A stretch of DNA of 64,000 nt. Origin: Cellulophaga fucicola. Its GTDB lineage: Bacteria > Bacteroidota > Bacteroidia > Flavobacteriales > Flavobacteriaceae. Below the pieces are notes generated by a model. The model saw only the letters and a list, made by a program, of their open reading frames with translations, did no database searches and was not told the DNA's origin. The stretch lies in NCBI RefSeq assembly GCF_900119145.1, contig NZ_FPIY01000003.1:224299-288298 (forward strand), in the 5' to 3' direction. The translations under genes were made by a program, and so were the position numbers. Positions 1-64,000 of this stretch are shown piece by piece (the stretch's first letter is position 1; every line of letters starts with the position of its first letter).

Positions 1-9
1 GTTTTTATT

Positions 10-1365
10 TTATTCATCGTCTTTACTCGGTTCCATAACAAAACTTTCCATAAAGGCTGTGGTATAATTACCAGCCAAATAATCTGGATGATCCATTAAT
101 TGCCTATGAAAAGGGATTGTAGTTTTTACACCTTCAATCACAAATTCATCTAAAGCACGTTTCATTTTATTAATAGCCTCTTCTCTAGTTTGCGCTGTTG
201 TAATTAACTTTGCAATCATAGAATCATAATAAGGAGGTATAGTGTAACCACTATAAACGTTAGTATCTAAACGTATACCGTGACCACCTGGTGTATGTAA
301 TGTAGTTATTTTTCCTGGAGAAGGTCTAAAATCGTTTCTAGGATCTTCTGCATTAATTCTACATTCTATAGAGTGTAATTTAGGAAAATAGTTTTTACCA
401 GAAATTGGCACACCACCTGCAACTAAAATTTGCTCACGTATTAAATCGTAATCTACTACTTGTTCTGTTATAGGATGCTCTACTTGTATTCTAGTATTCA
501 TCTCCATAAAGTAGAAGTTACGGTGTTTATCTACTAAAAATTCTATAGTACCTGCACCTTCATACTTAATAAATTCTGCAGCTTTAACCGCAGCCTCTCC
601 CATATCTTTACGCAGCTGATCTGTCATAAAAGGAGAAGGTGTTTCTTCTGTTAGTTTTTGATGACGTCTTTGTATAGAACAATCTCTTTCAGACAAGTGA
701 CATGCCTTACCGTATTGATCTCCTACAATCTGTATCTCTATATGTCTTGGCTCTTCAATAAGCTTTTCCATATACATAGCACCATTACCAAAAGCAGCTG
801 TTGCTTCTTGTACTGCACTTTCGTAAAGAGCTTCCATTTTGTCCTCAGACCAAACAGCACGCATACCTTTACCACCACCACCGGCAGTTGCTTTTACCAT
901 AACAGGATACCCCATTTTTTTAGCAACTTTTTTTGCCTCGGCAACATCTTTAAGCAAACCATCTGAACCAGGAATAGTTGGCACACCAGCTTTTTTCATA
1001 GTTTCTCTAGCACTAGCTTTATCTCCCATACGGTCAATATGCTCGCCAGATGCACCTATAAATTTAATTTCATGCTCTGCACATATCTTAGAAAACTTAG
1101 AGTTTTCTGATAAAAACCCATATCCTGGGTGTATTGCATCTGCATTTGTAATTTCTGCTGCTGCAATTATATTCGGTATTTTCAAATAAGATTCACTACT
1201 AGGAGCAGGGCCAATACATACAGCCTCATCTGCAAACCTAACATGCAAACTTTCTTCGTCTGCCTTAGAGTATACCGCTACCGTTTTAATTCCCATTTCT
1301 TTACAGGTCCTAATAATACGCAACGCTATCTCTCCTCTATTTGCAATAAGTATTTTTTTAAACAT
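10..1365 (-). CDS. accC: Biotin carboxylase subunit of acetyl-CoA carboxylase
   Basis: Carboxylates the biotin carried by AccB using ATP and bicarbonate, the first half-reaction of malonyl-CoA synthesis in the cytoplasm. The 451-residue protein has the usual full length. It opens with [15 protein letters not shown], carries the ATP-grasp glycine loop [14 protein letters not shown] near residue 160, and contains the carboxylase signature [11 protein letters not shown] near residue 290. It follows accB on the same strand with a 67-base gap, so the two are probably cotranscribed from upstream of the YceD gene or fabH. A paralogous propionyl-CoA or pyruvate carboxylase subunit is the only real alternative, and the adjacent accB and fabH argue against it. 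Confidence 0.96.
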
Positions 1366-1432
1366 CTTATGAAATTTTAAATTTTAAATCCTAAATTCTA
1401 AAAAACTAAAAGTATTTAGTGTCTAAAATTCC

Positions 1433-1915
1433 TTATGATGGATCTACTAAGAATAAAGGTTGATCAAATTCTACTGGAGAAGAATCATCTACTAACACTT
1501 TTACAATTTTACCAGATACTTCTGATTCTATATCGTTAAAAAGTTTCATTGCTTCTATAACGCAAAGAACATCTCCTTGACCAATACTATCACCTACTTC
1601 TACAAACACTGGTTTGTCCGGAGATGGTTTTCTATAAAAAGTACCAATAATTGGAGACTTTATAGTAATGTATTTAGCATCTTCACTTTCAGCTGGAGCA
1701 GGTGCTGCTTCAGTTCCTGCAACCGGTGCTGGTGCTGCAGCTGGTGCCATATGAGGTTGCCCCATTGGTATCTGCTGTAAAATAGTAGTCTCCCCACCAG
1801 AGTTAAGTGCTCCTGTTCTAATGGTAATTTTAATGTCTTCCATTTCTAATTTAACTTCGCTAGCGCCAGATTTTGCAACGAACTTAATTAAACTCTGAAT
1901 TTCTTTAATATCCAT
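1433..1915 (-). CDS. accB: Biotin carboxyl carrier protein of acetyl-CoA carboxylase
   Basis: Carries the covalently bound biotin that shuttles carboxyl groups between AccC and the carboxyltransferase. The 160-residue protein has the family layout: an N-terminal helical segment (DIKEIQSLIKFVAKSG), an Ala/Pro-rich flexible linker around residues 55-80, and a C-terminal biotinyl domain holding the biotinylation motif EAMKLFN near residue 122 with the modified lysine. It sits between fabH and accC, the usual arrangement for fatty-acid synthesis genes in this phylum. Confidence 0.96.
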   Translation of the reverse strand: MDIKEIQSLIKFVAKSGASEVKLEMEDIKITIRTGALNSGGETTILQQIPMGQPHMAPAAAPAPVAGTEAAPAPAESEDAKYITIKSPIIGTFYRKPSPDKPVFVEVGDSIGQGDVLCVIEAMKLFNDIESEVSGKIVKVLVDDSSPVEFDQPLFLVDPS

Positions 1916-1957
1916 AAAAATTAGATTTTGTTTAGTTGTAAGTTTTAATATGTTTTA

Positions 1958-2953
1958 TTAAGAGTTGTAGGCCCATTTTAAGTAAATAGAACCCCAAGTA
2001 AAGCCACCACCAAAGGCAGCAAAAACTAGATTATCTCCCTTTTTTAGTTGTTTCTCGTAATCTGCTAACAATAAAGGTAAAGTAGCAGATGTGGTATTAC
2101 CGTATTTCTGAATATTCATCATCACCTTAGAAGAATCTACACCCATTCTGCTAGCTGTAGCATCTATAATACGCTTGTTTGCTTGGTGTGGCACCAACCA
2201 ATCTACGTCTTTCTCCTCTAAGTTGTTACGTTCCATTATTTTTGCAGAAACATCAGCCATATTAGATACGGCATATTTATAAACAGATTTTCCGTCTTGG
2301 AAAACAAAGTGTTGTTTATTTTTTACTGTTTCTTCAGATGCTGGTAATAAAGATCCACCTGCATCTATTTTTAAAAAGTTTCTTCCAATACCATCAGACC
2401 TTAAGTACTCGTCTTGAAAACCTAAACCTTCTTCATTTGGCTCAAAAAGTGCAGCTCCAGCACCATCACCAAAAATTATACAAGTAGTTCTGTCTGTATA
2501 ATCTAATATAGAAGACATTTTATCTGCTCCTATTAATAATACTTTCTTATACCTTCCAGATTCTATATAACTACTAGCCGTAGACATACCGTATAGAAAA
2601 CTAGAACATGCAGCTTCTAAATCAAAAGCAAATGCATTAGTTGCTCCTATTTGCGATGCTACAAATGCAGCTGTTGCCGCCACCTGTAGGTCTGGTGTTG
2701 CGGTACCTACAATAACTAAGTCTATCTCCTTAGGATCTATACCTCTTTTTTGTATTAATTCTTCAGCTGCTTTAATTGCCATAAAAGAAGTTCCTTTACC
2801 TTCTCCTTTTAATATTCGCCTCTCTTTGATACCTGTTCTAGTGGTAATCCACTCATCATTTGTATCTACCATCGTTTCCAATTCTTTGTTAGTTAAAACA
2901 AAGTCAGGAACATACTTACCTACTGCAGTTATTGCCGCTGATATTTTACCCAT
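1958..2953 (-). CDS. fabH: Beta-ketoacyl-ACP synthase III
   Basis: Condenses acetyl-CoA (or a branched acyl-CoA primer) with malonyl-ACP to start fatty-acid elongation. The 331 residues include the catalytic cysteine C116 in EAACSSFL, the histidine in VPHQANKRI near residue 257 and the asparagine in YGNTTSAT near residue 287, which make up the Cys-His-Asn triad. The start at MGKISAAITAVG gives the normal N-terminus. The gene lies downstream of rpmF but behind a clear hairpin terminator at 3072-3102, so it may depend partly on readthrough or have its own promoter. Confidence 0.96.
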   Translation of the reverse strand: MGKISAAITAVGKYVPDFVLTNKELETMVDTNDEWITTRTGIKERRILKGEGKGTSFMAIKAAEELIQKRGIDPKEIDLVIVGTATPDLQVAATAAFVASQIGATNAFAFDLEAACSSFLYGMSTASSYIESGRYKKVLLIGADKMSSILDYTDRTTCIIFGDGAGAALFEPNEEGLGFQDEYLRSDGIGRNFLKIDAGGSLLPASEETVKNKQHFVFQDGKSVYKYAVSNMADVSAKIMERNNLEEKDVDWLVPHQANKRIIDATASRMGVDSSKVMMNIQKYGNTTSATLPLLLADYEKQLKKGDNLVFAAFGGGFTWGSIYLKWAYNS

Positions 2954-3071
2954 ATTAAAGTTTGATTTTTTTAATCAAAAAGTTTCAAAAAAGTCTAAAA
3001 ATCATGGAAAATTAGTCAATTTTTATGACTTTTTACCAAAAGTGTTTATTTTTTGACAAAAATTGATGAAA

Positions 3072-3102
3072 AATAAAAAAACCCTCACTTTTTCGGTGAG
3101 AG
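3072..3102 (-). terminator. Intrinsic terminator after rpmF
   Basis: Read on the minus strand, CTCTCAC pairs with GTGAGGG across a 7-base loop (one G-U pair) and is followed by a run of seven T. It lies 26 bases past the rpmF stop and upstream of fabH, so it would separate ribosomal-protein expression from the fatty-acid genes. Confidence 0.75.
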
Positions 3103-3127
3103 TTTTGAATATTGTACAAAAATAGAA

Positions 3128-3325
3128 TTAAGCTACTGCCTCTTCTGCTTTGTCAATTAAAATTTGTCCACGGTAGTATAATTTACCTTCGTGCCAGTGA
3201 GCTCTGTGAAACAAGTGAATTTCTCCTGTTGTTGCATCTTTTGCAAGTGTTGGAGCTACCGCTTTATAGTGCGTTCTTCTCTTGTCTCTTCTGGTTTTTG
3301 AAATTTTTCTCTTTGGATGTGCCAT
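3128..3325 (-). CDS. rpmF: Large ribosomal subunit protein bL32
   Basis: Small basic protein of the 50S subunit. The 65 residues begin with the family signature [17 protein letters not shown] and contain the conserved LFHRAHW segment. No CxxC pairs are present, so this is the zinc-independent form of L32. The start lies 9 bases downstream of the stop of the YceD/DUF177 gene, the classic yceD-rpmF pairing. Confidence 0.96.
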
Positions 3326-3334
3326 TATGAAACT

Positions 3335-3868
3335 TTATTTATCCGTTATTAATTTTTTTAATGCGTCCCATCTGGGATCAATATCTTCTTTATTTTCCTT
3401 CTCTTCCTTTGGTTGAAGTTCTTCCAACTTATCTACAGCCTTAGATCTTAAAGTGCCATCCAATACTCCTGGATGTATTCTTTTAGATGGTACGGCTAAT
3501 ACCAGCATTTCGTATAAATACTGCGAAACATTTACCTGGTAATCTCCGTGAGGAATTATCAGTATTTCTTCATTCTCATCATTATACTCGTCGCCAAACT
3601 TTACTACCAACTCTAACGTAGAGTCTATATCTTGGTCATAAGCTTCACTAGAAATGTCGCAAAAAACATTTACTGTTCCTTCTGCTTTCATCTCTAACTC
3701 CAACATTGTACTTGTCTTATTTAACAACACTTCTATTTGTATATTAGCGCTATTAAACTCGTCGTACTCAAATGCTTCAAAGAACTTATTATCTATATTA
3801 TACTCAAAACTGTGCTTTCCCTGTTTTAATCCAGAAAAAGGAATGGAAAACTCCTTTAGCTTCATCAT
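3335..3868 (-). CDS. YceD/DUF177 family protein upstream of rpmF
   Basis: Member of the DUF177 family that commonly precedes rpmF; in other bacteria and in plastids relatives have been linked to 23S rRNA processing, but the role here is inference. The 177-residue protein begins MMKLKEFSIPFSGLKQGKHS and has an acidic, Lys/Glu-rich C-terminus ending DPRWDALKKLITD, a typical family end. Either of the two adjacent methionines may be used. A near-consensus promoter lies 45-75 bases upstream. Confidence 0.82.
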   Translation of the reverse strand: MMKLKEFSIPFSGLKQGKHSFEYNIDNKFFEAFEYDEFNSANIQIEVLLNKTSTMLELEMKAEGTVNVFCDISSEAYDQDIDSTLELVVKFGDEYNDENEEILIIPHGDYQVNVSQYLYEMLVLAVPSKRIHPGVLDGTLRSKAVDKLEELQPKEEKENKEDIDPRWDALKKLITDK

Positions 3869-3912
3869 AACAACACTATATTTAAAAGTACCAGCCTCCT
3901 TAAAGGCGGGTG

Positions 3913-3942
3913 CAAAGATATTATTATTTTAATAAAACCCAA
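3913..3942 (-). promoter_or_regulatory. Bacteroidetes-type promoter for the yceD-rpmF operon
   Basis: On the minus strand TTG (3942-3940) is followed by exactly 19 bases and then TATCTTTG (3920-3913). This matches the TTG-N19-TAnnTTTG promoter described for the primary sigma factor of Bacteroidetes. Transcription would start around 3906, leaving a leader of about 40 bases before the DUF177 start codon. This is the cleanest promoter match in the window. Confidence 0.75.
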
Positions 3943-4034
3943 CTATTTGTTGCAAATATATTACTACTTAATAGTTTAGGTATTGTTTTAGCCTATTTTC
4001 AGGGCTAATTATCTATAAATCTAGAGAAAATATT

Positions 4035-5087
4035 TTATTCTTTTCGTTTTAAACGCTGTTTTTTTAATGGATTTTGCGTTAACTCCTTATACTCTTCTCT
4101 GTTTTTAAAGATTTTTAGAGCTGTAAAAACTGCTTCTTTAAAAGAACTATGGTCTGCTTCTCCTTTACCTGCTATTTCATAAGCTGTTCCATGATCTGGA
4201 GATGTACGCACCTTACTTAATCCTGCTGTGTAATTTACTCCTTTGCCAAAAGACAACGTCTTAAATGGTATTAAACCTTGATCATGATATGCTGCTAAAA
4301 TTGCATCGAAACTAGAATATGCATCAGAGCCAAAGAAACTATCTGCAGAATAGGGCCCAAAAACCATTTTACCTTGGTTTTTTAATTCTGTTATTGTTGG
4401 CTTTAATACAACATCGTCCTCTTTACCAATAACACCATTGTCTCCACTATGCGGATTTATACCTAACAATGCTATTTTTGGTTTTTGTATTGCAAAATCT
4501 TCTTTTAAAGAACGTTCTATAGTAGCAACTTTTTCTTTTATAAGCTTAGCAGTAATAGCCTCCGCAACATCTTTTACAGCTATATGGTCTGTTAACAAGC
4601 CTACTTTTAGAGAACTTGTTACCATAAACATTAGACTTTTACCACCTAATTCTTTTGCTAAATAATCTGTATGCCCTGGGAAATTAAATTCTTCAGACTG
4701 TATGTTATTTTTATTTATTGGTGCTGTAACCAACACATCAATCTTATCTTCTTTTAATGCCTTTGTTGCTGCCTGCAAAGATTTTAACGCATACTTACCG
4801 CTTTCCTCAGTAGCTTCTCCAAATTTAGTTTTGGGTACTTCTTTCCATACATTAACTACATTAATTTTGCCATCTATTGCTTTTTCTGCATCTTGAATAC
4901 CATTGTAATTAATGTTTAACTTTAATTCATTCTTCTGAAATGAAATGGTCTTGTTTGATGCAAAAATAACTGGAGTACAAAAATCTAGCATTCGGTTGTC
5001 TTCAAAAGTCTTTAAAACAACTTCACAGCCAATTCCGTTTAAATCGCCTATAGAAATTCCTACCTTAATTTTTTTGCCTTCTTGCAT
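4035..5087 (-). CDS. pdxA: 4-hydroxythreonine-4-phosphate dehydrogenase
   Basis: Oxidises 4-phosphohydroxy-L-threonine in the DXP-dependent route to pyridoxal 5'-phosphate. The 350-residue protein has the family start (VGISIGDLNGIGCEVVLKTF) and the three metal-binding histidine contexts NFPGHTDYLAKELG, GINPHSGDNGVIG and AAYHDQGLIPFKTL. It is divergent from ribE, another cofactor gene, with only 55 bases between the two starts. A 167-base gap separates it from the DUF177 gene, which has its own promoter. Confidence 0.95.
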   Translation of the reverse strand: MQEGKKIKVGISIGDLNGIGCEVVLKTFEDNRMLDFCTPVIFASNKTISFQKNELKLNINYNGIQDAEKAIDGKINVVNVWKEVPKTKFGEATEESGKYALKSLQAATKALKEDKIDVLVTAPINKNNIQSEEFNFPGHTDYLAKELGGKSLMFMVTSSLKVGLLTDHIAVKDVAEAITAKLIKEKVATIERSLKEDFAIQKPKIALLGINPHSGDNGVIGKEDDVVLKPTITELKNQGKMVFGPYSADSFFGSDAYSSFDAILAAYHDQGLIPFKTLSFGKGVNYTAGLSKVRTSPDHGTAYEIAGKGEADHSSFKEAVFTALKIFKNREEYKELTQNPLKKQRLKRKE

Positions 5088-5119
5088 AATTCAACTGTAT
5101 AATGTCTAAATTTACACCG

Positions 5120-5127
5120 CAAAACTA
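5120..5127 (-). promoter_or_regulatory. Putative promoter core for pdxA
   Basis: TAGTTTTG on the minus strand fits the TAnnTTTG core and lies 33 bases upstream of the pdxA ATG. No TTG was found at the expected distance upstream, so support comes from the core element alone. Confidence 0.4.
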
Positions 5128-5142
5128 CTTAATTAAAACGAT

Positions 5143-5727
5143 ATGTTTACTGGGATTATAGAAACTTTAGGGAAAGTAACCGCATTACGTAAAGAAGACA
5201 GCAACCTACACATTACTGTAGAATCTACTTTAACACCAGAACTTAAGATAGACCAAAGTGTTGCTCACAATGGTGTATGCCTTACTGTTGTTGCTATTGA
5301 GAATAATACCTATACTGTTACCGCTATTGATGAAACATTGCAAAAAACAAGTCTTGGCTCTTTACAAGTAAATACTCCTGTGAATCTAGAACGCGCAATG
5401 ATTTTAGGTACAAGGTTAGACGGACACATTGTACAAGGCCACGTAGACCAAACAGGTATTTGTACGGCTATTGAAGAAAAAGATGGTAGTTCTGTTTTTA
5501 GTTTTGAATATGATACCGATTATAACAATGTAACTATTGAAAAAGGTTCTATTACTATAGACGGTACTAGCTTAACTGTTTTTAACTCTGGAAAAAATAC
5601 ATTTAGTGTAGCTATAATTCCGTATACGTTTGAAAACACTGTTTTTAAAACCTATAAAATTGGTACTATTGTTAACCTTGAGTTTGATGTTATTGGTAAA
5701 TACGTAGCTAAGCTAATTGCAAAATAA
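5143..5727 (+). CDS. ribE: Riboflavin synthase, alpha subunit
   Basis: Dismutates two 6,7-dimethyl-8-ribityllumazine molecules to riboflavin. The 194 residues start with the invariant MFTGIIE and contain two lumazine-binding beta-barrel repeats, the second beginning near residue 88 at LGTRLDGHIVQGHVDQTG; CLTVV and TSLTVF are the matching strands in the two halves. It is divergent from pdxA and ends one base before the stop of the convergent acyltransferase gene. Confidence 0.96.
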   Translation: MFTGIIETLGKVTALRKEDSNLHITVESTLTPELKIDQSVAHNGVCLTVVAIENNTYTVTAIDETLQKTSLGSLQVNTPVNLERAMILGTRLDGHIVQGHVDQTGICTAIEEKDGSSVFSFEYDTDYNNVTIEKGSITIDGTSLTVFNSGKNTFSVAIIPYTFENTVFKTYKIGTIVNLEFDVIGKYVAKLIAK

Positions 5728-5728
5728 A

Positions 5729-6814
5729 CTACACTTTTATAAAGATTTTTTTTCTGTAAAGCACATACGCTAGTAGCACATAAAATGTAACCACAGTTAG
5801 TGCATATAATAAGGATGATAATTTTAGCGCCATAAAATCTTGTACATACAGGTTTTTAAACAACCATCCATGCAGAGAGGTACCATCTACTTTTATAAGT
5901 CCAAAAAGCTTAGAAATAAAACTAGATAAGAAAAAAACAGTAATAGCATTAGCTCCTGCGTATTTAAAAACACCTCCAAACTTTTTGTTTTTTACATCAG
6001 AAAAATAATAAATTACTGATAGTATTATATTTGCCCAACCTGCTGTTACTAGTACAAAACTACTGCTCCATATAGCTTTATTTATAGGAAAATACAGATC
6101 CCAAATATAACCAAGAGCTAAAAGACCAATACCTAACCCAAAAAGAAGTCCTGTTTTATTATTTTTATTAGACTTTAACATTAAACCCGTAAATACACCA
6201 AACAAAGCCGATGCAATTGCAGGCAAAGTACTCAATACTCCTTCTGGGTCATAATCTGCTTTCCACATATGTATACCCAATACATTTAAATCTATGTAAT
6301 TCGCCCAATTGTGTGGTGCTCTATCAAAAGTTGGTTCCACACCGTTAATTGGCACAAAACCCATCCACAACCAATAACCAACTAAAATTGCTACACACAC
6401 TACTAGTAAAGCCTTCCAATGTATTTTCATAAATAGAATAGAGGAAAAGAAAAACACAACTCCAATACGCTGTAAAACACCAGGAAATCGTATGTTTTCA
6501 AAATCTTTAACAAAAGGAAAATTAAGCGTAAATGCACCTAGAAACAAGCCCAAACCTATCAATTTTAAAGACCTAATAGTAATTTTACGATAGGTACTAC
6601 CGCTTACCTCTCTATTGTGATATGCAAATACAATAGAAATACCTACGATAAATAAAAAGAACGGAAATACTAAATCTGTTGGTGTATAACCGTGCCAATC
6701 TGCGTGTAAAAAAGGAGCATATATGCTAGACCAAGTTCCAGGCGTATTAACCAAAATCATTAAAACAATGGTAATACCCCTGAATATGTCTACAGATATA
6801 ACTCTATTATTCAT
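5729..6814 (-). CDS. Integral-membrane acyltransferase, NagX/HGSNAT-like (COG4299, DUF5009)
   Basis: Polytopic membrane protein of the family that includes lysosomal heparan-alpha-glucosaminide N-acetyltransferase and bacterial NagX. Seen: 361 residues, about ten hydrophobic segments, and the N-terminal family signature SVDIFRGITIVLMILVN followed by HADWHGYTPTDLVFPFFLF. NagX proteins occur in N-acetylglucosamine utilisation loci, but no nag genes are visible here, so the substrate is open. Its ATG follows directly on the TAA of the upstream symporter gene, which indicates translational coupling in a two-gene operon. Confidence 0.8.
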   Translation of the reverse strand: MNNRVISVDIFRGITIVLMILVNTPGTWSSIYAPFLHADWHGYTPTDLVFPFFLFIVGISIVFAYHNREVSGSTYRKITIRSLKLIGLGLFLGAFTLNFPFVKDFENIRFPGVLQRIGVVFFFSSILFMKIHWKALLVVCVAILVGYWLWMGFVPINGVEPTFDRAPHNWANYIDLNVLGIHMWKADYDPEGVLSTLPAIASALFGVFTGLMLKSNKNNKTGLLFGLGIGLLALGYIWDLYFPINKAIWSSSFVLVTAGWANIILSVIYYFSDVKNKKFGGVFKYAGANAITVFFLSSFISKLFGLIKVDGTSLHGWLFKNLYVQDFMALKLSSLLYALTVVTFYVLLAYVLYRKKIFIKV

Positions 6815-8626
6815 TTACAAAATATCTGTTTTCATTCTATTCCAAGCTTTTATCAAGAATAAGCCGGCAACAATTGCAATACCCGTAAATATTAATCCTT
6901 TCATTGTTTCTCCATAAATCCAATATCCTGTTGCAAACATACAAGTGTATATTAACACGCAACCTAACACCATAGCACCAATACCAGATGGCACACTCCA
7001 TTTTTCATTAGGATTTACTATTTCTATATTATCTGCCTTAGCATCAACTACAACCTTTTCCCAACCTGGACCTCCTGGCTGAATTTTTTTATAAAAACTA
7101 TTTAAGACCTCTTTAGATTCTGGCTTAGTCATAAAAGTAGCCGCTACCCATATTATGGTTGTTACAAGCATTACAAACGGAATCTGGAACCAATCTGGGA
7201 AAACACCAGTTTCTGCAGCAAAAAGGTAATTACCTACAGGCGTAACTTTTAAAATTATAGATAATGCTCCAGATGCAAACATAGCAGCAATCTCTGTCCA
7301 TGCATTAATTCTCCACCAGAACCAACGTAAAATGAAAATTAAACCTGTACCAGCACCAAAAAGAAGTAACATATCAAAAACTTCCATTGCATTCTGCATT
7401 AACAAAGCCAAACAGGCACTTAATACCATTAATATCACAGTAGAAATTCTACCAACTGCTACTAATTTTTTTTCTGATGCATTAGGATTAACCTGTTGTT
7501 TATAAAAATCATACACTATATAAGAAGATCCCCAGTTAAGCTGTGTAGAAATAGTACTCATATAAGCCGCAATTAAAGATGCTAATACCAAACCTAAAAG
7601 TCCGCTTGGCAGTTTTGTCAACATTGCTGGGTATGCTAAATCGTGCCCCAACTTATCCGCAGCGATATTAGGAAAAGCTTCTGATATACTTGCAATATCT
7701 GGATATACAACTATAGACGCCAAAGCCACTAAAATCCAAGGCCAAGGACGTAATGCATAATGCATAATATTAAAAAAGAATGTTGCCCCTATTGCGTGGT
7801 TTGCATCTTTTGCTGCCAACATACGTTGCGCAATATAACCACCACCACCTGGCTCTGCTCCAGGATACCAAGAACTCCACCACTGTACAGCCAACGGTAT
7901 AACTAATAAAGTAATTACAGCTTTTGTATTGCTAAAATCTGGTAAAATAGAAAGCTTTCCTTTTACATTTTCGTGAGCAAGTAATTTTGTAACCCCACCT
8001 ACTTCTGGTAAGTTTACCAAGTAATAAGCTGCGCCTATAGCACCGCCCATTGCCACAAAGAACAATAGAAAATCTGTATAAACTACACCTTTAAACCCGC
8101 CTAAAGCACTAAAAGTAACTGTTATTAAACCTGCACTTACTACTGTTTGCCATGGTTCTAACCCTAGCATTATTCCGCCAATTTTTATAGCAGCCAATGT
8201 TACTGCAGACATTGTAATAACATTAAATATAACTCCTAGATATATGGCTCTAAATTTTCTTAAAAAACTAGCAGGCTTACCACCGTATCTTAATTCATAA
8301 AATTCTAAATCTGTATTTACATTAGACTTACGCCATAGTTTTGCATAAACAAAAACGGTTAGCATACCCGTAATTAAAAAAGCCCACCAAACCCAGTTAC
8401 CAGAAACACCATCTGTTCTAACAATATCTGTGACTAAATTAGGTGTGTCTGTAGAGAATGTTGTAGCTACCATGGAAAGCCCCAACAACCACCAAGGCAT
8501 TGTTCTTCCTGATAAAAAATACTCCGATGAACTTTTTCCTGATTTTTTAGAAACCACAATCCCAATAGCCAAAACAATTGTAAAAAAAACAATGATTAGA
8601 CTATAATCTAGTACACTTAATTCCAT
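6815..8626 (-). CDS. Sodium:solute symporter (SSS family)
   Basis: Secondary transporter that couples Na+ entry to solute uptake across the inner membrane. The 603-residue protein has roughly 13-14 hydrophobic segments, the family N-terminus (LDYSLIIVFF then SSEYFLSGRTMPWWLLGLSM) and the characteristic FSALGGFKGVVYTDFLLF segment near residue 175. A longer C-terminal tail with two further membrane segments follows. Coupled to the acyltransferase gene; a sugar or amino-sugar substrate is plausible from that pairing but cannot be read from sequence. Confidence 0.85.
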   Translation of the reverse strand: MELSVLDYSLIIVFFTIVLAIGIVVSKKSGKSSSEYFLSGRTMPWWLLGLSMVATTFSTDTPNLVTDIVRTDGVSGNWVWWAFLITGMLTVFVYAKLWRKSNVNTDLEFYELRYGGKPASFLRKFRAIYLGVIFNVITMSAVTLAAIKIGGIMLGLEPWQTVVSAGLITVTFSALGGFKGVVYTDFLLFFVAMGGAIGAAYYLVNLPEVGGVTKLLAHENVKGKLSILPDFSNTKAVITLLVIPLAVQWWSSWYPGAEPGGGGYIAQRMLAAKDANHAIGATFFFNIMHYALRPWPWILVALASIVVYPDIASISEAFPNIAADKLGHDLAYPAMLTKLPSGLLGLVLASLIAAYMSTISTQLNWGSSYIVYDFYKQQVNPNASEKKLVAVGRISTVILMVLSACLALLMQNAMEVFDMLLLFGAGTGLIFILRWFWWRINAWTEIAAMFASGALSIILKVTPVGNYLFAAETGVFPDWFQIPFVMLVTTIIWVAATFMTKPESKEVLNSFYKKIQPGGPGWEKVVVDAKADNIEIVNPNEKWSVPSGIGAMVLGCVLIYTCMFATGYWIYGETMKGLIFTGIAIVAGLFLIKAWNRMKTDIL

Positions 8627-8669
8627 TTCTTAGTAGTTGGTTAATTAGTAAAGGTATTATTTTTTAGAA

Positions 8670-8677
8670 TACATTTG
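8670..8677 (+). promoter_or_regulatory. Putative promoter core for the TauE/SafE permease
   Basis: TACATTTG matches TAnnTTTG and ends 23 bases before the ATG at 8701, in the 74-base gap between divergent transporter genes. No well-placed TTG is seen. Confidence 0.4.
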
Positions 8678-8700
8678 TTTTTTTTAGCTAAACACCATTT

Positions 8701-9456
8701 ATGAGTCTATTAATAACAACAGACATTTCTACAACTGCATGGGTACTGGCATTTACTGCTGTGTTTGTTATGGGTGTTTCTAAATCTGGGTTAAAAGGTA
8801 TTTCTATTATTGTAGTTACGCTTATGGCCTTAGCTTTTGGCACCAAAGCGTCTACTGGCTTGTTAGTTCCCTTATTGGTTATTGGCGATATTTTTGCCGT
8901 TATATACTACAGTAAACATACACAATGGAAATATATTATTAAGTTTTTACCTTGGATGATTACAGGTATACTAATTGGAGTTATTGTTGGTAAAGATTTA
9001 CCTGAAGCTACTTTTAAGTATTGCATGGGCGCTATTATATTACTTACCGTTATAATGATGCTTTGGTGGGATCAGAAAAAATCTAAAAATGTACCTACAC
9101 ATTGGGCATTTGCAGGATCAATGGGACTACTAGCTGGTATAACCACAATGATTGGCAATCTTGCTGGTTCTTTTTCTAACATTTACTTTTTAGCTATGCG
9201 CTTACCTAAAAAACAATTTATAGGTACAGCAGCTTGGCTTTTTTTAATAACAAACATTTTTAAACTGCCTTTCCATTTTTTTGTCTGGAAAACAATAACC
9301 ACAGATACACTACTATTAAACCTAAAACTTTTGCCAGGAATTTTTATTGGTTTTATTGCAGGCACTTTTCTAGTAAAACATATTAAAGACAAGTATTACA
9401 GAAAAATGATATTAATACTTACGGCTATTGGCGCTTTATTAATCTTGGTGCGATAA
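8701..9456 (+). CDS. TauE/SafE (DUF81) family inner-membrane permease
   Basis: Family members export or import small organic or inorganic anions such as sulfite, sulfoacetate or sulfate. The 251-residue protein is hydrophobic throughout with seven to eight predicted membrane helices. It shows the family pattern of two similar halves, seen in AFVMGVSKSGLKG near residue 22 and the corresponding GLLAGITTMIGNLAGS near residue 146. It is a single gene divergent from the symporter; nothing nearby identifies the substrate. Confidence 0.8.
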   Translation: MSLLITTDISTTAWVLAFTAVFVMGVSKSGLKGISIIVVTLMALAFGTKASTGLLVPLLVIGDIFAVIYYSKHTQWKYIIKFLPWMITGILIGVIVGKDLPEATFKYCMGAIILLTVIMMLWWDQKKSKNVPTHWAFAGSMGLLAGITTMIGNLAGSFSNIYFLAMRLPKKQFIGTAAWLFLITNIFKLPFHFFVWKTITTDTLLLNLKLLPGIFIGFIAGTFLVKHIKDKYYRKMILILTAIGALLILVR

Positions 9457-9535
9457 ACTATTGCTTTTTTAATCAATAATGTTATCTTGAAATTATTGCT
9501 CATAAACATATTATCTTAAATTTTGAATGTCCCCT

Positions 9536-12301
9536 ATGAAAAATTTAACCTCATTTATTCTATTTCTTTTTATTGGCTGCCTATCTATGGTTGGCCAAAA
9601 CCTCTATCCGCCCATACGTAACTATAAAATATTTGATTATAATGCGGCCAGCAACAACTGGGGATTATCTACCAGTGAAGATGGCGAATTATTCTCTGCC
9701 AATAACGCGGGCCTTCTACATTTTAATGGCGAAGAATGGAAACTTAATACCTTACCTAGCAAAACCACTATACGTTCTGTTGCCGCTATAAAAGATAAAG
9801 TCTACACTGGTTCTTATGAGGAGTTTGGCTTTTGGAAAAAAGATAGTTTAGGTATTTTACAATACACCTCTTTAACACACCTAATTAAGAATCACGAATT
9901 TACTAGTGAAGAATTCTGGCAAATTATACCTTTTAATAATTCAATTGTTTTTAGATCCTTCTCTAAGGTTTATGTGTACAAAGACAATAAAATAACAGTT
10001 GTAAAATCAGACATAATTGTAAATAATATTACCGCACACAATAACAAAATAATTGTAGCTGGTGGCGATGATGGGCTATTTTGGCTTAACGGAGAAACTC
10101 TAGAAGCATTACCATTAAAAGACAGTTTTTCTTTTGTAGATAAAACGGTTGTAGATATGGTAACATTTAACAACGGCTTATTAATAGGCACTAAATTAAG
10201 TGGTTGTTATTTTATTAAAGATGGTAAAATTACAGAATGGGCTAGCACCATTAACGATACACTAAAGCAATATCAACTAAATAAAATAGTAGTTCTAGAC
10301 CAAAAAAATATTGCTTTTGGAACCATAAAAAACGGACTTTTCTTATATAACAACTACACAAAAACATATAAAAGCATAAATAGAGAAGTTGGTCTACAAA
10401 ACAATACCATTTTAGCAATGATTGTGTTTAAAAACCAATTATGGCTAGGGTTAGATAATGGCATAGACCACATACAACTAGACCATCCAATTACATATTA
10501 CACAGATTTTACGGGTGTTTTAGGCACTGTTTACGACATTGCCACTTACAACAACAAGGTATACCTAGGTTCTAATACTGGACTATATTATGTAGACAAT
10601 AACAAACTACATTTTGTAAAAGGAACACAAGGTCACGTTTGGGATATTGCAGTAGTAGATAATGAACTTTTTTGCGGACACAATACAGGAACATTTAAAC
10701 TAAATGAAGACGGAGTAACAAAAGTATCTAACATTTCTGGAGGCTATCAAATAGAAAAAACACCAGAAAGAAATTCTTCATTCTTACAGGGTACATATAC
10801 AGGTATTGCAAAATACTCAAAAGATGATACTAATAACTGGCTTGTTACCAAATTAAAAGGCTTTGATTTACCTGTAAAAAAACTATGTTTTGAAGACAAC
10901 AAAACGCTTTGGGTTGCACATCCTTATAAAGGTTTTTATAAACTTAAATTGAACAGTACATATGACTCTGTAATTAGCTCCAAAGAATACAATGGTGATA
11001 ACGCCCCTAATAAATACAATGTAAAATTATATAATATTAAAAATCAGATTGTGTTTTACAGCCAAGGAGATTGGTTTAAATATGATCCTATTTTAGATAA
11101 GATTGTAACGTTAAAAGAGTTTGACTCCTTTAAAAACAATGAGCTGTTATACTACAACAATGATCATTTTTGGTTTATAGATAATGAGAAAAGTAAAAAA
11201 ATAACTTACACCAATTTTAAGGAAGACAATATTATTATTGAAAATCAAAGTTTAAAGAAGAGGATAATTCCTGAAGCAGAAAACATTATTAAGGTAAACG
11301 ATTCTACATATTACTTTTCTCTTGTAGATGGCTACAGCAAAATAAACTTTAACAAACTTAATTCTCAACTAAAAGACAACAACAGACTACCTACCCCTAA
11401 GCTTATTAGCTTTAAAGGTAAGCAAAGCACCTATGAAGTTAGCTCCAAAAATATTACATTACCTTATAAAGATGCTAGAAACATTACTTTAAAAATTGCT
11501 TCTCCTGGTATAATACACCCTAAATATTATTATAGTTTAGACGGAAAAAATGCTCAATTTGCAGAATTAGATAAAGGATTTATTTCTTTTCAGAATCTTA
11601 GCTACGGTGATTATACATTAGAAGTTTTTGGCGTAGGTATTGACAATAAAAAATCTGCCCCAAATGTCATCAACTTTACCATAAAAGCACCTTGGTATTT
11701 ATCTGTACCTGCACTATTAATTTATTGTTTGCTTGTAATTACCGCAATAATTATCATCAGAAAATATAATAAATACAAGCTAAATTTAAAACACAATAAG
11801 CTAAAAGAGCATTTGCAAAAAGAACAAGATGAAAAAATTGCGCTCTTAGAAAAAGAAAAACTAGCTAAAGAAATAAAACTTAAACAGAAAGAATTAGCGA
11901 ATACCACATTAAATATTGCTAAAAAGAACGAAATAATCTTAGACGTAAAAACATTGTTGGTCCAGAATAAAGACAAATTTACCAACCAACAACGTTATAA
12001 ATCTTTTATGAAAAGGTTAAACAATTCCGTTAATAACAAAGAAGATTGGAAACGCTTTGAAATGAATTTTAAAGAATTACATAGCGACTTTTTTGAAAAC
12101 CTACTAAAGCAATATCCTAAGCTTACTCCTAAAGATTTAAAACTCTGCGCATACCTTAAAATGAACCTATCTACTAAGGAAATTGCACCACTAATGGCTA
12201 TTACAATTAGAGGCGTAGAGATACATCGTTACAGATTACGTAAAAAGTTAAACATAGATAGCTCAGAAAACATATCTAACTTCCTAATCACCTTTAAATA
12301 A
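9536..12301 (+). CDS. Membrane-spanning propeller/Y_Y_Y/LuxR-type HTH regulator of the adjacent PUL
   Basis: One-component transmembrane regulator. In order: signal peptide (MKNLTSFILFLF...VGQ), a long periplasmic part with repeated WLG/WVAHPY-type motifs expected of the two-component-regulator beta-propeller, a Y_Y_Y-like domain around residues 640-715, one membrane helix at about 718-742 (SVPALLIYCLLVITAIIII), a charged coiled coil, and a C-terminal LuxR-like helix-turn-helix (LTPKDLKLCAYLKMNLSTKEIAPLM). It therefore resembles a hybrid two-component PUL sensor that lacks kinase and receiver domains. An upstream ATG at 9527 is in frame, but the start at 9536 leaves a proper signal peptide. 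The likely target is the susC operon that begins 232 bases downstream. Confidence 0.85.
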   Translation: MKNLTSFILFLFIGCLSMVGQNLYPPIRNYKIFDYNAASNNWGLSTSEDGELFSANNAGLLHFNGEEWKLNTLPSKTTIRSVAAIKDKVYTGSYEEFGFWKKDSLGILQYTSLTHLIKNHEFTSEEFWQIIPFNNSIVFRSFSKVYVYKDNKITVVKSDIIVNNITAHNNKIIVAGGDDGLFWLNGETLEALPLKDSFSFVDKTVVDMVTFNNGLLIGTKLSGCYFIKDGKITEWASTINDTLKQYQLNKIVVLDQKNIAFGTIKNGLFLYNNYTKTYKSINREVGLQNNTILAMIVFKNQLWLGLDNGIDHIQLDHPITYYTDFTGVLGTVYDIATYNNKVYLGSNTGLYYVDNNKLHFVKGTQGHVWDIAVVDNELFCGHNTGTFKLNEDGVTKVSNISGGYQIEKTPERNSSFLQGTYTGIAKYSKDDTNNWLVTKLKGFDLPVKKLCFEDNKTLWVAHPYKGFYKLKLNSTYDSVISSKEYNGDNAPNKYNVKLYNIKNQIVFYSQGDWFKYDPILDKIVTLKEFDSFKNNELLYYNNDHFWFIDNEKSKKITYTNFKEDNIIIENQSLKKRIIPEAENIIKVNDSTYYFSLVDGYSKINFNKLNSQLKDNNRLPTPKLISFKGKQSTYEVSSKNITLPYKDARNITLKIASPGIIHPKYYYSLDGKNAQFAELDKGFISFQNLSYGDYTLEVFGVGIDNKKSAPNVINFTIKAPWYLSVPALLIYCLLVITAIIIIRKYNKYKLNLKHNKLKEHLQKEQDEKIALLEKEKLAKEIKLKQKELANTTLNIAKKNEIILDVKTLLVQNKDKFTNQQRYKSFMKRLNNSVNNKEDWKRFEMNFKELHSDFFENLLKQYPKLTPKDLKLCAYLKMNLSTKEIAPLMAITIRGVEIHRYRLRKKLNIDSSENISNFLITFK

Positions 12302-12354
12302 AGGTTTTTCTGTCATAAACGACTTAACAATTACATAACACACAGTACATCATT

Positions 12355-12466
12355 ACTACATCAAACTGTTAAAAGTGATTAAAAAGTGCTCTAGAAACAC
12401 TACTGCAAACCACACTATTGGTGGTTTATAGCGCATATACTGCTTTGATGTAGTTTTTATGTAGTT
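12355..12466. promoter_or_regulatory. Repeat-rich control region upstream of susC
   Basis: The gap between the regulator gene and susC holds a perfect 11-base inverted repeat (ACTACATCAAA at 12355-12365 and TTTGATGTAGT at 12444-12454). The right arm overlaps two direct copies of ATGTAGTT spaced 11 bases apart (12448-12455 and 12459-12466), about one helical turn. A 7-base hairpin AAACCAC/GTGGTTT lies at 12407-12427. These are plausible operator half-sites for the LuxR-type regulator; binding is inference. Confidence 0.5.
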
Positions 12467-12533
12467 ACAAAAACCCCTCTAGACACACTGTTTTATTAAT
12501 TTAGTAAAAATCTAACTCAATTTTTAATGTATT

Positions 12534-15500
12534 ATGAAAATACTCAATCAAATATTATTAATATGCTTTATTTTGCTAGGTACAACAGCCTACGCACAAG
12601 AGAGTATTGCCGTTAAAGGGCAAGTATTAGATAATGATGGTATGCCTTTATTAGGTGCTAGCATTGTTATTAAAGGTACAACAACAGGAACACAGACAGA
12701 TTTTGATGGTAACTACCAACTAAACACGGTTCCTACTAACGCAACTTTAGTCGTTAGCTATATTGGTTTTATTACTTCAGAAATCGCTGTAAATAATAAA
12801 ACTTCTATTAATGTAACATTACAAGAAGATGCCCAGTCTTTAGATGAGGTCGTTGTAATTGGTTATGGAGAAATGAAATCTAAAGATTTAACCTCTGCTA
12901 TTACAACTATTAAAGCAGATGAACTAGCGGCGGTACCAACAGGGTCTGCTATGCAAGCAATGCAGGGTAAAGTTGCAGGTATGCAAGTTGTAAGTAGTGG
13001 TTCTCCTGGACAAGGACCTACTATTAGAGTAAGAGGTATAGGATCTTACAACACAGGCGCTTCTGCTCCTTTGTATGTTGTAGACGGTATGTTTTTTGAC
13101 AATATCGACTTTTTAAACACATCAGACATAACATCTATTTCTGTCTTAAAAGATGCTTCTGCATCTGCTATTTATGGGGTTAGAGCTGCAAACGGTGTTG
13201 TTTTAATAGAAACTAAATCTGGTGCTTTTAATAAAAAAGCAGAAATTACATATGATGGCTACACAGGTTTTCAAATAGCACAAAACGTATTAAAAGTTGC
13301 CAACGCAGAACAGTTTACAACCTTAGCCTTAGAGTCTGGCTCTGCACCAGATGCTGAGTTTATTTTAAACGCTATGCAACGTTATGGTCGTAGTAGAGTA
13401 AATCCAAATGTACCAAATGTAAATACAGATTGGTACGATGAGATTATTAGACCAGCTATAATTAAAAACCATAGTATAGGCATTACTGGTGGTAGTGATG
13501 ATGTTAGCTACTCAGTTGGTGCTAATTATTTTGGTCAACAAGGTATTCTTAAAATGAAAAATGAATACGAGCGTTTTAATCTAAGAAGTAAAATAGAATT
13601 TAAGGCTAACGACAGGTTAAGAGTAGGTGCAAATACTGTAATTAGTAATGCTACAAGGTATGATGGCGAAAACTCCGCTTGGCGTTCTGCTTATTTTGCA
13701 GTTCCTATTTTACCTATTTATGATACAAACCTTGCTAGCGACCCAAATGTTTTCCCTACAAACTACGCTAACGCACAAGACTTAGGCTACAGAGGCGGTC
13801 AAAACCCTTTTCCCCTTTTAGATTTTAATGAAAACAGAACAAAAATTAGAAATGTACTTGCTAATTTTTATGCCGAGTTAGACTTAATACCTACTAAACT
13901 TAAGTTTAAAACTGCATACAACCATAATTACCAAACATTTGAAACTAGAAATGTGGGACTTCCATATTATATAGGTAATGGTTTTCAGAGACAAGATGCT
14001 TCTTTAGCTAAAAGCAACACAACAATATCTAACCAAATTTGGGATAATACATTAACCTATAAAGAATCTTTTGGAAACCATAACTTAACTGTTTTAGCTG
14101 GTACTTCTTTTAGAGACGAATCTTTTCAATCTTTAAGAGCAACAGGATTAAACTTTCCTTTAACAGGTGAAGAAGCATATTACCTAGATCAAGCACAAAC
14201 TATTGTAGAAAATAGTGTTGGTGATGGTGGTGCAAGAGAATACGGATTCTCTTATTTTAGTAGAGTTTCTTATAATTATGATGACAAATACCTTCTTTAT
14301 GGAACCTTTAGGGCTGATGGAACTAACAAATACCAAGAAAAATGGGGTTATTTCCCTACTATTGGTGCTGGTTGGGTACTGTCTGAAGAATCTTTTATGC
14401 AAGATAACGGTATCTTCGATTTTCTTAAACTACGTGCAAGTTGGGGTAAATTAGGAAACGATAATGTTGCCGGTAGTAATGGTTCTATTACTTCTACTGT
14501 TGTTACTACTGCCTTAGGAGATACTATGTTTAGTGGTTTAAATACAGGAAGTGATTTTACTTCTTTAAAATGGGAAGTAACAGAAGAAACTAACGTTGGT
14601 ATTAATGCTAATTTCTTAAATAATAACTTATCTCTAGAAGCAGATTATTACGTTAGAGATACTCAAGATGCTGTTATACCAGTACAAAGACCTTTAATTC
14701 CAGGTACAACTAGACAAAACGTTGGAGAGATAAGAAACTCTGGTTTTGAAATGTCATTAAACTGGAATAAAAAAGTATCTGATGATTTTAGTTATTCTAT
14801 TGGCGGTAATTTCTCTACCCTAAAAAATGAAGTTTTAGATCTTAACGGACAACCTTATATAGATGCTGGTTCAGCAGAATTTCGTCAACGCTCTATTGTA
14901 GGCGAACCTCTTTTTGCCTTTTATGGACGAGAAATTGCTGGTGTTTACCAGAATGAAGCAGAGATATTAGCAGATCCTGTAGCAGTAGCAAACAATTTAG
15001 TTCCTGGCGATTTTAAATATAAAGAAAACGGTGGTGACCCAACTACTATTGATGATGATGACCGTGTAGTTTTAGGATCTTACCTACCAACATACTCTTA
15101 TGGTTTTAACTTTGGCTTTAATTATAAAAACTTTGACTTTACAGCCACAGCTTCTGGACAAGGTGGTAACAAAATACTTAACCGTAAAAGATTAGAAGTA
15201 ATTTTTACTAGTGATACTAACTGGGATAGAGATTTTGCTGTAAACCGTTGGCACGGTGAGGGTACTACAAACTCATACCCATCTTCTGCTGCAACACGTA
15301 AAGGTTGGAACCAGAAATTAAACGATTACTACGTTGAAGACGGAGATTATTTTAGAATTCAGAATATAACTCTTGGGTATACCATTAATAAAGATGGTAA
15401 AATGAAAGGTGTTCCTAAAACACGAATTTACTTAACTGCAGAAAAGCCATTAACCATATTTGGATACAACGGATTTAGTCCTGAGGTTGCTAATGGCGTA

Positions 15501-15560
15501 GATAACCAAACATACCCAATCCCAGCTGTATATACAATGGGTGTTAACATTAAAATATAA
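12534..15560 (+). CDS. SusC/RagA-type TonB-linked outer-membrane transporter
   Basis: Outer-membrane beta-barrel that imports oligosaccharides with its SusD partner, powered by TonB-ExbBD. The 1008-residue protein has a signal peptide ending AYAQ, an N-terminal carboxypeptidase-regulatory-like (CNA-B type) domain (VKGQVLDNDGMPLLGASIVIKG), a TonB-box-like segment near LDEVVVIGYG, a plug domain (VRGIGSYNTGASAPLYVVDG; LKDASASAIYGVRAANGVVLIETK), and a long barrel ending in NIKI. It is the first gene of the predicted beta-1,2-glucan operon and lies 5 bases upstream of its susD. Confidence 0.95.
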   Translation: MKILNQILLICFILLGTTAYAQESIAVKGQVLDNDGMPLLGASIVIKGTTTGTQTDFDGNYQLNTVPTNATLVVSYIGFITSEIAVNNKTSINVTLQEDAQSLDEVVVIGYGEMKSKDLTSAITTIKADELAAVPTGSAMQAMQGKVAGMQVVSSGSPGQGPTIRVRGIGSYNTGASAPLYVVDGMFFDNIDFLNTSDITSISVLKDASASAIYGVRAANGVVLIETKSGAFNKKAEITYDGYTGFQIAQNVLKVANAEQFTTLALESGSAPDAEFILNAMQRYGRSRVNPNVPNVNTDWYDEIIRPAIIKNHSIGITGGSDDVSYSVGANYFGQQGILKMKNEYERFNLRSKIEFKANDRLRVGANTVISNATRYDGENSAWRSAYFAVPILPIYDTNLASDPNVFPTNYANAQDLGYRGGQNPFPLLDFNENRTKIRNVLANFYAELDLIPTKLKFKTAYNHNYQTFETRNVGLPYYIGNGFQRQDASLAKSNTTISNQIWDNTLTYKESFGNHNLTVLAGTSFRDESFQSLRATGLNFPLTGEEAYYLDQAQTIVENSVGDGGAREYGFSYFSRVSYNYDDKYLLYGTFRADGTNKYQEKWGYFPTIGAGWVLSEESFMQDNGIFDFLKLRASWGKLGNDNVAGSNGSITSTVVTTALGDTMFSGLNTGSDFTSLKWEVTEETNVGINANFLNNNLSLEADYYVRDTQDAVIPVQRPLIPGTTRQNVGEIRNSGFEMSLNWNKKVSDDFSYSIGGNFSTLKNEVLDLNGQPYIDAGSAEFRQRSIVGEPLFAFYGREIAGVYQNEAEILADPVAVANNLVPGDFKYKENGGDPTTIDDDDRVVLGSYLPTYSYGFNFGFNYKNFDFTATASGQGGNKILNRKRLEVIFTSDTNWDRDFAVNRWHGEGTTNSYPSSAATRKGWNQKLNDYYVEDGDYFRIQNITLGYTINKDGKMKGVPKTRIYLTAEKPLTIFGYNGFSPEVANGVDNQTYPIPAVYTMGVNIKI

Positions 15561-15565
15561 GACTT

Positions 15566-17116
15566 ATGAAACTGTATAAAAAACACATTTCACCTTTATT
15601 TTTACTAGCCCTAGTTGCTTTGGTATTTATTGGGTGTTCAGACAAGTTAGACGAGCCTCAGGAGAATAATAATTTTGCTGGTGGTACAGATTTTTCCAAA
15701 ACAGAGAATATGATATTATCTCTAATTGGTGTTTACGATGCTTTCCAATCTCGTGGATGGGAGCAACCGTTACTAATCTCTGTTCGTGGGGACGATGTTA
15801 ATGCTGGTGGATTGGGAGATCAACAAGATTTTGCCGAAACTGATCTTTTTAACTACAACAAAGATTATTGGATGTACAATTCGCTTTGGGAAAACGTATA
15901 CGTAGATATTATTACAGCACATACAGCTATGGAACAAATAGCGCGTTACCAAGAGTTTGCAGATGCAGACGGTGTAGACAAAGCAAATCAATATATTGCA
16001 GAATCTAAAGTGCTTAGAGCAATGATGCTTTTTCAAATATCTCAGGTTTGGGGAGACGTTTTTATCCCAGAATCTTCAGACACTGGTGCTCTTTTAAGTG
16101 TAACAGAATTGCCTACTAAAGATGAAGTTATGCAGCATTTATCTGACCAAATGGACGAAGCTATTCCGTTTTTACCAGATATGAGACCTAACGAACGTAC
16201 AGATGTACCAGGTGGCGTAACTAAATATACTGCTCTTGCTATAAAAGCACTAGCAAACCAAGAACTTAAAAACTACCCAGCTGTTGCTTCTGCTACAGGA
16301 CAAATTATAAACTCTGGTAAATTTAGTTTATTCTCAAATTATTACGAGCTTTTTAAAACGCCTGGTAAACTTAGTGATGAGAGTATTTTAGATTTACAAT
16401 ATTCAGATTTTGGACAAGGAGAAGGTGATCGTGAAGGCCATTTATTACAACCTTACGGACCACAAAACTGGACACCTGCTGTTACTGGTGCGGGTTCTGG
16501 ATGGGGATTTTATGAGCCTAGCATCAAGTTTATTAAATTCATGCTAGACCGCGGAGAAGCTGTGCGTTTAGAAACAAGCGTATTATTTACAGACCGTGGT
16601 ATTGCGGAGCTTCAAACAGACCCAGCTTATGCTAGTTTACCAAGTTTTGTAAACAATACAACAAGAGATGGTGATATTATTGAAGACTATGCTAGAGCAC
16701 TTTTCTCTAGTGGTAAACACTATTTACCATCAAACCAACTAATAGAAGGTAGAACAGAATACGGTAGCAACAAAAACTACAGTGTTATACGTTATGCAGA
16801 AATTTTATTAATGTACGCAGAAGCGGTAACACAGGGAGCACCTGCAACTTCTGTTAGCGCAGATAATGCTGTAAACATTGTGAGACAAAGAGCAGGTATG
16901 CCATTACTTACTGGTGTAACATTAGATAATGTATTGGATGAAAAATTTGCAGAACTAGGTATGGAATGGGGTAAGCGCTATTACGATATGGTTAGACTAG
17001 GTAGATTTAGCGAGCTAAGCTACGACGGAAGAACTTTTTCTGAAGACAAAGTTTACCTTCCTTACCCTCAACCTCAAGTAGATCAATTTCCAATATTAGG
17101 AAACCCATCAAACTAA
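15566..17116 (+). CDS. SusD/RagB-type surface glycan-binding lipoprotein
   Basis: Lid-like surface lipoprotein that captures glycan for the SusC pore. 516 residues, signal peptide with lipobox ending FIGC near residue 24, then helical TPR-like SusD folds. Typical family landmarks are the repeated YAEILLMYAEA segment near residue 410 and VNIVRQRAGMP near residue 435, followed by ELGMEWGKRYYDMVRLGR near residue 460. Immediately follows susC and precedes a LamG lipoprotein, as in a standard PUL. Confidence 0.94.
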   Translation: MKLYKKHISPLFLLALVALVFIGCSDKLDEPQENNNFAGGTDFSKTENMILSLIGVYDAFQSRGWEQPLLISVRGDDVNAGGLGDQQDFAETDLFNYNKDYWMYNSLWENVYVDIITAHTAMEQIARYQEFADADGVDKANQYIAESKVLRAMMLFQISQVWGDVFIPESSDTGALLSVTELPTKDEVMQHLSDQMDEAIPFLPDMRPNERTDVPGGVTKYTALAIKALANQELKNYPAVASATGQIINSGKFSLFSNYYELFKTPGKLSDESILDLQYSDFGQGEGDREGHLLQPYGPQNWTPAVTGAGSGWGFYEPSIKFIKFMLDRGEAVRLETSVLFTDRGIAELQTDPAYASLPSFVNNTTRDGDIIEDYARALFSSGKHYLPSNQLIEGRTEYGSNKNYSVIRYAEILLMYAEAVTQGAPATSVSADNAVNIVRQRAGMPLLTGVTLDNVLDEKFAELGMEWGKRYYDMVRLGRFSELSYDGRTFSEDKVYLPYPQPQVDQFPILGNPSN

Positions 17117-17128
17117 AAACAAAAAGCA

Positions 17129-18232
17129 ATGAAAAATTTAAAATACATCGTAATCTGTATGGTTACTGCTTTATTTTTATATTCTTGTGACCAAGGTATA
17201 GATAACATTACACAAGTAGTTGCAGGCGCAGATGAAACTGCTCCGGCAGTTAAAATAAATTACCCTACAGAGGGCACAAGAATAAGAGTTGTTGAAGACG
17301 TTACATCTATAACTATAGATTTTGAAGTTACAGATGATATAGAAATTGCTTCTATAGATGTGAAGATAGACAACAACAGTATACAATCCTTCTCTAGTTT
17401 TAAGGACTACAGAAGAGTTTTAATAGACAATCTTGTTTTTAATAATTTAGTTGATGGTACGCACCAACTAACAATTATTGCAACAGATTTAGATGGTAAG
17501 ACTACTGAAGCATCAACAAACTTTGAAAAAGAACCTCCATATAAGCCATTATACGACGGAGAAACTTTTTATATGCCTTTTGATGGTGATTACTTAGAGC
17601 TTATTACGTTAACTGAAGCAACAAAAGTAGGCACTCCTAATTTTGCTGGCGAAAGTGTTCTTGGCACCAATGCCTATGCAGGAGCTGCAGATAGTTACCT
17701 AAGCTATTCTACAGAAGGTTTAACTGGTAGCACAGAATTTAGTGCAACATTTTGGTACAAACTAAATGCAACGCCAGATAGGTCAGGAATCTTAGTAATG
17801 GGACCACCTGATACAGAAAACGCAGGGTTTCCAGATGTTCAAAACCTAAGAACAAGTGGTTTTCGTTTTTTTAGAGAAGGAAGTCCAGACAGACAAGAAT
17901 TTAAATTAATAGTAGGCAACGGCTCAGCAGATATTTGGTTTGGCGGCGGTGACAATACAGCTATAGCAGCATCTAGTGGTGAATGGGTACAAATTGCTTT
18001 TACAATTTCAGATACTAAATGTGTTATGTATTTTGATGGTGAAATAGTAGCTGAAGGTGAGTTTTCAGGAATAGATTGGACAGGTTGTGATATTCTATCA
18101 ATTGCTTCAGGTGCACCTAGGTTTACTGAATGGGGGCATCTATCAGATCAAAGTTTAATTGATGAATTACGCCTATACAACAAAGCACTTACACAAGAAG
18201 AGATACAGTCTATTAGAGACGCAGATTTATAA
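17129..18232 (+). CDS. LamG-type surface lipoprotein, probable glycan-binding protein of the PUL
   Basis: Takes the SusE/SusF position in the operon. The 367 residues comprise a lipoprotein signal (lipobox LYSC at about 20), an Ig-like beta-sandwich (about 40-130, VKINYPTEGTRIRV...DGTHQLTIIATDLDG), and a concanavalin-like LamG domain (about 145-365) ending in the typical LIDELRLYNKALTQEEI. No catalytic residues are evident, so a binding role is inferred from domain type and position 12 bases after susD. Confidence 0.8.
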   Translation: MKNLKYIVICMVTALFLYSCDQGIDNITQVVAGADETAPAVKINYPTEGTRIRVVEDVTSITIDFEVTDDIEIASIDVKIDNNSIQSFSSFKDYRRVLIDNLVFNNLVDGTHQLTIIATDLDGKTTEASTNFEKEPPYKPLYDGETFYMPFDGDYLELITLTEATKVGTPNFAGESVLGTNAYAGAADSYLSYSTEGLTGSTEFSATFWYKLNATPDRSGILVMGPPDTENAGFPDVQNLRTSGFRFFREGSPDRQEFKLIVGNGSADIWFGGGDNTAIAASSGEWVQIAFTISDTKCVMYFDGEIVAEGEFSGIDWTGCDILSIASGAPRFTEWGHLSDQSLIDELRLYNKALTQEEIQSIRDADL

Positions 18233-18268
18233 AATACACACATTTTTTAGTTTTTAGTTAATTCATTT

Positions 18269-19606
18269 ATGAGATTATTTTTAGTAGTTGCGGTTGCTGC
18301 ATCCCTATTAACGGGATGCAAAGACCATCCAAAAAAAATACAGAAACAAGTTTGGACAGATGAAGCCTTAATGGACACTGTGCAAAAACAAACTTTTAGT
18401 TATTTCTGGGAAGGCGCAGAGCCTACTTCTGGTTTAGCTAGAGAACGTATACATTTAGATAGTATTTACCCATCTCACGATAAAGATATTATAACAATTG
18501 GTGGTTCTGGTTTTGGACTAATGACAATATTGGTTGGTGCAGAACGTGGTTATATTACCAAAGAAGAAGCGCTTATTCGGTTTGAAAAAGCAGTTTCTTT
18601 TTTAGAAAAAGCAGACCGTTTTCACGGTGCTTGGCCACATTGGTTATTGCCTTCTGGAAAAGTTGCTCCTTTTAGCACTTATGATGATGGTGGAGATTTA
18701 GTAGAAACAGCCTTTTTAGTTCAAGGTTTACTAACGGTAAAAGAATACTACGTAAATGGTAATGAAAGAGAGCAGAAACTAGCAGCACAAATTCAGAAAC
18801 TTTGGGAAGAAGTAGAATGGGACTGGTACACAAGAGGTGAAAATACCTTGTACTGGCATTGGTCTCCTAATGTAGAATGGAAAATGAATTTCCCCGTTGG
18901 TGGTTATAATGAAGCTTTAGTAATGTATGTGCTAGCTGCTGCATCACCAACACACCCAATAACAAAAGAGGTATATGATCAAGGTTGGGCTTTAAAAGGA
19001 GAAATTGCAAAAGACACAACTTTTTACGGTCTAGAAACGGTACTTAATCATTATGAGCACGATGCTTCACCTGTAGGTCCACTTTTCTGGGCTCACTATT
19101 CGTATTTAGGCTTAGATCCAAAAGGCTTAACAGATGCCTATGCAGACTACTGGAAACTAAATGTAAATCACGCTAAAATACAATACAACTATGCCGTAGA
19201 CAATCCTAAGAAATACAAAGGATATGGCAAAAAAATGTGGGGGTTAACATCTAGTTATTCTATAAACGGTTATGATGGTCATAGACCAGATAACGACTTA
19301 AGTGTAATATCACCTACAGCTGCGTTATCTTCTATGCCATACACACCTAAAGAAAGCTTGCAGTTTTTACGCTATATGTACACAGAACAAGATTCTCTTA
19401 TTGGTAAATATGGTCCTTACGATGCTTTTAGTTTAGAAAAAAACTGGTCTTTACCTCGATATTTAGCTATAGATCAAGGTCCAATTCCTGTAATGATAGA
19501 AAACTACAGAACAGGTTTGTTGTGGAATTTATTTATGAAGAATAAAGACTTACACAAGGGATTAGAAAAATTAGGTTTCTCTACAACACATAAAAATGAC
19601 AATTAA
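18269..19606 (+). CDS. GH144-type endo-beta-1,2-glucanase (PF10091), lipoprotein, copy 1
   Basis: An (alpha/alpha)6-barrel glycosidase of the PF10091 glucoamylase-like family. Characterised bacterial members (GH144) are endo-beta-1,2-glucanases. Seen: lipobox LLTGC with Cys17, RFHGAWPHW near 118, the acidic segment DDGGDLVETAFLVQGLL from about 139 (candidate catalytic or substrate-binding acids), WHWSPNVEW, GPLFWAHYSYLGLDP, and C-terminal AIDQGPIPVMIENYRTGLLW. It overlaps the next, homologous gene by 11 bases. Surface anchoring suggests initial chain cleavage outside the cell. The PF10091 assignment is strong; the exact linkage specificity is inferred. Confidence 0.82.
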   Translation: MRLFLVVAVAASLLTGCKDHPKKIQKQVWTDEALMDTVQKQTFSYFWEGAEPTSGLARERIHLDSIYPSHDKDIITIGGSGFGLMTILVGAERGYITKEEALIRFEKAVSFLEKADRFHGAWPHWLLPSGKVAPFSTYDDGGDLVETAFLVQGLLTVKEYYVNGNEREQKLAAQIQKLWEEVEWDWYTRGENTLYWHWSPNVEWKMNFPVGGYNEALVMYVLAAASPTHPITKEVYDQGWALKGEIAKDTTFYGLETVLNHYEHDASPVGPLFWAHYSYLGLDPKGLTDAYADYWKLNVNHAKIQYNYAVDNPKKYKGYGKKMWGLTSSYSINGYDGHRPDNDLSVISPTAALSSMPYTPKESLQFLRYMYTEQDSLIGKYGPYDAFSLEKNWSLPRYLAIDQGPIPVMIENYRTGLLWNLFMKNKDLHKGLEKLGFSTTHKNDN

Positions 19607-20978
19607 AAATAGTCTTTTTACAACACTACTTATACTTGTAATTATCTCTTGCAAAAGCGGAGATGATTACGAGTATACTCCAATTGAATTTCCTACTGAT
19701 GACGATCCTATTTCTACGCCTACGATAACAGACGAGGAGTTGCTAGATATAACACAAGCTGAAACCTTTAAATATTTTTGGGATTTTGCTGAGGTAAATT
19801 CTGGTGCAGCAAGAGAGCGCTATCATCCTAACGACCCAAATAACAGTAAAAATACAGTTACCACAGGTGGTACAGGCTTTGGTATTATGGCACTTATTGT
19901 GGGTATAGAAAGGGGATTTATTACTAGGGAACAAGGTGTAGAAAGGTTTGCTAAAATTTTATCTTTTTTAGAAAAAGCAGATCGTTTTCACGGTGCTTGG
20001 CCACATTGGATTAATGGTGAAACAGCTAAGGTTATACCTTTTAGCGATTTAGATAATGGTGGAGATTTGGTAGAAACTGCTTTTTTAACTCAAGGTTTAA
20101 TCTGCTTAAAAGAGTATTTAAAAAACGGTACAGATACAGAAAAAGCATTGGCTGTTAAAGCAGATGAACTATGGAAGGGTGTTGAATGGGATTGGTACAC
20201 AAAGAATGAAGATACGTTGTATTGGCACTGGAGTCCTAACAACGATTTTGCCATAAACTTGGAGTTAAAAGGATACAATGAAGTTCTAATTGCCTATGTT
20301 TTAGCAGCGGCTTCACCAGACTATTCAATTTCTAAAAAGGTGTATACAAACGGTTGGGCTTCTAATGGTGGTATTACATCATCTAACACAAAATATGGGT
20401 TTCCTTTATTGGCTAAACACGCTGACAACCAAGAGTATGGCGGACCTTTATTCTGGGCTCATTACTCGTACTTAGCTTTAAATCCAAAAGGATTATCAGA
20501 CGAGTATTTAAATTACTGGAATGTAAACACAAATCACGCTAGAATAAATTACAACTATAGTATAGAAAATCCAAAGCAATTTACAGATTATGGTAAAGAT
20601 TGTTGGGGTTTAACAGCAAGCTACACAAGAAATGCAGATGGCACCATTGGGTACAATGCTCATAGTCCGTCTAACGATACTGGTGTAATATCTCCAACAG
20701 CAGCCATAAGTTCTTTTCCGTATACACCAACAGAATCTATGCAAGCATTGCATTATTTCTATAAAAACAAAGACAAGTTGTTAGGACCTGCTGGTTTTTA
20801 TGATGCATTTAGTCCAGAATATAATTTTTGGGTAGCAGAGCAATATTTAGCCATAGATCAAGGACCAATTATACTTATGGTAGAGAATTATAGAACCGGA
20901 CTTCTTTGGAATTTATTTATGCAAAATACCGATGTAAAAAATGGTTTAGACAAACTAGATTTTAACTACGCTAAGTAA
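19596..20978 (+). CDS. GH144-type endo-beta-1,2-glucanase (PF10091), lipoprotein, copy 2
   Basis: Paralogue of the preceding gene with the same landmarks in the same order: RFHGAWPHW, DNGGDLVETAFLTQGL, EWDWYTKNEDTLYWHWSP, GPLFWAHYSYLALNPKGL, DAFSPE and AIDQGPIILMVENYRTGLLWNLFM. Lipobox LVIISC with Cys19, followed by an acidic Asp/Thr/Pro-rich spacer of about 25 residues that would hold the enzyme off the membrane. 460 residues. The ATG overlaps the end of copy 1 (ATGACAATTAA), so the pair is translationally coupled. Divergence of the pair suggests different chain-length preference or endo/exo division of labour; this is inference. Confidence 0.82.
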   Translation: MTIKNSLFTTLLILVIISCKSGDDYEYTPIEFPTDDDPISTPTITDEELLDITQAETFKYFWDFAEVNSGAARERYHPNDPNNSKNTVTTGGTGFGIMALIVGIERGFITREQGVERFAKILSFLEKADRFHGAWPHWINGETAKVIPFSDLDNGGDLVETAFLTQGLICLKEYLKNGTDTEKALAVKADELWKGVEWDWYTKNEDTLYWHWSPNNDFAINLELKGYNEVLIAYVLAAASPDYSISKKVYTNGWASNGGITSSNTKYGFPLLAKHADNQEYGGPLFWAHYSYLALNPKGLSDEYLNYWNVNTNHARINYNYSIENPKQFTDYGKDCWGLTASYTRNADGTIGYNAHSPSNDTGVISPTAAISSFPYTPTESMQALHYFYKNKDKLLGPAGFYDAFSPEYNFWVAEQYLAIDQGPIILMVENYRTGLLWNLFMQNTDVKNGLDKLDFNYAK

Positions 20979-21033
20979 TACATAAATCTTAAAAACAAAA
21001 TACAAACCCACCACGGGATATAAAATATAGTAT

Positions 21034-23298
21034 ATGAAAAAAACAAACCTACTCTTAGTACTCGCCCTTTGCAGCGGTTTTTTAGCAATAGGACAAACTA
21101 AAGTTCCGTTTATAGAGGACTTGCTTGCTAAAATGACAATTGAAGAAAAAATTGGACAATTAAACTTAGTAACCCCAGGTGGTGGTATTGCCACTGGTTC
21201 TGTTGTAAGTAGCAATGTAGAGTCTAAAATAAAAGCTGCTGAGGTTGGTGGTATGTTTGGAATTTCTGGTCCAGAAAAACTAAAAATAGCACAAGATTTT
21301 GCTGTAAATGAAACACGTTTAAAAATTCCGTTATTCTTTGGTTCCGATATAATACACGGTTATAAAACAACTTTTCCTATTCCGCTTGCAACAGCATCTA
21401 GTTGGGATATGAATTTGACAAAAAAAATGGCTGAAGTTGCTGCTCAAGAAGCTACTGCAGACGGTATAAACTGGAATTTTTCTCCTATGGTAGATGTGGC
21501 TCGTGATCCACGTTGGGGAAGAATTGCAGAAGGTGCTGGCGAAGATCCTTACTTGGGCTCTGCTATTGCAAAAGCAATGGTACACGGCTACCAAGGAAAC
21601 GATTTAACTGCTAAAAATACAATGATAGCTACTATTAAACATTTTGCCCTTTACGGAGCTGCGGAGGCTGGCAGAGACTACAATTCGGTTGATATGAGTA
21701 GAACAAAAATGTTTAACCAGTACTTACCTCCTTATAAAGCCGGTATAGATGCTGGCGCAGCTAGCATAATGACTTCTTTTAACGATGTAGACGGTATACC
21801 TGCTAGTGGTAACAAATGGTTGCTTACAGATTTACTGCGTAAAAAATGGGGGTTTAAAGGCTTTGTAGTATCAGATTACACGTCTGTAAACGAAATGATT
21901 GCACACGGACTTGGAGATTTACAAGATGTATCTGCATTATCTTTAAAAGCTGGTTTAGATATGGATATGGTTGGTGAAGGTTTCTTAACTACACTTAAAA
22001 AATCTTTAGATGAAGGCCGTGTTACAGAAGAAGAAATTACCAATGCTTGTAGAAGAATTTTAGAAGCGAAGTATAAGCTTGGCCTTTTTGATGATCCGTA
22101 CAAGTATATTGACACTAAAAGACCTAAAAAAGACATTTTAACTAAAGAAAATAAAGCCTTAGCAAGAGATGCTGCTAAACGATCTTTTGTATTGTTTAAA
22201 AACCATAACAACGTATTACCACTTAGCAAAACAGCTAAAATTGCATTAATTGGTCCTTTGGCTAATAACAAAAATAATATGCTGGGTACTTGGGCGCCAA
22301 CAGGTGACCCTCAATTGTCTATTCCTGTTTTAGAAGGATTTAAAACTGTTGCTCCAAAAGCCAAAATAACGTATGCTAAAGGTGCAAATATTACAGATAA
22401 TGCTGAGTTAGCTAAAAAAGTAAATGTTTTTGGTACACGTGTAGACATAGACAAACGCTCTTCTGAGATTCTTTTGCAAGAAGCTTTAGACTTAGCAAAA
22501 ACGTCTGACGTTGTTGTTGCCGTAGTTGGTGAAGCATCAGAAATGAGTGGTGAGGCAGCTAGTAGAACAGATATTTCTATTCCTGCTAGTCAGAAAAAAC
22601 TAATACAAGCACTAGTTAAAACAGGCAAGCCAGTTATTTTGGTATTAATGAGCGGTAGACCGCTAACTATTGAAGAAGAATTTAATCTTCCTGTTAGCAT
22701 TCTTCAGGTTTGGCATCCAGGTATAGAAGCTGGTAATGCCATAGCTGATGTTGTTTTTGGTGATTACAATCCGTCTGGAAAACTAACAGCTACGTGGCCA
22801 AGAAATGTGGGGCAAATTCCTATTTATCATAGTATAAAAAATACAGGTAGACCAGCACCAACTGAAGCATTTGAAAAATTTAAAAGCAACTATTTAGATG
22901 TTAAAAATACTCCTTTACTGCCATTTGGTTATGGCCTTAGCTATACTTCGTTTGAGTATTCTAACATCAACCTATCTAAAAAAGAAATTGCACAAGGAGA
23001 AGACGTGACAGTTTCTGTTACTGTAAAAAACACTGGTAATTTTGATGGTGAAGAAGTAGTACAATTGTACTTAAGAGATGTAGTACGTAGCATTACGCCA
23101 CCAATGAGACAATTAAAAGGATTTAAAAAAGTATTTATTAAAAAAGGTGAAACAAAAAAAGTAGATTTGGTACTTACTGCCGATGACTTAAAGTTTTACA
23201 ACAGCAATTTAGATTTTGTTGCAGAACCAGGAGATTTTGAACTTTTTATAGGTGCAAACTCTAACGCACAGTTAAAGGCAACCCTAACACTAAAATAA
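21034..23298 (+). CDS. bglX: Glycoside hydrolase family 3 beta-glucosidase (BglX-like)
   Basis: Hydrolyses terminal beta-glucose from oligosaccharides, here probably sophoro-oligosaccharides made by the GH144 enzymes. 754 residues with signal peptide (to about 20, FLAIGQ), GH3 N-terminal TIM-barrel domain including KHFALYGAAEAGRDYN, catalytic nucleophile D281 in KGFVVSDYTSVNEM, GH3 C-terminal domain (APTGDP; VGEASEMSGEAASR), and a C-terminal fibronectin-III-like domain (PPMRQLKGFKKV). No lipobox, so probably periplasmic. The gene symbol is given by family resemblance. Confidence 0.9.
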   Translation: MKKTNLLLVLALCSGFLAIGQTKVPFIEDLLAKMTIEEKIGQLNLVTPGGGIATGSVVSSNVESKIKAAEVGGMFGISGPEKLKIAQDFAVNETRLKIPLFFGSDIIHGYKTTFPIPLATASSWDMNLTKKMAEVAAQEATADGINWNFSPMVDVARDPRWGRIAEGAGEDPYLGSAIAKAMVHGYQGNDLTAKNTMIATIKHFALYGAAEAGRDYNSVDMSRTKMFNQYLPPYKAGIDAGAASIMTSFNDVDGIPASGNKWLLTDLLRKKWGFKGFVVSDYTSVNEMIAHGLGDLQDVSALSLKAGLDMDMVGEGFLTTLKKSLDEGRVTEEEITNACRRILEAKYKLGLFDDPYKYIDTKRPKKDILTKENKALARDAAKRSFVLFKNHNNVLPLSKTAKIALIGPLANNKNNMLGTWAPTGDPQLSIPVLEGFKTVAPKAKITYAKGANITDNAELAKKVNVFGTRVDIDKRSSEILLQEALDLAKTSDVVVAVVGEASEMSGEAASRTDISIPASQKKLIQALVKTGKPVILVLMSGRPLTIEEEFNLPVSILQVWHPGIEAGNAIADVVFGDYNPSGKLTATWPRNVGQIPIYHSIKNTGRPAPTEAFEKFKSNYLDVKNTPLLPFGYGLSYTSFEYSNINLSKKEIAQGEDVTVSVTVKNTGNFDGEEVVQLYLRDVVRSITPPMRQLKGFKKVFIKKGETKKVDLVLTADDLKFYNSNLDFVAEPGDFELFIGANSNAQLKATLTLK

Positions 23299-23304
23299 AT
23301 TGTA

Positions 23305-24237
23305 ATGAATAGCTTAAAACTAACTGTTAATAAACGTTTTGCACTACTATTTCTTGTATTGTTAACAACTGGTATGGGTTATGCCCAAACTAGATACGAG
23401 CAAAAAATATTTTCTGAAGTAAAAATGAAAACCTACAGTTATGCAGATACTTTAAAGTTGGATTTTTATAGCTACAAAAAAGATACAGTCATCAAAAAAC
23501 CTTTGCTAATTTTAGTTCACGGAGGCGGTTTCAGTGGGGGAAAACGTGATAATCCATCAGAGATAAAGTTTTGTGAAGATATGGCAAAAAGAGGCTACGC
23601 TGTAGCCTCTATGAGCTATAGATTGGTGCGTAAAGGCAATCCGCTTGGTTTTGGATGTAATTGTCCGGCCGATCAAAAAATAGAAACCTTTGTTTCTGTT
23701 TCTAGAGATATTTTAAAAGCTACGCAGTATTTAGTTGATAAAAGTGATAAACTAGGGTTTAACCCATCTAACATAATACTTGTTGGTAGTAGCGCAGGTG
23801 CAGAAGCTGTTTTAAACACCGTATTTATGAAGAACGAATTTGCCTTTAAAAAACTACCCTACACCTCTATAAAATATACTGGCGTTGTTTCTTTTGCTGG
23901 TGCCATTGTTAATGCAAATTACATTACCAAAAAAACGGCTATACCAACAATGCTTTTTCACGGCGTTAAAGATAATTTAGTGCCATATGCTACAGCACCT
24001 CATCATTTATGCGAAGAAGATAAACCTGGTTTTATTATGCTAGATGGCTCTTATACTATTGCACAAAAATTAGAAGCCTTAGATATTGCACATACACTTG
24101 TTGTAGACAAAGAAGGTACACACAACTGGGCTGGCATACCTTATGCCTATACAGATCTTATTGCTAAATTTATAAAGCAAAATATTCTAGATAAAAAGAA
24201 TATACAAAGTACAATTAAAGTAAAACACAAAAGTTAA
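23305..24237 (+). CDS. Secreted alpha/beta-hydrolase esterase of the PUL
   Basis: 310 residues with signal peptide (to about 27, GMGYAQ). Shows the alpha/beta-hydrolase oxyanion segment LVHGGGFSGGKRD near residue 72, the nucleophile elbow VGSSAGAEAV near residue 168, a likely acid in FHGVKDNLVPY and histidine in EGTHNWAG. This is the HGGG esterase layout. Last gene of the operon, 7 bases after the GH3 gene. Its role may be removal of acyl substituents from the glucan, inferred only from position. Confidence 0.75.
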   Translation: MNSLKLTVNKRFALLFLVLLTTGMGYAQTRYEQKIFSEVKMKTYSYADTLKLDFYSYKKDTVIKKPLLILVHGGGFSGGKRDNPSEIKFCEDMAKRGYAVASMSYRLVRKGNPLGFGCNCPADQKIETFVSVSRDILKATQYLVDKSDKLGFNPSNIILVGSSAGAEAVLNTVFMKNEFAFKKLPYTSIKYTGVVSFAGAIVNANYITKKTAIPTMLFHGVKDNLVPYATAPHHLCEEDKPGFIMLDGSYTIAQKLEALDIAHTLVVDKEGTHNWAGIPYAYTDLIAKFIKQNILDKKNIQSTIKVKHKS

Positions 24238-24251
24238 TACACTTTAAAACA

Positions 24252-24277
24252 AAAGCCGATGCTAATGCATCGGCTTT
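24252..24277. terminator. Intrinsic terminator closing the beta-glucan PUL
   Basis: Perfect 11-base stem AAAGCCGATGC/GCATCGGCTTT with a TAAT loop, 15 bases past the esterase stop. Symmetric A and T flanks would let it also serve the convergent gene. Confidence 0.85.
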
Positions 24278-24405
24278 AAACTGACTTAAATTAGATTAAT
24301 AAAAGAACAATTAATCTAACACAAATGTTATTCTTTTTAGTTTCTTAAAAGTTAACATAATATAAAACTTGTATTAACAATACTGTTATCTACAATTTAT
24401 ATATT

Positions 24406-25998
24406 TTACTTCTCCGTCTTAAACTTTTCTACGTTAGACCAATTACTCCAATTTAGATTCTGATCTCTATAACGAACACGCCAATAGTATGTAGCATTAG
24501 GATTTAGTCTCTTAATTTTTTCATCTGTTAGGTCATCATCTTTTTGTCTATTCTCTTTGTAGTACCAATTTTCAAACTGTTTCCAACTATCGTATGCTAA
24601 CTTTTCAAAATTTGGACTTTCAGAAACTTGCCAATGCGATGCTGCGTGAAAAGCATTATCAAAACTACTACTAAATGCACCTGCCTTTAAGACAATATTT
24701 TTATAACCATCTGTATTTGCTTGCGCCGTTAAAGCTTTAGGAGCTGCTGGTCTTCTATCTTTTTTCCAAACTGTAATACTGTCTGTCTGCTCATTATTAC
24801 GTGGTTTAATTGTGTTTCCTCTACTTATTCTTTTTAGTGTAAATTTAGGGTCGTCCTCACTGCCATCTACTTCTATCATAACAAAACCATACTCGTCTTG
24901 TGTTACAGTAAACTCGTCATAATCTCTACCTTCAAATTCCCCCCAATTATCTATAGCACCACCTGCAGAAGCAACATTTACCCATAAATGTTTATGTTCC
25001 TTAGACTGCCCTCTAGAGTAGCCATGCGTGTGCCCAAAAAAGTGTATACTTGGTTTTCCTGTTTTAGTTGAAAATTTCTCTAGTTTTGCTACTACTTTAC
25101 CTGAAAAATCTTCTTCTCCAGGAATCCATAATTCCGATTTATGCGGATGGTGCATTTGTGCAAAAACAAAATCTATATCATCATTTTTAGCCGTTTCATC
25201 CAATACCTTTTGCAACCACTCTAGTTGCTCATTAAGGTTGCGGTAACCATCGTTAGAGTCTAAGCCAAGTATTCTAGTATTGCCATAATCTTTATACCAC
25301 CAATGTTCTGCATAAGCAGCTGTACCGTTTTCTGGTAGGCTAAAGTATTTAAAATAGAAAATAGAATTTCTTTCGTGATTTCCCGGTACAGGGTACAGAG
25401 GAACCTCAGCAAATAATTTTTCTGCAGGGTTAAAAAAGTGCTCTTTCCATTGGTAATATTTAGACCCTGTAACTACTAAATCTCCAGGAATCATAACCAT
25501 TGCTAAGTTATTAGGTAAAGTTCCGTTATACTCCTTTTTTATGTATTCTAAAACTCCTTGGTTTACAACTTCTGAGAATTTTTCTGGTTCGCTGCTATCA
25601 TACTGCATATCACTCATAGCAACTATATTAAACGATTTGTTATCGCTTGCAAAAGGTGGTGTCTTAAATTGATAAACCTCTGATTTTACATTACCAGTTA
25701 TAACTCTATAATAATATGGTGTAAACCTTTTTAGATCTGTTAATTTAACTTCGTGAATTCTACTTTCACTAAAATTAATATCATACGAAATACCCTTCGT
25801 TTTTTTACCCAGTTTAGCCGTTAAACCATACTCTACAACACTTTCTTCTCCTGTAGATGTTTCCCACTTAACAATAATAGAACTGGGCGTAGCGTCTTGT
25901 AAATATGGCTTAATTATTATTTCTGGTTTAGTTTTTTGGGCTGTACCCAACAGAACTATAAAATGTGTTAAAAATAATAGTTTATGTCTTAGTTTCAT
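24406..25998 (-). CDS. Secreted purple-acid-phosphatase-like metallophosphoesterase
   Basis: Probable periplasmic or secreted phosphatase. 530 residues with signal peptide (to about 20), a purple-acid-phosphatase N-terminal FnIII-like domain (about 25-115, IIIKPYLQDATPSSIIVKW ... YYYRVITG), a calcineurin-like catalytic domain with the metal ligands in AMSDMQYD, GDLVVTG, PGNHERN, MHHPH and GHTHGYSRG, and a C-terminal FnIII-like region (TYYWRVRYRD). Downstream of a SusC/SusD pair on the same strand but behind a hairpin terminator. The exact phosphoester substrate is unknown. Confidence 0.85.
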   Translation of the reverse strand: MKLRHKLLFLTHFIVLLGTAQKTKPEIIIKPYLQDATPSSIIVKWETSTGEESVVEYGLTAKLGKKTKGISYDINFSESRIHEVKLTDLKRFTPYYYRVITGNVKSEVYQFKTPPFASDNKSFNIVAMSDMQYDSSEPEKFSEVVNQGVLEYIKKEYNGTLPNNLAMVMIPGDLVVTGSKYYQWKEHFFNPAEKLFAEVPLYPVPGNHERNSIFYFKYFSLPENGTAAYAEHWWYKDYGNTRILGLDSNDGYRNLNEQLEWLQKVLDETAKNDDIDFVFAQMHHPHKSELWIPGEEDFSGKVVAKLEKFSTKTGKPSIHFFGHTHGYSRGQSKEHKHLWVNVASAGGAIDNWGEFEGRDYDEFTVTQDEYGFVMIEVDGSEDDPKFTLKRISRGNTIKPRNNEQTDSITVWKKDRRPAAPKALTAQANTDGYKNIVLKAGAFSSSFDNAFHAASHWQVSESPNFEKLAYDSWKQFENWYYKENRQKDDDLTDEKIKRLNPNATYYWRVRYRDQNLNWSNWSNVEKFKTEK

Positions 25999-26044
25999 TA
26001 ATATTTAATTTAGAATGTTAACTGCTCTTGTTGCTTTATAAGCT

Positions 26045-26073
26045 AAAACCAAAGAATAATTTTCTTTGGTTTT
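26045..26073 (-). terminator. Hairpin terminator between susD and the phosphatase gene
   Basis: AAAACCAAAGAA pairs with TTCTTTGGTTTT across a short AT loop; on the minus strand it ends in T-rich sequence 30 bases after the susD stop. Could attenuate transcription into the phosphatase gene. Confidence 0.7.
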
Positions 26074-26101
26074 AACAGCTATAAAAAGTATGCTTTTCAG
26101 T

Positions 26102-27583
26102 TTATTTTAACCACCATGTTATTTCTCTAATCTTATCGTTACCAGCACCAAACTGAGACTCTATTGCGCTTGCAACATTATCTGAGTTGTTGTTGTATTC
26201 TGATAAAGGATAAATCCATCTTGTTGGTGGTGTTGCCCCAGCCGATTGCACAAATGTTGGATAACCTGTTCTTAAGTGATCAAAATACATACGCCAGCCA
26301 GAGTGAAGAAAAGAAGTAAAATACTTTTGCGTTAAAATAAAATCTAACTTCTCTGCTAAACTAGCACTAGTGTTAAAAGCAACCAAAGAGCCTGCCATAT
26401 ATGTATCTGCATCTGTAGACTCTACATAATTTTCAAAACCTTTGGCGTACCTATTGTAAAAACTAAATGATGCCTTTATTCCGTTTTCATAATGCATTTT
26501 AGCATCTGTAGAAATCCAACCACGAACCGCTGCTTCTGCTAAAATAAATTCTACTTCAGAATAACTTAATAAATTGTGTGGTTCTGTTGTTGGGTCTGTT
26601 GTATATCTTAAATTTACTTTAGAAACATCACCAGCTGCAGCTTTATCATTAACCTCCGCATAAGGAGCTAATGGATCTCCGCCTTCGTAAGCATTAAAAT
26701 CGTCTAGAGCTAAACCAGTTTCTTTGGCATTTTTTGTTCTTCCGCAAAAAATAAACAACCTAGGATCTTCTCTATCTTGTAATCTTTTAATAAACGTAGA
26801 AGACATATACATACCAGAACCATAACCACTAGAATTAAACTCTGTATACCTACTACCTTCTTGATCTAAAAATACAAGTTGCCCATTATCTTCTATAGAC
26901 TGCATTATAGATTCGTTAGCATAAATAGCCGAAAAAGCACTTTTTACATTTAAATCTGCATCTCCTTCTTTTTTAGATAATGTTATAAGCACTTTTAACC
27001 TAAACGAATTTATAAGTTTTTGCCACTGAGACATATCTCCATTATAAATAATATCTCCTGCTACAATAGCATTATTGTCTTTTAAAAGTGTGTTTGCTTC
27101 TTCAAGTTCTTTTAAAACACCAATAAAAACTTCTTTTTGAGAATCGTATTTAGGACTAAAACTAGCATCTGTTTCTCCTTGTAAAGCTTCACTATATGGT
27201 ATGTCTCCAAAGGTTAAAGTTAGATTGTAAAAATAATAAGCTCTAAAAAATTTACCAATGGCTACGTATTCTTTACTTTCTATTCTTTCTCCTTCTTGGA
27301 TCATTTTAGTAACCTCACCTAACATATTGTAATCACCAAAGCCCGCTCTATCCCAATTGTAATATTGATTGTTGTTTTCACCATCTGTCTGCACCAACAT
27401 ACGAGATGCATATAACGAAGATGTGCCATTAACACTAAAAGCACTACTCGCTATGTTTGTTAATAATAACTGCGGATGAGTTTGATTAACATTATTTGGG
27501 TTATCGTTTATATCTGATAAATCTTGACAAGCAGAAACCGCTATCAAAATAAGTAAACCGAATAAAATTCCTATTTTCTTCAT
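26102..27583 (-). CDS. SusD/RagB-family lipoprotein (second SusCD pair)
   Basis: Surface capture lipoprotein paired with the SusC encoded just upstream. From the ATG at 27583 the protein is 493 residues; this start gives the signal peptide MKKIGILFGLLILIAVSAC with a lipobox cysteine, whereas an upstream in-frame ATG at 27619 would lie inside the susC end. SusD-like landmarks include VEFILAEAAVRGWI near the C-terminal third and an early segment DNPNNVNQTHPQLLLTNIA, which is typical of the SusD-like_2 subfamily. Confidence 0.88.
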   Translation of the reverse strand: MKKIGILFGLLILIAVSACQDLSDINDNPNNVNQTHPQLLLTNIASSAFSVNGTSSLYASRMLVQTDGENNNQYYNWDRAGFGDYNMLGEVTKMIQEGERIESKEYVAIGKFFRAYYFYNLTLTFGDIPYSEALQGETDASFSPKYDSQKEVFIGVLKELEEANTLLKDNNAIVAGDIIYNGDMSQWQKLINSFRLKVLITLSKKEGDADLNVKSAFSAIYANESIMQSIEDNGQLVFLDQEGSRYTEFNSSGYGSGMYMSSTFIKRLQDREDPRLFIFCGRTKNAKETGLALDDFNAYEGGDPLAPYAEVNDKAAAGDVSKVNLRYTTDPTTEPHNLLSYSEVEFILAEAAVRGWISTDAKMHYENGIKASFSFYNRYAKGFENYVESTDADTYMAGSLVAFNTSASLAEKLDFILTQKYFTSFLHSGWRMYFDHLRTGYPTFVQSAGATPPTRWIYPLSEYNNNSDNVASAIESQFGAGNDKIREITWWLK

Positions 27584-27596
27584 TTTGTTTGTATTA

Positions 27597-30500
27597 CTAA
27601 AATTTAACATTAACACCAATACCTAAATATCTTGTAGACGGATCTTGCAAATTATTATCGTTTCCGTAGTCTGGATCTATAATATCTGCCTTTTTCCACA
27701 CAAATAAATTGTAACCACTAAGTGTTACATCTAAGTTTTTAACACCTTCTATATTTACTAACTCTGTAAAATTGTACTTAAAAGAAAGTGTACGTAGTTT
27801 AAAGAAGCTACGATCAAAAATATTGGCAAACTTTTTATTCTCTTTATAAGATACAGCCGCTCTATAAGGGTAATTTTGTGACCAAGTCTGCCAGCTAACT
27901 GCCGTTGTATTTTCTTGATATTCTCTTGTATCAGACAGTACAGTACCATCTGTATCTGTAACCAACTCTCCGCTTGTTACATTTACTCCTTTAGGCACAT
28001 AAACAGGTTGTCCTGCTGCATATTCTGCATCTCTAAATTCGGTTGAATTTGGATGTTTACCACCCCACCACATTTTCTCTACCGTTAAAGATCTCATTAA
28101 TCCTCCCCAAACACCATCTATACCAACGTTTACAGATAAATTTTTAAACTTAAAAGAGTTTTGCAATCCTAATGTCCAGCTAGGGTCTGAATGTCCTAAG
28201 TTTCTCTGGAAATTATCTTTAATAGGTAAACCGTTTGATCCTAAGATTAGATCACCGTCTGCAGATTTTTGCCAAACCGTAGCGTAATAACTATCTGCTC
28301 TTTCGTTTAATTTTAAATTATTGTACCTATCATTATCACCATAAATTTCAGTGATTTTTTTTACTTTTTTACTCCAGTTTGTACCAATATCCCATCTAAA
28401 GTTATCTGTACGTATTGGTGTTGCGTTTAAAACTACTTCTAAACCATTAGTTGTATACTCGTTACCATTTACCTTTCTGTTTTCAAATCCAGAAGTATTA
28501 GATACTGGTAAATCTATAATCTGGTTTGTATCTACAACATTGTAATAAGTTACATCTAAACTAAGTTTGTTTTTTAAGAACGCTGTAGACATACCTAACT
28601 CAAAAGATGTAGAGCTTTCTGGCTTAATATCTGCATTAACCAACCCATTAGGGTATTGTAATTTTACGTTACCACCAAAAACACCATTATTAGAGTAATA
28701 TGCTTCTGTGTTATACGGACTTAAATCGTTAGATACTTTTGCCCAAGATCCAAAAAACTTAACATAATCTATTGCTTTAGGCATTGTTATGTAGTTAGAC
28801 ACAATGGTACTTAATGAGGCTGAAGGGTAAAAATAAGACCTATTCTCTTCTGGTAAAGTAGAAGACCAATCGTTCCTTGCGGCAACAGTTAAAAACACTG
28901 CATTATATAGGTCTAAACCCAAGGTGCCGTATACACTGTTTATAGCTTTTTCTTCTAAATACGTACTAGCGTTTAAGTTTCCTTTAGTATTATTTAAACT
29001 GTATACAAAAGGAACTACTAAACCATCTGTAGAGTTATACTCTTGTTGGTATTTTCTATAAAAGGTAGATGCACCAGCATTTACATCAAAAGAAATATTA
29101 TCATTAATAGCTTTATTATAAGATGCAAGAACATCATAATCTATTGTTAACCTTTCGTTATTCCAAGTTTTATAATCGCCCTCTCTAGCATCTCCATAAT
29201 TTAAATACGTTTTAGGACTTTCTCTATCTTCAAAAACATCTTTTAGAACTGCAGATCCTCTAGCTTGTAACTTAAGGTCATCTGTTATTTTATAATTTAA
29301 TTTTAGTTGTGCATTAATAAGGTTAGCATCATACTTTTGGTTAAGCTCATTAGCTGCAAAATATACGTTATTATACCAAGCATAGTTCCAGTTGGCTTGT
29401 CTATAACCCTCTTGTCCTGGCACATACATATGTTCTTGTAACTCTTTACCATTTACATCATCACCCATCCAAATAAGAATAGTATACATATGGTTTTTTG
29501 GTCCGTAACCGTGACGCGGATAATTAGGAGAATATACTTTATTATAAGATAGTTTACTGTCTAAAGTAAGTGAATTGGTTAGGTTGGTTGTACTTTTAAA
29601 ACTTAATCCTCCTGTCTTTAATTCGGAATTTGGCACTCTATCTTTTTGTGAAGAGTAATTACCTGACAACCGAAAAGATCCTTTTTCTGACTTACTAGCT
29701 ATAGAAAAATCTGTTGATGAAATAACACCGGTTCCCATAAAATCTTTTAAGTTATTATGGTATTCCCAAGGAGTTGGAACTCTAGAATAACGAGATTTAT
29801 CATCATACTCCGTACCTGCAACATCTCCCCACCAAGGTGTAGTTTCGCCAGTAACATTATCATAAATTGGACTGTTCCATTGAGATACCAGTACACCTGG
29901 CTCAAATTTTGGTCCCCAAATCATATCTCCATCAGAAATACCGCCATCTTTACCATCCCAAAACTCATATTTTCCGTTAGAACCATTACCATATTCCGTT
30001 TGTGTTTCTGGAAAAACTGTGAAACCTGCAGATACCATTGTATTATGACTTACAGAAACCTCTAAGCCTTCTACTTTAGCATTTTTTGTTGTAATTAAAA
30101 TAGCTCCGTTTCTACCTCTAGAGCCATATAAAGCAGATGCTGTAGTACCTTTAAGTACATTTATATCTGCAATATTGTTTCCAGACACGTCAAAGAAATC
30201 TGTTTCTACTGCTATACCATCTATTACTATTAAAGGTGTTTTACCACGTAGAGAAAAAGACGGACTCTGTAAAAGACCTGTTGGATTACTAACAGAAAGA
30301 CCTGCTACCTGACCTGTAAATAAATTACCAACGTTAGGTGTATTTATTTCATCTATAATCTCTGTATCTATCTTCTGCGTTGCATACCCAATCTTTTTCT
30401 CAGACTTTGTAATTCCCAAGGCAGTAACTACAATCTCATTTAGCTTTTCAGAATCTGGCAAAAGCTGAATAGTTACAAAAGCTTCATTAGTAATAGCAAC

Positions 30501-30740
30501 TTCTTTTGTTACATAGCCTATGTATGATACTAAAAGTGTTGTGTTTTCTTGTAAAGAGCTAATCTCAAAATTACCATCAAAATCAGTAGCCACACCTGTT
30601 TTGGTTCCTTTAATAATAACTGATGCTCCACCCAATGGAACATTGCTCTCGTCTAAGACTTTTCCTTTAAGCGAACCTTGGGAATAGCCTACAAAAATTG
30701 CCAGTAAAGCAATAATTAGGGTTAGTTGGTTTTTTTTCAT
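27597..30740 (-). CDS. SusC/RagA-type TonB-linked outer-membrane transporter (second pair)
   Basis: 1047 residues from the ATG at 30740, which gives a clean signal peptide (MKKNQLTLIIALLAIFVGYSQ). Domains: carboxypeptidase-like repeat (LKGKVLDESNVPLGGASVIIKG), plug with SLRGKTPLIVIDG and LKGTTASALYGSRGRNGAILITTK, then a long barrel ending NVKF. An upstream in-frame ATG at 30797 would add 19 residues without signal-peptide character. The ligand is unknown; the flanking phosphoesterases suggest a phosphorylated compound rather than a neutral glycan. Confidence 0.92.
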   Translation of the reverse strand: MKKNQLTLIIALLAIFVGYSQGSLKGKVLDESNVPLGGASVIIKGTKTGVATDFDGNFEISSLQENTTLLVSYIGYVTKEVAITNEAFVTIQLLPDSEKLNEIVVTALGITKSEKKIGYATQKIDTEIIDEINTPNVGNLFTGQVAGLSVSNPTGLLQSPSFSLRGKTPLIVIDGIAVETDFFDVSGNNIADINVLKGTTASALYGSRGRNGAILITTKNAKVEGLEVSVSHNTMVSAGFTVFPETQTEYGNGSNGKYEFWDGKDGGISDGDMIWGPKFEPGVLVSQWNSPIYDNVTGETTPWWGDVAGTEYDDKSRYSRVPTPWEYHNNLKDFMGTGVISSTDFSIASKSEKGSFRLSGNYSSQKDRVPNSELKTGGLSFKSTTNLTNSLTLDSKLSYNKVYSPNYPRHGYGPKNHMYTILIWMGDDVNGKELQEHMYVPGQEGYRQANWNYAWYNNVYFAANELNQKYDANLINAQLKLNYKITDDLKLQARGSAVLKDVFEDRESPKTYLNYGDAREGDYKTWNNERLTIDYDVLASYNKAINDNISFDVNAGASTFYRKYQQEYNSTDGLVVPFVYSLNNTKGNLNASTYLEEKAINSVYGTLGLDLYNAVFLTVAARNDWSSTLPEENRSYFYPSASLSTIVSNYITMPKAIDYVKFFGSWAKVSNDLSPYNTEAYYSNNGVFGGNVKLQYPNGLVNADIKPESSTSFELGMSTAFLKNKLSLDVTYYNVVDTNQIIDLPVSNTSGFENRKVNGNEYTTNGLEVVLNATPIRTDNFRWDIGTNWSKKVKKITEIYGDNDRYNNLKLNERADSYYATVWQKSADGDLILGSNGLPIKDNFQRNLGHSDPSWTLGLQNSFKFKNLSVNVGIDGVWGGLMRSLTVEKMWWGGKHPNSTEFRDAEYAAGQPVYVPKGVNVTSGELVTDTDGTVLSDTREYQENTTAVSWQTWSQNYPYRAAVSYKENKKFANIFDRSFFKLRTLSFKYNFTELVNIEGVKNLDVTLSGYNLFVWKKADIIDPDYGNDNNLQDPSTRYLGIGVNVKF

Positions 30741-30839
30741 TTTCTTTAATATTTGGAAACATTTATTAGTTGTTCTGTCGCAAATATCAAATCTCATTGT
30801 TAGGTCAAATCTCTATACATATTAAATAATTGAAAGGTT

Positions 30840-30860
30840 TTTGTTAAAAATATTAACAAA
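30840..30860. promoter_or_regulatory. Palindrome upstream of the second susC
   Basis: TTGTTAAAAATATTAACAA is a perfect inverted repeat (7-base arms around AAATA) that extends by one more pair on each side. It lies about 100 bases upstream of the susC start, a plausible operator position. AT-rich palindromes can arise by chance in this genome. Confidence 0.4.
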
Positions 30861-30953
30861 TAGTAAAGTCTTGACATCTTGGCAATTACCATATGTTTTA
30901 TACTACATATACTGAAGAGTTATTCTTTTTAATTAAAAAAACAGGAAACAAAA

Positions 30954-30977
30954 AAGCCTTACTCTACAGTAAGGCTT
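30954..30977 (-). terminator. Intrinsic terminator after the cation symporter gene
   Basis: AAGCCTTACT and AGTAAGGCTT form a perfect 10-base stem with a 4-base loop; on the minus strand it is followed by a T-run. It lies 27 bases past the stop of the symporter gene. Confidence 0.85.
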
Positions 30978-31003
30978 CTTTTATATAGTTTAAAAAGTTA
31001 AGG

Positions 31004-32179
31004 TTATACTACAATAGTATCCTTATCTACAATTTTGTTTACTATAAGTGCAATAGCACCATCACCGGTAATGTTTGCTGCTGTACCAAAACTATCCATT
31101 GCAATATAAAGTGCAATCATTAATGCTTGCGCTTCTGCATTAAAACCTAACATTGTTTGTAATATACCAACAGCAGCCATAATTGCACCACCAGGAACTC
31201 CTGGAGCTGCAACCATTGCTATACCTAGCATCATTACAAAACCTGCAAACATTCCAAAATTAAAATCTAAACCTTGCATAAGCATTAACGCTACTGCACA
31301 AGCAACAATTTTCATTGTACTACCTGCCAAATGTATGGTTGCACAAAGTGGCACTACAAAATTAGCAACCTTAGGAGATACACCATTTTTCTGTACTTGC
31401 TGTAATGTAACTGGTATTGTTGCAGCAGACGACTGTGTCCCTAAAGCTGTTAAATACGCAGGTGCCATATTTAGTAATGCTCTTATTGGATTCTTTTTTG
31501 TTATTGCTCCAGCTATTATAAACTGTACTAGCATTAAAGCAAGGTGCATAATAAATATAATACCTATAATTTTTAAGAATACACTTAAAACAGATTCTAC
31601 CTGGCCATTATATGCTATAGCAGAAAAGATTCCTAAAATGTAAAGTGGCAATAGAGGAATAATTACTTTTTCTATCACTAGCATAATTATTTTCTGAAAG
31701 TCTGACGCTACCTTTTTTAAGGTACTTTCTCCTTGAGATGCCAATCCTAAACCAATAACAAAAGCTAAGACTAATGCCGACATAACATCTAATACTGGCG
31801 GAATTGTTATGGAAAAAAACGGACTTAATTTTTCTACACCCTCACCAACATTTTCTACTGTTTGTGGTTCTATAAATGAAGGAAAAAGACCCGATGCTAC
31901 AAAATAGGTTGAAAACCCAGAGAATAAAGTAGACCCATATGCAATTGCGGCTGTAATAAGCAACAGCTTACCAGCCCCTTTGCCTAAATCTGCAATTGCA
32001 GGCATAATTAAGCCTAAAATAATTAACGGAATGGCAAACCCAAGAAACTCGCTAAAAAATGCTTTAAAAGTATTAAACAGTCTATTTATAGATTCTGGTA
32101 AATACAAACCAATTAAAATACCTAAAACAATGGCAATAAATACTTTAAACAGTAGGTTTGATGTAATTTTTTTAAGCAT
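31004..32179 (-). CDS. Dicarboxylate/amino acid:cation symporter (DAACS family)
   Basis: Inner-membrane Na+ or H+ coupled carrier. 391 residues, strongly hydrophobic. Family landmarks: N-terminal FAIPLIILGLIMPAIADLGKGAGKLL, the serine-rich re-entrant hairpin GTQSSAATIPVTLQ near residue 245, and the C-terminal MDSFGTAANITGDGAIALIVNK. Substrates in the family are glutamate, aspartate, serine/threonine or C4-dicarboxylates; sequence does not separate these. It is bounded by its own terminator and promoter core, so it need not belong to the SusCD unit. Confidence 0.88.
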   Translation of the reverse strand: MLKKITSNLLFKVFIAIVLGILIGLYLPESINRLFNTFKAFFSEFLGFAIPLIILGLIMPAIADLGKGAGKLLLITAAIAYGSTLFSGFSTYFVASGLFPSFIEPQTVENVGEGVEKLSPFFSITIPPVLDVMSALVLAFVIGLGLASQGESTLKKVASDFQKIIMLVIEKVIIPLLPLYILGIFSAIAYNGQVESVLSVFLKIIGIIFIMHLALMLVQFIIAGAITKKNPIRALLNMAPAYLTALGTQSSAATIPVTLQQVQKNGVSPKVANFVVPLCATIHLAGSTMKIVACAVALMLMQGLDFNFGMFAGFVMMLGIAMVAAPGVPGGAIMAAVGILQTMLGFNAEAQALMIALYIAMDSFGTAANITGDGAIALIVNKIVDKDTIVV

Positions 32180-32207
32180 AATTTAGTTTTGTTGTTTGTA
32201 AGAAACA

Positions 32208-32215
32208 CAAATATA
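32208..32215 (-). promoter_or_regulatory. Putative promoter core for the symporter gene
   Basis: TATATTTG on the minus strand matches TAnnTTTG, 28 bases upstream of the ATG at 32179. The nearest TTG lies 14 bases upstream, shorter than the usual spacing. Confidence 0.45.
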
Positions 32216-32283
32216 GCCTAAGTAAATTACAACAGAATTTTAAACGCTAGTAAATTTCTATTTCTATAAATTGATAAAAACTA

Positions 32284-33363
32284 CTAATCCAAAGAAAAAG
32301 AAAAGTCGTTAAATGTTTCTGTACTCCACGCTAAATGCTTGGTTGCTGGTGATGCTGCAAATAAAGGAGAAAACGTATGCACTTGCACTGTTTTACCATC
32401 TGGTAAAAACTCTAGTATTCTTAACCAGCCATCGCCACCATTACCTTGCCAACCACCACCCATAGCTTGGGCGTTAAATGCCATTTGACTTACTTTTTTA
32501 CCTCCTTTATTTTTATCTTCTTTAAAGCCTACGTGTGCCTTAAAATTGTCTGCACCTCCTATATGGCCAGAAAAAACAAGTTGTATGTTTTTAGATGGCT
32601 CTACCAATTTTTGCCAAACTGCCTCGCCGTAGTTAGCATCTTTTATAGAATAGTTCTCTTTTTCTATACGCTGGTTTTTAGCGTTTAAATACGAGTGCGT
32701 AAGTACTGCAACAGTATGCTCTTTGTATTTTTTATCGTCTACAACACCTTTCGCCCATTGAACAATAGTATCTCTTGGTGCAAACTCTAAGGTCATAAAT
32801 AAAAATTTACGCCCGTCTGGAGCTGTAAAATCAAACGCTGAATTTTCTAAACTTGGGTGTCCGCCTGCATTTTTAGCAGCTGCGCTAAGTAATTTATAAT
32901 TTGCTTGGTTTTTATGTGCCGGAAAATATGTATTGTAATTAGAACCTCTGTGCTCTATTGCTTTGTAACCATAATCGTGATTACCTGCAGCCAAGACATA
33001 AGGTACTTGCCCGTCTAGCCTACCAAACATTCTAGATACCGCTAACCATTGTTCTCTACTTGTTTGATTTCCGTTTTTACCGTCAGGGACAATCATATCA
33101 TTTTGTTCTACCAAATCACCAGTACACAGTACCATTTTAATATTTAGCGAATCTATGTTTTCACTTATCCAAGCCGTCATTAAATCTAAAGTGCCTTGGT
33201 TACGTTGGTACTTAACGTAGTTTTGGGTATCTGGTACCAAGATTAAACTCCAAGAGTTTGGGTTAGATAGTTTAGGAGCTTCATACTTCTTTTGTGCCTG
33301 TGCAGTCTGCAGTGTTACAGCTACTAAAAATGCTATTACTAAATAATTGTAATTTTTTTTCAT
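32284..33363 (-). CDS. Secreted calcineurin-like metallophosphoesterase
   Basis: Probable exported phosphoesterase. From the ATG at 33363 (359 residues) the protein has a signal peptide ending QTAQAQ; an earlier in-frame ATG at 33384 would disturb it. Metal-binding motifs in order: LVPDTQNY, CTGDLVEQND, AAGNHDYGY, a histidine in LTHSYLN and GHIGGAD near the C-terminus in place of GHxH. It differs in domain layout from the phosphatase at 24.4 kb (no FnIII domains). Substrate unknown. Confidence 0.82.
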   Translation of the reverse strand: MKKNYNYLVIAFLVAVTLQTAQAQKKYEAPKLSNPNSWSLILVPDTQNYVKYQRNQGTLDLMTAWISENIDSLNIKMVLCTGDLVEQNDMIVPDGKNGNQTSREQWLAVSRMFGRLDGQVPYVLAAGNHDYGYKAIEHRGSNYNTYFPAHKNQANYKLLSAAAKNAGGHPSLENSAFDFTAPDGRKFLFMTLEFAPRDTIVQWAKGVVDDKKYKEHTVAVLTHSYLNAKNQRIEKENYSIKDANYGEAVWQKLVEPSKNIQLVFSGHIGGADNFKAHVGFKEDKNKGGKKVSQMAFNAQAMGGGWQGNGGDGWLRILEFLPDGKTVQVHTFSPLFAASPATKHLAWSTETFNDFSFSLD

Positions 33364-33441
33364 ACCAACGAAATGATCTAACAAACCTAAAAGGTTGATT
33401 GTTTTCTTCTTTAAAACATCAAAAATAAATGAAATATTAGT

Positions 33442-34191
33442 TTATTCGTTTATAAAGGAACTTTTATTATTAGAATGTAAAGGCACATACTTCTCTACAA
33501 TATATGGTGTAATTGCCCTGAGTGTTTTACCCGTAACAGGGTGTAATCCAGGGCTAGAGAAGTACTCTATTTCATCATTATTTTTACAATACCACAATAA
33601 AGGCTTACTAGTTATTTCATCAAAAAAATTAGTAACCATAGTAACCTCAACTTTTTTAAAATTTTTCAATTTATTTTTATCATAAGGTAAAATCTGAGTT
33701 CTATATTCTGGTTGTAAATTAGTAGTACAGTCTATTAGCTGGTACTCCGTTTTTACCCAAACCATACATTTTTCTGTTTGGCTACCTGGTGCTTGACTAA
33801 AAAAATAAACAGCGGCTCCTAAAGCACAAACTAATAACATAATGATTATTAAAGCACTCCTTTTATTCACCTTATCATCTCTTGTTGAATTTAAAGAACC
33901 TGTTTTGCTTTCTTTCTGCGTTTTATTTGCTGGGTTAGCTTTTACATATTCTTTATAATTCTCATAACCTAAATATTTGCACAATAGGTTGACGCTAGAA
34001 TCATTAATATTCTTGTACTTAGACTCCTTATTACTTACATATTTATCATAAGCTCTCTCTAAAGTTTTAGCACTTAATGTTGTTTTATCTGCAATATGCA
34101 TAGCCAGTGCATACTTAGAATGAGAAGCACACTCTTCTTTTGCTTTTTTAAATGATTCACAAACAATCTCTTTTAAATAATTACGCTCCAT
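33442..34191 (-). CDS. Membrane-anchored protein with HTH-like N-terminal domain
   Basis: Not assigned to a named family. From the ATG at 34191 it is 249 residues: an all-helical N-terminal domain (LSAKTLERAYDKYV...SVNLLCKYLGYENYKEYV) similar in pattern to small HTH-like domains that head many Bacteroidetes membrane proteins, a basic linker, one membrane helix at about 115-135 (SALIIIMLLVCALGAAVYFF), and an extracytoplasmic domain of about 110 residues. A cytoplasmic DNA- or protein-binding head with an external sensor is possible. It is divergent from the lipopeptide gene, and the shared palindrome lies between them. Confidence 0.6.
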   Translation of the reverse strand: MERNYLKEIVCESFKKAKEECASHSKYALAMHIADKTTLSAKTLERAYDKYVSNKESKYKNINDSSVNLLCKYLGYENYKEYVKANPANKTQKESKTGSLNSTRDDKVNKRSALIIIMLLVCALGAAVYFFSQAPGSQTEKCMVWVKTEYQLIDCTTNLQPEYRTQILPYDKNKLKNFKKVEVTMVTNFFDEITSKPLLWYCKNNDEIEYFSSPGLHPVTGKTLRAITPYIVEKYVPLHSNNKSSFINE

Positions 34192-34196
34192 TAGTT

Positions 34197-34204
34197 CAAA
34201 AATA
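34197..34204 (-). promoter_or_regulatory. Putative promoter core next to the ATG of the HTH-like membrane protein
   Basis: TATTTTTG on the minus strand fits TAnnTTTG, with TTG 16 bases further upstream (34223-34221). The core ends 5 bases before the ATG, so transcription would start at or near the start codon (leaderless mRNA). Confidence 0.4.
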
Positions 34205-34389
34205 CAAATTATCAATTAGACAAAGTAAAGACACAACCTTCTACAAACGCTGTAAACACTGGTGTCTGTTAATTGTCTTATATAAGTCCCTAATGTGTCT
34301 ATAACAAAACTTTCTTAATCAATTTACTTTGCCCCAAGATTGGTTTACAGCTGTGTGTTGCTAACATAGCTATTCTAGAAAAATCTTTC

Positions 34390-34408
34390 TTACGGAAATC
34401 TGTAATGC
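34390..34408. promoter_or_regulatory. Shared near-palindrome, copy A
   Basis: TTACGGAAATCTGTAATGC, an imperfect inverted repeat identical at 17 of 19 bases to a site at 38349-38367. It lies in the divergent region between the membrane-anchored protein and the lipopeptide gene. The right arm TGTAATGC is repeated in reverse at 34449-34456 (GCATTACA). A binding site for the neighbouring LuxR-type response regulator is the simplest explanation; this is inference. Confidence 0.55.
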
Positions 34409-34427
34409 GGTTGGTGATTAGCCGGAC

Positions 34428-34469
34428 GAGAAGTAGTTAAAAACTGCTGCATTACAATTTCTACTTCTC
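34428..34469 (+). other. Long hairpin in the leader of the lipopeptide gene
   Basis: GAGAAGTAG (34428-34436) and CTACTTCTC (34461-34469) form a perfect 9-base stem around a 24-base loop. The stem starts 20 bases after the near-palindrome and lies about 110 bases upstream of the lipopeptide ATG. A second short hairpin, GGTTG/CAACC, follows at 34502-34514. Confidence 0.5.
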
Positions 34470-34578
34470 AAAAACAAAGGAGTAATCCTAACATTTTAAA
34501 GGGTTGTTGCAACCTAAAAAAACTTTCGAACAACGGATCGGACAGCAACGCCTATGTCTAAAAATTTTAAAAAAAATT

Positions 34579-34755
34579 ATGAAAAAAGTATTTATAGCCT
34601 TAACGGCACTAGTTCTTAATATGTCTATGTTTTCTTGCTCTGTAGATTCTGTTGACGCTAACGATGCATTGTATGAAACACAGGCAACAGAAGGTGATGA
34701 TGGAGAAGATATTCCTTTACCAGAACCACCTCCAATACCTAATACTGTTAACTAA
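34579..34755 (+). CDS. Small lipoprotein or pre-peptide with acidic, proline-rich tail
   Basis: 58 residues. MKKVFIALTALVL...MFSC is a lipoprotein signal with the lipobox cysteine at 20; the remaining 38 residues (SVDSVDANDALYETQ, then ATEGDDGEDIPLPEPPP...) are acidic and end in a proline-rich tail. In-frame ATG at 34504 is rejected because it would put 25 charged residues before the signal. A strong terminator follows at once, so it has its own short transcript with a long leader. It sits directly upstream of a TPR histidine kinase, so it may be the signal or a regulated output of that system; not a recognised family with certainty. Confidence 0.7.
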   Translation: MKKVFIALTALVLNMSMFSCSVDSVDANDALYETQATEGDDGEDIPLPEPPPIPNTVN

Positions 34756-34763
34756 AAAAAAAT

Positions 34764-34797
34764 GAGCTACACCTTTTGGTGTAGCTCTCTTTTTTTG
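34764..34797 (+). terminator. Strong intrinsic terminator after the lipopeptide gene
   Basis: GAGCTACACC TTTT GGTGTAGCTC forms a perfect 10-base stem followed by TCTTTTTTT. It ends 27 bases before the histidine kinase start, so the kinase depends on readthrough or a promoter inside this gap. Confidence 0.92.
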
Positions 34798-34823
34798 AAT
34801 ACATTTATGCAAAAAATTATATT

Positions 34824-36767
34824 TTGGGTAAGTTTTTTGTATTTATAGTAGTTCTCCTATTTTTTTCCTGTACTTCTAAACAAAACGCTACTACACCAAG
34901 TACAGCATCTAAATTAGATAGTGTTTCTTTTTATCTTAATAAGGCTGCCAACTCAAAACTTAAACCTATTAAAAAAATAGAGATTGTTAACAAAGCCTAT
35001 AACCTGGTAAAGTTTACAAATGATGAATTATACAATACTGTTTTAACTCAAAAAACACATACTCATCTTCTTCTACAACAATATGATAGTTTGCTGTTTT
35101 ACAGTAAACTGTTTATAAATCATTCTAAGTACACAAAAAACAAAACAAATCTAGGGTATATACATTATTTAAAGGCATACTATTTTTATACTATAGCTAA
35201 TAATATAGATAGTGCTTTTGTAAATTACAATTTATCTAAAAACCAATACAAAGCTGTTAATGATAGTAGTTGGATTGCTAAAAACTTAATTAGCATTAGT
35301 AATATTCAAAAAAATAAAAGTGATTTTTTTGGCAGTAAAGAAACCATTACAGAAGCATTACAATATTTAATCCCAGATAAAGATAGTATAACTGTTGCCC
35401 ATGCTTACAATAGTTTAGCTACAAACCACAGGAAATTATTAAATTTTAACGATGCTGAACTATACTATAAAAAAGCCATTAATTTAACTACAAACCCAAA
35501 CAGTGCACTTACGTACAAAAACAATTTAGCAGCCTCTTATATTAGTGCTAAAAAATATACTAAGGCAATTACTTTATTAACTGAGGTATATGAAAATGAT
35601 TTAACCCAAAATGATAAAAAACAAGCAGCAAGGGTACTAGATAACTTAGCCTATGCTAAATGGTTAAACGGCAGTACACATAATATAGAGGCAGACTTGC
35701 TAAACGCTTTACTACAAAGAACCAAACATAAAGATTTAAAGGGTAAAATTGCTAGTTACACTCATTTAGGCGAGTTTTATTTAGCTGAAAACCCTAAAAA
35801 AGCTTCTTCATATTTAGATTCGGTTATTACCTTATCTAAGGTGGTAAAAAACCCTAAAGCTGAAAAAGACGCACTAAGTTTTTTAATTAAAGTACACCCT
35901 AAAAATATAAATTATAGAGATCGGTATTTATTTATACAGGATAGTCTTTATAAAAATGATTTAAAAGTAAAAACTCAGTTTGCTAAGTATAAATATGATG
36001 ATGCCTTAAAAGAGGAATCTATTTTACGACTTGAAAAAGAAAAAGCTCAAAAGGAGTTAGAACTTACGCAACAACGTGCACAAAAGCAGGGATATAGTAT
36101 TGGCGTTATGGTTCTTTTACTTGGGTTAGGCTTTCTGTTTTACTTTTACACACAGCGCAGTAAAAGGCTAAAACAACAAAACAAATTAGACAAACTACAA
36201 GCTACTTTAGAAACCGAAGCACAACTGTCTAGAAAGCTGCATGACGATTTTGGAGCAAAAATAAATCACGCAATGGTATTAGTACAAAGTAATACAGATA
36301 CCAGTAAAATATTAGATTCTTTAGAAGACTTGTACAAACAAAGTAGAGACTTTTCTAGAGAAATAAACGATGTAGATACAAGTGAAAATTACAAAGACCA
36401 TTTATATGGTATGTTACAACAAAACAAGCCCCAAAGTACCAAACTAATTATTACAGGTGGTAAAGACATAGATTGGAGTGCGGTAAACAATATAAATAAA
36501 ACAGTATTGTATAAGGTACTTAGAGAACTAATAATAAACACTAAAAAGCACAGTAAGGCAACAGCAATAAAAATTAACTTTAATCAAACAGCTAAAATTT
36601 TAGAGGTTATTTGTTCTGATAATGGTATTGGAGCAGAAAAAAATGCTCTAAATACAAAAAATGGACTACTGAATACGGAAAAGCGTATTAAAGCCATAAA
36701 CGGAACAATTATATTTGAAACCGACAAACACAAAGGTTTTAAAACCTTAATTAAAATTCCTAATTAA
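34824..36767 (+). CDS. TPR-containing sensor histidine kinase (HisKA_3-like)
   Basis: 647 residues if the TTG at 34824 is used. N-terminal lipoprotein-like signal (LLFFSC), tetratricopeptide-like helical repeats from about 40 to 390, a coiled coil (LRLEKEKAQKELELTQQ), one membrane helix at about 422-445 (GVMVLLLGLGFLFYFYTQ), an H-box with the phospho-acceptor near residue 471 (LSRKLHDDFGAKINHAM) and an HATPase_c domain (LRELIINTKKHSK; CSDNGIGAE; GLLNTEKRI). TPR sensors often detect peptides or proteins. An ATG at 34807 opens a perfect-looking signal sequence in another frame that stops after 13 codons, so the true start may involve a T-run indel. The response regulator follows 14 bases downstream. 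Confidence 0.88.
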   Translation: MGKFFVFIVVLLFFSCTSKQNATTPSTASKLDSVSFYLNKAANSKLKPIKKIEIVNKAYNLVKFTNDELYNTVLTQKTHTHLLLQQYDSLLFYSKLFINHSKYTKNKTNLGYIHYLKAYYFYTIANNIDSAFVNYNLSKNQYKAVNDSSWIAKNLISISNIQKNKSDFFGSKETITEALQYLIPDKDSITVAHAYNSLATNHRKLLNFNDAELYYKKAINLTTNPNSALTYKNNLAASYISAKKYTKAITLLTEVYENDLTQNDKKQAARVLDNLAYAKWLNGSTHNIEADLLNALLQRTKHKDLKGKIASYTHLGEFYLAENPKKASSYLDSVITLSKVVKNPKAEKDALSFLIKVHPKNINYRDRYLFIQDSLYKNDLKVKTQFAKYKYDDALKEESILRLEKEKAQKELELTQQRAQKQGYSIGVMVLLLGLGFLFYFYTQRSKRLKQQNKLDKLQATLETEAQLSRKLHDDFGAKINHAMVLVQSNTDTSKILDSLEDLYKQSRDFSREINDVDTSENYKDHLYGMLQQNKPQSTKLIITGGKDIDWSAVNNINKTVLYKVLRELIINTKKHSKATAIKINFNQTAKILEVICSDNGIGAEKNALNTKNGLLNTEKRIKAINGTIIFETDKHKGFKTLIKIPN

Positions 36768-36781
36768 AAAATAGCTGTTTT

Positions 36782-37447
36782 ATGTTTACTAAAGTATTAA
36801 TAGCCGAAGATTTTCAGGACACCAATAATGGTATAGTAGCTGCTATAACAAAAAAACTATCTATTGCAGAAATTAAAGAAGAATTGTATTGTGACAAAGC
36901 TTACAACCGAGCAGTGGTTGCTTGTAATAACAATTCTCCTTTTCAGCTTTTAGTAACAGATTTACAGTTTAAAGAAGGTTATGCAGACCGTAAGCTTACC
37001 TCTGGCATAGAACTTATAAACGCCATAAAAAGAGTACAACCAAATATAAAGGTTATTGTAAACTCTATGGAAGATAACCCAACAAAAATAAAAGCCCTTT
37101 TTGAAGAGCAAAAAATAAATGGGTTTGTATGTAAAGGTAGAGAAAACCTTAACGAACTTATGATAGCTATACAAGATGTTTATGACGGCAACGACTACGT
37201 TTCTCCACAAATAAATATGAACGCTAACAATACAATTATTGAGTTAGATGATTATGATTTTCTTATTTTAAAAGAATTAGCTGAAGGTTTAAGTAAAAAA
37301 GAAATTGTACTAAAGTTTAAGCAAAATAATATCTCGCCTAGTAGCGAAAGCACAATAGACAAAAGAATTAGTAAATTGTTTGATGATTTTGAAGCAAAAA
37401 ACACAACGCACCTAATTGCTAAACTTACGAGAGACGGAATTATTTAA
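36782..37447 (+). CDS. LuxR/NarL-type response regulator, divergent C-terminus
   Basis: Partner of the upstream kinase. 221 residues: a receiver domain with acidic pocket AED (9-10), phospho-acceptor D60 in LLVTDLQF, and the conserved lysine in FVCKGREN near 118; then a helix-turn-helix (about 155-215, DFLILKELAEGLSKKEIVLKF ... STIDKRISKLFDDF) that is only loosely LuxR-like. The loop after D60 is longer than usual (KEGYADRKLTSG). Convergent with the nuclease gene, with an 11-base gap. Confidence 0.87.
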   Translation: MFTKVLIAEDFQDTNNGIVAAITKKLSIAEIKEELYCDKAYNRAVVACNNNSPFQLLVTDLQFKEGYADRKLTSGIELINAIKRVQPNIKVIVNSMEDNPTKIKALFEEQKINGFVCKGRENLNELMIAIQDVYDGNDYVSPQINMNANNTIIELDDYDFLILKELAEGLSKKEIVLKFKQNNISPSSESTIDKRISKLFDDFEAKNTTHLIAKLTRDGII

Positions 37448-37458
37448 TTCCTAAATTA

Positions 37459-38271
37459 CTAATTCATAGAAAACTTTAAAAAAACAGGAAGGTGATCTGA
37501 TAGGTTTCTTCCTGCTTCCAAATTATTACAGGCTTTAATAAAATCTAGAACATTACCATCTAACTTTTTTATTTGTTTAGAGTAAAAAATATTATCTATT
37601 GCGTGGTTTAAATAATTGCCATTAGGACAGGTTCTTTTTAATGTTGTTTTTTTATTGGAAAGAGTTGCATTGTACCCTCTATTTTTTAACTGATTAAAAA
37701 CTACTTCTTTTTCATTTACATTAAAATCTCCAGCAATTAGTACTGGTGTAGAAAACGAGTTTAACACAAACTTAGATAGCGCCTTAATCTCTGTTTCTGG
37801 GTCTCTATTATAGGGTCTAGAATGAAAATTAAGTACTGTAAACTTTTCTTTACCTAAGTAAAAGTCTAACAAAAAAGGTTCTCTATCTATTTCTATATCT
37901 AGCTCCTTTACCAGCCGTCCTCTATTTTTAATTTTAATATGTTTTGTTTTCCAAATAAAGGCGTAACGCTCTGTTACATATTTAGAGCTATTAGTAGGGT
38001 TGCTAATTACATAGTCCCACTTACTACCTTTTCTATTTAAAATATCAGATAATTTAGCCACCGCTTGTGCACCTCCGTAGCCAGCAACAACCTCTTGTAT
38101 GGCAATAATATCATAAGTTTTAACAATCTCTGCTATACTATTTAACTCCTCGCTACTCTTTGTTTTTCCAAAATCTCTAATGTTCCAAGAAACTAATTTA
38201 ACTTCTTCCGTTTGCGAGAATACAGTTAATCTAATTGTAACAAAGAATAAAAACAATAACTTTTTTAACAT
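37459..38271 (-). CDS. Secreted endonuclease/exonuclease/phosphatase-family nuclease
   Basis: DNase I-like enzyme. 270 residues with signal peptide (to about 19, TVFSQ). Motifs: LVSWNIRDFG, IIAIQEV (metal-binding Glu), FHSRPYN, LIAGDFNVNE and the C-terminal LSDHLPVFLKF with the catalytic His. Family members are extracellular DNases or phosphodiesterases; export suggests DNA or nucleotide scavenging. The start region shares a divergent intergenic gap with the DUF1508 gene that contains copy B of the palindrome. Confidence 0.87.
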   Translation of the reverse strand: MLKKLLFLFFVTIRLTVFSQTEEVKLVSWNIRDFGKTKSSEELNSIAEIVKTYDIIAIQEVVAGYGGAQAVAKLSDILNRKGSKWDYVISNPTNSSKYVTERYAFIWKTKHIKIKNRGRLVKELDIEIDREPFLLDFYLGKEKFTVLNFHSRPYNRDPETEIKALSKFVLNSFSTPVLIAGDFNVNEKEVVFNQLKNRGYNATLSNKKTTLKRTCPNGNYLNHAIDNIFYSKQIKKLDGNVLDFIKACNNLEAGRNLSDHLPVFLKFSMN

Positions 38272-38346
38272 CTATAATTTATTTTAAATAGCTAAAGTAT
38301 AACAAAAGTCTGCTAACCTTTTACGTAAATACGTATTTAGCATAGC

Positions 38347-38366
38347 CATTACGGATATCCGTAATG
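38347..38366. promoter_or_regulatory. Shared palindrome, copy B (perfect)
   Basis: CATTACGGATATCCGTAATG is a perfect 20-base palindrome. Bases 38349-38367 match copy A (34390-34408) at 17 of 19 positions. It lies between the nuclease (minus) and DUF1508 (plus) genes. A TAnnTTTG-type core (TAAATTTG, 38386-38393) starts 20 bases to the right, so a bound protein could control transcription toward DUF1508. Confidence 0.6.
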
Positions 38367-38430
38367 CTTTATTATTTTATGGTTCTAAATTTGCTTTGTT
38401 ATTACTAACATATATAACACAAATGGTATT

Positions 38431-38487
38431 AGGTCTGCTTGCTAAAAAGGTAATGGGGGAAGTTATCCAATTTAGCAAGTAAGACCT
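38431..38487 (+). other. Long hairpin upstream of the DUF1508 gene
   Basis: CTTGCTAAA/TTTAGCAAG (9 pairs) continues, after a small bulge (G against TA), into AGGTCT/AGACCT (6 pairs). The loop is 24 bases (38447-38470), the same length as in the hairpin downstream of copy A. No T-run follows, so it is not a typical terminator; a structured 5' leader is likely. Confidence 0.55.
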
Positions 38488-38557
38488 CTACTTTACGCAA
38501 TTCTCTAATATAGTGTAAGTTATTAGTACAAATCTATATTCTCTACCCACAACTACT

Positions 38558-38905
38558 ATGACTAAGCCTTACTACGAAGTAAAAAAGACTATTACTAATA
38601 CGTTTTACTTTAACCTTAAAACAAGTGAGGATGAAATAATATTATATGGCGAAACTTGCAAAACTCTTAAACTATGCAAGCAGCAAATAATTTTTATTAA
38701 ACAAAATGCATACGATTATGACTGCTACCAAAGTAAAATAACAAAAAATAATAAGCACTATTTTAATCTTTTGCAAAAAGAAGATATTATACTTGGACAA
38801 AGTAATAAGTACAACACTTTAGAAGAAAAAGAACTAGCTATAGCCGCCGTAATGTTATATGCTACTGTTGCTACAATTGATTTTTTAAATGAGAGTGATG
38901 AGTAA
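38558..38905 (+). CDS. DUF1508 (YegP-like) small protein
   Basis: 115 residues with two short alpha-beta repeats of the YegP kind: TFYFNLKTSEDEIILYGETCKT followed by QIIFIKQNA, and HYFNLLQKEDIILGQSNKYNT followed by a helix (EKELAIAAVML). The usual glycines of DUF1508 are partly replaced, so the match is by pattern. No signal peptide, so cytoplasmic. The role of the family is unknown. Preceded by the palindrome and hairpin described for this region. Confidence 0.55.
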   Translation: MTKPYYEVKKTITNTFYFNLKTSEDEIILYGETCKTLKLCKQQIIFIKQNAYDYDCYQSKITKNNKHYFNLLQKEDIILGQSNKYNTLEEKELAIAAVMLYATVATIDFLNESDE

Positions 38906-38981
38906 TTAAAAGAAATAAAAAACTATTCAAGTTTAATTGCCACATACAACTTACTAAAACCCTTGCTGATTTTCTGTTCAG

Positions 38982-39000
38982 TTTTTATTTCCTAAATTAG
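38982..39000 (+). promoter_or_regulatory. Recurrent promoter-like motif, copy 1
   Basis: TTTTTATTTCCTAAATTAG. Near-identical copies occur at 40756-40774 and 42763-42781. The end TAAATTAG resembles the TAnnTTTG promoter core. It precedes the broken DUF2200 gene by 58 bases. Confidence 0.4.
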
Positions 39001-39058
39001 ATACTCATTCACACAGTATTTTTACACAAACCGTTAGCACTCATTAAACATTAAATAA

Positions 39059-39447
39059 ATGAAAGTTACAGCTGAAAAAAATGAAAAAGTTGCTAATATG
39101 ATATTTGCATCCATTTATCCTCTTTACCTAAATAGGCTGGAGAAAAATGGAAGAACAAAAGAAGAACAAAAGAAGAACTCAATCAAGTAATTAAATGGTT
39201 TACTGGTTTTGATGAAAATGCTTTACAAACACTTATTGATGAAAAAGCAACCTTTAGAACTTTTTTTCAAAAAGCCAAAATACATCAAAACGCACACTTA
39301 GTTAAAGGAGTCGTTTGTGGCTATAGAATTGAAGAAATAGAGGATGAGTTTGAACTGTACAAGCAATGTAGACGTATGGAAAAACTTATTGATGAATTAG
39401 CGAAGGGTCGTAAAATGGAAAAAATTATGAGAACAGAAAAGAAATAA
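39059..39447 (+). pseudogene. DUF2200 gene disrupted by an 11-base tandem duplication
   Basis: Frame 1 reads MKVTAEKNEKVANMIFASIY...RLEKNGRTKEE, then runs into a stop at 39188. The correct continuation is in another frame: LNQVIKWFTGFDEN...HLVKGVVCGYRIEEIEDE...KLIDELAKGRKMEKI, the typical DUF2200 C-terminus. The break falls at 39151-39172, where AAGAACAAAAG is present twice in tandem. Removing one copy restores a continuous reading frame of about 125 residues with the normal sequence GRTKEELNQ. It may be a recent mutation, a contingency switch or a sequencing or assembly error. Confidence 0.85.
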
Positions 39448-39796
39448 ATTACTCTTAACTATATAAAGCAAAACCAATGACATTAATATAGTACAAACTA
39501 TAAATGAGTATTAAAAAAGCGTATAACATTTAGGCAAATCAATATCACACAAATAAAAATTAGACATAAGATTTACTCTATTTAAGATTTTATTTCTAAT
39601 TTAGTCTAGATACCACACAACAATATGTAAATAAGCATTTTACACTCATTAAAATAGGTCTTTATGAAAAAATATTTATATTAAATATTCTCTTTTTATT
39701 TCTTGGCCACAATGTTAAAAATCAAAAGGCTACTTTATTAAAATAAAAATTGTTCTTTTAGAGAAAAATACTCGTACACAAAATCAAAACTATAAA
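39448..39796. other. 349-base intergenic stretch without a gene
   Basis: AT-rich sequence between the broken DUF2200 gene and the GH114-type lipoprotein. No reading frame with family resemblance, no strong hairpin and no consensus promoter was found. A loose relative of the recurrent motif (TTTTATTTCTAATTTAG) occurs near 39588-39604. Confidence 0.5.
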
Positions 39797-40621
39797 ATGA
39801 ATCGTATCCTCTTAGTTGCTATAATATCCATTTTAATTTCTTGTAACCAATCTGATAATTCGGAAGAAGCTCCAACTTTAAATAGCGCTATTCCCATTTA
39901 TAACCAAGCCTATAATGAAAATTTTGAACCAGATAAAATTGAAGATATTCTTGTAAATGCAAAAAACGGATATGTTTTACTTGACCCATTTGCAGATAAT
40001 GTTTCTGCTTCAATTGCAGCAATAAAGGCAAACGGAAATGAGGTTGGCGCCTATATTAGCATTGGTACAGGTGAAAACTACAGAGATGACTTTACTAAAA
40101 TGACACCTTTTTTAGTAACTACATCTTGGGGAGAGTGGCCAGATGAATATTTTGTAAATTCTACAACCACTGGCATACTAGATATAATGAAAGCACGTAT
40201 AGACCAAATAGCCTCTTGGGGCTGTGATTGGGTCGAATTTGATAATATGGATTGGTGTTATGATGATGAATTAAGGGCTACTTATGGGTTTCAGGTTACA
40301 GAAGAAGAGGGTATAGCTTATTATCAAGAACTCTGTGATTATGTTCACCTAAAAGGAATGAAATGTATGGCTAAAAATTTGGTAGAACACGCTTCTAATT
40401 TTGATGGTGTTTTATATGAATCTTATAGCAATGATAAAAATTGGTGGAACCAATCTGGAGCTCAAAGCTTTTTAGACTCAGATAAACTGGTTATCATAAA
40501 CCATTATAACGAAACCAATTGTGGCCAAGTGTATTCTGAATATAAAGGTATTTACAATTCTGATTTATCCTTTATCTGTGAAGATGCCAATTTGCAAAAA
40601 TATGTTCACTATAACGAGTAA
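39797..40621 (+). CDS. GH114-type endo-alpha-1,4-polygalactosaminidase-like lipoprotein
   Basis: 274 residues, lipoprotein signal with lipobox LISC (Cys16). The TIM-barrel pattern matches the glycoside-hydrolase GH114/TM1410 family: strand-end acids in YVLLDPFAD, the AYISIGTGENYRDD segment, the central CDWVEFDNMDW with probable catalytic aspartates, and CMAKNL and GVLYESY later on. The characterised GH114 enzyme cleaves galactosaminogalactan; substrate here is unproven, and many family members have no known activity. It stands alone, with more than 340 bases of noncoding sequence on either side. Confidence 0.75.
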   Translation: MNRILLVAIISILISCNQSDNSEEAPTLNSAIPIYNQAYNENFEPDKIEDILVNAKNGYVLLDPFADNVSASIAAIKANGNEVGAYISIGTGENYRDDFTKMTPFLVTTSWGEWPDEYFVNSTTTGILDIMKARIDQIASWGCDWVEFDNMDWCYDDELRATYGFQVTEEEGIAYYQELCDYVHLKGMKCMAKNLVEHASNFDGVLYESYSNDKNWWNQSGAQSFLDSDKLVIINHYNETNCGQVYSEYKGIYNSDLSFICEDANLQKYVHYNE

Positions 40622-40982
40622 TTCTAGTATCAAAAAAAAGTCATTATTGTTTTACTAGGTCTGCTTTTGTGTAAAAAGAACTCGTGTAAAAAATCATAAA
40701 ATTTGTAATTAGTTGCTAGTTATTATTTAATAATTTTTTTTAGAGTTTTGCCTTATTTTTATTTACTAAATTAGGTATTTATAATTCTACTTTTTATCCT
40801 AGTCACTAAATTGACTACGACTTTGTTCTTAGCATAACTACGTATTTTTTTAACTTAATAAAAAAGAAAATTGATAAACATCATTAATATCAATCTCATA
40901 GCAGACATAAAGACTAACTTTTAAATAAAGTTTGTAGAATTAGAATAGAAAACAGATAGCTGCTATTATACTATATAAAATT
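40622..40982. other. 361-base intergenic stretch with motif copy and small palindrome
   Basis: Contains the recurrent TTTTTATTTACTAAATTAG motif at 40756-40774 and a small inverted repeat TAGTCA-N6-TGACTA shortly after it (about 40800-40817). No coding sequence was recognised. The region would be the upstream control region of the MscS gene. Confidence 0.5.
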
Positions 40983-41888
40983 ATGGAAATATTTGAAAAT
41001 ATAAGTAAGTGGATGAATGAACATCCTGTTTCTACAAATATTATTAAATATTTAATTTGGGCTGTATTTATATTGTTTATAATTGCTTTTCTAAGACGAC
41101 TTTTAAGAAAAAAGCTACCAGACACAGGAGTAAGATACAAATCTCAAAAAGCAGTTGAATTTTTTGGCTATGTACTGCTATTAATAATTACAATATCTTT
41201 CTTTACAGGTAGTATCAAGGACTTTGCACTCGCTGTCGGGTTTCTTACAGCTGGCATTACAATAACACTACAAGAGTTAATTCTAAGTGTAGCTGGCTCT
41301 TTCTATATCTTTTTTGTTGGTGTATACAAGCCCGGAGACAGAATAGAAATTAATAATATAAAGGGAGATGTAATTGATATTGATAGCGTATACACAACTA
41401 TGATGGAAATTGGAGAATGGGTTTCTAGTGATAATTATAGTGGTAGAATTGTTAAGTTAAGTAACGCCTTTGTTTTTAAAGGACCTGTATATAATTATTC
41501 TAAAGACTTTCCTTTTGTTTGGGACGAATTTAATATTCCTATAAGATATGGTTCTGATGTAGAATTAGCCAAAGCTATTGTAGTAAAAATTGCTTCTGAA
41601 ACCTTGTCTGAATATGTATCAAAATCTATATCAGAATGGAGCCAAGTTGTAAACAAATTTTATATTGAAAATGCCGAAGTCGACCCTACTTTAGCAATAA
41701 CTATGACAGATAATTGGATACAGTTTAATCTGCGTTATATAGTAGATTATAAAAAAAGGAGATACACAAAAAGTATATTAAATGAGTTAATTGGAAAAGA
41801 AATTCAAAAGACAGACGGCAAAGTAAAACTAGCTTCTACTACTTTTGAAATTGTTCAAATACCTAATATTAACATAAAAAAAGAATAA
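40983..41888 (+). CDS. MscS-family mechanosensitive ion channel
   Basis: Pressure-relief channel of the inner membrane. 301 residues with two N-terminal hydrophobic segments and the pore-lining helix region FALAVGFLTAGITITLQELILSVAG near residues 80-105, followed by the beta domain (YKPGDRIEINNIKGDVIDI) and the mixed C-terminal domain (WDEFNIPIRYGSDVELAKAI). It is small-channel sized, with no extra N-terminal helices. Confidence 0.88.
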   Translation: MEIFENISKWMNEHPVSTNIIKYLIWAVFILFIIAFLRRLLRKKLPDTGVRYKSQKAVEFFGYVLLLIITISFFTGSIKDFALAVGFLTAGITITLQELILSVAGSFYIFFVGVYKPGDRIEINNIKGDVIDIDSVYTTMMEIGEWVSSDNYSGRIVKLSNAFVFKGPVYNYSKDFPFVWDEFNIPIRYGSDVELAKAIVVKIASETLSEYVSKSISEWSQVVNKFYIENAEVDPTLAITMTDNWIQFNLRYIVDYKKRRYTKSILNELIGKEIQKTDGKVKLASTTFEIVQIPNINIKKE

Positions 41889-41974
41889 AAAATAGTGCAA
41901 AACAGCGTGTTTAATTAATTATTTGGCAGGGTCCTGTTTACGTAATTACTACTCCTAATTTGAACAAAATTAAA

Positions 41975-42691
41975 ATGGAAGAAAAAACAGATGAATTAGA
42001 CCACTATTTAGACAATCACTATATACATCGTAGTAATTGGTTAAGAGCTGCTGTCCTTGGAGCTAATGACGGAATTTTATCAACAGCAAGTATTGCAATT
42101 GGTGTTGCTGCTGCAAGTAACTTAAGAGAACCTGTTATTTTGGCAACATTAGCTGGGTTGGTTGCTGGCGCTTTATCTATGGCCGCTGGAGAATATGTTT
42201 CTGTAAGTTCGCAAACAGATGTTGAAAAAGCTGATATTGAACGAGAAAAGAAAGAATTATTTGAGATGCCAGAAATTGAATTACAACGACTAGCTGAAAT
42301 TTATGAAAAAAGAGGTTTAAAAAAAGAAACAGCCTTAACAGTAGCTAAAGAATTAACGGAGCACGATGCTTTAGGAGCACATATTAGAGACGAATTAGGA
42401 ATTAACGACATTAGTCAAGCTAAACCTATACAAGCTGCATTTGCTTCTGGCGCAGCATTTACAGTTGGTGGGTTACTTCCTTTTTTAGTAACGCTCTTTC
42501 TGCCATTAAAAAGTATGGAATATTCTCTTTACAGTTTTGCCCTATTTTTTCTTATTATTTTAGGTGCATTAGCAGCTAAAACAGGCGGCTCTAGTATTAA
42601 AAAAGCTATTGTTAGAATTACATTCTGGGGAACTGTTGCAATGGGACTAACTGCTCTAGTTGGTTATATTTTTAACGTAAATGTTGGGTAA
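41975..42691 (+). CDS. VIT1/CCC1 family iron or manganese transporter
   Basis: Family members move Fe2+ or Mn2+ out of the cytoplasm. The start at the ATG 41975 (MEEKTDELDHYLDNHYIHRS) gives 238 residues; a TTG at 41960 is possible but unlikely. Landmarks: LRAAVLGANDGILSTASIAIGVAAAS in the first helix, AGALSMAAGEYVSVSSQTDVE in the second, then a cytoplasmic helical segment rich in Glu (metal binding) and three C-terminal helices. Lies 86 bases after the MscS gene. Confidence 0.9.
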   Translation: MEEKTDELDHYLDNHYIHRSNWLRAAVLGANDGILSTASIAIGVAAASNLREPVILATLAGLVAGALSMAAGEYVSVSSQTDVEKADIEREKKELFEMPEIELQRLAEIYEKRGLKKETALTVAKELTEHDALGAHIRDELGINDISQAKPIQAAFASGAAFTVGGLLPFLVTLFLPLKSMEYSLYSFALFFLIILGALAAKTGGSSIKKAIVRITFWGTVAMGLTALVGYIFNVNVG

Positions 42692-42762
42692 ACACTACCT
42701 ACAATTAACACTAATACTTAGTTTTTGTTCTCTCACAATAAAACTCCAGTTTTTCTATTCAG

Positions 42763-42781
42763 TTTCTATTTGCTAAATTAG
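42763..42781 (+). promoter_or_regulatory. Recurrent promoter-like motif, copy 3, before the cupin gene
   Basis: TTTCTATTTGCTAAATTAG, ending 33 bases before the cupin ATG. Similarity to copy 1 extends further left (TTCAGTTT preceding both), about 30 bases overall with few mismatches. The distance to the ATG suits a promoter. Confidence 0.45.
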
Positions 42782-42814
42782 GAGCTTAAACACAAAACAG
42801 TAAAGCTATAAAAA

Positions 42815-43186
42815 ATGGAAAGATTTAGTAAAAAATACATCAGCACAAAAGAACTAGAATGGGAAAAACTTGGTGGTGGAGTATCAAGAAAGTTCTTAGG
42901 TTACGATAACCAAATTATGATGGTAAAAGTAAAGTTTGAAAAAGGTGCATTAGGAGCGCCTCACCAACATTTTCATACACAAGCTACTTTTTGTGTTTCA
43001 GGTAAATTTGAATTTGAAATTGATGGAGAAAAGAAAATCGTAGAAGCAGGAGACGGTGTCTATATTGAACCTAATTTATTACACAGTGCTGTTTGCCTAG
43101 AAGAAGGAATGTTAATAGACACATTTAGCCCTGTAAGAGAAGATTTCTTAAGTGGTGGCGGTGTATCTTATTTTGGAGATAAATAG
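42815..43186 (+). CDS. Small cupin-domain protein
   Basis: 123 residues forming a single beta-barrel cupin. The two metal-binding motifs are clear: GAPHQHFHTQATFCVSGKFEF (two His, then Glu position) and the second motif ending EPNLLHSAV with its His. Such stand-alone cupins often act in stress or sugar metabolism; no specific role can be assigned. Confidence 0.85.
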   Translation: MERFSKKYISTKELEWEKLGGGVSRKFLGYDNQIMMVKVKFEKGALGAPHQHFHTQATFCVSGKFEFEIDGEKKIVEAGDGVYIEPNLLHSAVCLEEGMLIDTFSPVREDFLSGGGVSYFGDK

Positions 43187-43202
43187 TCTTAAAAAATTAC
43201 AA

Positions 43203-43236
43203 ATGCGTAGTACTGCTTACTTGCACTGCTACGCAT
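43203..43236. repeat. Hairpin after the cupin gene
   Basis: ATGCGTAG and CTACGCAT form an 8-base perfect stem around an 18-base region that can pair weakly inside. It may act as a terminator, although no T-run follows directly. Confidence 0.4.
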
Positions 43237-43316
43237 ATACTACTCTTTACCTACACACATTACTGTATTTAAATATCTTACCCAAATTAAAGGCTATATA
43301 CATAGCAAAATAGTAT

Positions 43317-44435
43317 ATGAAACTAAAAGCAGTAATAATTACTCTAATAGGGCTTTGTTCTACTTTAAATGCGCAATCGAAAAAAGAAAATAACCTTAAC
43401 TCTATAATTACCAGTTTTGCAAACAGTATAAAAAAAGACATAGAAGAAGATAATACTAAAGGCAGTATATCTATTGCTATAGTAAAAGGAAATTCTATTA
43501 TTTGGTCTGGTGCTTATGGGTATGCGGACTACAATAACAATTTAAAGGCAGATTCCGCAAGTATTTATCGTACAGGATCTATCTCTAAATCTTTTACAGC
43601 CTTTTTAATGATGCAACTGGTTGAAGACGGAACTATTAAATTAGATGACCCAATAGAGAAGTATTTGCCAGAGATTAGTGAACTAAATGGTTATTCAGAT
43701 GCAACAAAAATCACTTTTAAACATTTAGCCAGTCATACATCTGGATTAATTAGAGAACCCAAATTAAAGAATGCTGCCTCTGGTACTATTGAAGAATGGG
43801 AAAGTAAAGTTTTACAATCAATTCCAAAAACATCTTTTAAATATAAGCTTAGAGAACAATACAGCTATTCTAACATAGGCTACGCAATTTTAGGATTAGC
43901 CATTTCTAGAGCCGCAAAAAAATCGTTTATAACATTGGTTAAAGAGAAAATATTTAATCCGTTACATATGACCAATAGCTTTTTTATTGTACCCAAAGAC
44001 AGAATAACTCATCTTGCAAAAGGTATGGACACCTCTTCTGCTGGAAAAAATAACTCCAAAGCAGAACTAGAGCATAAAGGTCGAGGATATAAGGTACCAA
44101 ATGGTGGTATTTATGCTACACCTAATGATTTAGCAAAATTTGCGGCAGCTAATATGGGATATACAACATTACTAAGCAAGCATAGTTTAGACACAATGCA
44201 AAGCAAGCATACGCCAGAAGAAAATTATGGCTTAGGCTTTTTTCTTTATCAAGATAGTAACGTTTCTACAGTTGGCCACGGCGGAGGAGTTGCAGGTTAT
44301 ACTTGCTGTCTTTTTTTTGATAAAGAAAGCCAGTACGGAGTAATCTTAATGCGAAACTATAATAACGGCAATACTAAACTTATTTCAGCTTCTAAAGAAT
44401 TAATTAGAAAATTGAAAAGCCCCTCTAAAAATTAG
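43317..44435 (+). CDS. Serine hydrolase, class C beta-lactamase-like
   Basis: Exported serine hydrolase of the beta-lactamase/D-alanyl-D-alanine-peptidase (PF00144) fold. 372 residues with signal peptide (to about 20, STLNAQ). The SxxK motif is in TGSISKSFTAF near residue 90, the YxN-type motif is YSYSNIGYAIL near residue 181, and the third motif is GHGGGVAGYT near the C-terminus. Likely a periplasmic peptidase or esterase rather than a dedicated resistance enzyme, because class C lactamases in resistance differ in these loops; this is inference. Confidence 0.82.
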   Translation: MKLKAVIITLIGLCSTLNAQSKKENNLNSIITSFANSIKKDIEEDNTKGSISIAIVKGNSIIWSGAYGYADYNNNLKADSASIYRTGSISKSFTAFLMMQLVEDGTIKLDDPIEKYLPEISELNGYSDATKITFKHLASHTSGLIREPKLKNAASGTIEEWESKVLQSIPKTSFKYKLREQYSYSNIGYAILGLAISRAAKKSFITLVKEKIFNPLHMTNSFFIVPKDRITHLAKGMDTSSAGKNNSKAELEHKGRGYKVPNGGIYATPNDLAKFAAANMGYTTLLSKHSLDTMQSKHTPEENYGLGFFLYQDSNVSTVGHGGGVAGYTCCLFFDKESQYGVILMRNYNNGNTKLISASKELIRKLKSPSKN

Positions 44436-44451
44436 TTTAGAGAGGCTTTTT

Positions 44452-44452
<1 letters not shown>
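44419..44452. terminator. Convergent terminator between the serine hydrolase and rtcB
   Basis: GCCCCTCTAAA and TTTAGAGAGGC pair with one mismatch across a 6-base loop; a TTTTTTT run follows on plus. The hairpin includes the stop codon of the hydrolase and ends at the rtcB stop, so it serves both genes. Confidence 0.85.
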
Positions 44453-45987
<1,535 letters not shown>

Positions 45988-45989
45988 TT

Positions 45990-46991
45990 ATGTCCGTTAA
46001 CAAAAATGCTTTAATTAGGTATAAAACAATTGATAAATGCCTTCAAAATAGATACCGTAAATGGACATTAGAAAGTTTAATATCTTCTTGTTCTGATGCA
46101 CTTTATGAATATGAAGGAAGAGAAATTAATGTGAGCAAGCGAACTATACAATTAGATATACAAATGATGAGGAGTGATAAACTAGGTTACAATGCTCCTA
46201 TAGTTGTTTATGATAAAAAGTTTTACAAATATGAAGATGAAAGCTTTTCAATAACTAATATTCCTTTAAATGAAAATGATATGAATGTGTTATCTGAAAC
46301 AGTTGAAATGCTAAAACAATTTAAAGATTTTTCACTTTTTAGTGAACTTGGTGGAATTATACAAAGGTTAGAAGACAAAGTATATTCAGAAAAAACTCAA
46401 CAGTCTTCAATTATTCATTTAGACAAAAATGAAAAATTAAAAGGACTTGAGTTTTTAGATGTTATATATCAAGCAATATTAAAAAAAATAGCAATAAAAT
46501 TAACTTATCAATCCTTTAAAGCAGAGACGCCCTCTGTAATTGGCTTTCATCCTTATATTTTAAAAGAATTTAATAATAGGTGGTTTTTAGTTGGTAGAAA
46601 ATCAGAACAAATTGTAACTTTTGCTTTAGATAGAATTATTAATATAGATTATGATACATCTATAGAATATAAATTAGATAATTTTGATGGCGACAAATAT
46701 TATAAAGATGTAATAGGGGTTACAGTTACTAATATTAGAGCAGAACGTATACAATTTTGGGTAGATAAAAATAACGCTCCATACGTAGAGACAAAACCTT
46801 TTCATAGGTCTCAAAGAATTATAGAAAAAACAGAGGATGGAGTTATTTTTAACATTTTTGTAAAAATAAATTTTGAGCTAGAAAGAATGATTTTAGGTTT
46901 TGGAGATTCTATAAAAGTTATTAAACCTAAAAAATTAAGAGAAAGAATACACTCAAAACTACAAAAGGCCAATAAATTATATGAAAAATAG
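45990..46991 (+). CDS. WYL-domain transcriptional regulator next to rtcB
   Basis: 333 residues with an N-terminal winged-helix region (about 5-75, YKTIDKCLQNRYRKWTLESL ... VSKRTIQLDIQMMR), a middle helical segment, the WYL domain (about 155-225, AIKLTYQSFKAETPSVIGFHPYILKEFNNRWFLVG) and a C-terminal WCX-like extension. WYL domains bind nucleic acid or nucleotide ligands in several systems. Divergent to rtcB, so it most likely controls rtcB in response to RNA damage; this is inference from position. Confidence 0.85.
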   Translation: MSVNKNALIRYKTIDKCLQNRYRKWTLESLISSCSDALYEYEGREINVSKRTIQLDIQMMRSDKLGYNAPIVVYDKKFYKYEDESFSITNIPLNENDMNVLSETVEMLKQFKDFSLFSELGGIIQRLEDKVYSEKTQQSSIIHLDKNEKLKGLEFLDVIYQAILKKIAIKLTYQSFKAETPSVIGFHPYILKEFNNRWFLVGRKSEQIVTFALDRIINIDYDTSIEYKLDNFDGDKYYKDVIGVTVTNIRAERIQFWVDKNNAPYVETKPFHRSQRIIEKTEDGVIFNIFVKINFELERMILGFGDSIKVIKPKKLRERIHSKLQKANKLYEK

Positions 46992-47038
46992 AATTAGTAG
47001 TAATTTATATACTACTAATCGTTATTAAAACCAAAAAA

Positions 47039-47064
47039 GCCTTTACATTTCTGTAAAGGCTTTT
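47039..47064. terminator. Bidirectional terminator between the WYL gene and the tRNA
   Basis: GCCTTTACA TTTC TGTAAAGGC is a perfect 9-base stem with A-run on the left and TTTT on the right. It can terminate the WYL transcript on plus and the tRNA transcript on minus. Confidence 0.88.
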
Positions 47065-47073
47065 GTTTGCTTG

Positions 47074-47147
47074 TGGTCCCACATGGGCTCGAACCATGGA
47101 CCCCCTGATTATGAGTCAGGTGCTCTAACCAGCTGAGCTATAGGACC
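47074..47147 (-). tRNA. tRNA-Met (anticodon CAU), elongator type
   Basis: 74-base cloverleaf. Acceptor GGTCCTA/TGGGACC pairs completely (one G-U), D-arm GCTC/GAGC, anticodon stem CCTGA/TCAGG with loop CTCATAA, T-arm CATGG-TTCGAGC-CCATG, discriminator A. CCA is not encoded. The G1-C72 pair rules out initiator tRNA. Anticodon CAU also occurs in lysidine-modified tRNA-Ile2, but the GGGTC variable loop favours elongator Met. Confidence 0.88.
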
Positions 47148-47220
47148 CGCAAATTGCGGATGCAATATTACTATTTATTTTGTTACAATCCAAAATAAGA
47201 TTGCAGTTATATTTACTTTT

Positions 47221-47634
47221 TTATTTGGCTACCGTTGGCGCTTCTTGGCAAAGCTCTATTAATGTGCCATTTGTACCCTTAGGATGTAAAAAAGCAACTA
47301 GCTTATTATCTGCTCCTTTTTTAGGTGTTTCATTTAAAACCACAAAACCTTCTGCTTTTAAACGTGCAATTTCTGCAACTATATTATCCACAGCAAAAGC
47401 TATATGGTGTACACCTTCTCCTTTTTTTGCAATAAACTTTGCTATAGGGCTATCTTCTTTTGTTGCCTCTAACAATTCTATTTTATTTGGTCCTTGCATA
47501 AAAAAAGAAGTCTTAACACCTTCAGACGCTACTTCTTCTTCCTTATAACTTGGTGTTCCTAAAAGCTTTTCAAACAAGATGTTAGATGCTTTTAAGTCCT
47601 TAACTGCTATTCCTATATGTTCTATTTTTTGCAT
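47221..47634 (-). CDS. mce: Methylmalonyl-CoA epimerase
   Basis: Interconverts (2R)- and (2S)-methylmalonyl-CoA in propionate and succinyl-CoA metabolism. 137 residues of the vicinal-oxygen-chelate fold with two repeats; metal ligands are visible in IEHIGIAVKDL, GVHHIAFAVDN and the C-terminal GTLIELCQE. Lies just upstream (relative to its own strand) of nothing related, since the mutase is not in the window. Confidence 0.9.
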   Translation of the reverse strand: MQKIEHIGIAVKDLKASNILFEKLLGTPSYKEEEVASEGVKTSFFMQGPNKIELLEATKEDSPIAKFIAKKGEGVHHIAFAVDNIVAEIARLKAEGFVVLNETPKKGADNKLVAFLHPKGTNGTLIELCQEAPTVAK

Positions 47635-47736
47635 AATCGATCTTTAAAAATATAAAAGCTAAAATTACAACAATAAATCTTTTGCGTAATCCCTAGGATA
47701 CTAGGCTAAGGTATAGGAGTCTAATGATATAAATTG

Positions 47737-47744
47737 TACTTTTG
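47737..47744 (+). promoter_or_regulatory. Putative promoter core directly before rbfA
   Basis: TACTTTTG fits TAnnTTTG and ends 4 bases before the ATG of rbfA. If used, transcription would begin at or next to the start codon, giving a leaderless mRNA. No TTG is found at the expected spacing. Confidence 0.4.
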
Positions 47745-47748
47745 CCCC

Positions 47749-48141
47749 ATGGAAACTCAAAGACAGAAAAAAATAGGAGGCGTAATACAAAAAGATATCG
47801 CAGATATCTTACAACGCGCAGTGATTGATGGAGGTTTGCGTGGAACACTTATATCTGTTTCTAAGGTGGTTGTTACTACAGATTTGTCTATAGCTAAAGT
47901 ATATATTAGTATTTTTCCTCATAAAAATTCGAAAGAACTTTTAGAAGGTATACAGTCTAACCAACCGCTTATAAAGCACGAACTTTCTCAACGTACCAAA
48001 AACCAATTACGTCGTGTACCAGAATTGTTATTTTTTATAGACGATTCCTTGGAGTACATAGATGGTATAGAAAAATCTTTAAAAAGGGAAGAAAACCCAA
48101 TAGAGAACCCAGATTTATTAGAACGCAGAAAAAAATCTTAA
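47749..48141 (+). CDS. rbfA: Ribosome-binding factor A
   Basis: KH-like protein that assists 16S rRNA maturation in the 30S subunit. From METQRQKKIGGVIQKDIADI the protein is 130 residues, the family length, with the conserved VVTTDLSIAKVYISIFP strand and LRRVPELLFFIDDSLEY near the end. An in-frame ATG 15 bases upstream is less likely because it overlaps the promoter core. Followed after two bases by the FtsX-like permease gene. Confidence 0.93.
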   Translation: METQRQKKIGGVIQKDIADILQRAVIDGGLRGTLISVSKVVVTTDLSIAKVYISIFPHKNSKELLEGIQSNQPLIKHELSQRTKNQLRRVPELLFFIDDSLEYIDGIEKSLKREENPIENPDLLERRKKS

Positions 48142-48143
48142 GA

Positions 48144-49352
48144 TTGAATTTTCCGCTGTACATCGCTAAGCGATACTTACGTTCTAAAAGCAGTCAAAAC
48201 GCTGTAAATATTATCAATTTTATTACTTTTTTAGTTATCGTAATTGGTTCTGCAGCGCTTTTTATTGTTTTGTCTGGCTTTGCCGGATTAAAAACATACA
48301 GCCTTAGTTTTAGTGAAAGTTTTGATCCCGATTTAAAAGCTTCTCCCTTAACCGGAAAATTTATATCGGTTTTACCTGAACAAGAAGCTAAATTATCTAA
48401 AATAGATGGTGTACTTGCCTTTTCTAAAGAACTAGAAGAAAAGGTATACTTTTTACATAACGAGAAAAGCCATATTGGTTACATTAAAGGCGTAGATAAC
48501 AACTACAACAAAGTTACAGGTATAGATAGTACGTTATATTTTGGTGAGTGGTTAATAGACAGCCAGAGAGGTGTAGTTGGTATTGGTATTGCTAATTTGC
48601 TAGGCTTAACTATAAACAATTACAGAAGCCCATTACAAATACTAGTTCCTAAATCTAAAAAAGGAGCTATTAACCAAGGCGGACTAAACAAGGCTCCGTA
48701 CAACCAACACAATGTTGTGATTAGCGGTATGTATAACGTTGCCGAAGATTTAGACAAAAAATACTTATTTACAGATTTACCTGTAGTACAAAAGCTTTTA
48801 GAAAAAGATAGCTTACAGGTTTCTGCTCTAAACTTTAAAATAGACGCAACTAAAGATATTGCTGCCATTAAGCAGAGCATTACTACTGTTTTACAAAATA
48901 ATGTGATTTTAAAAGATAGACAGGAGCAAAATAGTACGCTACACCGTATGTTAAACACAGAGAACCTGGCAACATACCTAATTTTTACCTTAGTGCTTAT
49001 TATTGCCTTATTTAATGTTGTAGGCGCTATTATTATGATGATTTTAGACAAGCAACAAAACTCTAAAACACTTTACTACTTAGGTACTACAATTAAAGAG
49101 TTACGAAGTATTTATTTTGTGCAAGGCACCTTGGTTACTAGTATTGGTGGCTTGGTTGGTGTTTTTATAGGATCTCTACTAATATGGTCGCAATTAGCCT
49201 TTGGATGGCTTAAAATAAACGCATTTTTAGCATACCCTGTAGAGTACAAGCTATTAAACGTTGCTATTGTTTTAGCCACTATTATAGTATTGGGTCTTAT
49301 TTCTGCAAAAATTGCTAGTAGTAGAATAAGTAAAAAGTTAATTACTCAATAA
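48144..49352 (+). CDS. FtsX-like ABC transporter permease (LolC/E-type)
   Basis: 402 residues with an N-terminal membrane helix (NIINFITFLVIVIGSAALFIVLSGF), a large periplasmic domain, and three C-terminal helices including VGAIIMMILDKQQNSKTLYYLG, the FtsX-core pattern of lipoprotein-releasing systems. The start is TTG at 48144, two bases after the rbfA stop; the resulting N-terminus (MNFPLYIAKRYLRSKSSQN) is typical of flavobacterial homologues, so TTG is probably correct. No ATPase gene is next to it. Confidence 0.87.
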   Translation: MNFPLYIAKRYLRSKSSQNAVNIINFITFLVIVIGSAALFIVLSGFAGLKTYSLSFSESFDPDLKASPLTGKFISVLPEQEAKLSKIDGVLAFSKELEEKVYFLHNEKSHIGYIKGVDNNYNKVTGIDSTLYFGEWLIDSQRGVVGIGIANLLGLTINNYRSPLQILVPKSKKGAINQGGLNKAPYNQHNVVISGMYNVAEDLDKKYLFTDLPVVQKLLEKDSLQVSALNFKIDATKDIAAIKQSITTVLQNNVILKDRQEQNSTLHRMLNTENLATYLIFTLVLIIALFNVVGAIIMMILDKQQNSKTLYYLGTTIKELRSIYFVQGTLVTSIGGLVGVFIGSLLIWSQLAFGWLKINAFLAYPVEYKLLNVAIVLATIIVLGLISAKIASSRISKKLITQ

Positions 49353-49444
49353 AATTACTTCTTTTTAGAAATTCTACCCCGTAATTAAAACTTTACACTA
49401 AAGACTTTGTACTTAATATTTTTTTAGGACTTTGTACTACTCCA

Positions 49445-50437
49445 CTAAGAAAACTGGTAATCTCCAAACTTATCTAAAACTGCATCAAACGTGGCAAAAA
49501 CATCTGGAGATTCATCACTAGTAACCATTTTCATACGATATTCTTTAAAATCTGGAATACCTTTAAAATAGTTTGTATAATGTCTGCGTGTTTCAAAAAC
49601 ACCTAGCTTTTCACCTTTCCAATCAATTGCCATTTGTAAATGCCTACGAGCTGCCTCTACACGTTCTTGCATTGTTGGTGGTGCTTTGTGTTCTCCTGTT
49701 TCTATAAAATGTTTAACCTCGTTAAAGAACCAAGGGTAACCAATGCTTGCTCTACCTATCATAGCGCCATCTAAACCGTACTCGTCTCGCATTTTTACCG
49801 CTGCTTCTGGTGTATTTACATCACCATTACCAAAAACAGGAATATGCATACGTTGGTTATTTTTAACCTGAGCAATTGGTGCCCAATCTGCATCGCCTTT
49901 ATACATTTGTACACGTGTTCTACCGTGTATAGCTATTGCTGCACAACCTACATCTTGTAAGCGTTCTGCAACCTCAACAATTTTAATAGAGTCTGCATCC
50001 CATCCTAAACGGGTTTTTACTGTAATTGGCAAGTTGGTATGTTTTACCATAGCATCGGTTAACTTAACCATTAGGTCTATGTCTTTTAAGATACCTGCTC
50101 CTGCACCTTTACTTACTACCTTTTTTACGGGACAGCCAAAATTAATGTCTATTATATCTGGATTAGATTTTTCTACAATCTCTACAGATCGTAACATAGA
50201 ATCTAAATTTGCACCAAAAATTTGTATGCCTACTGGGCGTTCTTTTTCATAAATATCTAATTTCATAACGCTTTTTGCAGCATCACGAATTAAACCTTCT
50301 GATGATATAAACTCTGTATACACCACATCTGCTCCTTGTTCTTTGCATAACGCTCTAAACGGTGGGTCGCTTACGTCTTCCATTGGTGCTAACAACAACG
50401 GAAAATCTGGTAACTGTATGTCTCCTATTTTTGGCAT
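49445..50437 (-). CDS. dusB: tRNA-dihydrouridine synthase DusB
   Basis: FMN enzyme that reduces specific uridines in the tRNA D-loop. 330 residues with the family start LLAPMEDVSDPPFRALCKEQGAD, the active-site cysteine in DINFGCPVKKVVSKGAG near residue 100, KTRLGWD, and FMN-binding IPVFGNGDVNTPE and DGAMIGRASIGYPW. It is full length. Confidence 0.94.
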   Translation of the reverse strand: MPKIGDIQLPDFPLLLAPMEDVSDPPFRALCKEQGADVVYTEFISSEGLIRDAAKSVMKLDIYEKERPVGIQIFGANLDSMLRSVEIVEKSNPDIIDINFGCPVKKVVSKGAGAGILKDIDLMVKLTDAMVKHTNLPITVKTRLGWDADSIKIVEVAERLQDVGCAAIAIHGRTRVQMYKGDADWAPIAQVKNNQRMHIPVFGNGDVNTPEAAVKMRDEYGLDGAMIGRASIGYPWFFNEVKHFIETGEHKAPPTMQERVEAARRHLQMAIDWKGEKLGVFETRRHYTNYFKGIPDFKEYRMKMVTSDESPDVFATFDAVLDKFGDYQFS

Positions 50438-50560
50438 TCGGCAAATTTACAACATATCCGCTATCTAAAAAATAGAAAAGATTCTATCTTAACCCTATGT
50501 CTTTAGAAATTAATAACCTTACGTACTTAGGAGTATATACCATTGGTAGTTTTTAAACAT

Positions 50561-50597
50561 AAAAAAAGCGAAAATCCAATTAAGGAATTCCGCTTTA
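50561..50597 (-). terminator. Intrinsic terminator after the OmpA-like gene
   Basis: On minus, AAAGCGGAATTCC pairs with GGATTTTCGCTTT (one mismatch, one G-U) and is followed by a T-run, 31 bases past the stop of the OmpA-like gene. Confidence 0.75.
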
Positions 50598-50627
50598 ACA
50601 ATTTATAGTTGTTAGCTAGTGTGTCGC

Positions 50628-51458
50628 TTATTCGTTAGAAGCCATTAATGCAAAAAACTTATCTATGTTAGGTAAGATTACAATACGTGTTCTTCTATTT
50701 TTAGCTCTATCTTCTTTAGAATCGTTAGATGCTAAAGGCTTATAGCTACTTCTACCAGATGCAATTAATTTCTCTGGTGCTACATTATATTTAGTTTGTA
50801 ATTTACGTACAATAGATGTTGCTCTTAATACACTTAAGTCCCAGTTATCTGTTACTTTAGGAGTACTAATAGATCTTGCATCTGTATGCCCTTCTACCAT
50901 AACTTCAATGCTAGGCTCAGAGTTAATAACGTCTGCTAATTTTTGTAAAATAGCATCTGCTTTGTTGCTTACATTGTAGCTAGCAGTGTTAAATAATAAT
51001 TTATCAGAAATAGAAATCATTACAACAGTATCGTCAATATCAATTGCGATATCATCATCTTCATTTAAACTATTTGTACCAATAGATTTTTTTAAGTTAT
51101 GAGACAATGCTAAGTTCATAGAATCTTTAAGTGTTTTAGCACCCATTAATTGTTCTGGACTAACGTTTTTTAATGTCTCACGCATTTTAGCTTTAACATT
51201 GTTAGAAATAACTGCACCATCTGCAGAAATTAATTTAGCATCGTTATCTTCTGTTAAAGCAGTAATTTTAGAGTTGTAATCTGCAACTCTTGCTTCAATT
51301 TTAGCAAATTTTGCTTCTAACTCTTCTTTTTCAACAGCAGTCTTGGTTAATTGACTTTTAGTTTCACCGTGAGCTTGTTGCAATTCTACATATTTCTTTT
51401 TAGAAACACATGATCCCAATAAAACTACTGCGGCTAACGCTAATGATATCTTCTTCAT
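50628..51458 (-). CDS. OmpA-family peptidoglycan-associated lipoprotein
   Basis: 276 residues with lipobox LLGSC (Cys16), a coiled coil at about 22-72, and a C-terminal OmpA domain (about 150-270). That domain holds the peptidoglycan-binding residues in VEGHTDARSI and DRAKNRRTRIVILP. Probably tethers the outer membrane to peptidoglycan; the coiled coil suggests oligomerisation. Own terminator downstream. Confidence 0.88.
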   Translation of the reverse strand: MKKISLALAAVVLLGSCVSKKKYVELQQAHGETKSQLTKTAVEKEELEAKFAKIEARVADYNSKITALTEDNDAKLISADGAVISNNVKAKMRETLKNVSPEQLMGAKTLKDSMNLALSHNLKKSIGTNSLNEDDDIAIDIDDTVVMISISDKLLFNTASYNVSNKADAILQKLADVINSEPSIEVMVEGHTDARSISTPKVTDNWDLSVLRATSIVRKLQTKYNVAPEKLIASGRSSYKPLASNDSKEDRAKNRRTRIVILPNIDKFFALMASNE

Positions 51459-51738
51459 AATTTTAAGTTTTGTTTTGTTCTGCTATAGATACGGGTAGAA
51501 ACTAAAAATAGATTTTTTACAATTAATATTTACACACTAACAACTAATTATCAAATAGATACGACTCAAAAAAAATAAGAATTAAACAACTCAAAACATC
51601 ACTTTTAAGCTATTTTAAGCCTAAAAAACAAGAAATAACTACTCTTAAAAGGCAAAAGAACCCTTGTCTTGTTCATTTTCTTTATCTAAATTATAGACCC
51701 TTTAAATATTAGACGTTCATAACCTATAAAATATAAAC

Positions 51739-51746
51739 TATATTTG
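51739..51746 (+). promoter_or_regulatory. Putative promoter core for lepA
   Basis: TATATTTG matches TAnnTTTG and ends 20 bases before the lepA ATG. No correctly spaced TTG is seen. Confidence 0.45.
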
Positions 51747-51766
51747 CAGCTACTTTAGTAATATAT

Positions 51767-53563
51767 ATGAAGAATATTAGGAATTTTTGCATTATTGCAC
51801 ACATAGATCACGGAAAAAGTACATTAGCAGATAGGCTTTTAGACTTTACGGGTTCTGTGACAGACCGTGAAAAACAAGATCAACTTTTAGATAGTATGGA
51901 CTTGGAGCGAGAACGTGGTATTACCATAAAATCGCACGCCATACAAATGGACTTTGAATATAAAGGAGAACAATATATTCTAAATTTAATTGATACTCCT
52001 GGCCACGTAGATTTTAGCTATGAGGTATCTAGATCTATTGCTGCTTGTGAAGGTGCTTTATTAATTGTAGATGCTGCACAAAGTATACAAGCGCAAACAA
52101 TATCTAACCTATATCTTGCTTTAGAAAACGATTTAGAAATAATTCCGGTTCTTAATAAGGTAGATTTACCTAGTGCAAACCCAGAAGAAGTAACAGATGA
52201 TATTGTTGAGCTTTTAGGTTGCAAACCAGAAGATGTTATACACGCAAGTGGTAAAACTGGCTTTGGTGTAGATAATATTTTATCTGCAGTTATAGAACGT
52301 ATACCTGCACCAGTTGGTAACGTAGACGAACCGTTACAGGCATTAGTGTTTGACTCTGTTTACAATCCTTTTAGAGGTGTAGAAACATATTTTAGAGTTA
52401 TTAATGGTGAAATTAAAAAAGGACAAAAAATAAAATTTGTAGCAACTGGCAAGAGTTATTTTGCAGATGAAGTTGGTACATTAAAACTGTCACAGGTTAT
52501 AAAGCAAAGTGTAAAAGCTGGTGATGTTGGTTACTTAATTACAGGTATTAAAGATGCCCGTGAGGTTAAAGTGGGTGATACTATTACAGACTCTGCAAAC
52601 CCAACAGTTAACCCTATTGCAGGTTTTGAAGATGTAAAACCAATGGTATTTGCTGGTATTTACCCTGTAGATACAGATGAGTTTGAAGAATTACGTTCTT
52701 CTATGGAGAAATTGCAGTTAAATGATGCCTCTTTGGTTTTTGCACCAGAAAGTAGTGCTGCTCTTGGTTTTGGTTTTCGTTGTGGCTTCTTAGGAATGCT
52801 ACATATGGAGATTATACAAGAACGTTTAGAGCGCGAGTTTAATATGACTGTTATTACAACAGTACCTAACGTTAGTTACCACGCATTTACTCGTAAAGAC
52901 CCAGATACGCCACTTATTGTTAATAACCCTACAGATTTACCAGACCCGTCTAGTGTAGACCGTGTAGAAGAACCATATATTAAAGCTACCATTATTACAA
53001 AATCTGATTTTGTGGGTAATGTTATGTCTTTATGTATAGAGAAACGTGGACAAATTACAAATCAGAATTACTTAACACCAGAGCGTGTAGAGTTGTCTTT
53101 TGATATGCCACTTGCAGAAATTGTTTTCGATTTTTATGATAGATTAAAAACAGTATCTAAAGGGTATGCTTCTTTTGATTATACACCTATAGGTATGCGC
53201 GTATCTAAATTAGTACGTGTAGATATTTTATTAAACGCACAACCGGTTGATGCTTTATCTGCTCTTATACACGCAGACAATGCCGTACATATTGGTAAAA
53301 AAATGTGCGAGAAGTTAAAAGAGTTAATCCCAAGACAACAGTTTGATATTCCTATACAGGCTGCAATTGGAGCTAAAATTATCTCTAGAGAAACAACTAA
53401 GGCTTTACGTAAAGATGTTACCGCTAAATGTTATGGTGGTGATATTTCTAGAAAACGTAAACTTTTAGAGAAACAGAAAAAAGGTAAAAAACGTATGCGC
53501 CAGGTTGGTAACGTAGAGGTACCACAAGAAGCATTTATGGCCGTATTAAAGCTTAACGATTAA
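51767..53563 (+). CDS. lepA: Elongation factor 4 (back-translocase)
   Basis: Ribosome-dependent GTPase that back-translocates stalled ribosomes. 598 residues, the usual length. G1 [10 protein letters not shown]2 region [11 protein letters not shown]3 [13 protein letters not shown]4 NKVDLPSA, then domains II and III, and the LepA-specific C-terminal domain with [19 protein letters not shown] and [11 protein letters not shown]. Followed by a clear terminator. Confidence 0.97.
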
Positions 53564-53599
53564 TTTTATTACATTGTAATTTACAATTTTTAGATATAG

Positions 53600-53635
53600 A
53601 AAAACCTTCATTTAATAATGAAGGTTTTTGTTTTT
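53600..53635 (+). terminator. Intrinsic terminator after lepA
   Basis: AAAAACCTTCATT and AATGAAGGTTTTT form a perfect 13-base stem with a 4-base loop, followed by GTTTTT. Confidence 0.9.
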
Positions 53636-53734
53636 AATACAAACCTGTCTAAACTCTATTACTCTAAACAAGTTTGTTATTACTTTACACCATAAACAAG
53701 GTTTTAGTGTACTGTACTTTAAAATTAGAGTACA

Positions 53735-53774
53735 AAAAAACCGCCTTAAACATACCACTGTTTAAGACGGTTTT
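53735..53774 (-). terminator. Intrinsic terminator after the lipoprotein gene at 53.8 kb
   Basis: On minus, AAAACCGTCTTAAACA pairs with TGTTTAAGGCGGTTTT (one wobble) and is followed by a T-run, 29 bases after the stop of the lipoprotein gene. Confidence 0.88.
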
Positions 53775-53802
53775 ACAACTAATAACCAACCTAAAAATTC
53801 TT

Positions 53803-54723
53803 CTATTTTGTTCGTAGTCTCTTCACTGTTTTTACATCGTTTGTAGACTTCGTTCTTTTTTTATCTGTTACAGAGGCATCACCTTTTATGTACTCTCTGT
53901 ATCCTACTCCTGTAAAGTCATAAACCGTGCCAGAGTTTGGATGATACAATTCTATTGTTCTATCATTTATTACATAAAGCTCAAAATAATCGTCTCCTAA
54001 GTAATCATAATCTAACTCTAATAATTTTAAAGTTTCATCACCATCAACGTCAAACACTTTATAATCACCTTCGTAATCCCAAGTTAAGTTGTTAGGGCGT
54101 GTACCATTGTTATCTATAGAAGACCTAAATGTATCTGTACCTCTATCTGTAAAAAACTGTAAAAAGTTCTCTGCATCAAAATCATTTATAGCACCCTCTT
54201 CACTTGTGTATGTTTTTTCCCAAGCATTGTATTCTTGTAAAAAGTACTTTAGGTTATCATAAAAAACATAATCATAATCAAACGTGCTTTGCCTGTATCC
54301 TTTTAAATAGTAAGATGTGTTTGTAGCAACATCTAACAACTCTAATGTATTGCTGTTAACAACATAGACCTCTAAAGGCCATCTACCATCTACAGCGTGG
54401 TTAATACGTATACCATCATTAAAAACATCGTAATTACCAACATCTATACCGTAGCCATTACCTGTTTTACCAATACCAACAATATTATTATTAGCATACA
54501 AACGGCCATTGTTAAATGTTATGGTAAATGCACGTTGTAAAAAAGGCACTTCTCCGTTTCCTTGGGTAGCATTAATATCTACATACCAAAGATCATATTT
54601 ATGAATCGCATTTTCTACAGAAATTCCTGGCTCTATATAATCGTGATCAATTATAATCTCTGAGTAGCAAGATGAAACTAAAGTTCCCAATAGCAGTAAT
54701 CCAAATAGTAGTTTTGTTCTCAT
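53803..54723 (-). CDS. Uncharacterised exported lipoprotein
   Basis: 306 residues with lipobox LVSSC (Cys19). The rest is rich in Tyr, Asp and Asn and predicted mostly beta. It contains two similar stretches, LEVYVVNSNTLELLD near residue 117 and FELYVINDRTIELYH near residue 247, each followed by a Tyr-containing strand (SYYLKGYRQ; YDFTGVGYRE). This suggests an internal duplication of a lipocalin-like or beta-sandwich unit. The C-terminal 30 residues are basic (KKRTKSTNDVKTVKRLR). No named family recognised. Confidence 0.72.
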   Translation of the reverse strand: MRTKLLFGLLLLGTLVSSCYSEIIIDHDYIEPGISVENAIHKYDLWYVDINATQGNGEVPFLQRAFTITFNNGRLYANNNIVGIGKTGNGYGIDVGNYDVFNDGIRINHAVDGRWPLEVYVVNSNTLELLDVATNTSYYLKGYRQSTFDYDYVFYDNLKYFLQEYNAWEKTYTSEEGAINDFDAENFLQFFTDRGTDTFRSSIDNNGTRPNNLTWDYEGDYKVFDVDGDETLKLLELDYDYLGDDYFELYVINDRTIELYHPNSGTVYDFTGVGYREYIKGDASVTDKKRTKSTNDVKTVKRLRTK

Positions 54724-54958
54724 AATAAAAATGTATTGGTTCTGTTTACTCTAAAACAAAGGCTGTGCCAAAAATTACAAACCACTGATTAACAACGAGT
54801 AATAAAAACAAAAACAGCTAAACTTATTTCTTTTGTATAGGTTGATGTTTTAAAAAGAACATAAATTAGCTAAAAAAACACTAGCACTAGTACACACATT
54901 CTTTTGTTAATTTGATAATCTACAGGCACCAAATTTCCGCTATCATCAAAATTTTATC

Positions 54959-54966
54959 TACTTTTG
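54959..54966 (+). promoter_or_regulatory. Putative promoter core for gpsA
   Basis: TACTTTTG fits TAnnTTTG and ends 18 bases before the gpsA ATG. Confidence 0.45.
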
Positions 54967-54984
54967 ATTTACTAAATCAATTTT

Positions 54985-55986
54985 ATGAAAAATACTACAA
55001 AATTCGCTGTTTTAGGTGGTGGTAGCTGGGCTACTGCAATTGTAAAAATGCTTACCGAAAATGTAAGCACAGTAAATTGGTATATGCGTAATACAGATGC
55101 CATTGCGCATATTAAAGAGCACAGTCACAACCCTAATTATATAAGCGCCGTAGAGTTTAATGTAGATCAGTTAGAGCTGACTTCAGATATTAACACTGCT
55201 ATTTCTAATGCCGATGTTGTAATTTTTGCAATTCCGTCTGCCTTTTTAGTAAAAGAATTAGAAAAGCTAACGGTTTCTTTAGAAGGTAAAATTATATTTT
55301 CTGCTATTAAAGGTATAGTACCAGAAACCGGATTAATTGTAGGAGAACATTTTAACCAGACCTATAATGTACCATTAAATAATATAGGTGTTATTGCAGG
55401 TCCTTGTCATGCAGAAGAGGTTGCACTAGAGCGTTTATCTTACCTTACAATTGCCTGTGCAGATGAGAAAAAAGCAAAATTAGTGGCTAAAAACTTAAGT
55501 AGCGATTATATAAAGACAAAAACATCTGACGATATTATTGGCACAGAATACGCTGCTGTATTAAAAAATATTTATGCTATTGCTGCTGGTATGGCTCACG
55601 GTTTAGGCTACGGAGATAACTTCCAGAGTGTACTAATGAGTAATGCTATTAGAGAAATGAAACGTTTTATTAAACGTGTACACCATATGAAACGTAACAT
55701 AAACAACTCGGCTTACTTAGGCGATTTACTTGTTACAGGATACTCTGTTTTTAGTAGAAATAGAATGTTTGGTAATATGATTGGTAAAGGATACACCGTT
55801 AAAAGTGCTATGATGGAAATGAGTATGGTAGCAGAAGGCTATTACGCAACCAAGAGTGCACACTTATTAAACGAAAAACACACTAAAAAGTCTAAAACAC
55901 CAATTATAGATGCTGTTTATGCTATTTTATATGATGGTAAAAACCCTAAAAAAGTGTTTAATAATTTAACTGAAAAATTAGACTAA
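54985..55986 (+). CDS. gpsA: NAD(P)+-dependent glycerol-3-phosphate dehydrogenase
   Basis: Reduces dihydroxyacetone phosphate to sn-glycerol 3-phosphate for phospholipid synthesis. 333 residues with the Rossmann nucleotide loop AVLGGGSWATAIVKML, FSAIKGIVPET, IAGPCHAEEVA, and the catalytic lysine region EYAAVLKNIYAIAAGMAHGLGYGDN. Full length. Confidence 0.95.
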   Translation: MKNTTKFAVLGGGSWATAIVKMLTENVSTVNWYMRNTDAIAHIKEHSHNPNYISAVEFNVDQLELTSDINTAISNADVVIFAIPSAFLVKELEKLTVSLEGKIIFSAIKGIVPETGLIVGEHFNQTYNVPLNNIGVIAGPCHAEEVALERLSYLTIACADEKKAKLVAKNLSSDYIKTKTSDDIIGTEYAAVLKNIYAIAAGMAHGLGYGDNFQSVLMSNAIREMKRFIKRVHHMKRNINNSAYLGDLLVTGYSVFSRNRMFGNMIGKGYTVKSAMMEMSMVAEGYYATKSAHLLNEKHTKKSKTPIIDAVYAILYDGKNPKKVFNNLTEKLD

Positions 55987-56012
55987 CACAAACAGTACAA
56001 TACTCTTTTAGT

Positions 56013-56063
56013 AAAGCTTGTTTTTAAAGTGATCTTATAATTGCTGTAAAAACAAGCTTTTTT
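56013..56063 (+). terminator. Intrinsic terminator after gpsA
   Basis: AAAGCTTGTTTTTA and TAAAAACAAGCTTT form a 14-base perfect stem with a 20-base loop and a TTTTTT tail. Confidence 0.85.
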
Positions 56064-56161
56064 ATTGGGTCATTAACAAAAACAACATAAATTATAAGAA
56101 ATTATGGCTTAAGAACGTTTAAACCTTGCAATACCAACAAACCACTAAATAACCTACAACA

Positions 56162-56764
56162 ATGAAAAGCATTAAATCTGTACTATATAGAATTGTACTT
56201 ATAATTGTATGCTCTCTTTTGGCAAAATCTTGTGTCACAGATTACGTGTACAAAGGTGATAAGGATAAAATAGAACAGCGCCAACAAATGCTAGACGATA
56301 ACACTTTTGTTATGGCAGATTTGTCTAGTGAATACACAGAAACAACTGTTGCTAGGGTAATAAAAACATATAAGTTTAATTATTCTTTTACAGTAGACGG
56401 ACGTGCATATACAGACGAAATTTCTTTAACAGAGTTACCAAGCTTTCCTAAGCTAAAACTGTACTATTTAAAAGAAGACCCTAATATAGTATCTGAAGAT
56501 CCACAAAGCGAAATTACTACAGAAAATAAAAAAGGAGACTCTATAACAGATCTTTTAGTGGGTATTGTCTGGGGAATTTTAGCTGCATTAATTCTATTAT
56601 CATTTCTGGGTAAGTCTTATAAAAAAGAACAAAAGACAGCAACACAACTTAAAGAACCAGCTGCGGCAAACACTACTACAACTGCTACACAAGAAGAAGA
56701 AAAAATAAACAAAGAACAAGAGCGCAAAGCAAAAGAAGATCCTAATAGGTTTATGCCTAAATAA
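56162..56764 (+). CDS. Membrane lipoprotein of unknown function with one C-terminal TM helix
   Basis: 200 residues. The N-terminal signal ends in lipobox LLAKSC (Cys24), a beta-rich domain follows (YKFNYSFTVDGRAYTDEISL ... PKLKLYYLKEDPNI), then one membrane helix at about 128-148 (LLVGIVWGILAALILLSF) and a Glu/Lys/Gln-rich tail. The VDGRAYTDE...YYLKEDP pattern recalls DUF3592-like proteins. First of a run of small same-strand genes (56.2-58.9 kb) with gaps of 11-25 bases. Confidence 0.65.
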   Translation: MKSIKSVLYRIVLIIVCSLLAKSCVTDYVYKGDKDKIEQRQQMLDDNTFVMADLSSEYTETTVARVIKTYKFNYSFTVDGRAYTDEISLTELPSFPKLKLYYLKEDPNIVSEDPQSEITTENKKGDSITDLLVGIVWGILAALILLSFLGKSYKKEQKTATQLKEPAAANTTTTATQEEEKINKEQERKAKEDPNRFMPK

Positions 56765-56776
56765 ACTTAAGATAAA

Positions 56777-57361
56777 ATGAAAATTACCAACACTAAGTTT
56801 ATTGACTTCAATCTAGCATCAGAAGATGCTAGAATTGAAAACTTTTATATAGATTTTATTCTATCTTCTTTAATAGCCGCGCCAATTGCTACTTATTTTT
56901 ATATAGAGACAGACTCTATACTTTACCTTATAGCTATATTTTACAGTTGTAGATGGTTATATTATATGATTTTTGAAATGATATGTGGACGTACACCTGG
57001 TAAATTTGAAACTAGAAGCATTGTAGTAGATGCTAAAAAACAAAGGCCCCATTTTTTAAGATTGGCCATACGCAATTGGATTCGTTTTTACAGTGTCTTA
57101 TCTGCAGTTAGCGATGATGAAATTGCATTACATGATAAGCTTTCTAAAACCTTTGTAATTCAAGATAAATCGTTAAAAAAAATTAACTTTAAAAAAATTG
57201 TATTTCTACTTTTCTTAGTAACCAAAGCTCTTTTTTGGGCAGCAATGTTAAATTTTAAAAATTCAACATCTATCTTATACATTAGTATGTTGGTAGTAAC
57301 CTTAATTGCTGTAGTTTATACCGTAAACTTATTAATTTCAAAGAAAAAAAACAACCAATAG
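56777..57361 (+). CDS. RDD-family membrane protein
   Basis: 194 residues, four hydrophobic segments. RDD hallmarks are ARIENFYIDFIL (Arg and Asp of the first helix), FEMICGRTPGKFETRSIVVD, and IALHDKLSKTFVI in the loop after helix three. The role of RDD proteins is mostly unknown; some are linked to ion transport or stress. It lies 12 bases after the preceding gene. Confidence 0.82.
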   Translation: MKITNTKFIDFNLASEDARIENFYIDFILSSLIAAPIATYFYIETDSILYLIAIFYSCRWLYYMIFEMICGRTPGKFETRSIVVDAKKQRPHFLRLAIRNWIRFYSVLSAVSDDEIALHDKLSKTFVIQDKSLKKINFKKIVFLLFLVTKALFWAAMLNFKNSTSILYISMLVVTLIAVVYTVNLLISKKKNNQ

Positions 57362-57378
57362 CCTTAACTAAAAAAACT

Positions 57379-57795
57379 ATGGATGAAAAAATAAAAATAT
57401 TAAAAATTATTCACCTTGCTATAACAGCAGGTTCTACCTTAGCTTATATTTTTATAGGCGATATTTCTGCGCTACAGAACTTTAAAGTGCCAGAGGTAAA
57501 CGCAGGTTCTATCATCTTTTTTGCATTACCTCTTATTGCGGTTTTTGCCAGTACGTTTATGTTTAAAAACATACTAAAACAAGCAAAAGACATTAAGACC
57601 TTAGAAGACAAATTTGGTGTGTACCAAACCGCATCTATAGTGCGTTTGGCAATTTTAGAAAGTGCAACTTTTATAATTCTATTTTTAAAACAAGACTTTA
57701 TGCTTTTTGGACTTTTAATTATACTTTATATGGTATTTTTAAGTCCTACTTTAGATAAAATGAAAAACGATTTTGAAAGCGTTCGTTTAAAATAA
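57379..57795 (+). CDS. Small four-helix membrane protein, unknown function
   Basis: 138 residues with four hydrophobic segments (LAITAGSTLAYIFIG; SIIFFALPLIAVFASTFM; AILESATFIILFL; LFGLLIILYMVFLS). The loop between helices two and three (LKQAKDIKTLEDKFGVYQTASIVRLA) is charged and ends at the membrane. No family recognised with confidence; probably part of the 56.2-58.9 kb gene cluster. Confidence 0.65.
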   Translation: MDEKIKILKIIHLAITAGSTLAYIFIGDISALQNFKVPEVNAGSIIFFALPLIAVFASTFMFKNILKQAKDIKTLEDKFGVYQTASIVRLAILESATFIILFLKQDFMLFGLLIILYMVFLSPTLDKMKNDFESVRLK

Positions 57796-57806
57796 TACAT
57801 AATACT

Positions 57807-58313
57807 ATGAAAAAAATACTATCTGTTTCCGTTCTCTTTTTATTGTTTTTTAGTGCCTGTAAAGAAACTACATCTTTAAAAATAGAACGAGACGGTGAGC
57901 CAGATGTGTTGAATGTTGCTAGTGAAAATGTTGCTATGAACCGAGCTATTGAAGAAGCCAACATAACCCTATCTAACTTTAAAACAGCTATACAAAGCAA
58001 TAATAAAAACTACTACGGCTTTACGCTAAAACAAAAATTTAAAGATGCCGATGATAACTAAGAACACATTTGGATACAAGATATAACCTATAACAATGCT
58101 AAATTTAAAGGTATTGTTGGCAATAAGCCTTTGTACGACATTAATGTAAAGTATGGTGATACTATTGAGATAGATGAATCTAACATTAGTGATTGGATGT
58201 ATTTTGATGATAAAATAGCCAAAGGCGCATACACTATTAAAGTACTACGCAACCAAATGTCTGCCGAAGAACAAAAACAGTTTGATATACAAAGCGGATT
58301 ATTATTTGACTAA
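57807..58313 (+). pseudogene. DUF2314 lipoprotein gene with an in-frame stop codon
   Basis: Reads as one frame of 168 codons interrupted by TAA at 58059-58061. The first part has lipobox FFSAC (Cys18) and KNYYGFTLKQKFKDADDN; after the stop the frame continues EHIWIQDITYNNAKFKGIVG ... VKYGDTIEIDESNISDWMYFDDKIAKGAYTIKVLRNQMS. The two halves together make an intact DUF2314-like domain, and the stop falls at the DxDDN-x-EHIW junction. A single base change in a sense codon (for example GAA, AAA or CAA) would explain it. Either a recent nonsense mutation, readthrough or a sequencing error. Confidence 0.82.
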
Positions 58314-58338
58314 CTAATTACCCAAGCAACCCTATACT

Positions 58339-58917
58339 ATGAAAATAAAACTTATGCTACTTGCCCTAATACTAACAGTTATTGGTTGCAAAACAGACGA
58401 ACCCGTAAAAATTGCAAACTTATCTAACCTATACGGCGTAGATGGTTTTGTAGACATACCACTAACCATTACAAATACGCAAGAAACAGACAATTACAAC
58501 ACCTACACCATTAGGGCAATTGTTGATACAGATACCATTGGTATGCTTGTAAAGCTTAAAAAAGGAATTAAAGCTGGTTTTGTAAATGGCGAACCTAAAA
58601 ATATGTTTATAGACCAAGGCGTTAGCTTTATTTCTATGGGTGAGCAAAGTAATATGCTACTAGAGTTTTTAGCTAAAAAATACGAGATTAATAGCAGCAA
58701 TAACAAACTTAAAGACACACAAGAATTTACTTGTGCAAACCTTAATACCCAAGACATAGATTACAATAAAGGTACTGGTAAATTTAAAATATTTTTAGAG
58801 GGTAAGGACGATTATGCTGAGCTGTTCGTAAATTTTGACTTTGCAAAAAACACCATCAATTTAAACGAAAAAGATAACGAGTACAGAGCGCCTCTGTTAC
58901 GTTTGCTTAAAAAATAA
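58339..58917 (+). CDS. Lipoprotein of unknown function
   Basis: 192 residues with lipobox VIGC (Cys17). Mainly beta-predicted, with NYNTYTIRAIVDTDTIGMLVKLKKG, VSFISMGEQSNMLLEFLAKKYE, and a C-terminal FFVNFDFAKNTINL-like strand ending in a basic LLRLLKK. It does not resemble a family I can name. Last of the cluster starting at 56.2 kb. Confidence 0.62.
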   Translation: MKIKLMLLALILTVIGCKTDEPVKIANLSNLYGVDGFVDIPLTITNTQETDNYNTYTIRAIVDTDTIGMLVKLKKGIKAGFVNGEPKNMFIDQGVSFISMGEQSNMLLEFLAKKYEINSSNNKLKDTQEFTCANLNTQDIDYNKGTGKFKIFLEGKDDYAELFVNFDFAKNTINLNEKDNEYRAPLLRLLKK

Positions 58918-59011
58918 CACCAGGTAACATCAGCCTAAAAAATAGTATCATAATTACCATTACTCGTGCTTTGCTATAGTTGCAACTTGTAATTTTTAGT
59001 ACCTTAGTTTT

Positions 59012-59791
59012 ATGAACAAAATAGACATTAGAACTGTAAACGTTGTGCAGTATGTACAACCCTTACGAGAAGGTGGTTCTTTACCTGCTATTGTTAAGGC
59101 AGATGACGACTTTCTTTATGTTTTAAAATTTAGAGGCGCCGGACAAGGTAAAAAAGCCTTAATATCAGAATTTATTGGAGGCGAGCTTGCACGTGCCATT
59201 GGTTTAAGAGTACCAGAATTGGTATTTGCTAACCTAGACGACTCTTTTAGCAAAACAGAACCAGACGAGGAAATACAAGATTTGCTTAAATTTAGTGTAG
59301 GTCTAAATCTTGGTTTGCATTACTTATCTAGTGCCATAACGTACGATCCGTTAGTAACTACCGTAGACGCACAAACAGCTTCTAAAGTGGTGTTGCTAGA
59401 CAGTATTATTAGCAATATAGACCGTACTGCAAAAAATACAAATTTACTTATTTGGAACAAGCAATTGTGGATTATAGACAATGGCGCTAGCTTTTATTTT
59501 CATCATAACTGGCCATTGTGGGAGAGTCACTTAACAAGAACTTTTCCGTTAATAAAAGACCACGTGTTATTGCAACAAGCAACAGCATTAGACCAAGCAA
59601 AAGAAGAAATTACAACCGCAATTACACCACAAATTATAGAAGATATTATTACCAACATACCAGAAGATTGGTTGGTAAACGACACCGATTCTTTAACTCC
59701 TGCGCAAATGAGAGCTGCATATACTGCGTATTTAAATGCAAAGCTTACAATGATAGACGCACTCGTAAAAGAAGCAAAAGATGCAAGATAA
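59012..59791 (+). CDS. HipA-like kinase domain protein
   Basis: 259 residues of the HipA-like protein-kinase fold. Visible motifs: glycine-rich loop region KFRGAGQGKKALISEF, catalytic loop DSIISNIDRTAKNTNLLIW (Asp and Asn positions), and the metal-binding IIDNGASFYF near residue 155. Short compared with true HipA (about 440), lacking the N-terminal couple_hipA domain and a partner HipB. It overlaps the DUF3037 gene by 11 bases, a pairing seen across bacteria. Regulatory kinase or toxin-like role is inference. Confidence 0.78.
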   Translation: MNKIDIRTVNVVQYVQPLREGGSLPAIVKADDDFLYVLKFRGAGQGKKALISEFIGGELARAIGLRVPELVFANLDDSFSKTEPDEEIQDLLKFSVGLNLGLHYLSSAITYDPLVTTVDAQTASKVVLLDSIISNIDRTAKNTNLLIWNKQLWIIDNGASFYFHHNWPLWESHLTRTFPLIKDHVLLQQATALDQAKEEITTAITPQIIEDIITNIPEDWLVNDTDSLTPAQMRAAYTAYLNAKLTMIDALVKEAKDAR

Positions 59792-60164
59792 AGTTACGTT
59801 TGAATATGCTGTTATTAGAATAGTACCCAAAGTAGAACGCGAAGAGTTTTTTAACATTGGGGTTATTTTATTTAGTAAACGAAAAAAGTTTTTAGGTGTA
59901 AAGTACCATATAGATCGCAACAAGTTAGAGGCCTTTTGTAAAGAGCTAGATTATAACTTGCTTGTAGATTACCTAAAAGCGTGGGAACTTGTTTGCAAAG
60001 GTGAACCCGCTGGTGGCGCAATTGGTAAGTTAGAGTTGTCTGATAGGTTTAGATGGTTAGCAGCCTCTAGAAGTACCGTTATACAAAGCTCTAAGACCCA
60101 TCCTGGTCTGTGTAACAATCCAGAAGCAACCTTAGAAAAATTATTTACCAATTACGTTTTATAA
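59781..60164 (+). CDS. DUF3037 family protein paired with the HipA-like kinase
   Basis: 127 residues. Starts MQDKVTFEYAVIRIVPKVEREEFFNIGVILF, the DUF3037 signature, followed by CKEL and RFRWLAASRSTVIQSSKTHPGLC. The ATG lies inside the end of the kinase gene, so the two are translationally coupled and likely act together. The function of the family is not known; it may modulate or be a substrate of the kinase. Confidence 0.85.
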   Translation: MQDKVTFEYAVIRIVPKVEREEFFNIGVILFSKRKKFLGVKYHIDRNKLEAFCKELDYNLLVDYLKAWELVCKGEPAGGAIGKLELSDRFRWLAASRSTVIQSSKTHPGLCNNPEATLEKLFTNYVL

Positions 60165-60191
60165 TACCATTAAATAACAAAACCATAAATT

Positions 60192-60773
60192 ATGAATTAC
60201 ACAAAACACAGCCTTAAATGTACTTTAACGCTAATAGTAACAGCGTTATTATTATATTCTTGCGGGGCAAAAGACAGCTACCAAACTGTAACTGTAGAAA
60301 ATAAATACGAGCTTACTTTGCCTTCTTTTTTATCTAAAACAAGTGACTTAAATGATGATGCGTCTTTACAATACCAAAATGCCATAAGAGAGTTTTATGC
60401 AATAGTTATTTACGAGCCAGTAATAGACCTAGAAGAAGCCTTAGAAGAAGGAGGCCTAGCAGACAATTATAAAAACGACATTAGTGGGTATTCTAAATTA
60501 ATGATAGATAACTTTAAGGAGTCTCTAATAAACCCTGTAGTCTCTAAAGCAACAGATACTATAATAAACAATATGCCTGCTAAAATAGTCTCACTTAAAG
60601 CTCAAATAGATGATTTAGACATCTTCTATGCTATAGGCTTATACCAAGGTGAAGAAGACTACTACCAATTGCTAACCTGGACACTAGCTAACAAAGAAAA
60701 TAGGAATAAAGAAGAAATGAATAAAATTCTTTACTCCTTAAAAGAAGTTGAAACAACAGAAGTAGCAGAATAA
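60192..60773 (+). CDS. Lipoprotein of unknown function
   Basis: 193 residues with lipobox LYSC (Cys25). The mature part is a mixed alpha/beta domain (NKYELTLPSFLSKTSDLNDD, REFYAIVIYEPV, KAQIDDLDIFYAIGLYQGEEDYYQL), resembling PsbP/MOG1-type fold patterns seen in small bacterial lipoproteins. Followed by a strong terminator. Not tied to a known family with certainty. Confidence 0.65.
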   Translation: MNYTKHSLKCTLTLIVTALLLYSCGAKDSYQTVTVENKYELTLPSFLSKTSDLNDDASLQYQNAIREFYAIVIYEPVIDLEEALEEGGLADNYKNDISGYSKLMIDNFKESLINPVVSKATDTIINNMPAKIVSLKAQIDDLDIFYAIGLYQGEEDYYQLLTWTLANKENRNKEEMNKILYSLKEVETTEVAE

Positions 60774-60803
60774 TTTTTGTGCCACTTTACAACTTAAATT
60801 AAG

Positions 60804-60845
60804 CCTTTACTATTTAGATAAACCTCTAAATAGTAAAGGTTTTTC
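60804..60845 (+). terminator. Strong terminator after the 60.2 kb lipoprotein gene
   Basis: CCTTTACTATTTAGA and TCTAAATAGTAAAGG form a perfect 15-base stem with a 6-base loop, followed by TTTTTC. Confidence 0.92.
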
Positions 60846-61289
60846 TAGTTCCAAAAGCAATAGCTTCTTTAGTTCTTACTAATTATAATAAACCAAGCCA
60901 GAAAAGAGGTTATTTTTCTGGTTTCTATTTAAAAATGTCCTTTAACTTTTATGTGGTATAGACAAAGTATGGACATACAATAAAAATAAATTGTGTTGTA
61001 TAAAAAATTATACGACACCATTCTTTGTTTAAAAATCACACCACTTTACAGCAATACCAAGTAACAAGCCTATTCTTCGTGGTAAAAAAATTGTATTAAA
61101 AAAATAATTTTAATCATCTAATAATCAGCCTGTCTATAAATTGTCCATTGACTTTTATTGCAAAAATAGAGTACTATCGTGGTTGTATTTAATATGGCAT
61201 TTTACAATTGCCACAGCTATTTTATTGCAATTAGCTGCTAAATAACCATAGACTCAAAATGAGTAGTACTTAATATTAAAATTAAAAAG
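60846..61289. other. 444-base noncoding stretch with a hairpin
   Basis: No protein-coding frame was recognised between the terminator and the Bor-like gene. It contains GTGTTGTATAA AAAA TTATACGACAC (60993-61018), an 11-base stem with one G-U pair, a weaker hairpin CCAGAAAA/TTTTTCTGG near 60899-60922, and an inverted AATTGC/GCAATT pair near 61214-61242. The long leader of the Bor-like gene, or a small RNA, could lie here. Confidence 0.4.
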
Positions 61290-61586
61290 ATGATTAAAAA
61301 CTCAACAAAAATGATGGTTGCACTATGTGCATCTGCAATGTTATTAACCTCTTGTTACTCGTACACCAGTGTTGTAGGTACAGGAGCTCAAGGAAACAGT
61401 GAAACTAAGGAATGGAACCATTACCTAATTTATGGTTTAGCTCCTGTTGGTAGTTCTGACTCTAGAGCTATGGCTGGTGGCGCAGAGAACTATACGGTAA
61501 CTACATCGCATTCTTTTATTACCGGTTTAGTTACGGGTCTTACTCTTGGTATATACGCACCAACAATTACAAAAGTTATTAAATAA
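61290..61586 (+). CDS. Bor/Iss-like outer-membrane lipoprotein
   Basis: 98 residues. Lipobox LLTSC (Cys22), then SYTSVVGTGAQGNSETKEWNHYLIYGLAPVG, the pattern of the Bor family (phage lambda Bor, E. coli Iss), and a C-terminal GLTLGIYAPTITKV. In Bacteroidetes such genes are common on the chromosome and do not imply a prophage; serum-resistance function is not transferable here. Confidence 0.78.
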   Translation: MIKNSTKMMVALCASAMLLTSCYSYTSVVGTGAQGNSETKEWNHYLIYGLAPVGSSDSRAMAGGAENYTVTTSHSFITGLVTGLTLGIYAPTITKVIK

Positions 61587-61596
61587 TACCAAACCA

Positions 61597-61640
61597 AAAA
61601 GAGAAAGACTAGGGTTAACCTCCTTAGCTTTCTCTTTTAC
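61597..61640 (+). terminator. Terminator after the Bor-like gene
   Basis: AAAAGAGAAAG pairs with CTTTCTCTTTT and the stem continues inward with further pairs (CTAGGG/CCTTAG); T-rich on the right. Confidence 0.75.
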
Positions 61641-61653
61641 ATTTTATATACTT

Positions 61654-61833
61654 ATGAAAAAAATAATATGTTACACCTCGCTATTATTTGCTCTTATATT
61701 ATTTATAAATATTACGCAGCTATTAATTTCAGACCTTAGTAGACTAACCCATTATGGTATTGGTTATTTATTAGGTAAAGTAATTTTATTATTAGTTTTT
61801 TTAGCCATAGCATTCACCACTAAAAAGCATTAA
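61654..61833 (+). CDS. Small membrane protein, 59 residues
   Basis: Starts at ATG 61654 (MKKIICYTSLLFALILFIN). Two hydrophobic segments with a short polar loop (SDLSRLTHYG) and a Lys/His end. A longer in-frame reading back to 61546 runs through the end of the Bor-like gene and the terminator, so it is rejected. Function unknown. Convergent with the next gene, with only 3 bases between stops. Confidence 0.5.
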   Translation: MKKIICYTSLLFALILFINITQLLISDLSRLTHYGIGYLLGKVILLLVFLAIAFTTKKH

Positions 61834-61836
61834 TTT

Positions 61837-62466
61837 TTATCCTAAAAACTGTCCTAATTTTTGTGGTTTTTGCAACAACCAACCCGTTAAACTATACCTG
61901 TTTTTGTAAGATTTTAGTACAGCGTGTGGTACAACATCACTCTTAAACAATACGCACCTACCTGCTAAGGGTTCTACTAAAAACGACTTGTTATCTGGTG
62001 TATAAATTTCTAGCTCACCACCATCACCCTTTTGCCAATTATCATTTAAATAAATAATAAAAGAAATGGTTCTGTTGTTTCTATTTTTAAATTGATCTAA
62101 ATGCTTTTTGTAATATCCTCCTGGAGGGTAATTCGCAAAATGAAACTCGTACCCAGCCAAACTTAAAAAACAATACCTATTAAAAACATACATAGCTTGG
62201 TCTAGTACATCCCAAAAAGGAGCTATTTCTGTATCTCGTTCTTTATTTAACCAAAAAGTATGGTCTCCACGAATTTCTGTCTGTATCATATTTTTATCTA
62301 ACGCACCAATACCCGCCTGTGCAAAGTAATCTAGTTTAGATAAAAAGAAGGTTTTAACATCTAGATACGTGTCTGTATCTAAAAAATCGTCAATAATTAC
62401 GTAGTCGTTACAAGAAAGCTCATCTACCCAGGAGAGCCATTTCTCTGTGTTTTTTTCTGTATTCAA
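61837..62466 (-). CDS. 2-oxoglutarate/Fe(II)-dependent oxygenase (P4H/SM-20-like)
   Basis: 209 residues with the facial triad HxD...H: GGYYKKHLDQF near residue 122, then the distal histidine in VVPHAVLKS near 180, and the 2-oxoglutarate-binding arginine in RYSLTGWLL near 190. The double-stranded beta-helix pattern matches prolyl-hydroxylase-like enzymes. The substrate, possibly a protein proline, is unknown. Confidence 0.85.
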   Translation of the reverse strand: MNTEKNTEKWLSWVDELSCNDYVIIDDFLDTDTYLDVKTFFLSKLDYFAQAGIGALDKNMIQTEIRGDHTFWLNKERDTEIAPFWDVLDQAMYVFNRYCFLSLAGYEFHFANYPPGGYYKKHLDQFKNRNNRTISFIIYLNDNWQKGDGGELEIYTPDNKSFLVEPLAGRCVLFKSDVVPHAVLKSYKNRYSLTGWLLQKPQKLGQFLG

Positions 62467-62601
62467 TTTCTATTTAAGAAGCTGGTAAATATACCTATAA
62501 AAGAATAGTACCAATCAAAAAACAAAACCTAATAGAATAATCTTTTATCTACAATAAATAAGCCTCTTTTAAATAATTACTATCTTTAAAAAAAAGCTAC
62601 T

Positions 62602-62976
62602 ATGAGTCAAGAACTTAAAGAAAAAGCAATTGCATTTTACAAAACAGCTTACTTAGGTAATCCTAAAAAAGCTGTAGAATTATACGTAGGCGAAGAATAT
62701 ATACAACACAACCCAGATGTAGAAAACGGCACAGAGGGTTTTATAGCTTATTTTGAGCGTATGCAAACTGAATACCCAGATAAAACTATAGAGTTTGTTA
62801 GAGCCATTACAGAAGGTAATCTGGTTGCTTTACATACGCACCAAATTTGGCCTGGGAATGACCAATACATTACAATGGATTTTTTTAGGTTTAATACCGC
62901 CGGTAAAATAGTAGAACATTGGGATGCTATACAGCAAATACCTAAGACATCTAAAAACCCAAATGCAATGTATTAA
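62602..62976 (+). CDS. NTF2-like/SnoaL-like protein
   Basis: 124 residues of the NTF2-like fold: N-terminal helices (LKEKAIAFYKTAYLGNPKKAVEL), YIQHNPDVENGTEGFIAYFERM, and strands VALHTHQIWP, MDFFRFNTAGKIVEHWDAIQ. Similar to nuclear-transport-factor-2-like proteins with unknown ligand, sometimes isomerase-like. Stand-alone gene. Confidence 0.85.
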   Translation: MSQELKEKAIAFYKTAYLGNPKKAVELYVGEEYIQHNPDVENGTEGFIAYFERMQTEYPDKTIEFVRAITEGNLVALHTHQIWPGNDQYITMDFFRFNTAGKIVEHWDAIQQIPKTSKNPNAMY

Positions 62977-63108
62977 CCTGCCGCATTTAGTTCTTTACAA
63001 CTAAAAAAGTGACCAAAAGATACTTTTACTTAAATAGCGTCGTTCTAAATTTTAACCAGTTTTAAGTATACACTTAAAACAAATAACCTTAACCAAATTT
63101 ATAACCTT

Positions 63109-63777
63109 ATGGACGGACTAAGAGTACTCTTGCTAGTAGCTGGTGTTATTATTTTACTTATCAACTTTTTTATAAACTCTGGTAATATTATTAAAATAGT
63201 TACCTACTGTTTTCAAACAAACTCTATTGCCAATTACTGGGATTTAATTTTTAAAAGTTGCTTTAGCGGACGCGCAATTATTTCATCAATAATAGGCCTT
63301 GTTTTAGCTATTATCATTTTTATAATTATTACACCAATTGTTTTAATTAGAGGTGCTTTGGGCACTAAAAAAACAGCTGCTTTATTAGACGAAGGTTTAA
63401 TTTTTCAGTACCAAGATTTAAACTTAGAAAACGACAAACTTGTATTTAAAACCAACATTAATAATGAGCTAGGTATTCAAGTTCCAAATGTTAACGCATC
63501 TGGTAAACTTAGAGTAGATGCCATAATCGCTATTAGTGAAATAACAAAAGAGTGCGAAGCTAAAGGCTTAAAATGCGAATATAAGGTAATGCATAAATTA
63601 CCTCTAGAAAGTAAAACGGAAGCACTTATACCACTATTTTTAACGGTAGACAACCAAGAAATCCCTACATACTTTATGTACACACCAACACACGTACAAC
63701 AGTATAACAAAATAAGAAACAAGCTATATGCAGCTGGTTATAAAAAGACAATTTATTTTTCTACCATTCAATTTTAA
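63109..63777 (+). CDS. Membrane protein of unknown function with C-terminal soluble domain
   Basis: 222 residues. Two hydrophobic segments (LLLVAGVIILLINFFI; ISSIIGLVLAIIIFIIITPIVLI) and a C-terminal domain of about 130 residues that is mixed alpha/beta. No family recognised. The next gene starts 10 bases downstream, suggesting an operon continuing past the window. Confidence 0.6.
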   Translation: MDGLRVLLLVAGVIILLINFFINSGNIIKIVTYCFQTNSIANYWDLIFKSCFSGRAIISSIIGLVLAIIIFIIITPIVLIRGALGTKKTAALLDEGLIFQYQDLNLENDKLVFKTNINNELGIQVPNVNASGKLRVDAIIAISEITKECEAKGLKCEYKVMHKLPLESKTEALIPLFLTVDNQEIPTYFMYTPTHVQQYNKIRNKLYAAGYKKTIYFSTIQF

Positions 63778-63787
63778 AAAATTAAAA

Positions 63788-64000
63788 ATGACAAAAAAAA
63801 TACTCGTATGCATTGTCTTTGGTCTTTGCGCTAAGTTTGCTGCCGCACAAGAAATAAATTTATTTATAAAAGATGTAAAAGAAGAAAGACGTTTAGATAC
63901 AGATGATAGTTATGTAGAACTAACAGCTTTAGTACAAGGTATTAAGATTGATGATCTAAACCAGATAAAAATAAAATCTATTACAAATGCTTCTGCAGAT
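63788..64000 (+). CDS. Secreted protein, partial (runs off the window end)
   Basis: Reads MTKKILVCIVFGLCAKFAAAQ then EINLFIKDVKEERRLDTDD, an open frame to the end. Clear signal peptide with cleavage after AAAQ. The ATG lies 10 bases after the preceding stop, so it is probably in the same operon. Only 71 residues are visible, too few to name a family. Confidence 0.75.
   Translation, partial: MTKKILVCIVFGLCAKFAAAQEINLFIKDVKEERRLDTDDSYVELTALVQGIKIDDLNQIKIKSITNASAD

Follow-up and report, generated by a model that had tools for sequence, protein, structure and literature searches.

The window analysed here, a stretch of 64,000 nt from the genome of Cellulophaga fucicola, harbours genes for a small lipopeptide, a TPR histidine kinase and a response regulator (RR), which are flanked by the divergent gene of an HTH-like membrane protein and by a DUF1508 gene (Table 1). 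A preliminary description had proposed this block as a signalling unit with shared operators on both flanks. Lipopeptide, kinase, RR and palindromes were all found where it had placed them, and the block proved to be a conserved unit with its gene order kept in relatives. The overall interpretation was supported in part, the assigned regulon being the portion that had to be revised. Both the terminator behind the lipopeptide gene and the structured leader RNA in front of it had been overlooked.

Table 1. Features of the cassette and its flanks (positions within the window)
Feature	Position	Strand	Remarks
HTH-like membrane protein, 249 aa	33442..34191	-	predicted RR target
Predicted -7 promoter-like box of the lipopeptide transcript, TTTACTTTG	34323..34331	+	transcription start probably near 34337
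5' hairpin domain of leader RNA	34336..34387	+	outer AAGATT/AATCTT, inner AGCTGTGT/ACATAGCT
-7-like box facing HTH-like gene, TATGTTAG	34361..34368	-	21 nt from left operator; one place off TAnnTTTG
Left operator, TTACGGAAATCTGTAA	34390..34405	.	HTH-like side; overlaps helix P1
Leader RNA core (models R1/R2)	34390..34565	+	
RNA helix P1	34395..34410 (5' strand), 34447-34461 (3' strand)	+	covariation
RNA helix P2, 5' strand GAGAAGTA	34428..34435, 34462-34469 (3' strand)	+	interleaved with P1 (pseudoknot); also in alignment-free scan
RNA hairpin P3, GGAGTAATCC	34479..34488	+	covariation
RNA helices P4 (34503-34509 with 34543-34549) and P5 (34525-34529 with 34538-34542)	34503..34549	+	covariation
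Acidic, proline-rich lipopeptide, 58 aa	34579..34755	+	negatively charged in each of 96 distinct relatives found behind the RNA
Intrinsic terminator with T-run, between lipopeptide and kinase	34764..34796	+	narrower limits 34764-34787; terminator-like hairpin at most 75 nt from stop in 75/106 relatives
Sensor histidine kinase	34824..36767	+	lipobox-like Cys; TPR superhelix, ~residues 27-357; then a long TM-containing helix, DHp and ATPase domain
Response regulator	36782..37447	+	receiver and putative, divergent LuxR-type output domain
Right operator, TTACGGATATCCGTAA	38349..38364	.	
-7 box of DUF1508 gene, TAAATTTG	38386..38393	+	21 nt from right operator
DUF1508 protein, 115 aa	38558..38905	+	predicted RR target; relatives have DUF1508 genes with a module of their own

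In the Flavobacteriaceae, the cassette made up of lipopeptide, TPR kinase, RR and the divergently encoded HTH-like membrane protein occurs repeatedly; 116 of 299 genomes surveyed in this family were RR-positive. As expected of a lipoprotein, the signal peptide of the lipopeptide, read from the sequence, ends in a lipobox cysteine (FSC); the mature part has a net charge of -10, and the Pfam model LPAM_1 gave an E-value of 0.72 only, below the cut-off. Across the cassettes, the lipopeptide comprises 47-65 aa and is always acidic, with a variable tail. Such a lipopeptide follows the leader RNA in 106 of 107 loci, a number that pools two overlapping sets with 91 distinct leaders, while L070 showed no clear lipobox protein. 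As the 96 distinct relatives were picked with a loose Cys pattern, the presence of a lipobox in them is partly circular. In the calculation of the mature charges the sequence of L090 was cut too early, the result being negative either way. Acidic mature ends are frequent among bacterial lipoproteins.

Kinase and RR combine a DHp/ATPase core with a receiver carrying the phosphoacceptor Asp, as in two-component systems of the NarL/FixJ type, the window's own matches to these domains lying below the curated cut-offs (HATPase_c 1.6e-4, 22.5 bits, cut-off 26.4; Response_reg 1e-5, 26.1 bits, cut-off 30.2). Response_reg was found in 13 of 13 RR relatives, H473 is invariant in 25 aligned kinases and D60 in 13 aligned RRs. 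The output domain GerE was detected at E<=0.1 in five of the 13 RR relatives (best 5.5e-4) and not in the window's RR. For the sensor part, TPR_12 matched with 1.1e-8, above its cut-off. An addition to the preliminary description is the lipobox-like cysteine C16 of the kinase, which is at least 90% conserved in the 25 aligned relatives. The order of an N-terminal hydrophobic stretch with Cys16, the TPR, a long helix with a hydrophobic stretch and the kinase core leads to a predicted periplasmic location of the TPR domain.

That lipopeptide and kinase belong together, as proposed before, was supported: among 73 kinases, 47 are preceded by a lipobox peptide of 40-110 aa at a distance of at most 200 nt, compared to one among 371 other ORFs with a minimum length of 250 aa. 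The remaining 26 kinases have no lipopeptide within this distance; in L072-L075 it is located ~1.1 kb away, and for many others none was seen. The kinase-RR pair can thus exist without the lipopeptide. The kinase sensor has a net charge of +18 compared to -10 for the lipopeptide, while among kinases outside the CC class, for which charges were also computed, values of 0 (L094) and -4 (L092) occurred.

The leader RNA comprises a core of 176 nt, ~240 nt in all, with a covarying pseudoknot. In alignments of 36 and 59 leaders, 173 and 176 double-change cells were counted, compared to 48.4 +- 6.7 and 53.9 +- 5.7 after shuffling. Helix P2, which was excluded from the models behind the alignments, showed 24 double changes compared to 9.2 +- 3.9 and 29 compared to 14.3 +- 2.7, mostly in two of its ten pairs; with 59 leaders, a control slid by -2 came near in the covariation score (0.168 vs 0.180), not in the number of cells paired. 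The evidence for the RNA strand is moderate (G.U 196, A.C 114). In the 5' hairpin, pairing is kept despite sequence change, e.g. AGCTAGTT/AACTAGCT in L064, and 78 of 107 sequences scored above their own single mononucleotide shuffle, which is weaker evidence than for the core; part of the stretch is promoter DNA too. The TTTG of the proposed lipopeptide promoter box, which is one base short of TAnnTTTG in the window, lies at -62 from the start of the RNA model, and in many relatives, not all, at -60 to -63. With a conserved, covarying structure kept at a constant position in front of a single gene, the element resembles structured cis-regulatory leader RNAs of the riboswitch-like type. None of 4227 Rfam families matched the core (E up to 1 for the window), and ten further loci yielded only tRNA at the gathering threshold. 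By eye, an alternative GGACA/UGUCC pairing near the start codon, which might act as a switch, was seen in some leaders and was absent in others (L072, L090), and no switch is claimed. Towards the 3' end of the RNA, a conserved upstream start codon was considered and dropped, the TGT core not being constant.

Since some weak matches of the first RNA model lay outside the leader or on the opposite strand (e.g. L086 on the + strand, E 6.5e-4), the next model was built from 37 of 76 sources with a stricter threshold. Among 60 relatives 16 hits were obtained, 15 of which precede a kinase of the family, while the one in G028 accompanies a displaced lipopeptide and HTH-like gene. In the family survey, the RNA was detected in 62 of 299 genomes, 61 of them RR-positive; at the survey threshold it occurs in only 61 of the 116 RR-positive genomes and in 26 of 31 genomes with the operator module, and for 21 of 80 RR loci the flank contained no RNA. 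Among the genomes surveyed for RNA and operator are those that supplied the model and the pattern. Further RNA loci (L250-L257) had a kinase match in all eight cases and a lipopeptide in all except L257.

Within the 64 kb, the two palindromes are the only sites with at most four mismatches to ATTACGGATATCCGTAAT, and TTACGGANATCCGTAA with at most two mismatches was matched 17 times in the 3.9-Mb genome compared to seven times for the reversed control. Because of this match count, and because motif, spacing and gene order are conserved in relatives, the palindrome is considered to be beyond chance. The dyad TTACRGA-NN-TCYGTAA is combined with a TAnnTTTG box, described as the flavobacterial sigma-A box in PMC9723704. 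With 18-24 nt allowed, the distance between both was exactly 21 nt in 40 of 41 sites, and the same was found for 101 of 102 distinct sites in the fetched loci. A scattering of the palindrome over genomes lacking the RR would have spoken against the proposed link between the two, which is instead well supported: the module occurred in 31 of 299 genomes, 30 of which were RR-positive (exception G175), in a comparison that is not fully independent, the pattern having been drawn from loci of some surveyed genomes.

The left palindrome had been assumed to control the lipopeptide as well. This assumption was not supported and was rejected for reasons of geometry: the box TATGTTAG faces the HTH-like gene, and the lipopeptide has its own promoter-like box and an RNA leader that encloses the palindrome. 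Among the leaders, a box 21 nt from the dyad on the HTH-like side was found in 49 of 64 with a good dyad and in none of 27 without. Of the further targets named previously, DUF1508 and the HTH-like side are retained as predictions from this geometry; the nuclease of the window is not, since the composite pattern in its own genome lies only on the DUF1508 side. A nuclease with its own operator-promoter module was seen in L065 and G028 (L083), and dyads precede EEP or DUF1508 genes where these lie elsewhere (L063, L064, L065). Altogether, module-bearing genes in relatives code for secreted and other nucleases, DUF1508, HNH, HSDR_N-like and small proteins, Cys-rich ones among them, and in Aquimarina for a sigma-factor-like protein.

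The HTH-like protein, whose start was corrected to 34191, consists of a helical N-terminal domain, one predicted TM helix and a conserved extracytoplasmic domain with the motif GLHPxTGKTLxxITxYI. A divergent relative adjoins 44 of 48 RNA hits (tblastn; for the window itself the entry was made manually). Its AlphaFold model (pLDDT 87) gave no PDB match at E<=0.001.

With moderate confidence, it is assumed that the RNA-controlled lipopeptide acts on the TPR kinase and that the RR activates the HTH-like protein, DUF1508 and, in relatives, nucleases. A transcript of ~460 nt from near 34337 would comprise the ~240-nt pseudoknotted leader, the 58-aa lipopeptide and the terminator, while expression of kinase and RR would depend on read-through or on a promoter of their own. 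Only a short and almost constant stretch separates the end of the RNA from the start codon of the lipopeptide, and the RNA most likely sets lipopeptide translation in cis. The lipopeptide would be exported and lipidated, and its acidic, proline-rich tail may fill the groove of the basic periplasmic TPR superhelix and thereby set kinase activity, a contact suggested by gene linkage, fold and charge. Phosphorylated RR would then bind the dyad, whose motif, geometry and co-occurrence with the RR are established by computation, and would activate promoters with the -7 box 21 nt downstream; the modules of this genome point at the HTH-like protein and DUF1508. With the left operator located within the leader of the lipopeptide, binding of the RR there could also feed back on the lipopeptide.

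A rather unlikely alternative would be an envelope sentinel, in which the lipopeptide has a structural or quality-control role and the TPR kinase responds when it is missorted or in short supply, without an intercellular message and with the leader RNA simply setting its level. Precedents for such envelope sensing are NlpE-CpxA and RcsF. A lipobox-bearing kinase and the lipopeptide would face the same compartment, the lipopeptide is acidic and short throughout, with a variable tail, and the frequent terminator behind its gene (Table 1) suggests that its level is high compared to that of the kinase. The module-bearing genes named above are, however, atypical of envelope repair.

It appears quite improbable that the tail is cleaved and released as a pheromone and that the TPR kinase thereby monitors population density or identity. 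A paralogue of the lipopeptide in the same genome contains 3.9 tandem copies of a 51-nt unit in its tail, and tail class and kinase class change together: CC-type tails occur with kinases of 541-556 aa (15/15) and other tails with kinases of 603-692 aa (30/30), a match that may reflect shared ancestry only. On the other hand, no protease or exporter linked to the cassette was noticed, the ATEGDDG core common to lipopeptides of many species would make their peptides alike, and the tail may stay anchored.

Similarly improbable is an independent or trans-acting RNA, with the lipopeptide as a passenger or dual-function product and the kinase pair as a co-evolved neighbour. In G028 and G275, RNA, lipopeptide and HTH-like gene indeed lie apart from kinase and RR, and the RNA contains the left operator sequence, which is similar to operators at other genes. 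The latter likeness is explained by the promoter geometry of the HTH-like gene, and for 66 of 68 RNA hits in the 299 genomes, an RR homologue lies no more than 5 kb away or a kinase adjoins; furthermore, the RNA model mostly ends 8-15 nt ahead of the ATG of the lipopeptide, as a cis leader predicts. A leader peptide that stalls at polyproline and attenuates the kinase was rejected, since many tails have no proline run, yet the RNA stays.

Beyond the preferred reading of a lipopeptide acting on the kinase, the cassette might tentatively be seen as a family-wide peptide signalling of Bacteroidota, in which a new class of pseudoknotted leader RNA gates a lipidated acidic peptide read by a periplasmic TPR kinase, and in which the HTH-like protein would complete the circuit, with the peptide sensed on the outer side and the RNA, or the DNA encoding it, acted upon within the cell.

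The cassette looks like a conserved, undescribed signalling system of flavobacteria. A literature search returned no description of the leader RNA, the lipopeptide family or the cassette, and no peptide signalling of this kind for the Flavobacteriaceae; a list of 64 structured 5' regions of F. psychrophilum belonging to PMC9723704, which was outside this search, could include a member. It is unusual for the mRNA of a tiny lipoprotein to carry a structured RNA this large and with this much covariation, and judged by the RNA the regulatory system is present in about one fifth of the sampled genomes. By means of the covariance model, the lipopeptide motif and the operator rule of 21 nt, it becomes findable and directly testable in genera such as Cellulophaga, Zobellia, Maribacter and Aquimarina.

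Regarding known systems, the sensor of DesK is a membrane sensor, and the groove of LGN binds extended partner segments. The best PDB matches of the kinase model were LGN/Pins TPR domains complexed with NuMA, Inscuteable or Frmpd4 (6hc2, 3sf4, 4wne), which resemble the predicted TPR superhelix in shape; these proteins are eukaryotic with ~16% identity over the aligned part, and no homology beyond the fold is claimed. DesK-DesR followed next (5iuj and others), with a predicted kinase core fold in common and a sensor unlike the TPR of the cassette kinase. Flavo-1 and 6S-flavo are structured Bacteroidetes RNAs in Rfam, as outlined in PMC2864571. The leader RNA is likewise a conserved structured RNA of this group, with a core outside the Rfam families.

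The receptors of RRNPP systems are TPR proteins. RRNPP comprises quorum-sensing systems of Firmicutes with propeptide and receptor, according to PMC10075063. As in the cassette, a gene for a small exported peptide adjoins that of the TPR receptor. While the RRNPP receptor is cytoplasmic, the TPR of the cassette is predicted to be periplasmic and is fused to a histidine kinase; moreover, the peptide is a lipoprotein behind a leader RNA and the host a Gram-negative member of the Bacteroidota.

NlpE-CpxA belongs to the three-component type with an exported accessory protein. HbpS-SenS-SenR is a further system of this type, as summarised in PMC4991794. Both share with the cassette a kinase and regulator with an exported partner. 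In contrast to both, the partner in the cassette is an acidic lipopeptide of 47-65 aa behind a structured RNA, the sensor is a TPR domain and the operator is fixed at 21 nt from a -7 box.

The genes for the lipopeptide, the TPR kinase and the response regulator (RR) were located where the preliminary description, which regarded them as a signalling block, had placed them, and their order was kept in relatives. The complete arrangement of divergent HTH-like membrane protein, dyad-like site, lipopeptide, kinase and RR was found in G015, G003, G016, G001, G017 and G018. Of the 73 kinases in the 80 fetched loci (L058-L137), 47 had a lipobox peptide of 40-110 aa no more than 200 nt upstream; among 371 other ORFs of 250 aa or longer this was so for one, which was preceded by the displaced lipopeptide of L136. 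Altogether, these data support a conserved cassette. In G011 and G002 the cassettes are decayed and DUF1508 was retained. These same-genus remnants (L078, L080) comprise a kinase reduced to a 26-aa match adjoining a shortened RR match in G011, and DUF1508 with its operator as the sole remnant in G002. The start codon of the window kinase is uncertain (34808-34824), with a TTG at 34824 and a nearby ATG at 34808 that is out of frame.

Coordinates of the cassette, the operator modules and the leader RNA in the window
Feature	Position	Strand	Remark
HTH-like membrane protein	33442-34191	-	divergent
-7-like box TATGTTAG	34361-34368		21 nt from left dyad, on the side away from the lipopeptide
Left dyad	34390-34405		
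Leader RNA core	34390-34565	+	helices P1-P5, P2 interleaved with P1 (pseudoknot)
Lipopeptide	34579-34755	+	
TPR kinase	34824-36767	+	
RR	36782-37447	+	
Right dyad	38349-38364		module of DUF1508
Box of right dyad	38386-38393		module of DUF1508
DUF1508	38558-38905	+	

The two palindromes, proposed as operators shared by both flanks, were the only sites with at most four mismatches to ATTACGGATATCCGTAAT in the 64 kb. The exact dyad TTACRGAWWTCYGTAA was present in 11 of 60 relatives (reversed control: 2 of 60), comprising all eight with a close RR orthologue as well as G002, G011 and G022, the last with an RR homologue 278 bp from the site. Where the nuclease EEP or DUF1508 is placed elsewhere (L063, L064, L065), dyads were found in front of these genes there. 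The flavobacterial -7 box is given as TAnnTTTG in PMC9723704. A composite pattern of dyad and this box, with an allowed spacing of 18-24 nt, occurred in 31 of 299 family genomes (reversed control: 1 of 299). RR-positive at E 1e-30 were 30 of these 31, compared to 116 of all 299 (Fisher p 7e-13). Since the surveyed genomes include the source loci that had suggested the pattern, the spacing offers the more independent evidence: it was exactly 21 nt at 40 of 41 sites in the 299 genomes and at 101 of 102 distinct sites of the fetched loci. The one genome that has an operator-promoter module and gave no RR match at this threshold is G175 (L245). The results support an RR-linked operator with a fixed promoter geometry, for which we infer the direction of regulation.

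The earlier reading of the left operator as facing the lipopeptide was not borne out, since that side has no -7 box at 21 nt. Of 91 distinct leaders, 64 agreed with the dyad at 13 or more of its 16 positions. On the side of the HTH-like gene, the box stood at exactly 21 nt in 49 and at 20-22 nt in 56 of these 64, and it was found in none of the 27 leaders without the dyad. From this geometry, the left dyad most probably serves the HTH-like membrane gene as its operator, an assignment weakened by the one place at which TATGTTAG differs from TAnnTTTG.

The genes 3' of the modules include those for DUF1508, EEP (L065 and L083), HNH (L121), HSDR_N-like (L088 and others), DUF4177-like and small Cys-rich proteins. 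In nine Aquimarina loci (L207, L208, L209, L210, L219, L221, L223, L226, L233) the module precedes a sigma-70-like gene. Pfam was applied to eight representative downstream genes, of which three gave no match; Sigma70_r2 was matched in L210, the sole Aquimarina sigma-70-like gene included.

While the preliminary description was right about the signalling block and the shared operators, it missed the target of the left operator and also a leader RNA. Aligned regions upstream of the lipopeptides comprise complementary, co-varying blocks. A first covariance model, built from eight close leaders with P2 left out, gave 50 matches in 76 sources at E up to 1, including weak ones away from the leader; at a stricter threshold all 36 matches in 37 of these sources lay at the leader. 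The second model, made from these 36, gave 48 matches in 81 sources (E <0.05) and found the RNA at 59 of 80 named RR loci, each time on the strand that encodes the RR; these 59 include Cellulophaga, Arenibacter, Flavivirga, Hyunsoonleella, Zobellia, Maribacter, Flagellimonas, Croceitalea, Leeuwenhoekiella and Aquimarina.

Changes on both sides were determined for 32 of 40 pairs in the 36 leaders (173 cells compared to 48.4 ± 6.7 shuffled and 24-38 slid) and for 31 of 40 in the 59 leaders (176 compared to 53.9 ± 5.7 and 36-60). The shuffle counts are not probabilities, the sequences being related, and the slid controls, which preserve relatedness, agree. The alignments were fitted to P1 and P3-P5 and lean toward these helices. 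P2, outside the models, showed 24 double changes compared to 9.2 ± 3.9 shuffled, and 29 compared to 14.3 ± 2.7 in the 59 leaders, two pairs carrying most of them. When 53 leader regions were scanned without an alignment, the P2 core belonged to the best interleaved helix pair in 35 (hand count); the window score was reached by 0 of 30 shuffles, and several relatives did not exceed their own. Single-sequence folding gave z-values of -4.1 for L120 and -2.0 for the window, which 8 of 200 shuffles equalled. Since G.U pairs (196) outnumber A.C mismatches (114), the lipopeptide strand is favoured as the RNA strand. Rfam gave no match for the window core at E up to 1, and only tRNA for ten other loci at the gathering threshold. 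These observations support a structured RNA 5' of the lipopeptide without a match among the Rfam families; this RNA probably exerts control in cis.

Among the 60 relatives, 14 contained 16 RNA matches, 15 preceding a kinase of the family and one (G028) in a split form. In the 299 family genomes, 68 matches were found in 62, of which 61 were RR-positive (p 9e-30), the exception G152 being 64% complete. An RR homologue lay within 5 kb of 63 matches (positions compared by eye); among the five others, G178, G070 and G152 have an adjoining kinase match. In G275 and G028 the RNA stands with lipopeptide, HTH-like gene and EEP apart from the kinase. In a phylum sample of 247 genomes the RNA occurred in 16, each of the same family; absences are less sure than presences, since whole-genome searches over 40 genomes used stricter filters. 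A lipopeptide follows the RNA in 106 of 107 matches, and a terminator-like hairpin then in 75 of 106. Eight further RNA loci showed a lipopeptide in seven and a kinase match in all eight. The order-level relative G040 (L070) matched the RNA model weakly (E 0.004) and has an HTH-like gene as well as three dyads of the TTACGGG type, but no clear lipopeptide was found at this locus.

The 96 distinct lipopeptides of RNA-bearing loci comprise 47-65 aa and share a signal peptide, frequently with a stretch like DSIAETDxLYETQATEGDDG. The variable tail is acidic or proline-rich and in some is preceded by CC; the net charge is negative in all 96 (median -9). A second TPR kinase-RR pair of the own genome (contig C8, L058:5581-8000) also has a lipopeptide, with a tail of 3.9 copies of the 17-aa unit ATDDDEVEAPKGSGGAI; the leader RNA model gave no match at this pair. 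In L107, a lipopeptide directly 5' of the kinase (4929-6878) has an internally repeated, Cys-containing tail with units like EEVRKCEIEYxDDHxNCPL.

Kinases accompanied by CC-type lipopeptides have 541-556 aa (15 of 15) and those with others 603-692 aa (30 of 30). In the window, the sensor part carries a charge of +18 and the mature lipopeptide of -10, and the sensor was positive in 23 of the 25 kinases listed, which do not include the CC class. The AlphaFold model of the kinase (pLDDT 83) comprises a TPR superhelix, a long helix with the transmembrane segment and the kinase core. Direct binding of the lipopeptide to the TPR domain is plausible because of this model and its PDB matches, the opposite charges and the correspondence of tail class and kinase length. 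With respect to known systems, the predicted sensor resembles the TPR domains of LGN/Pins in complex with NuMA, Inscuteable and Frmpd4, which were the top PDB matches, followed by a structural likeness of the kinase model to DesK.
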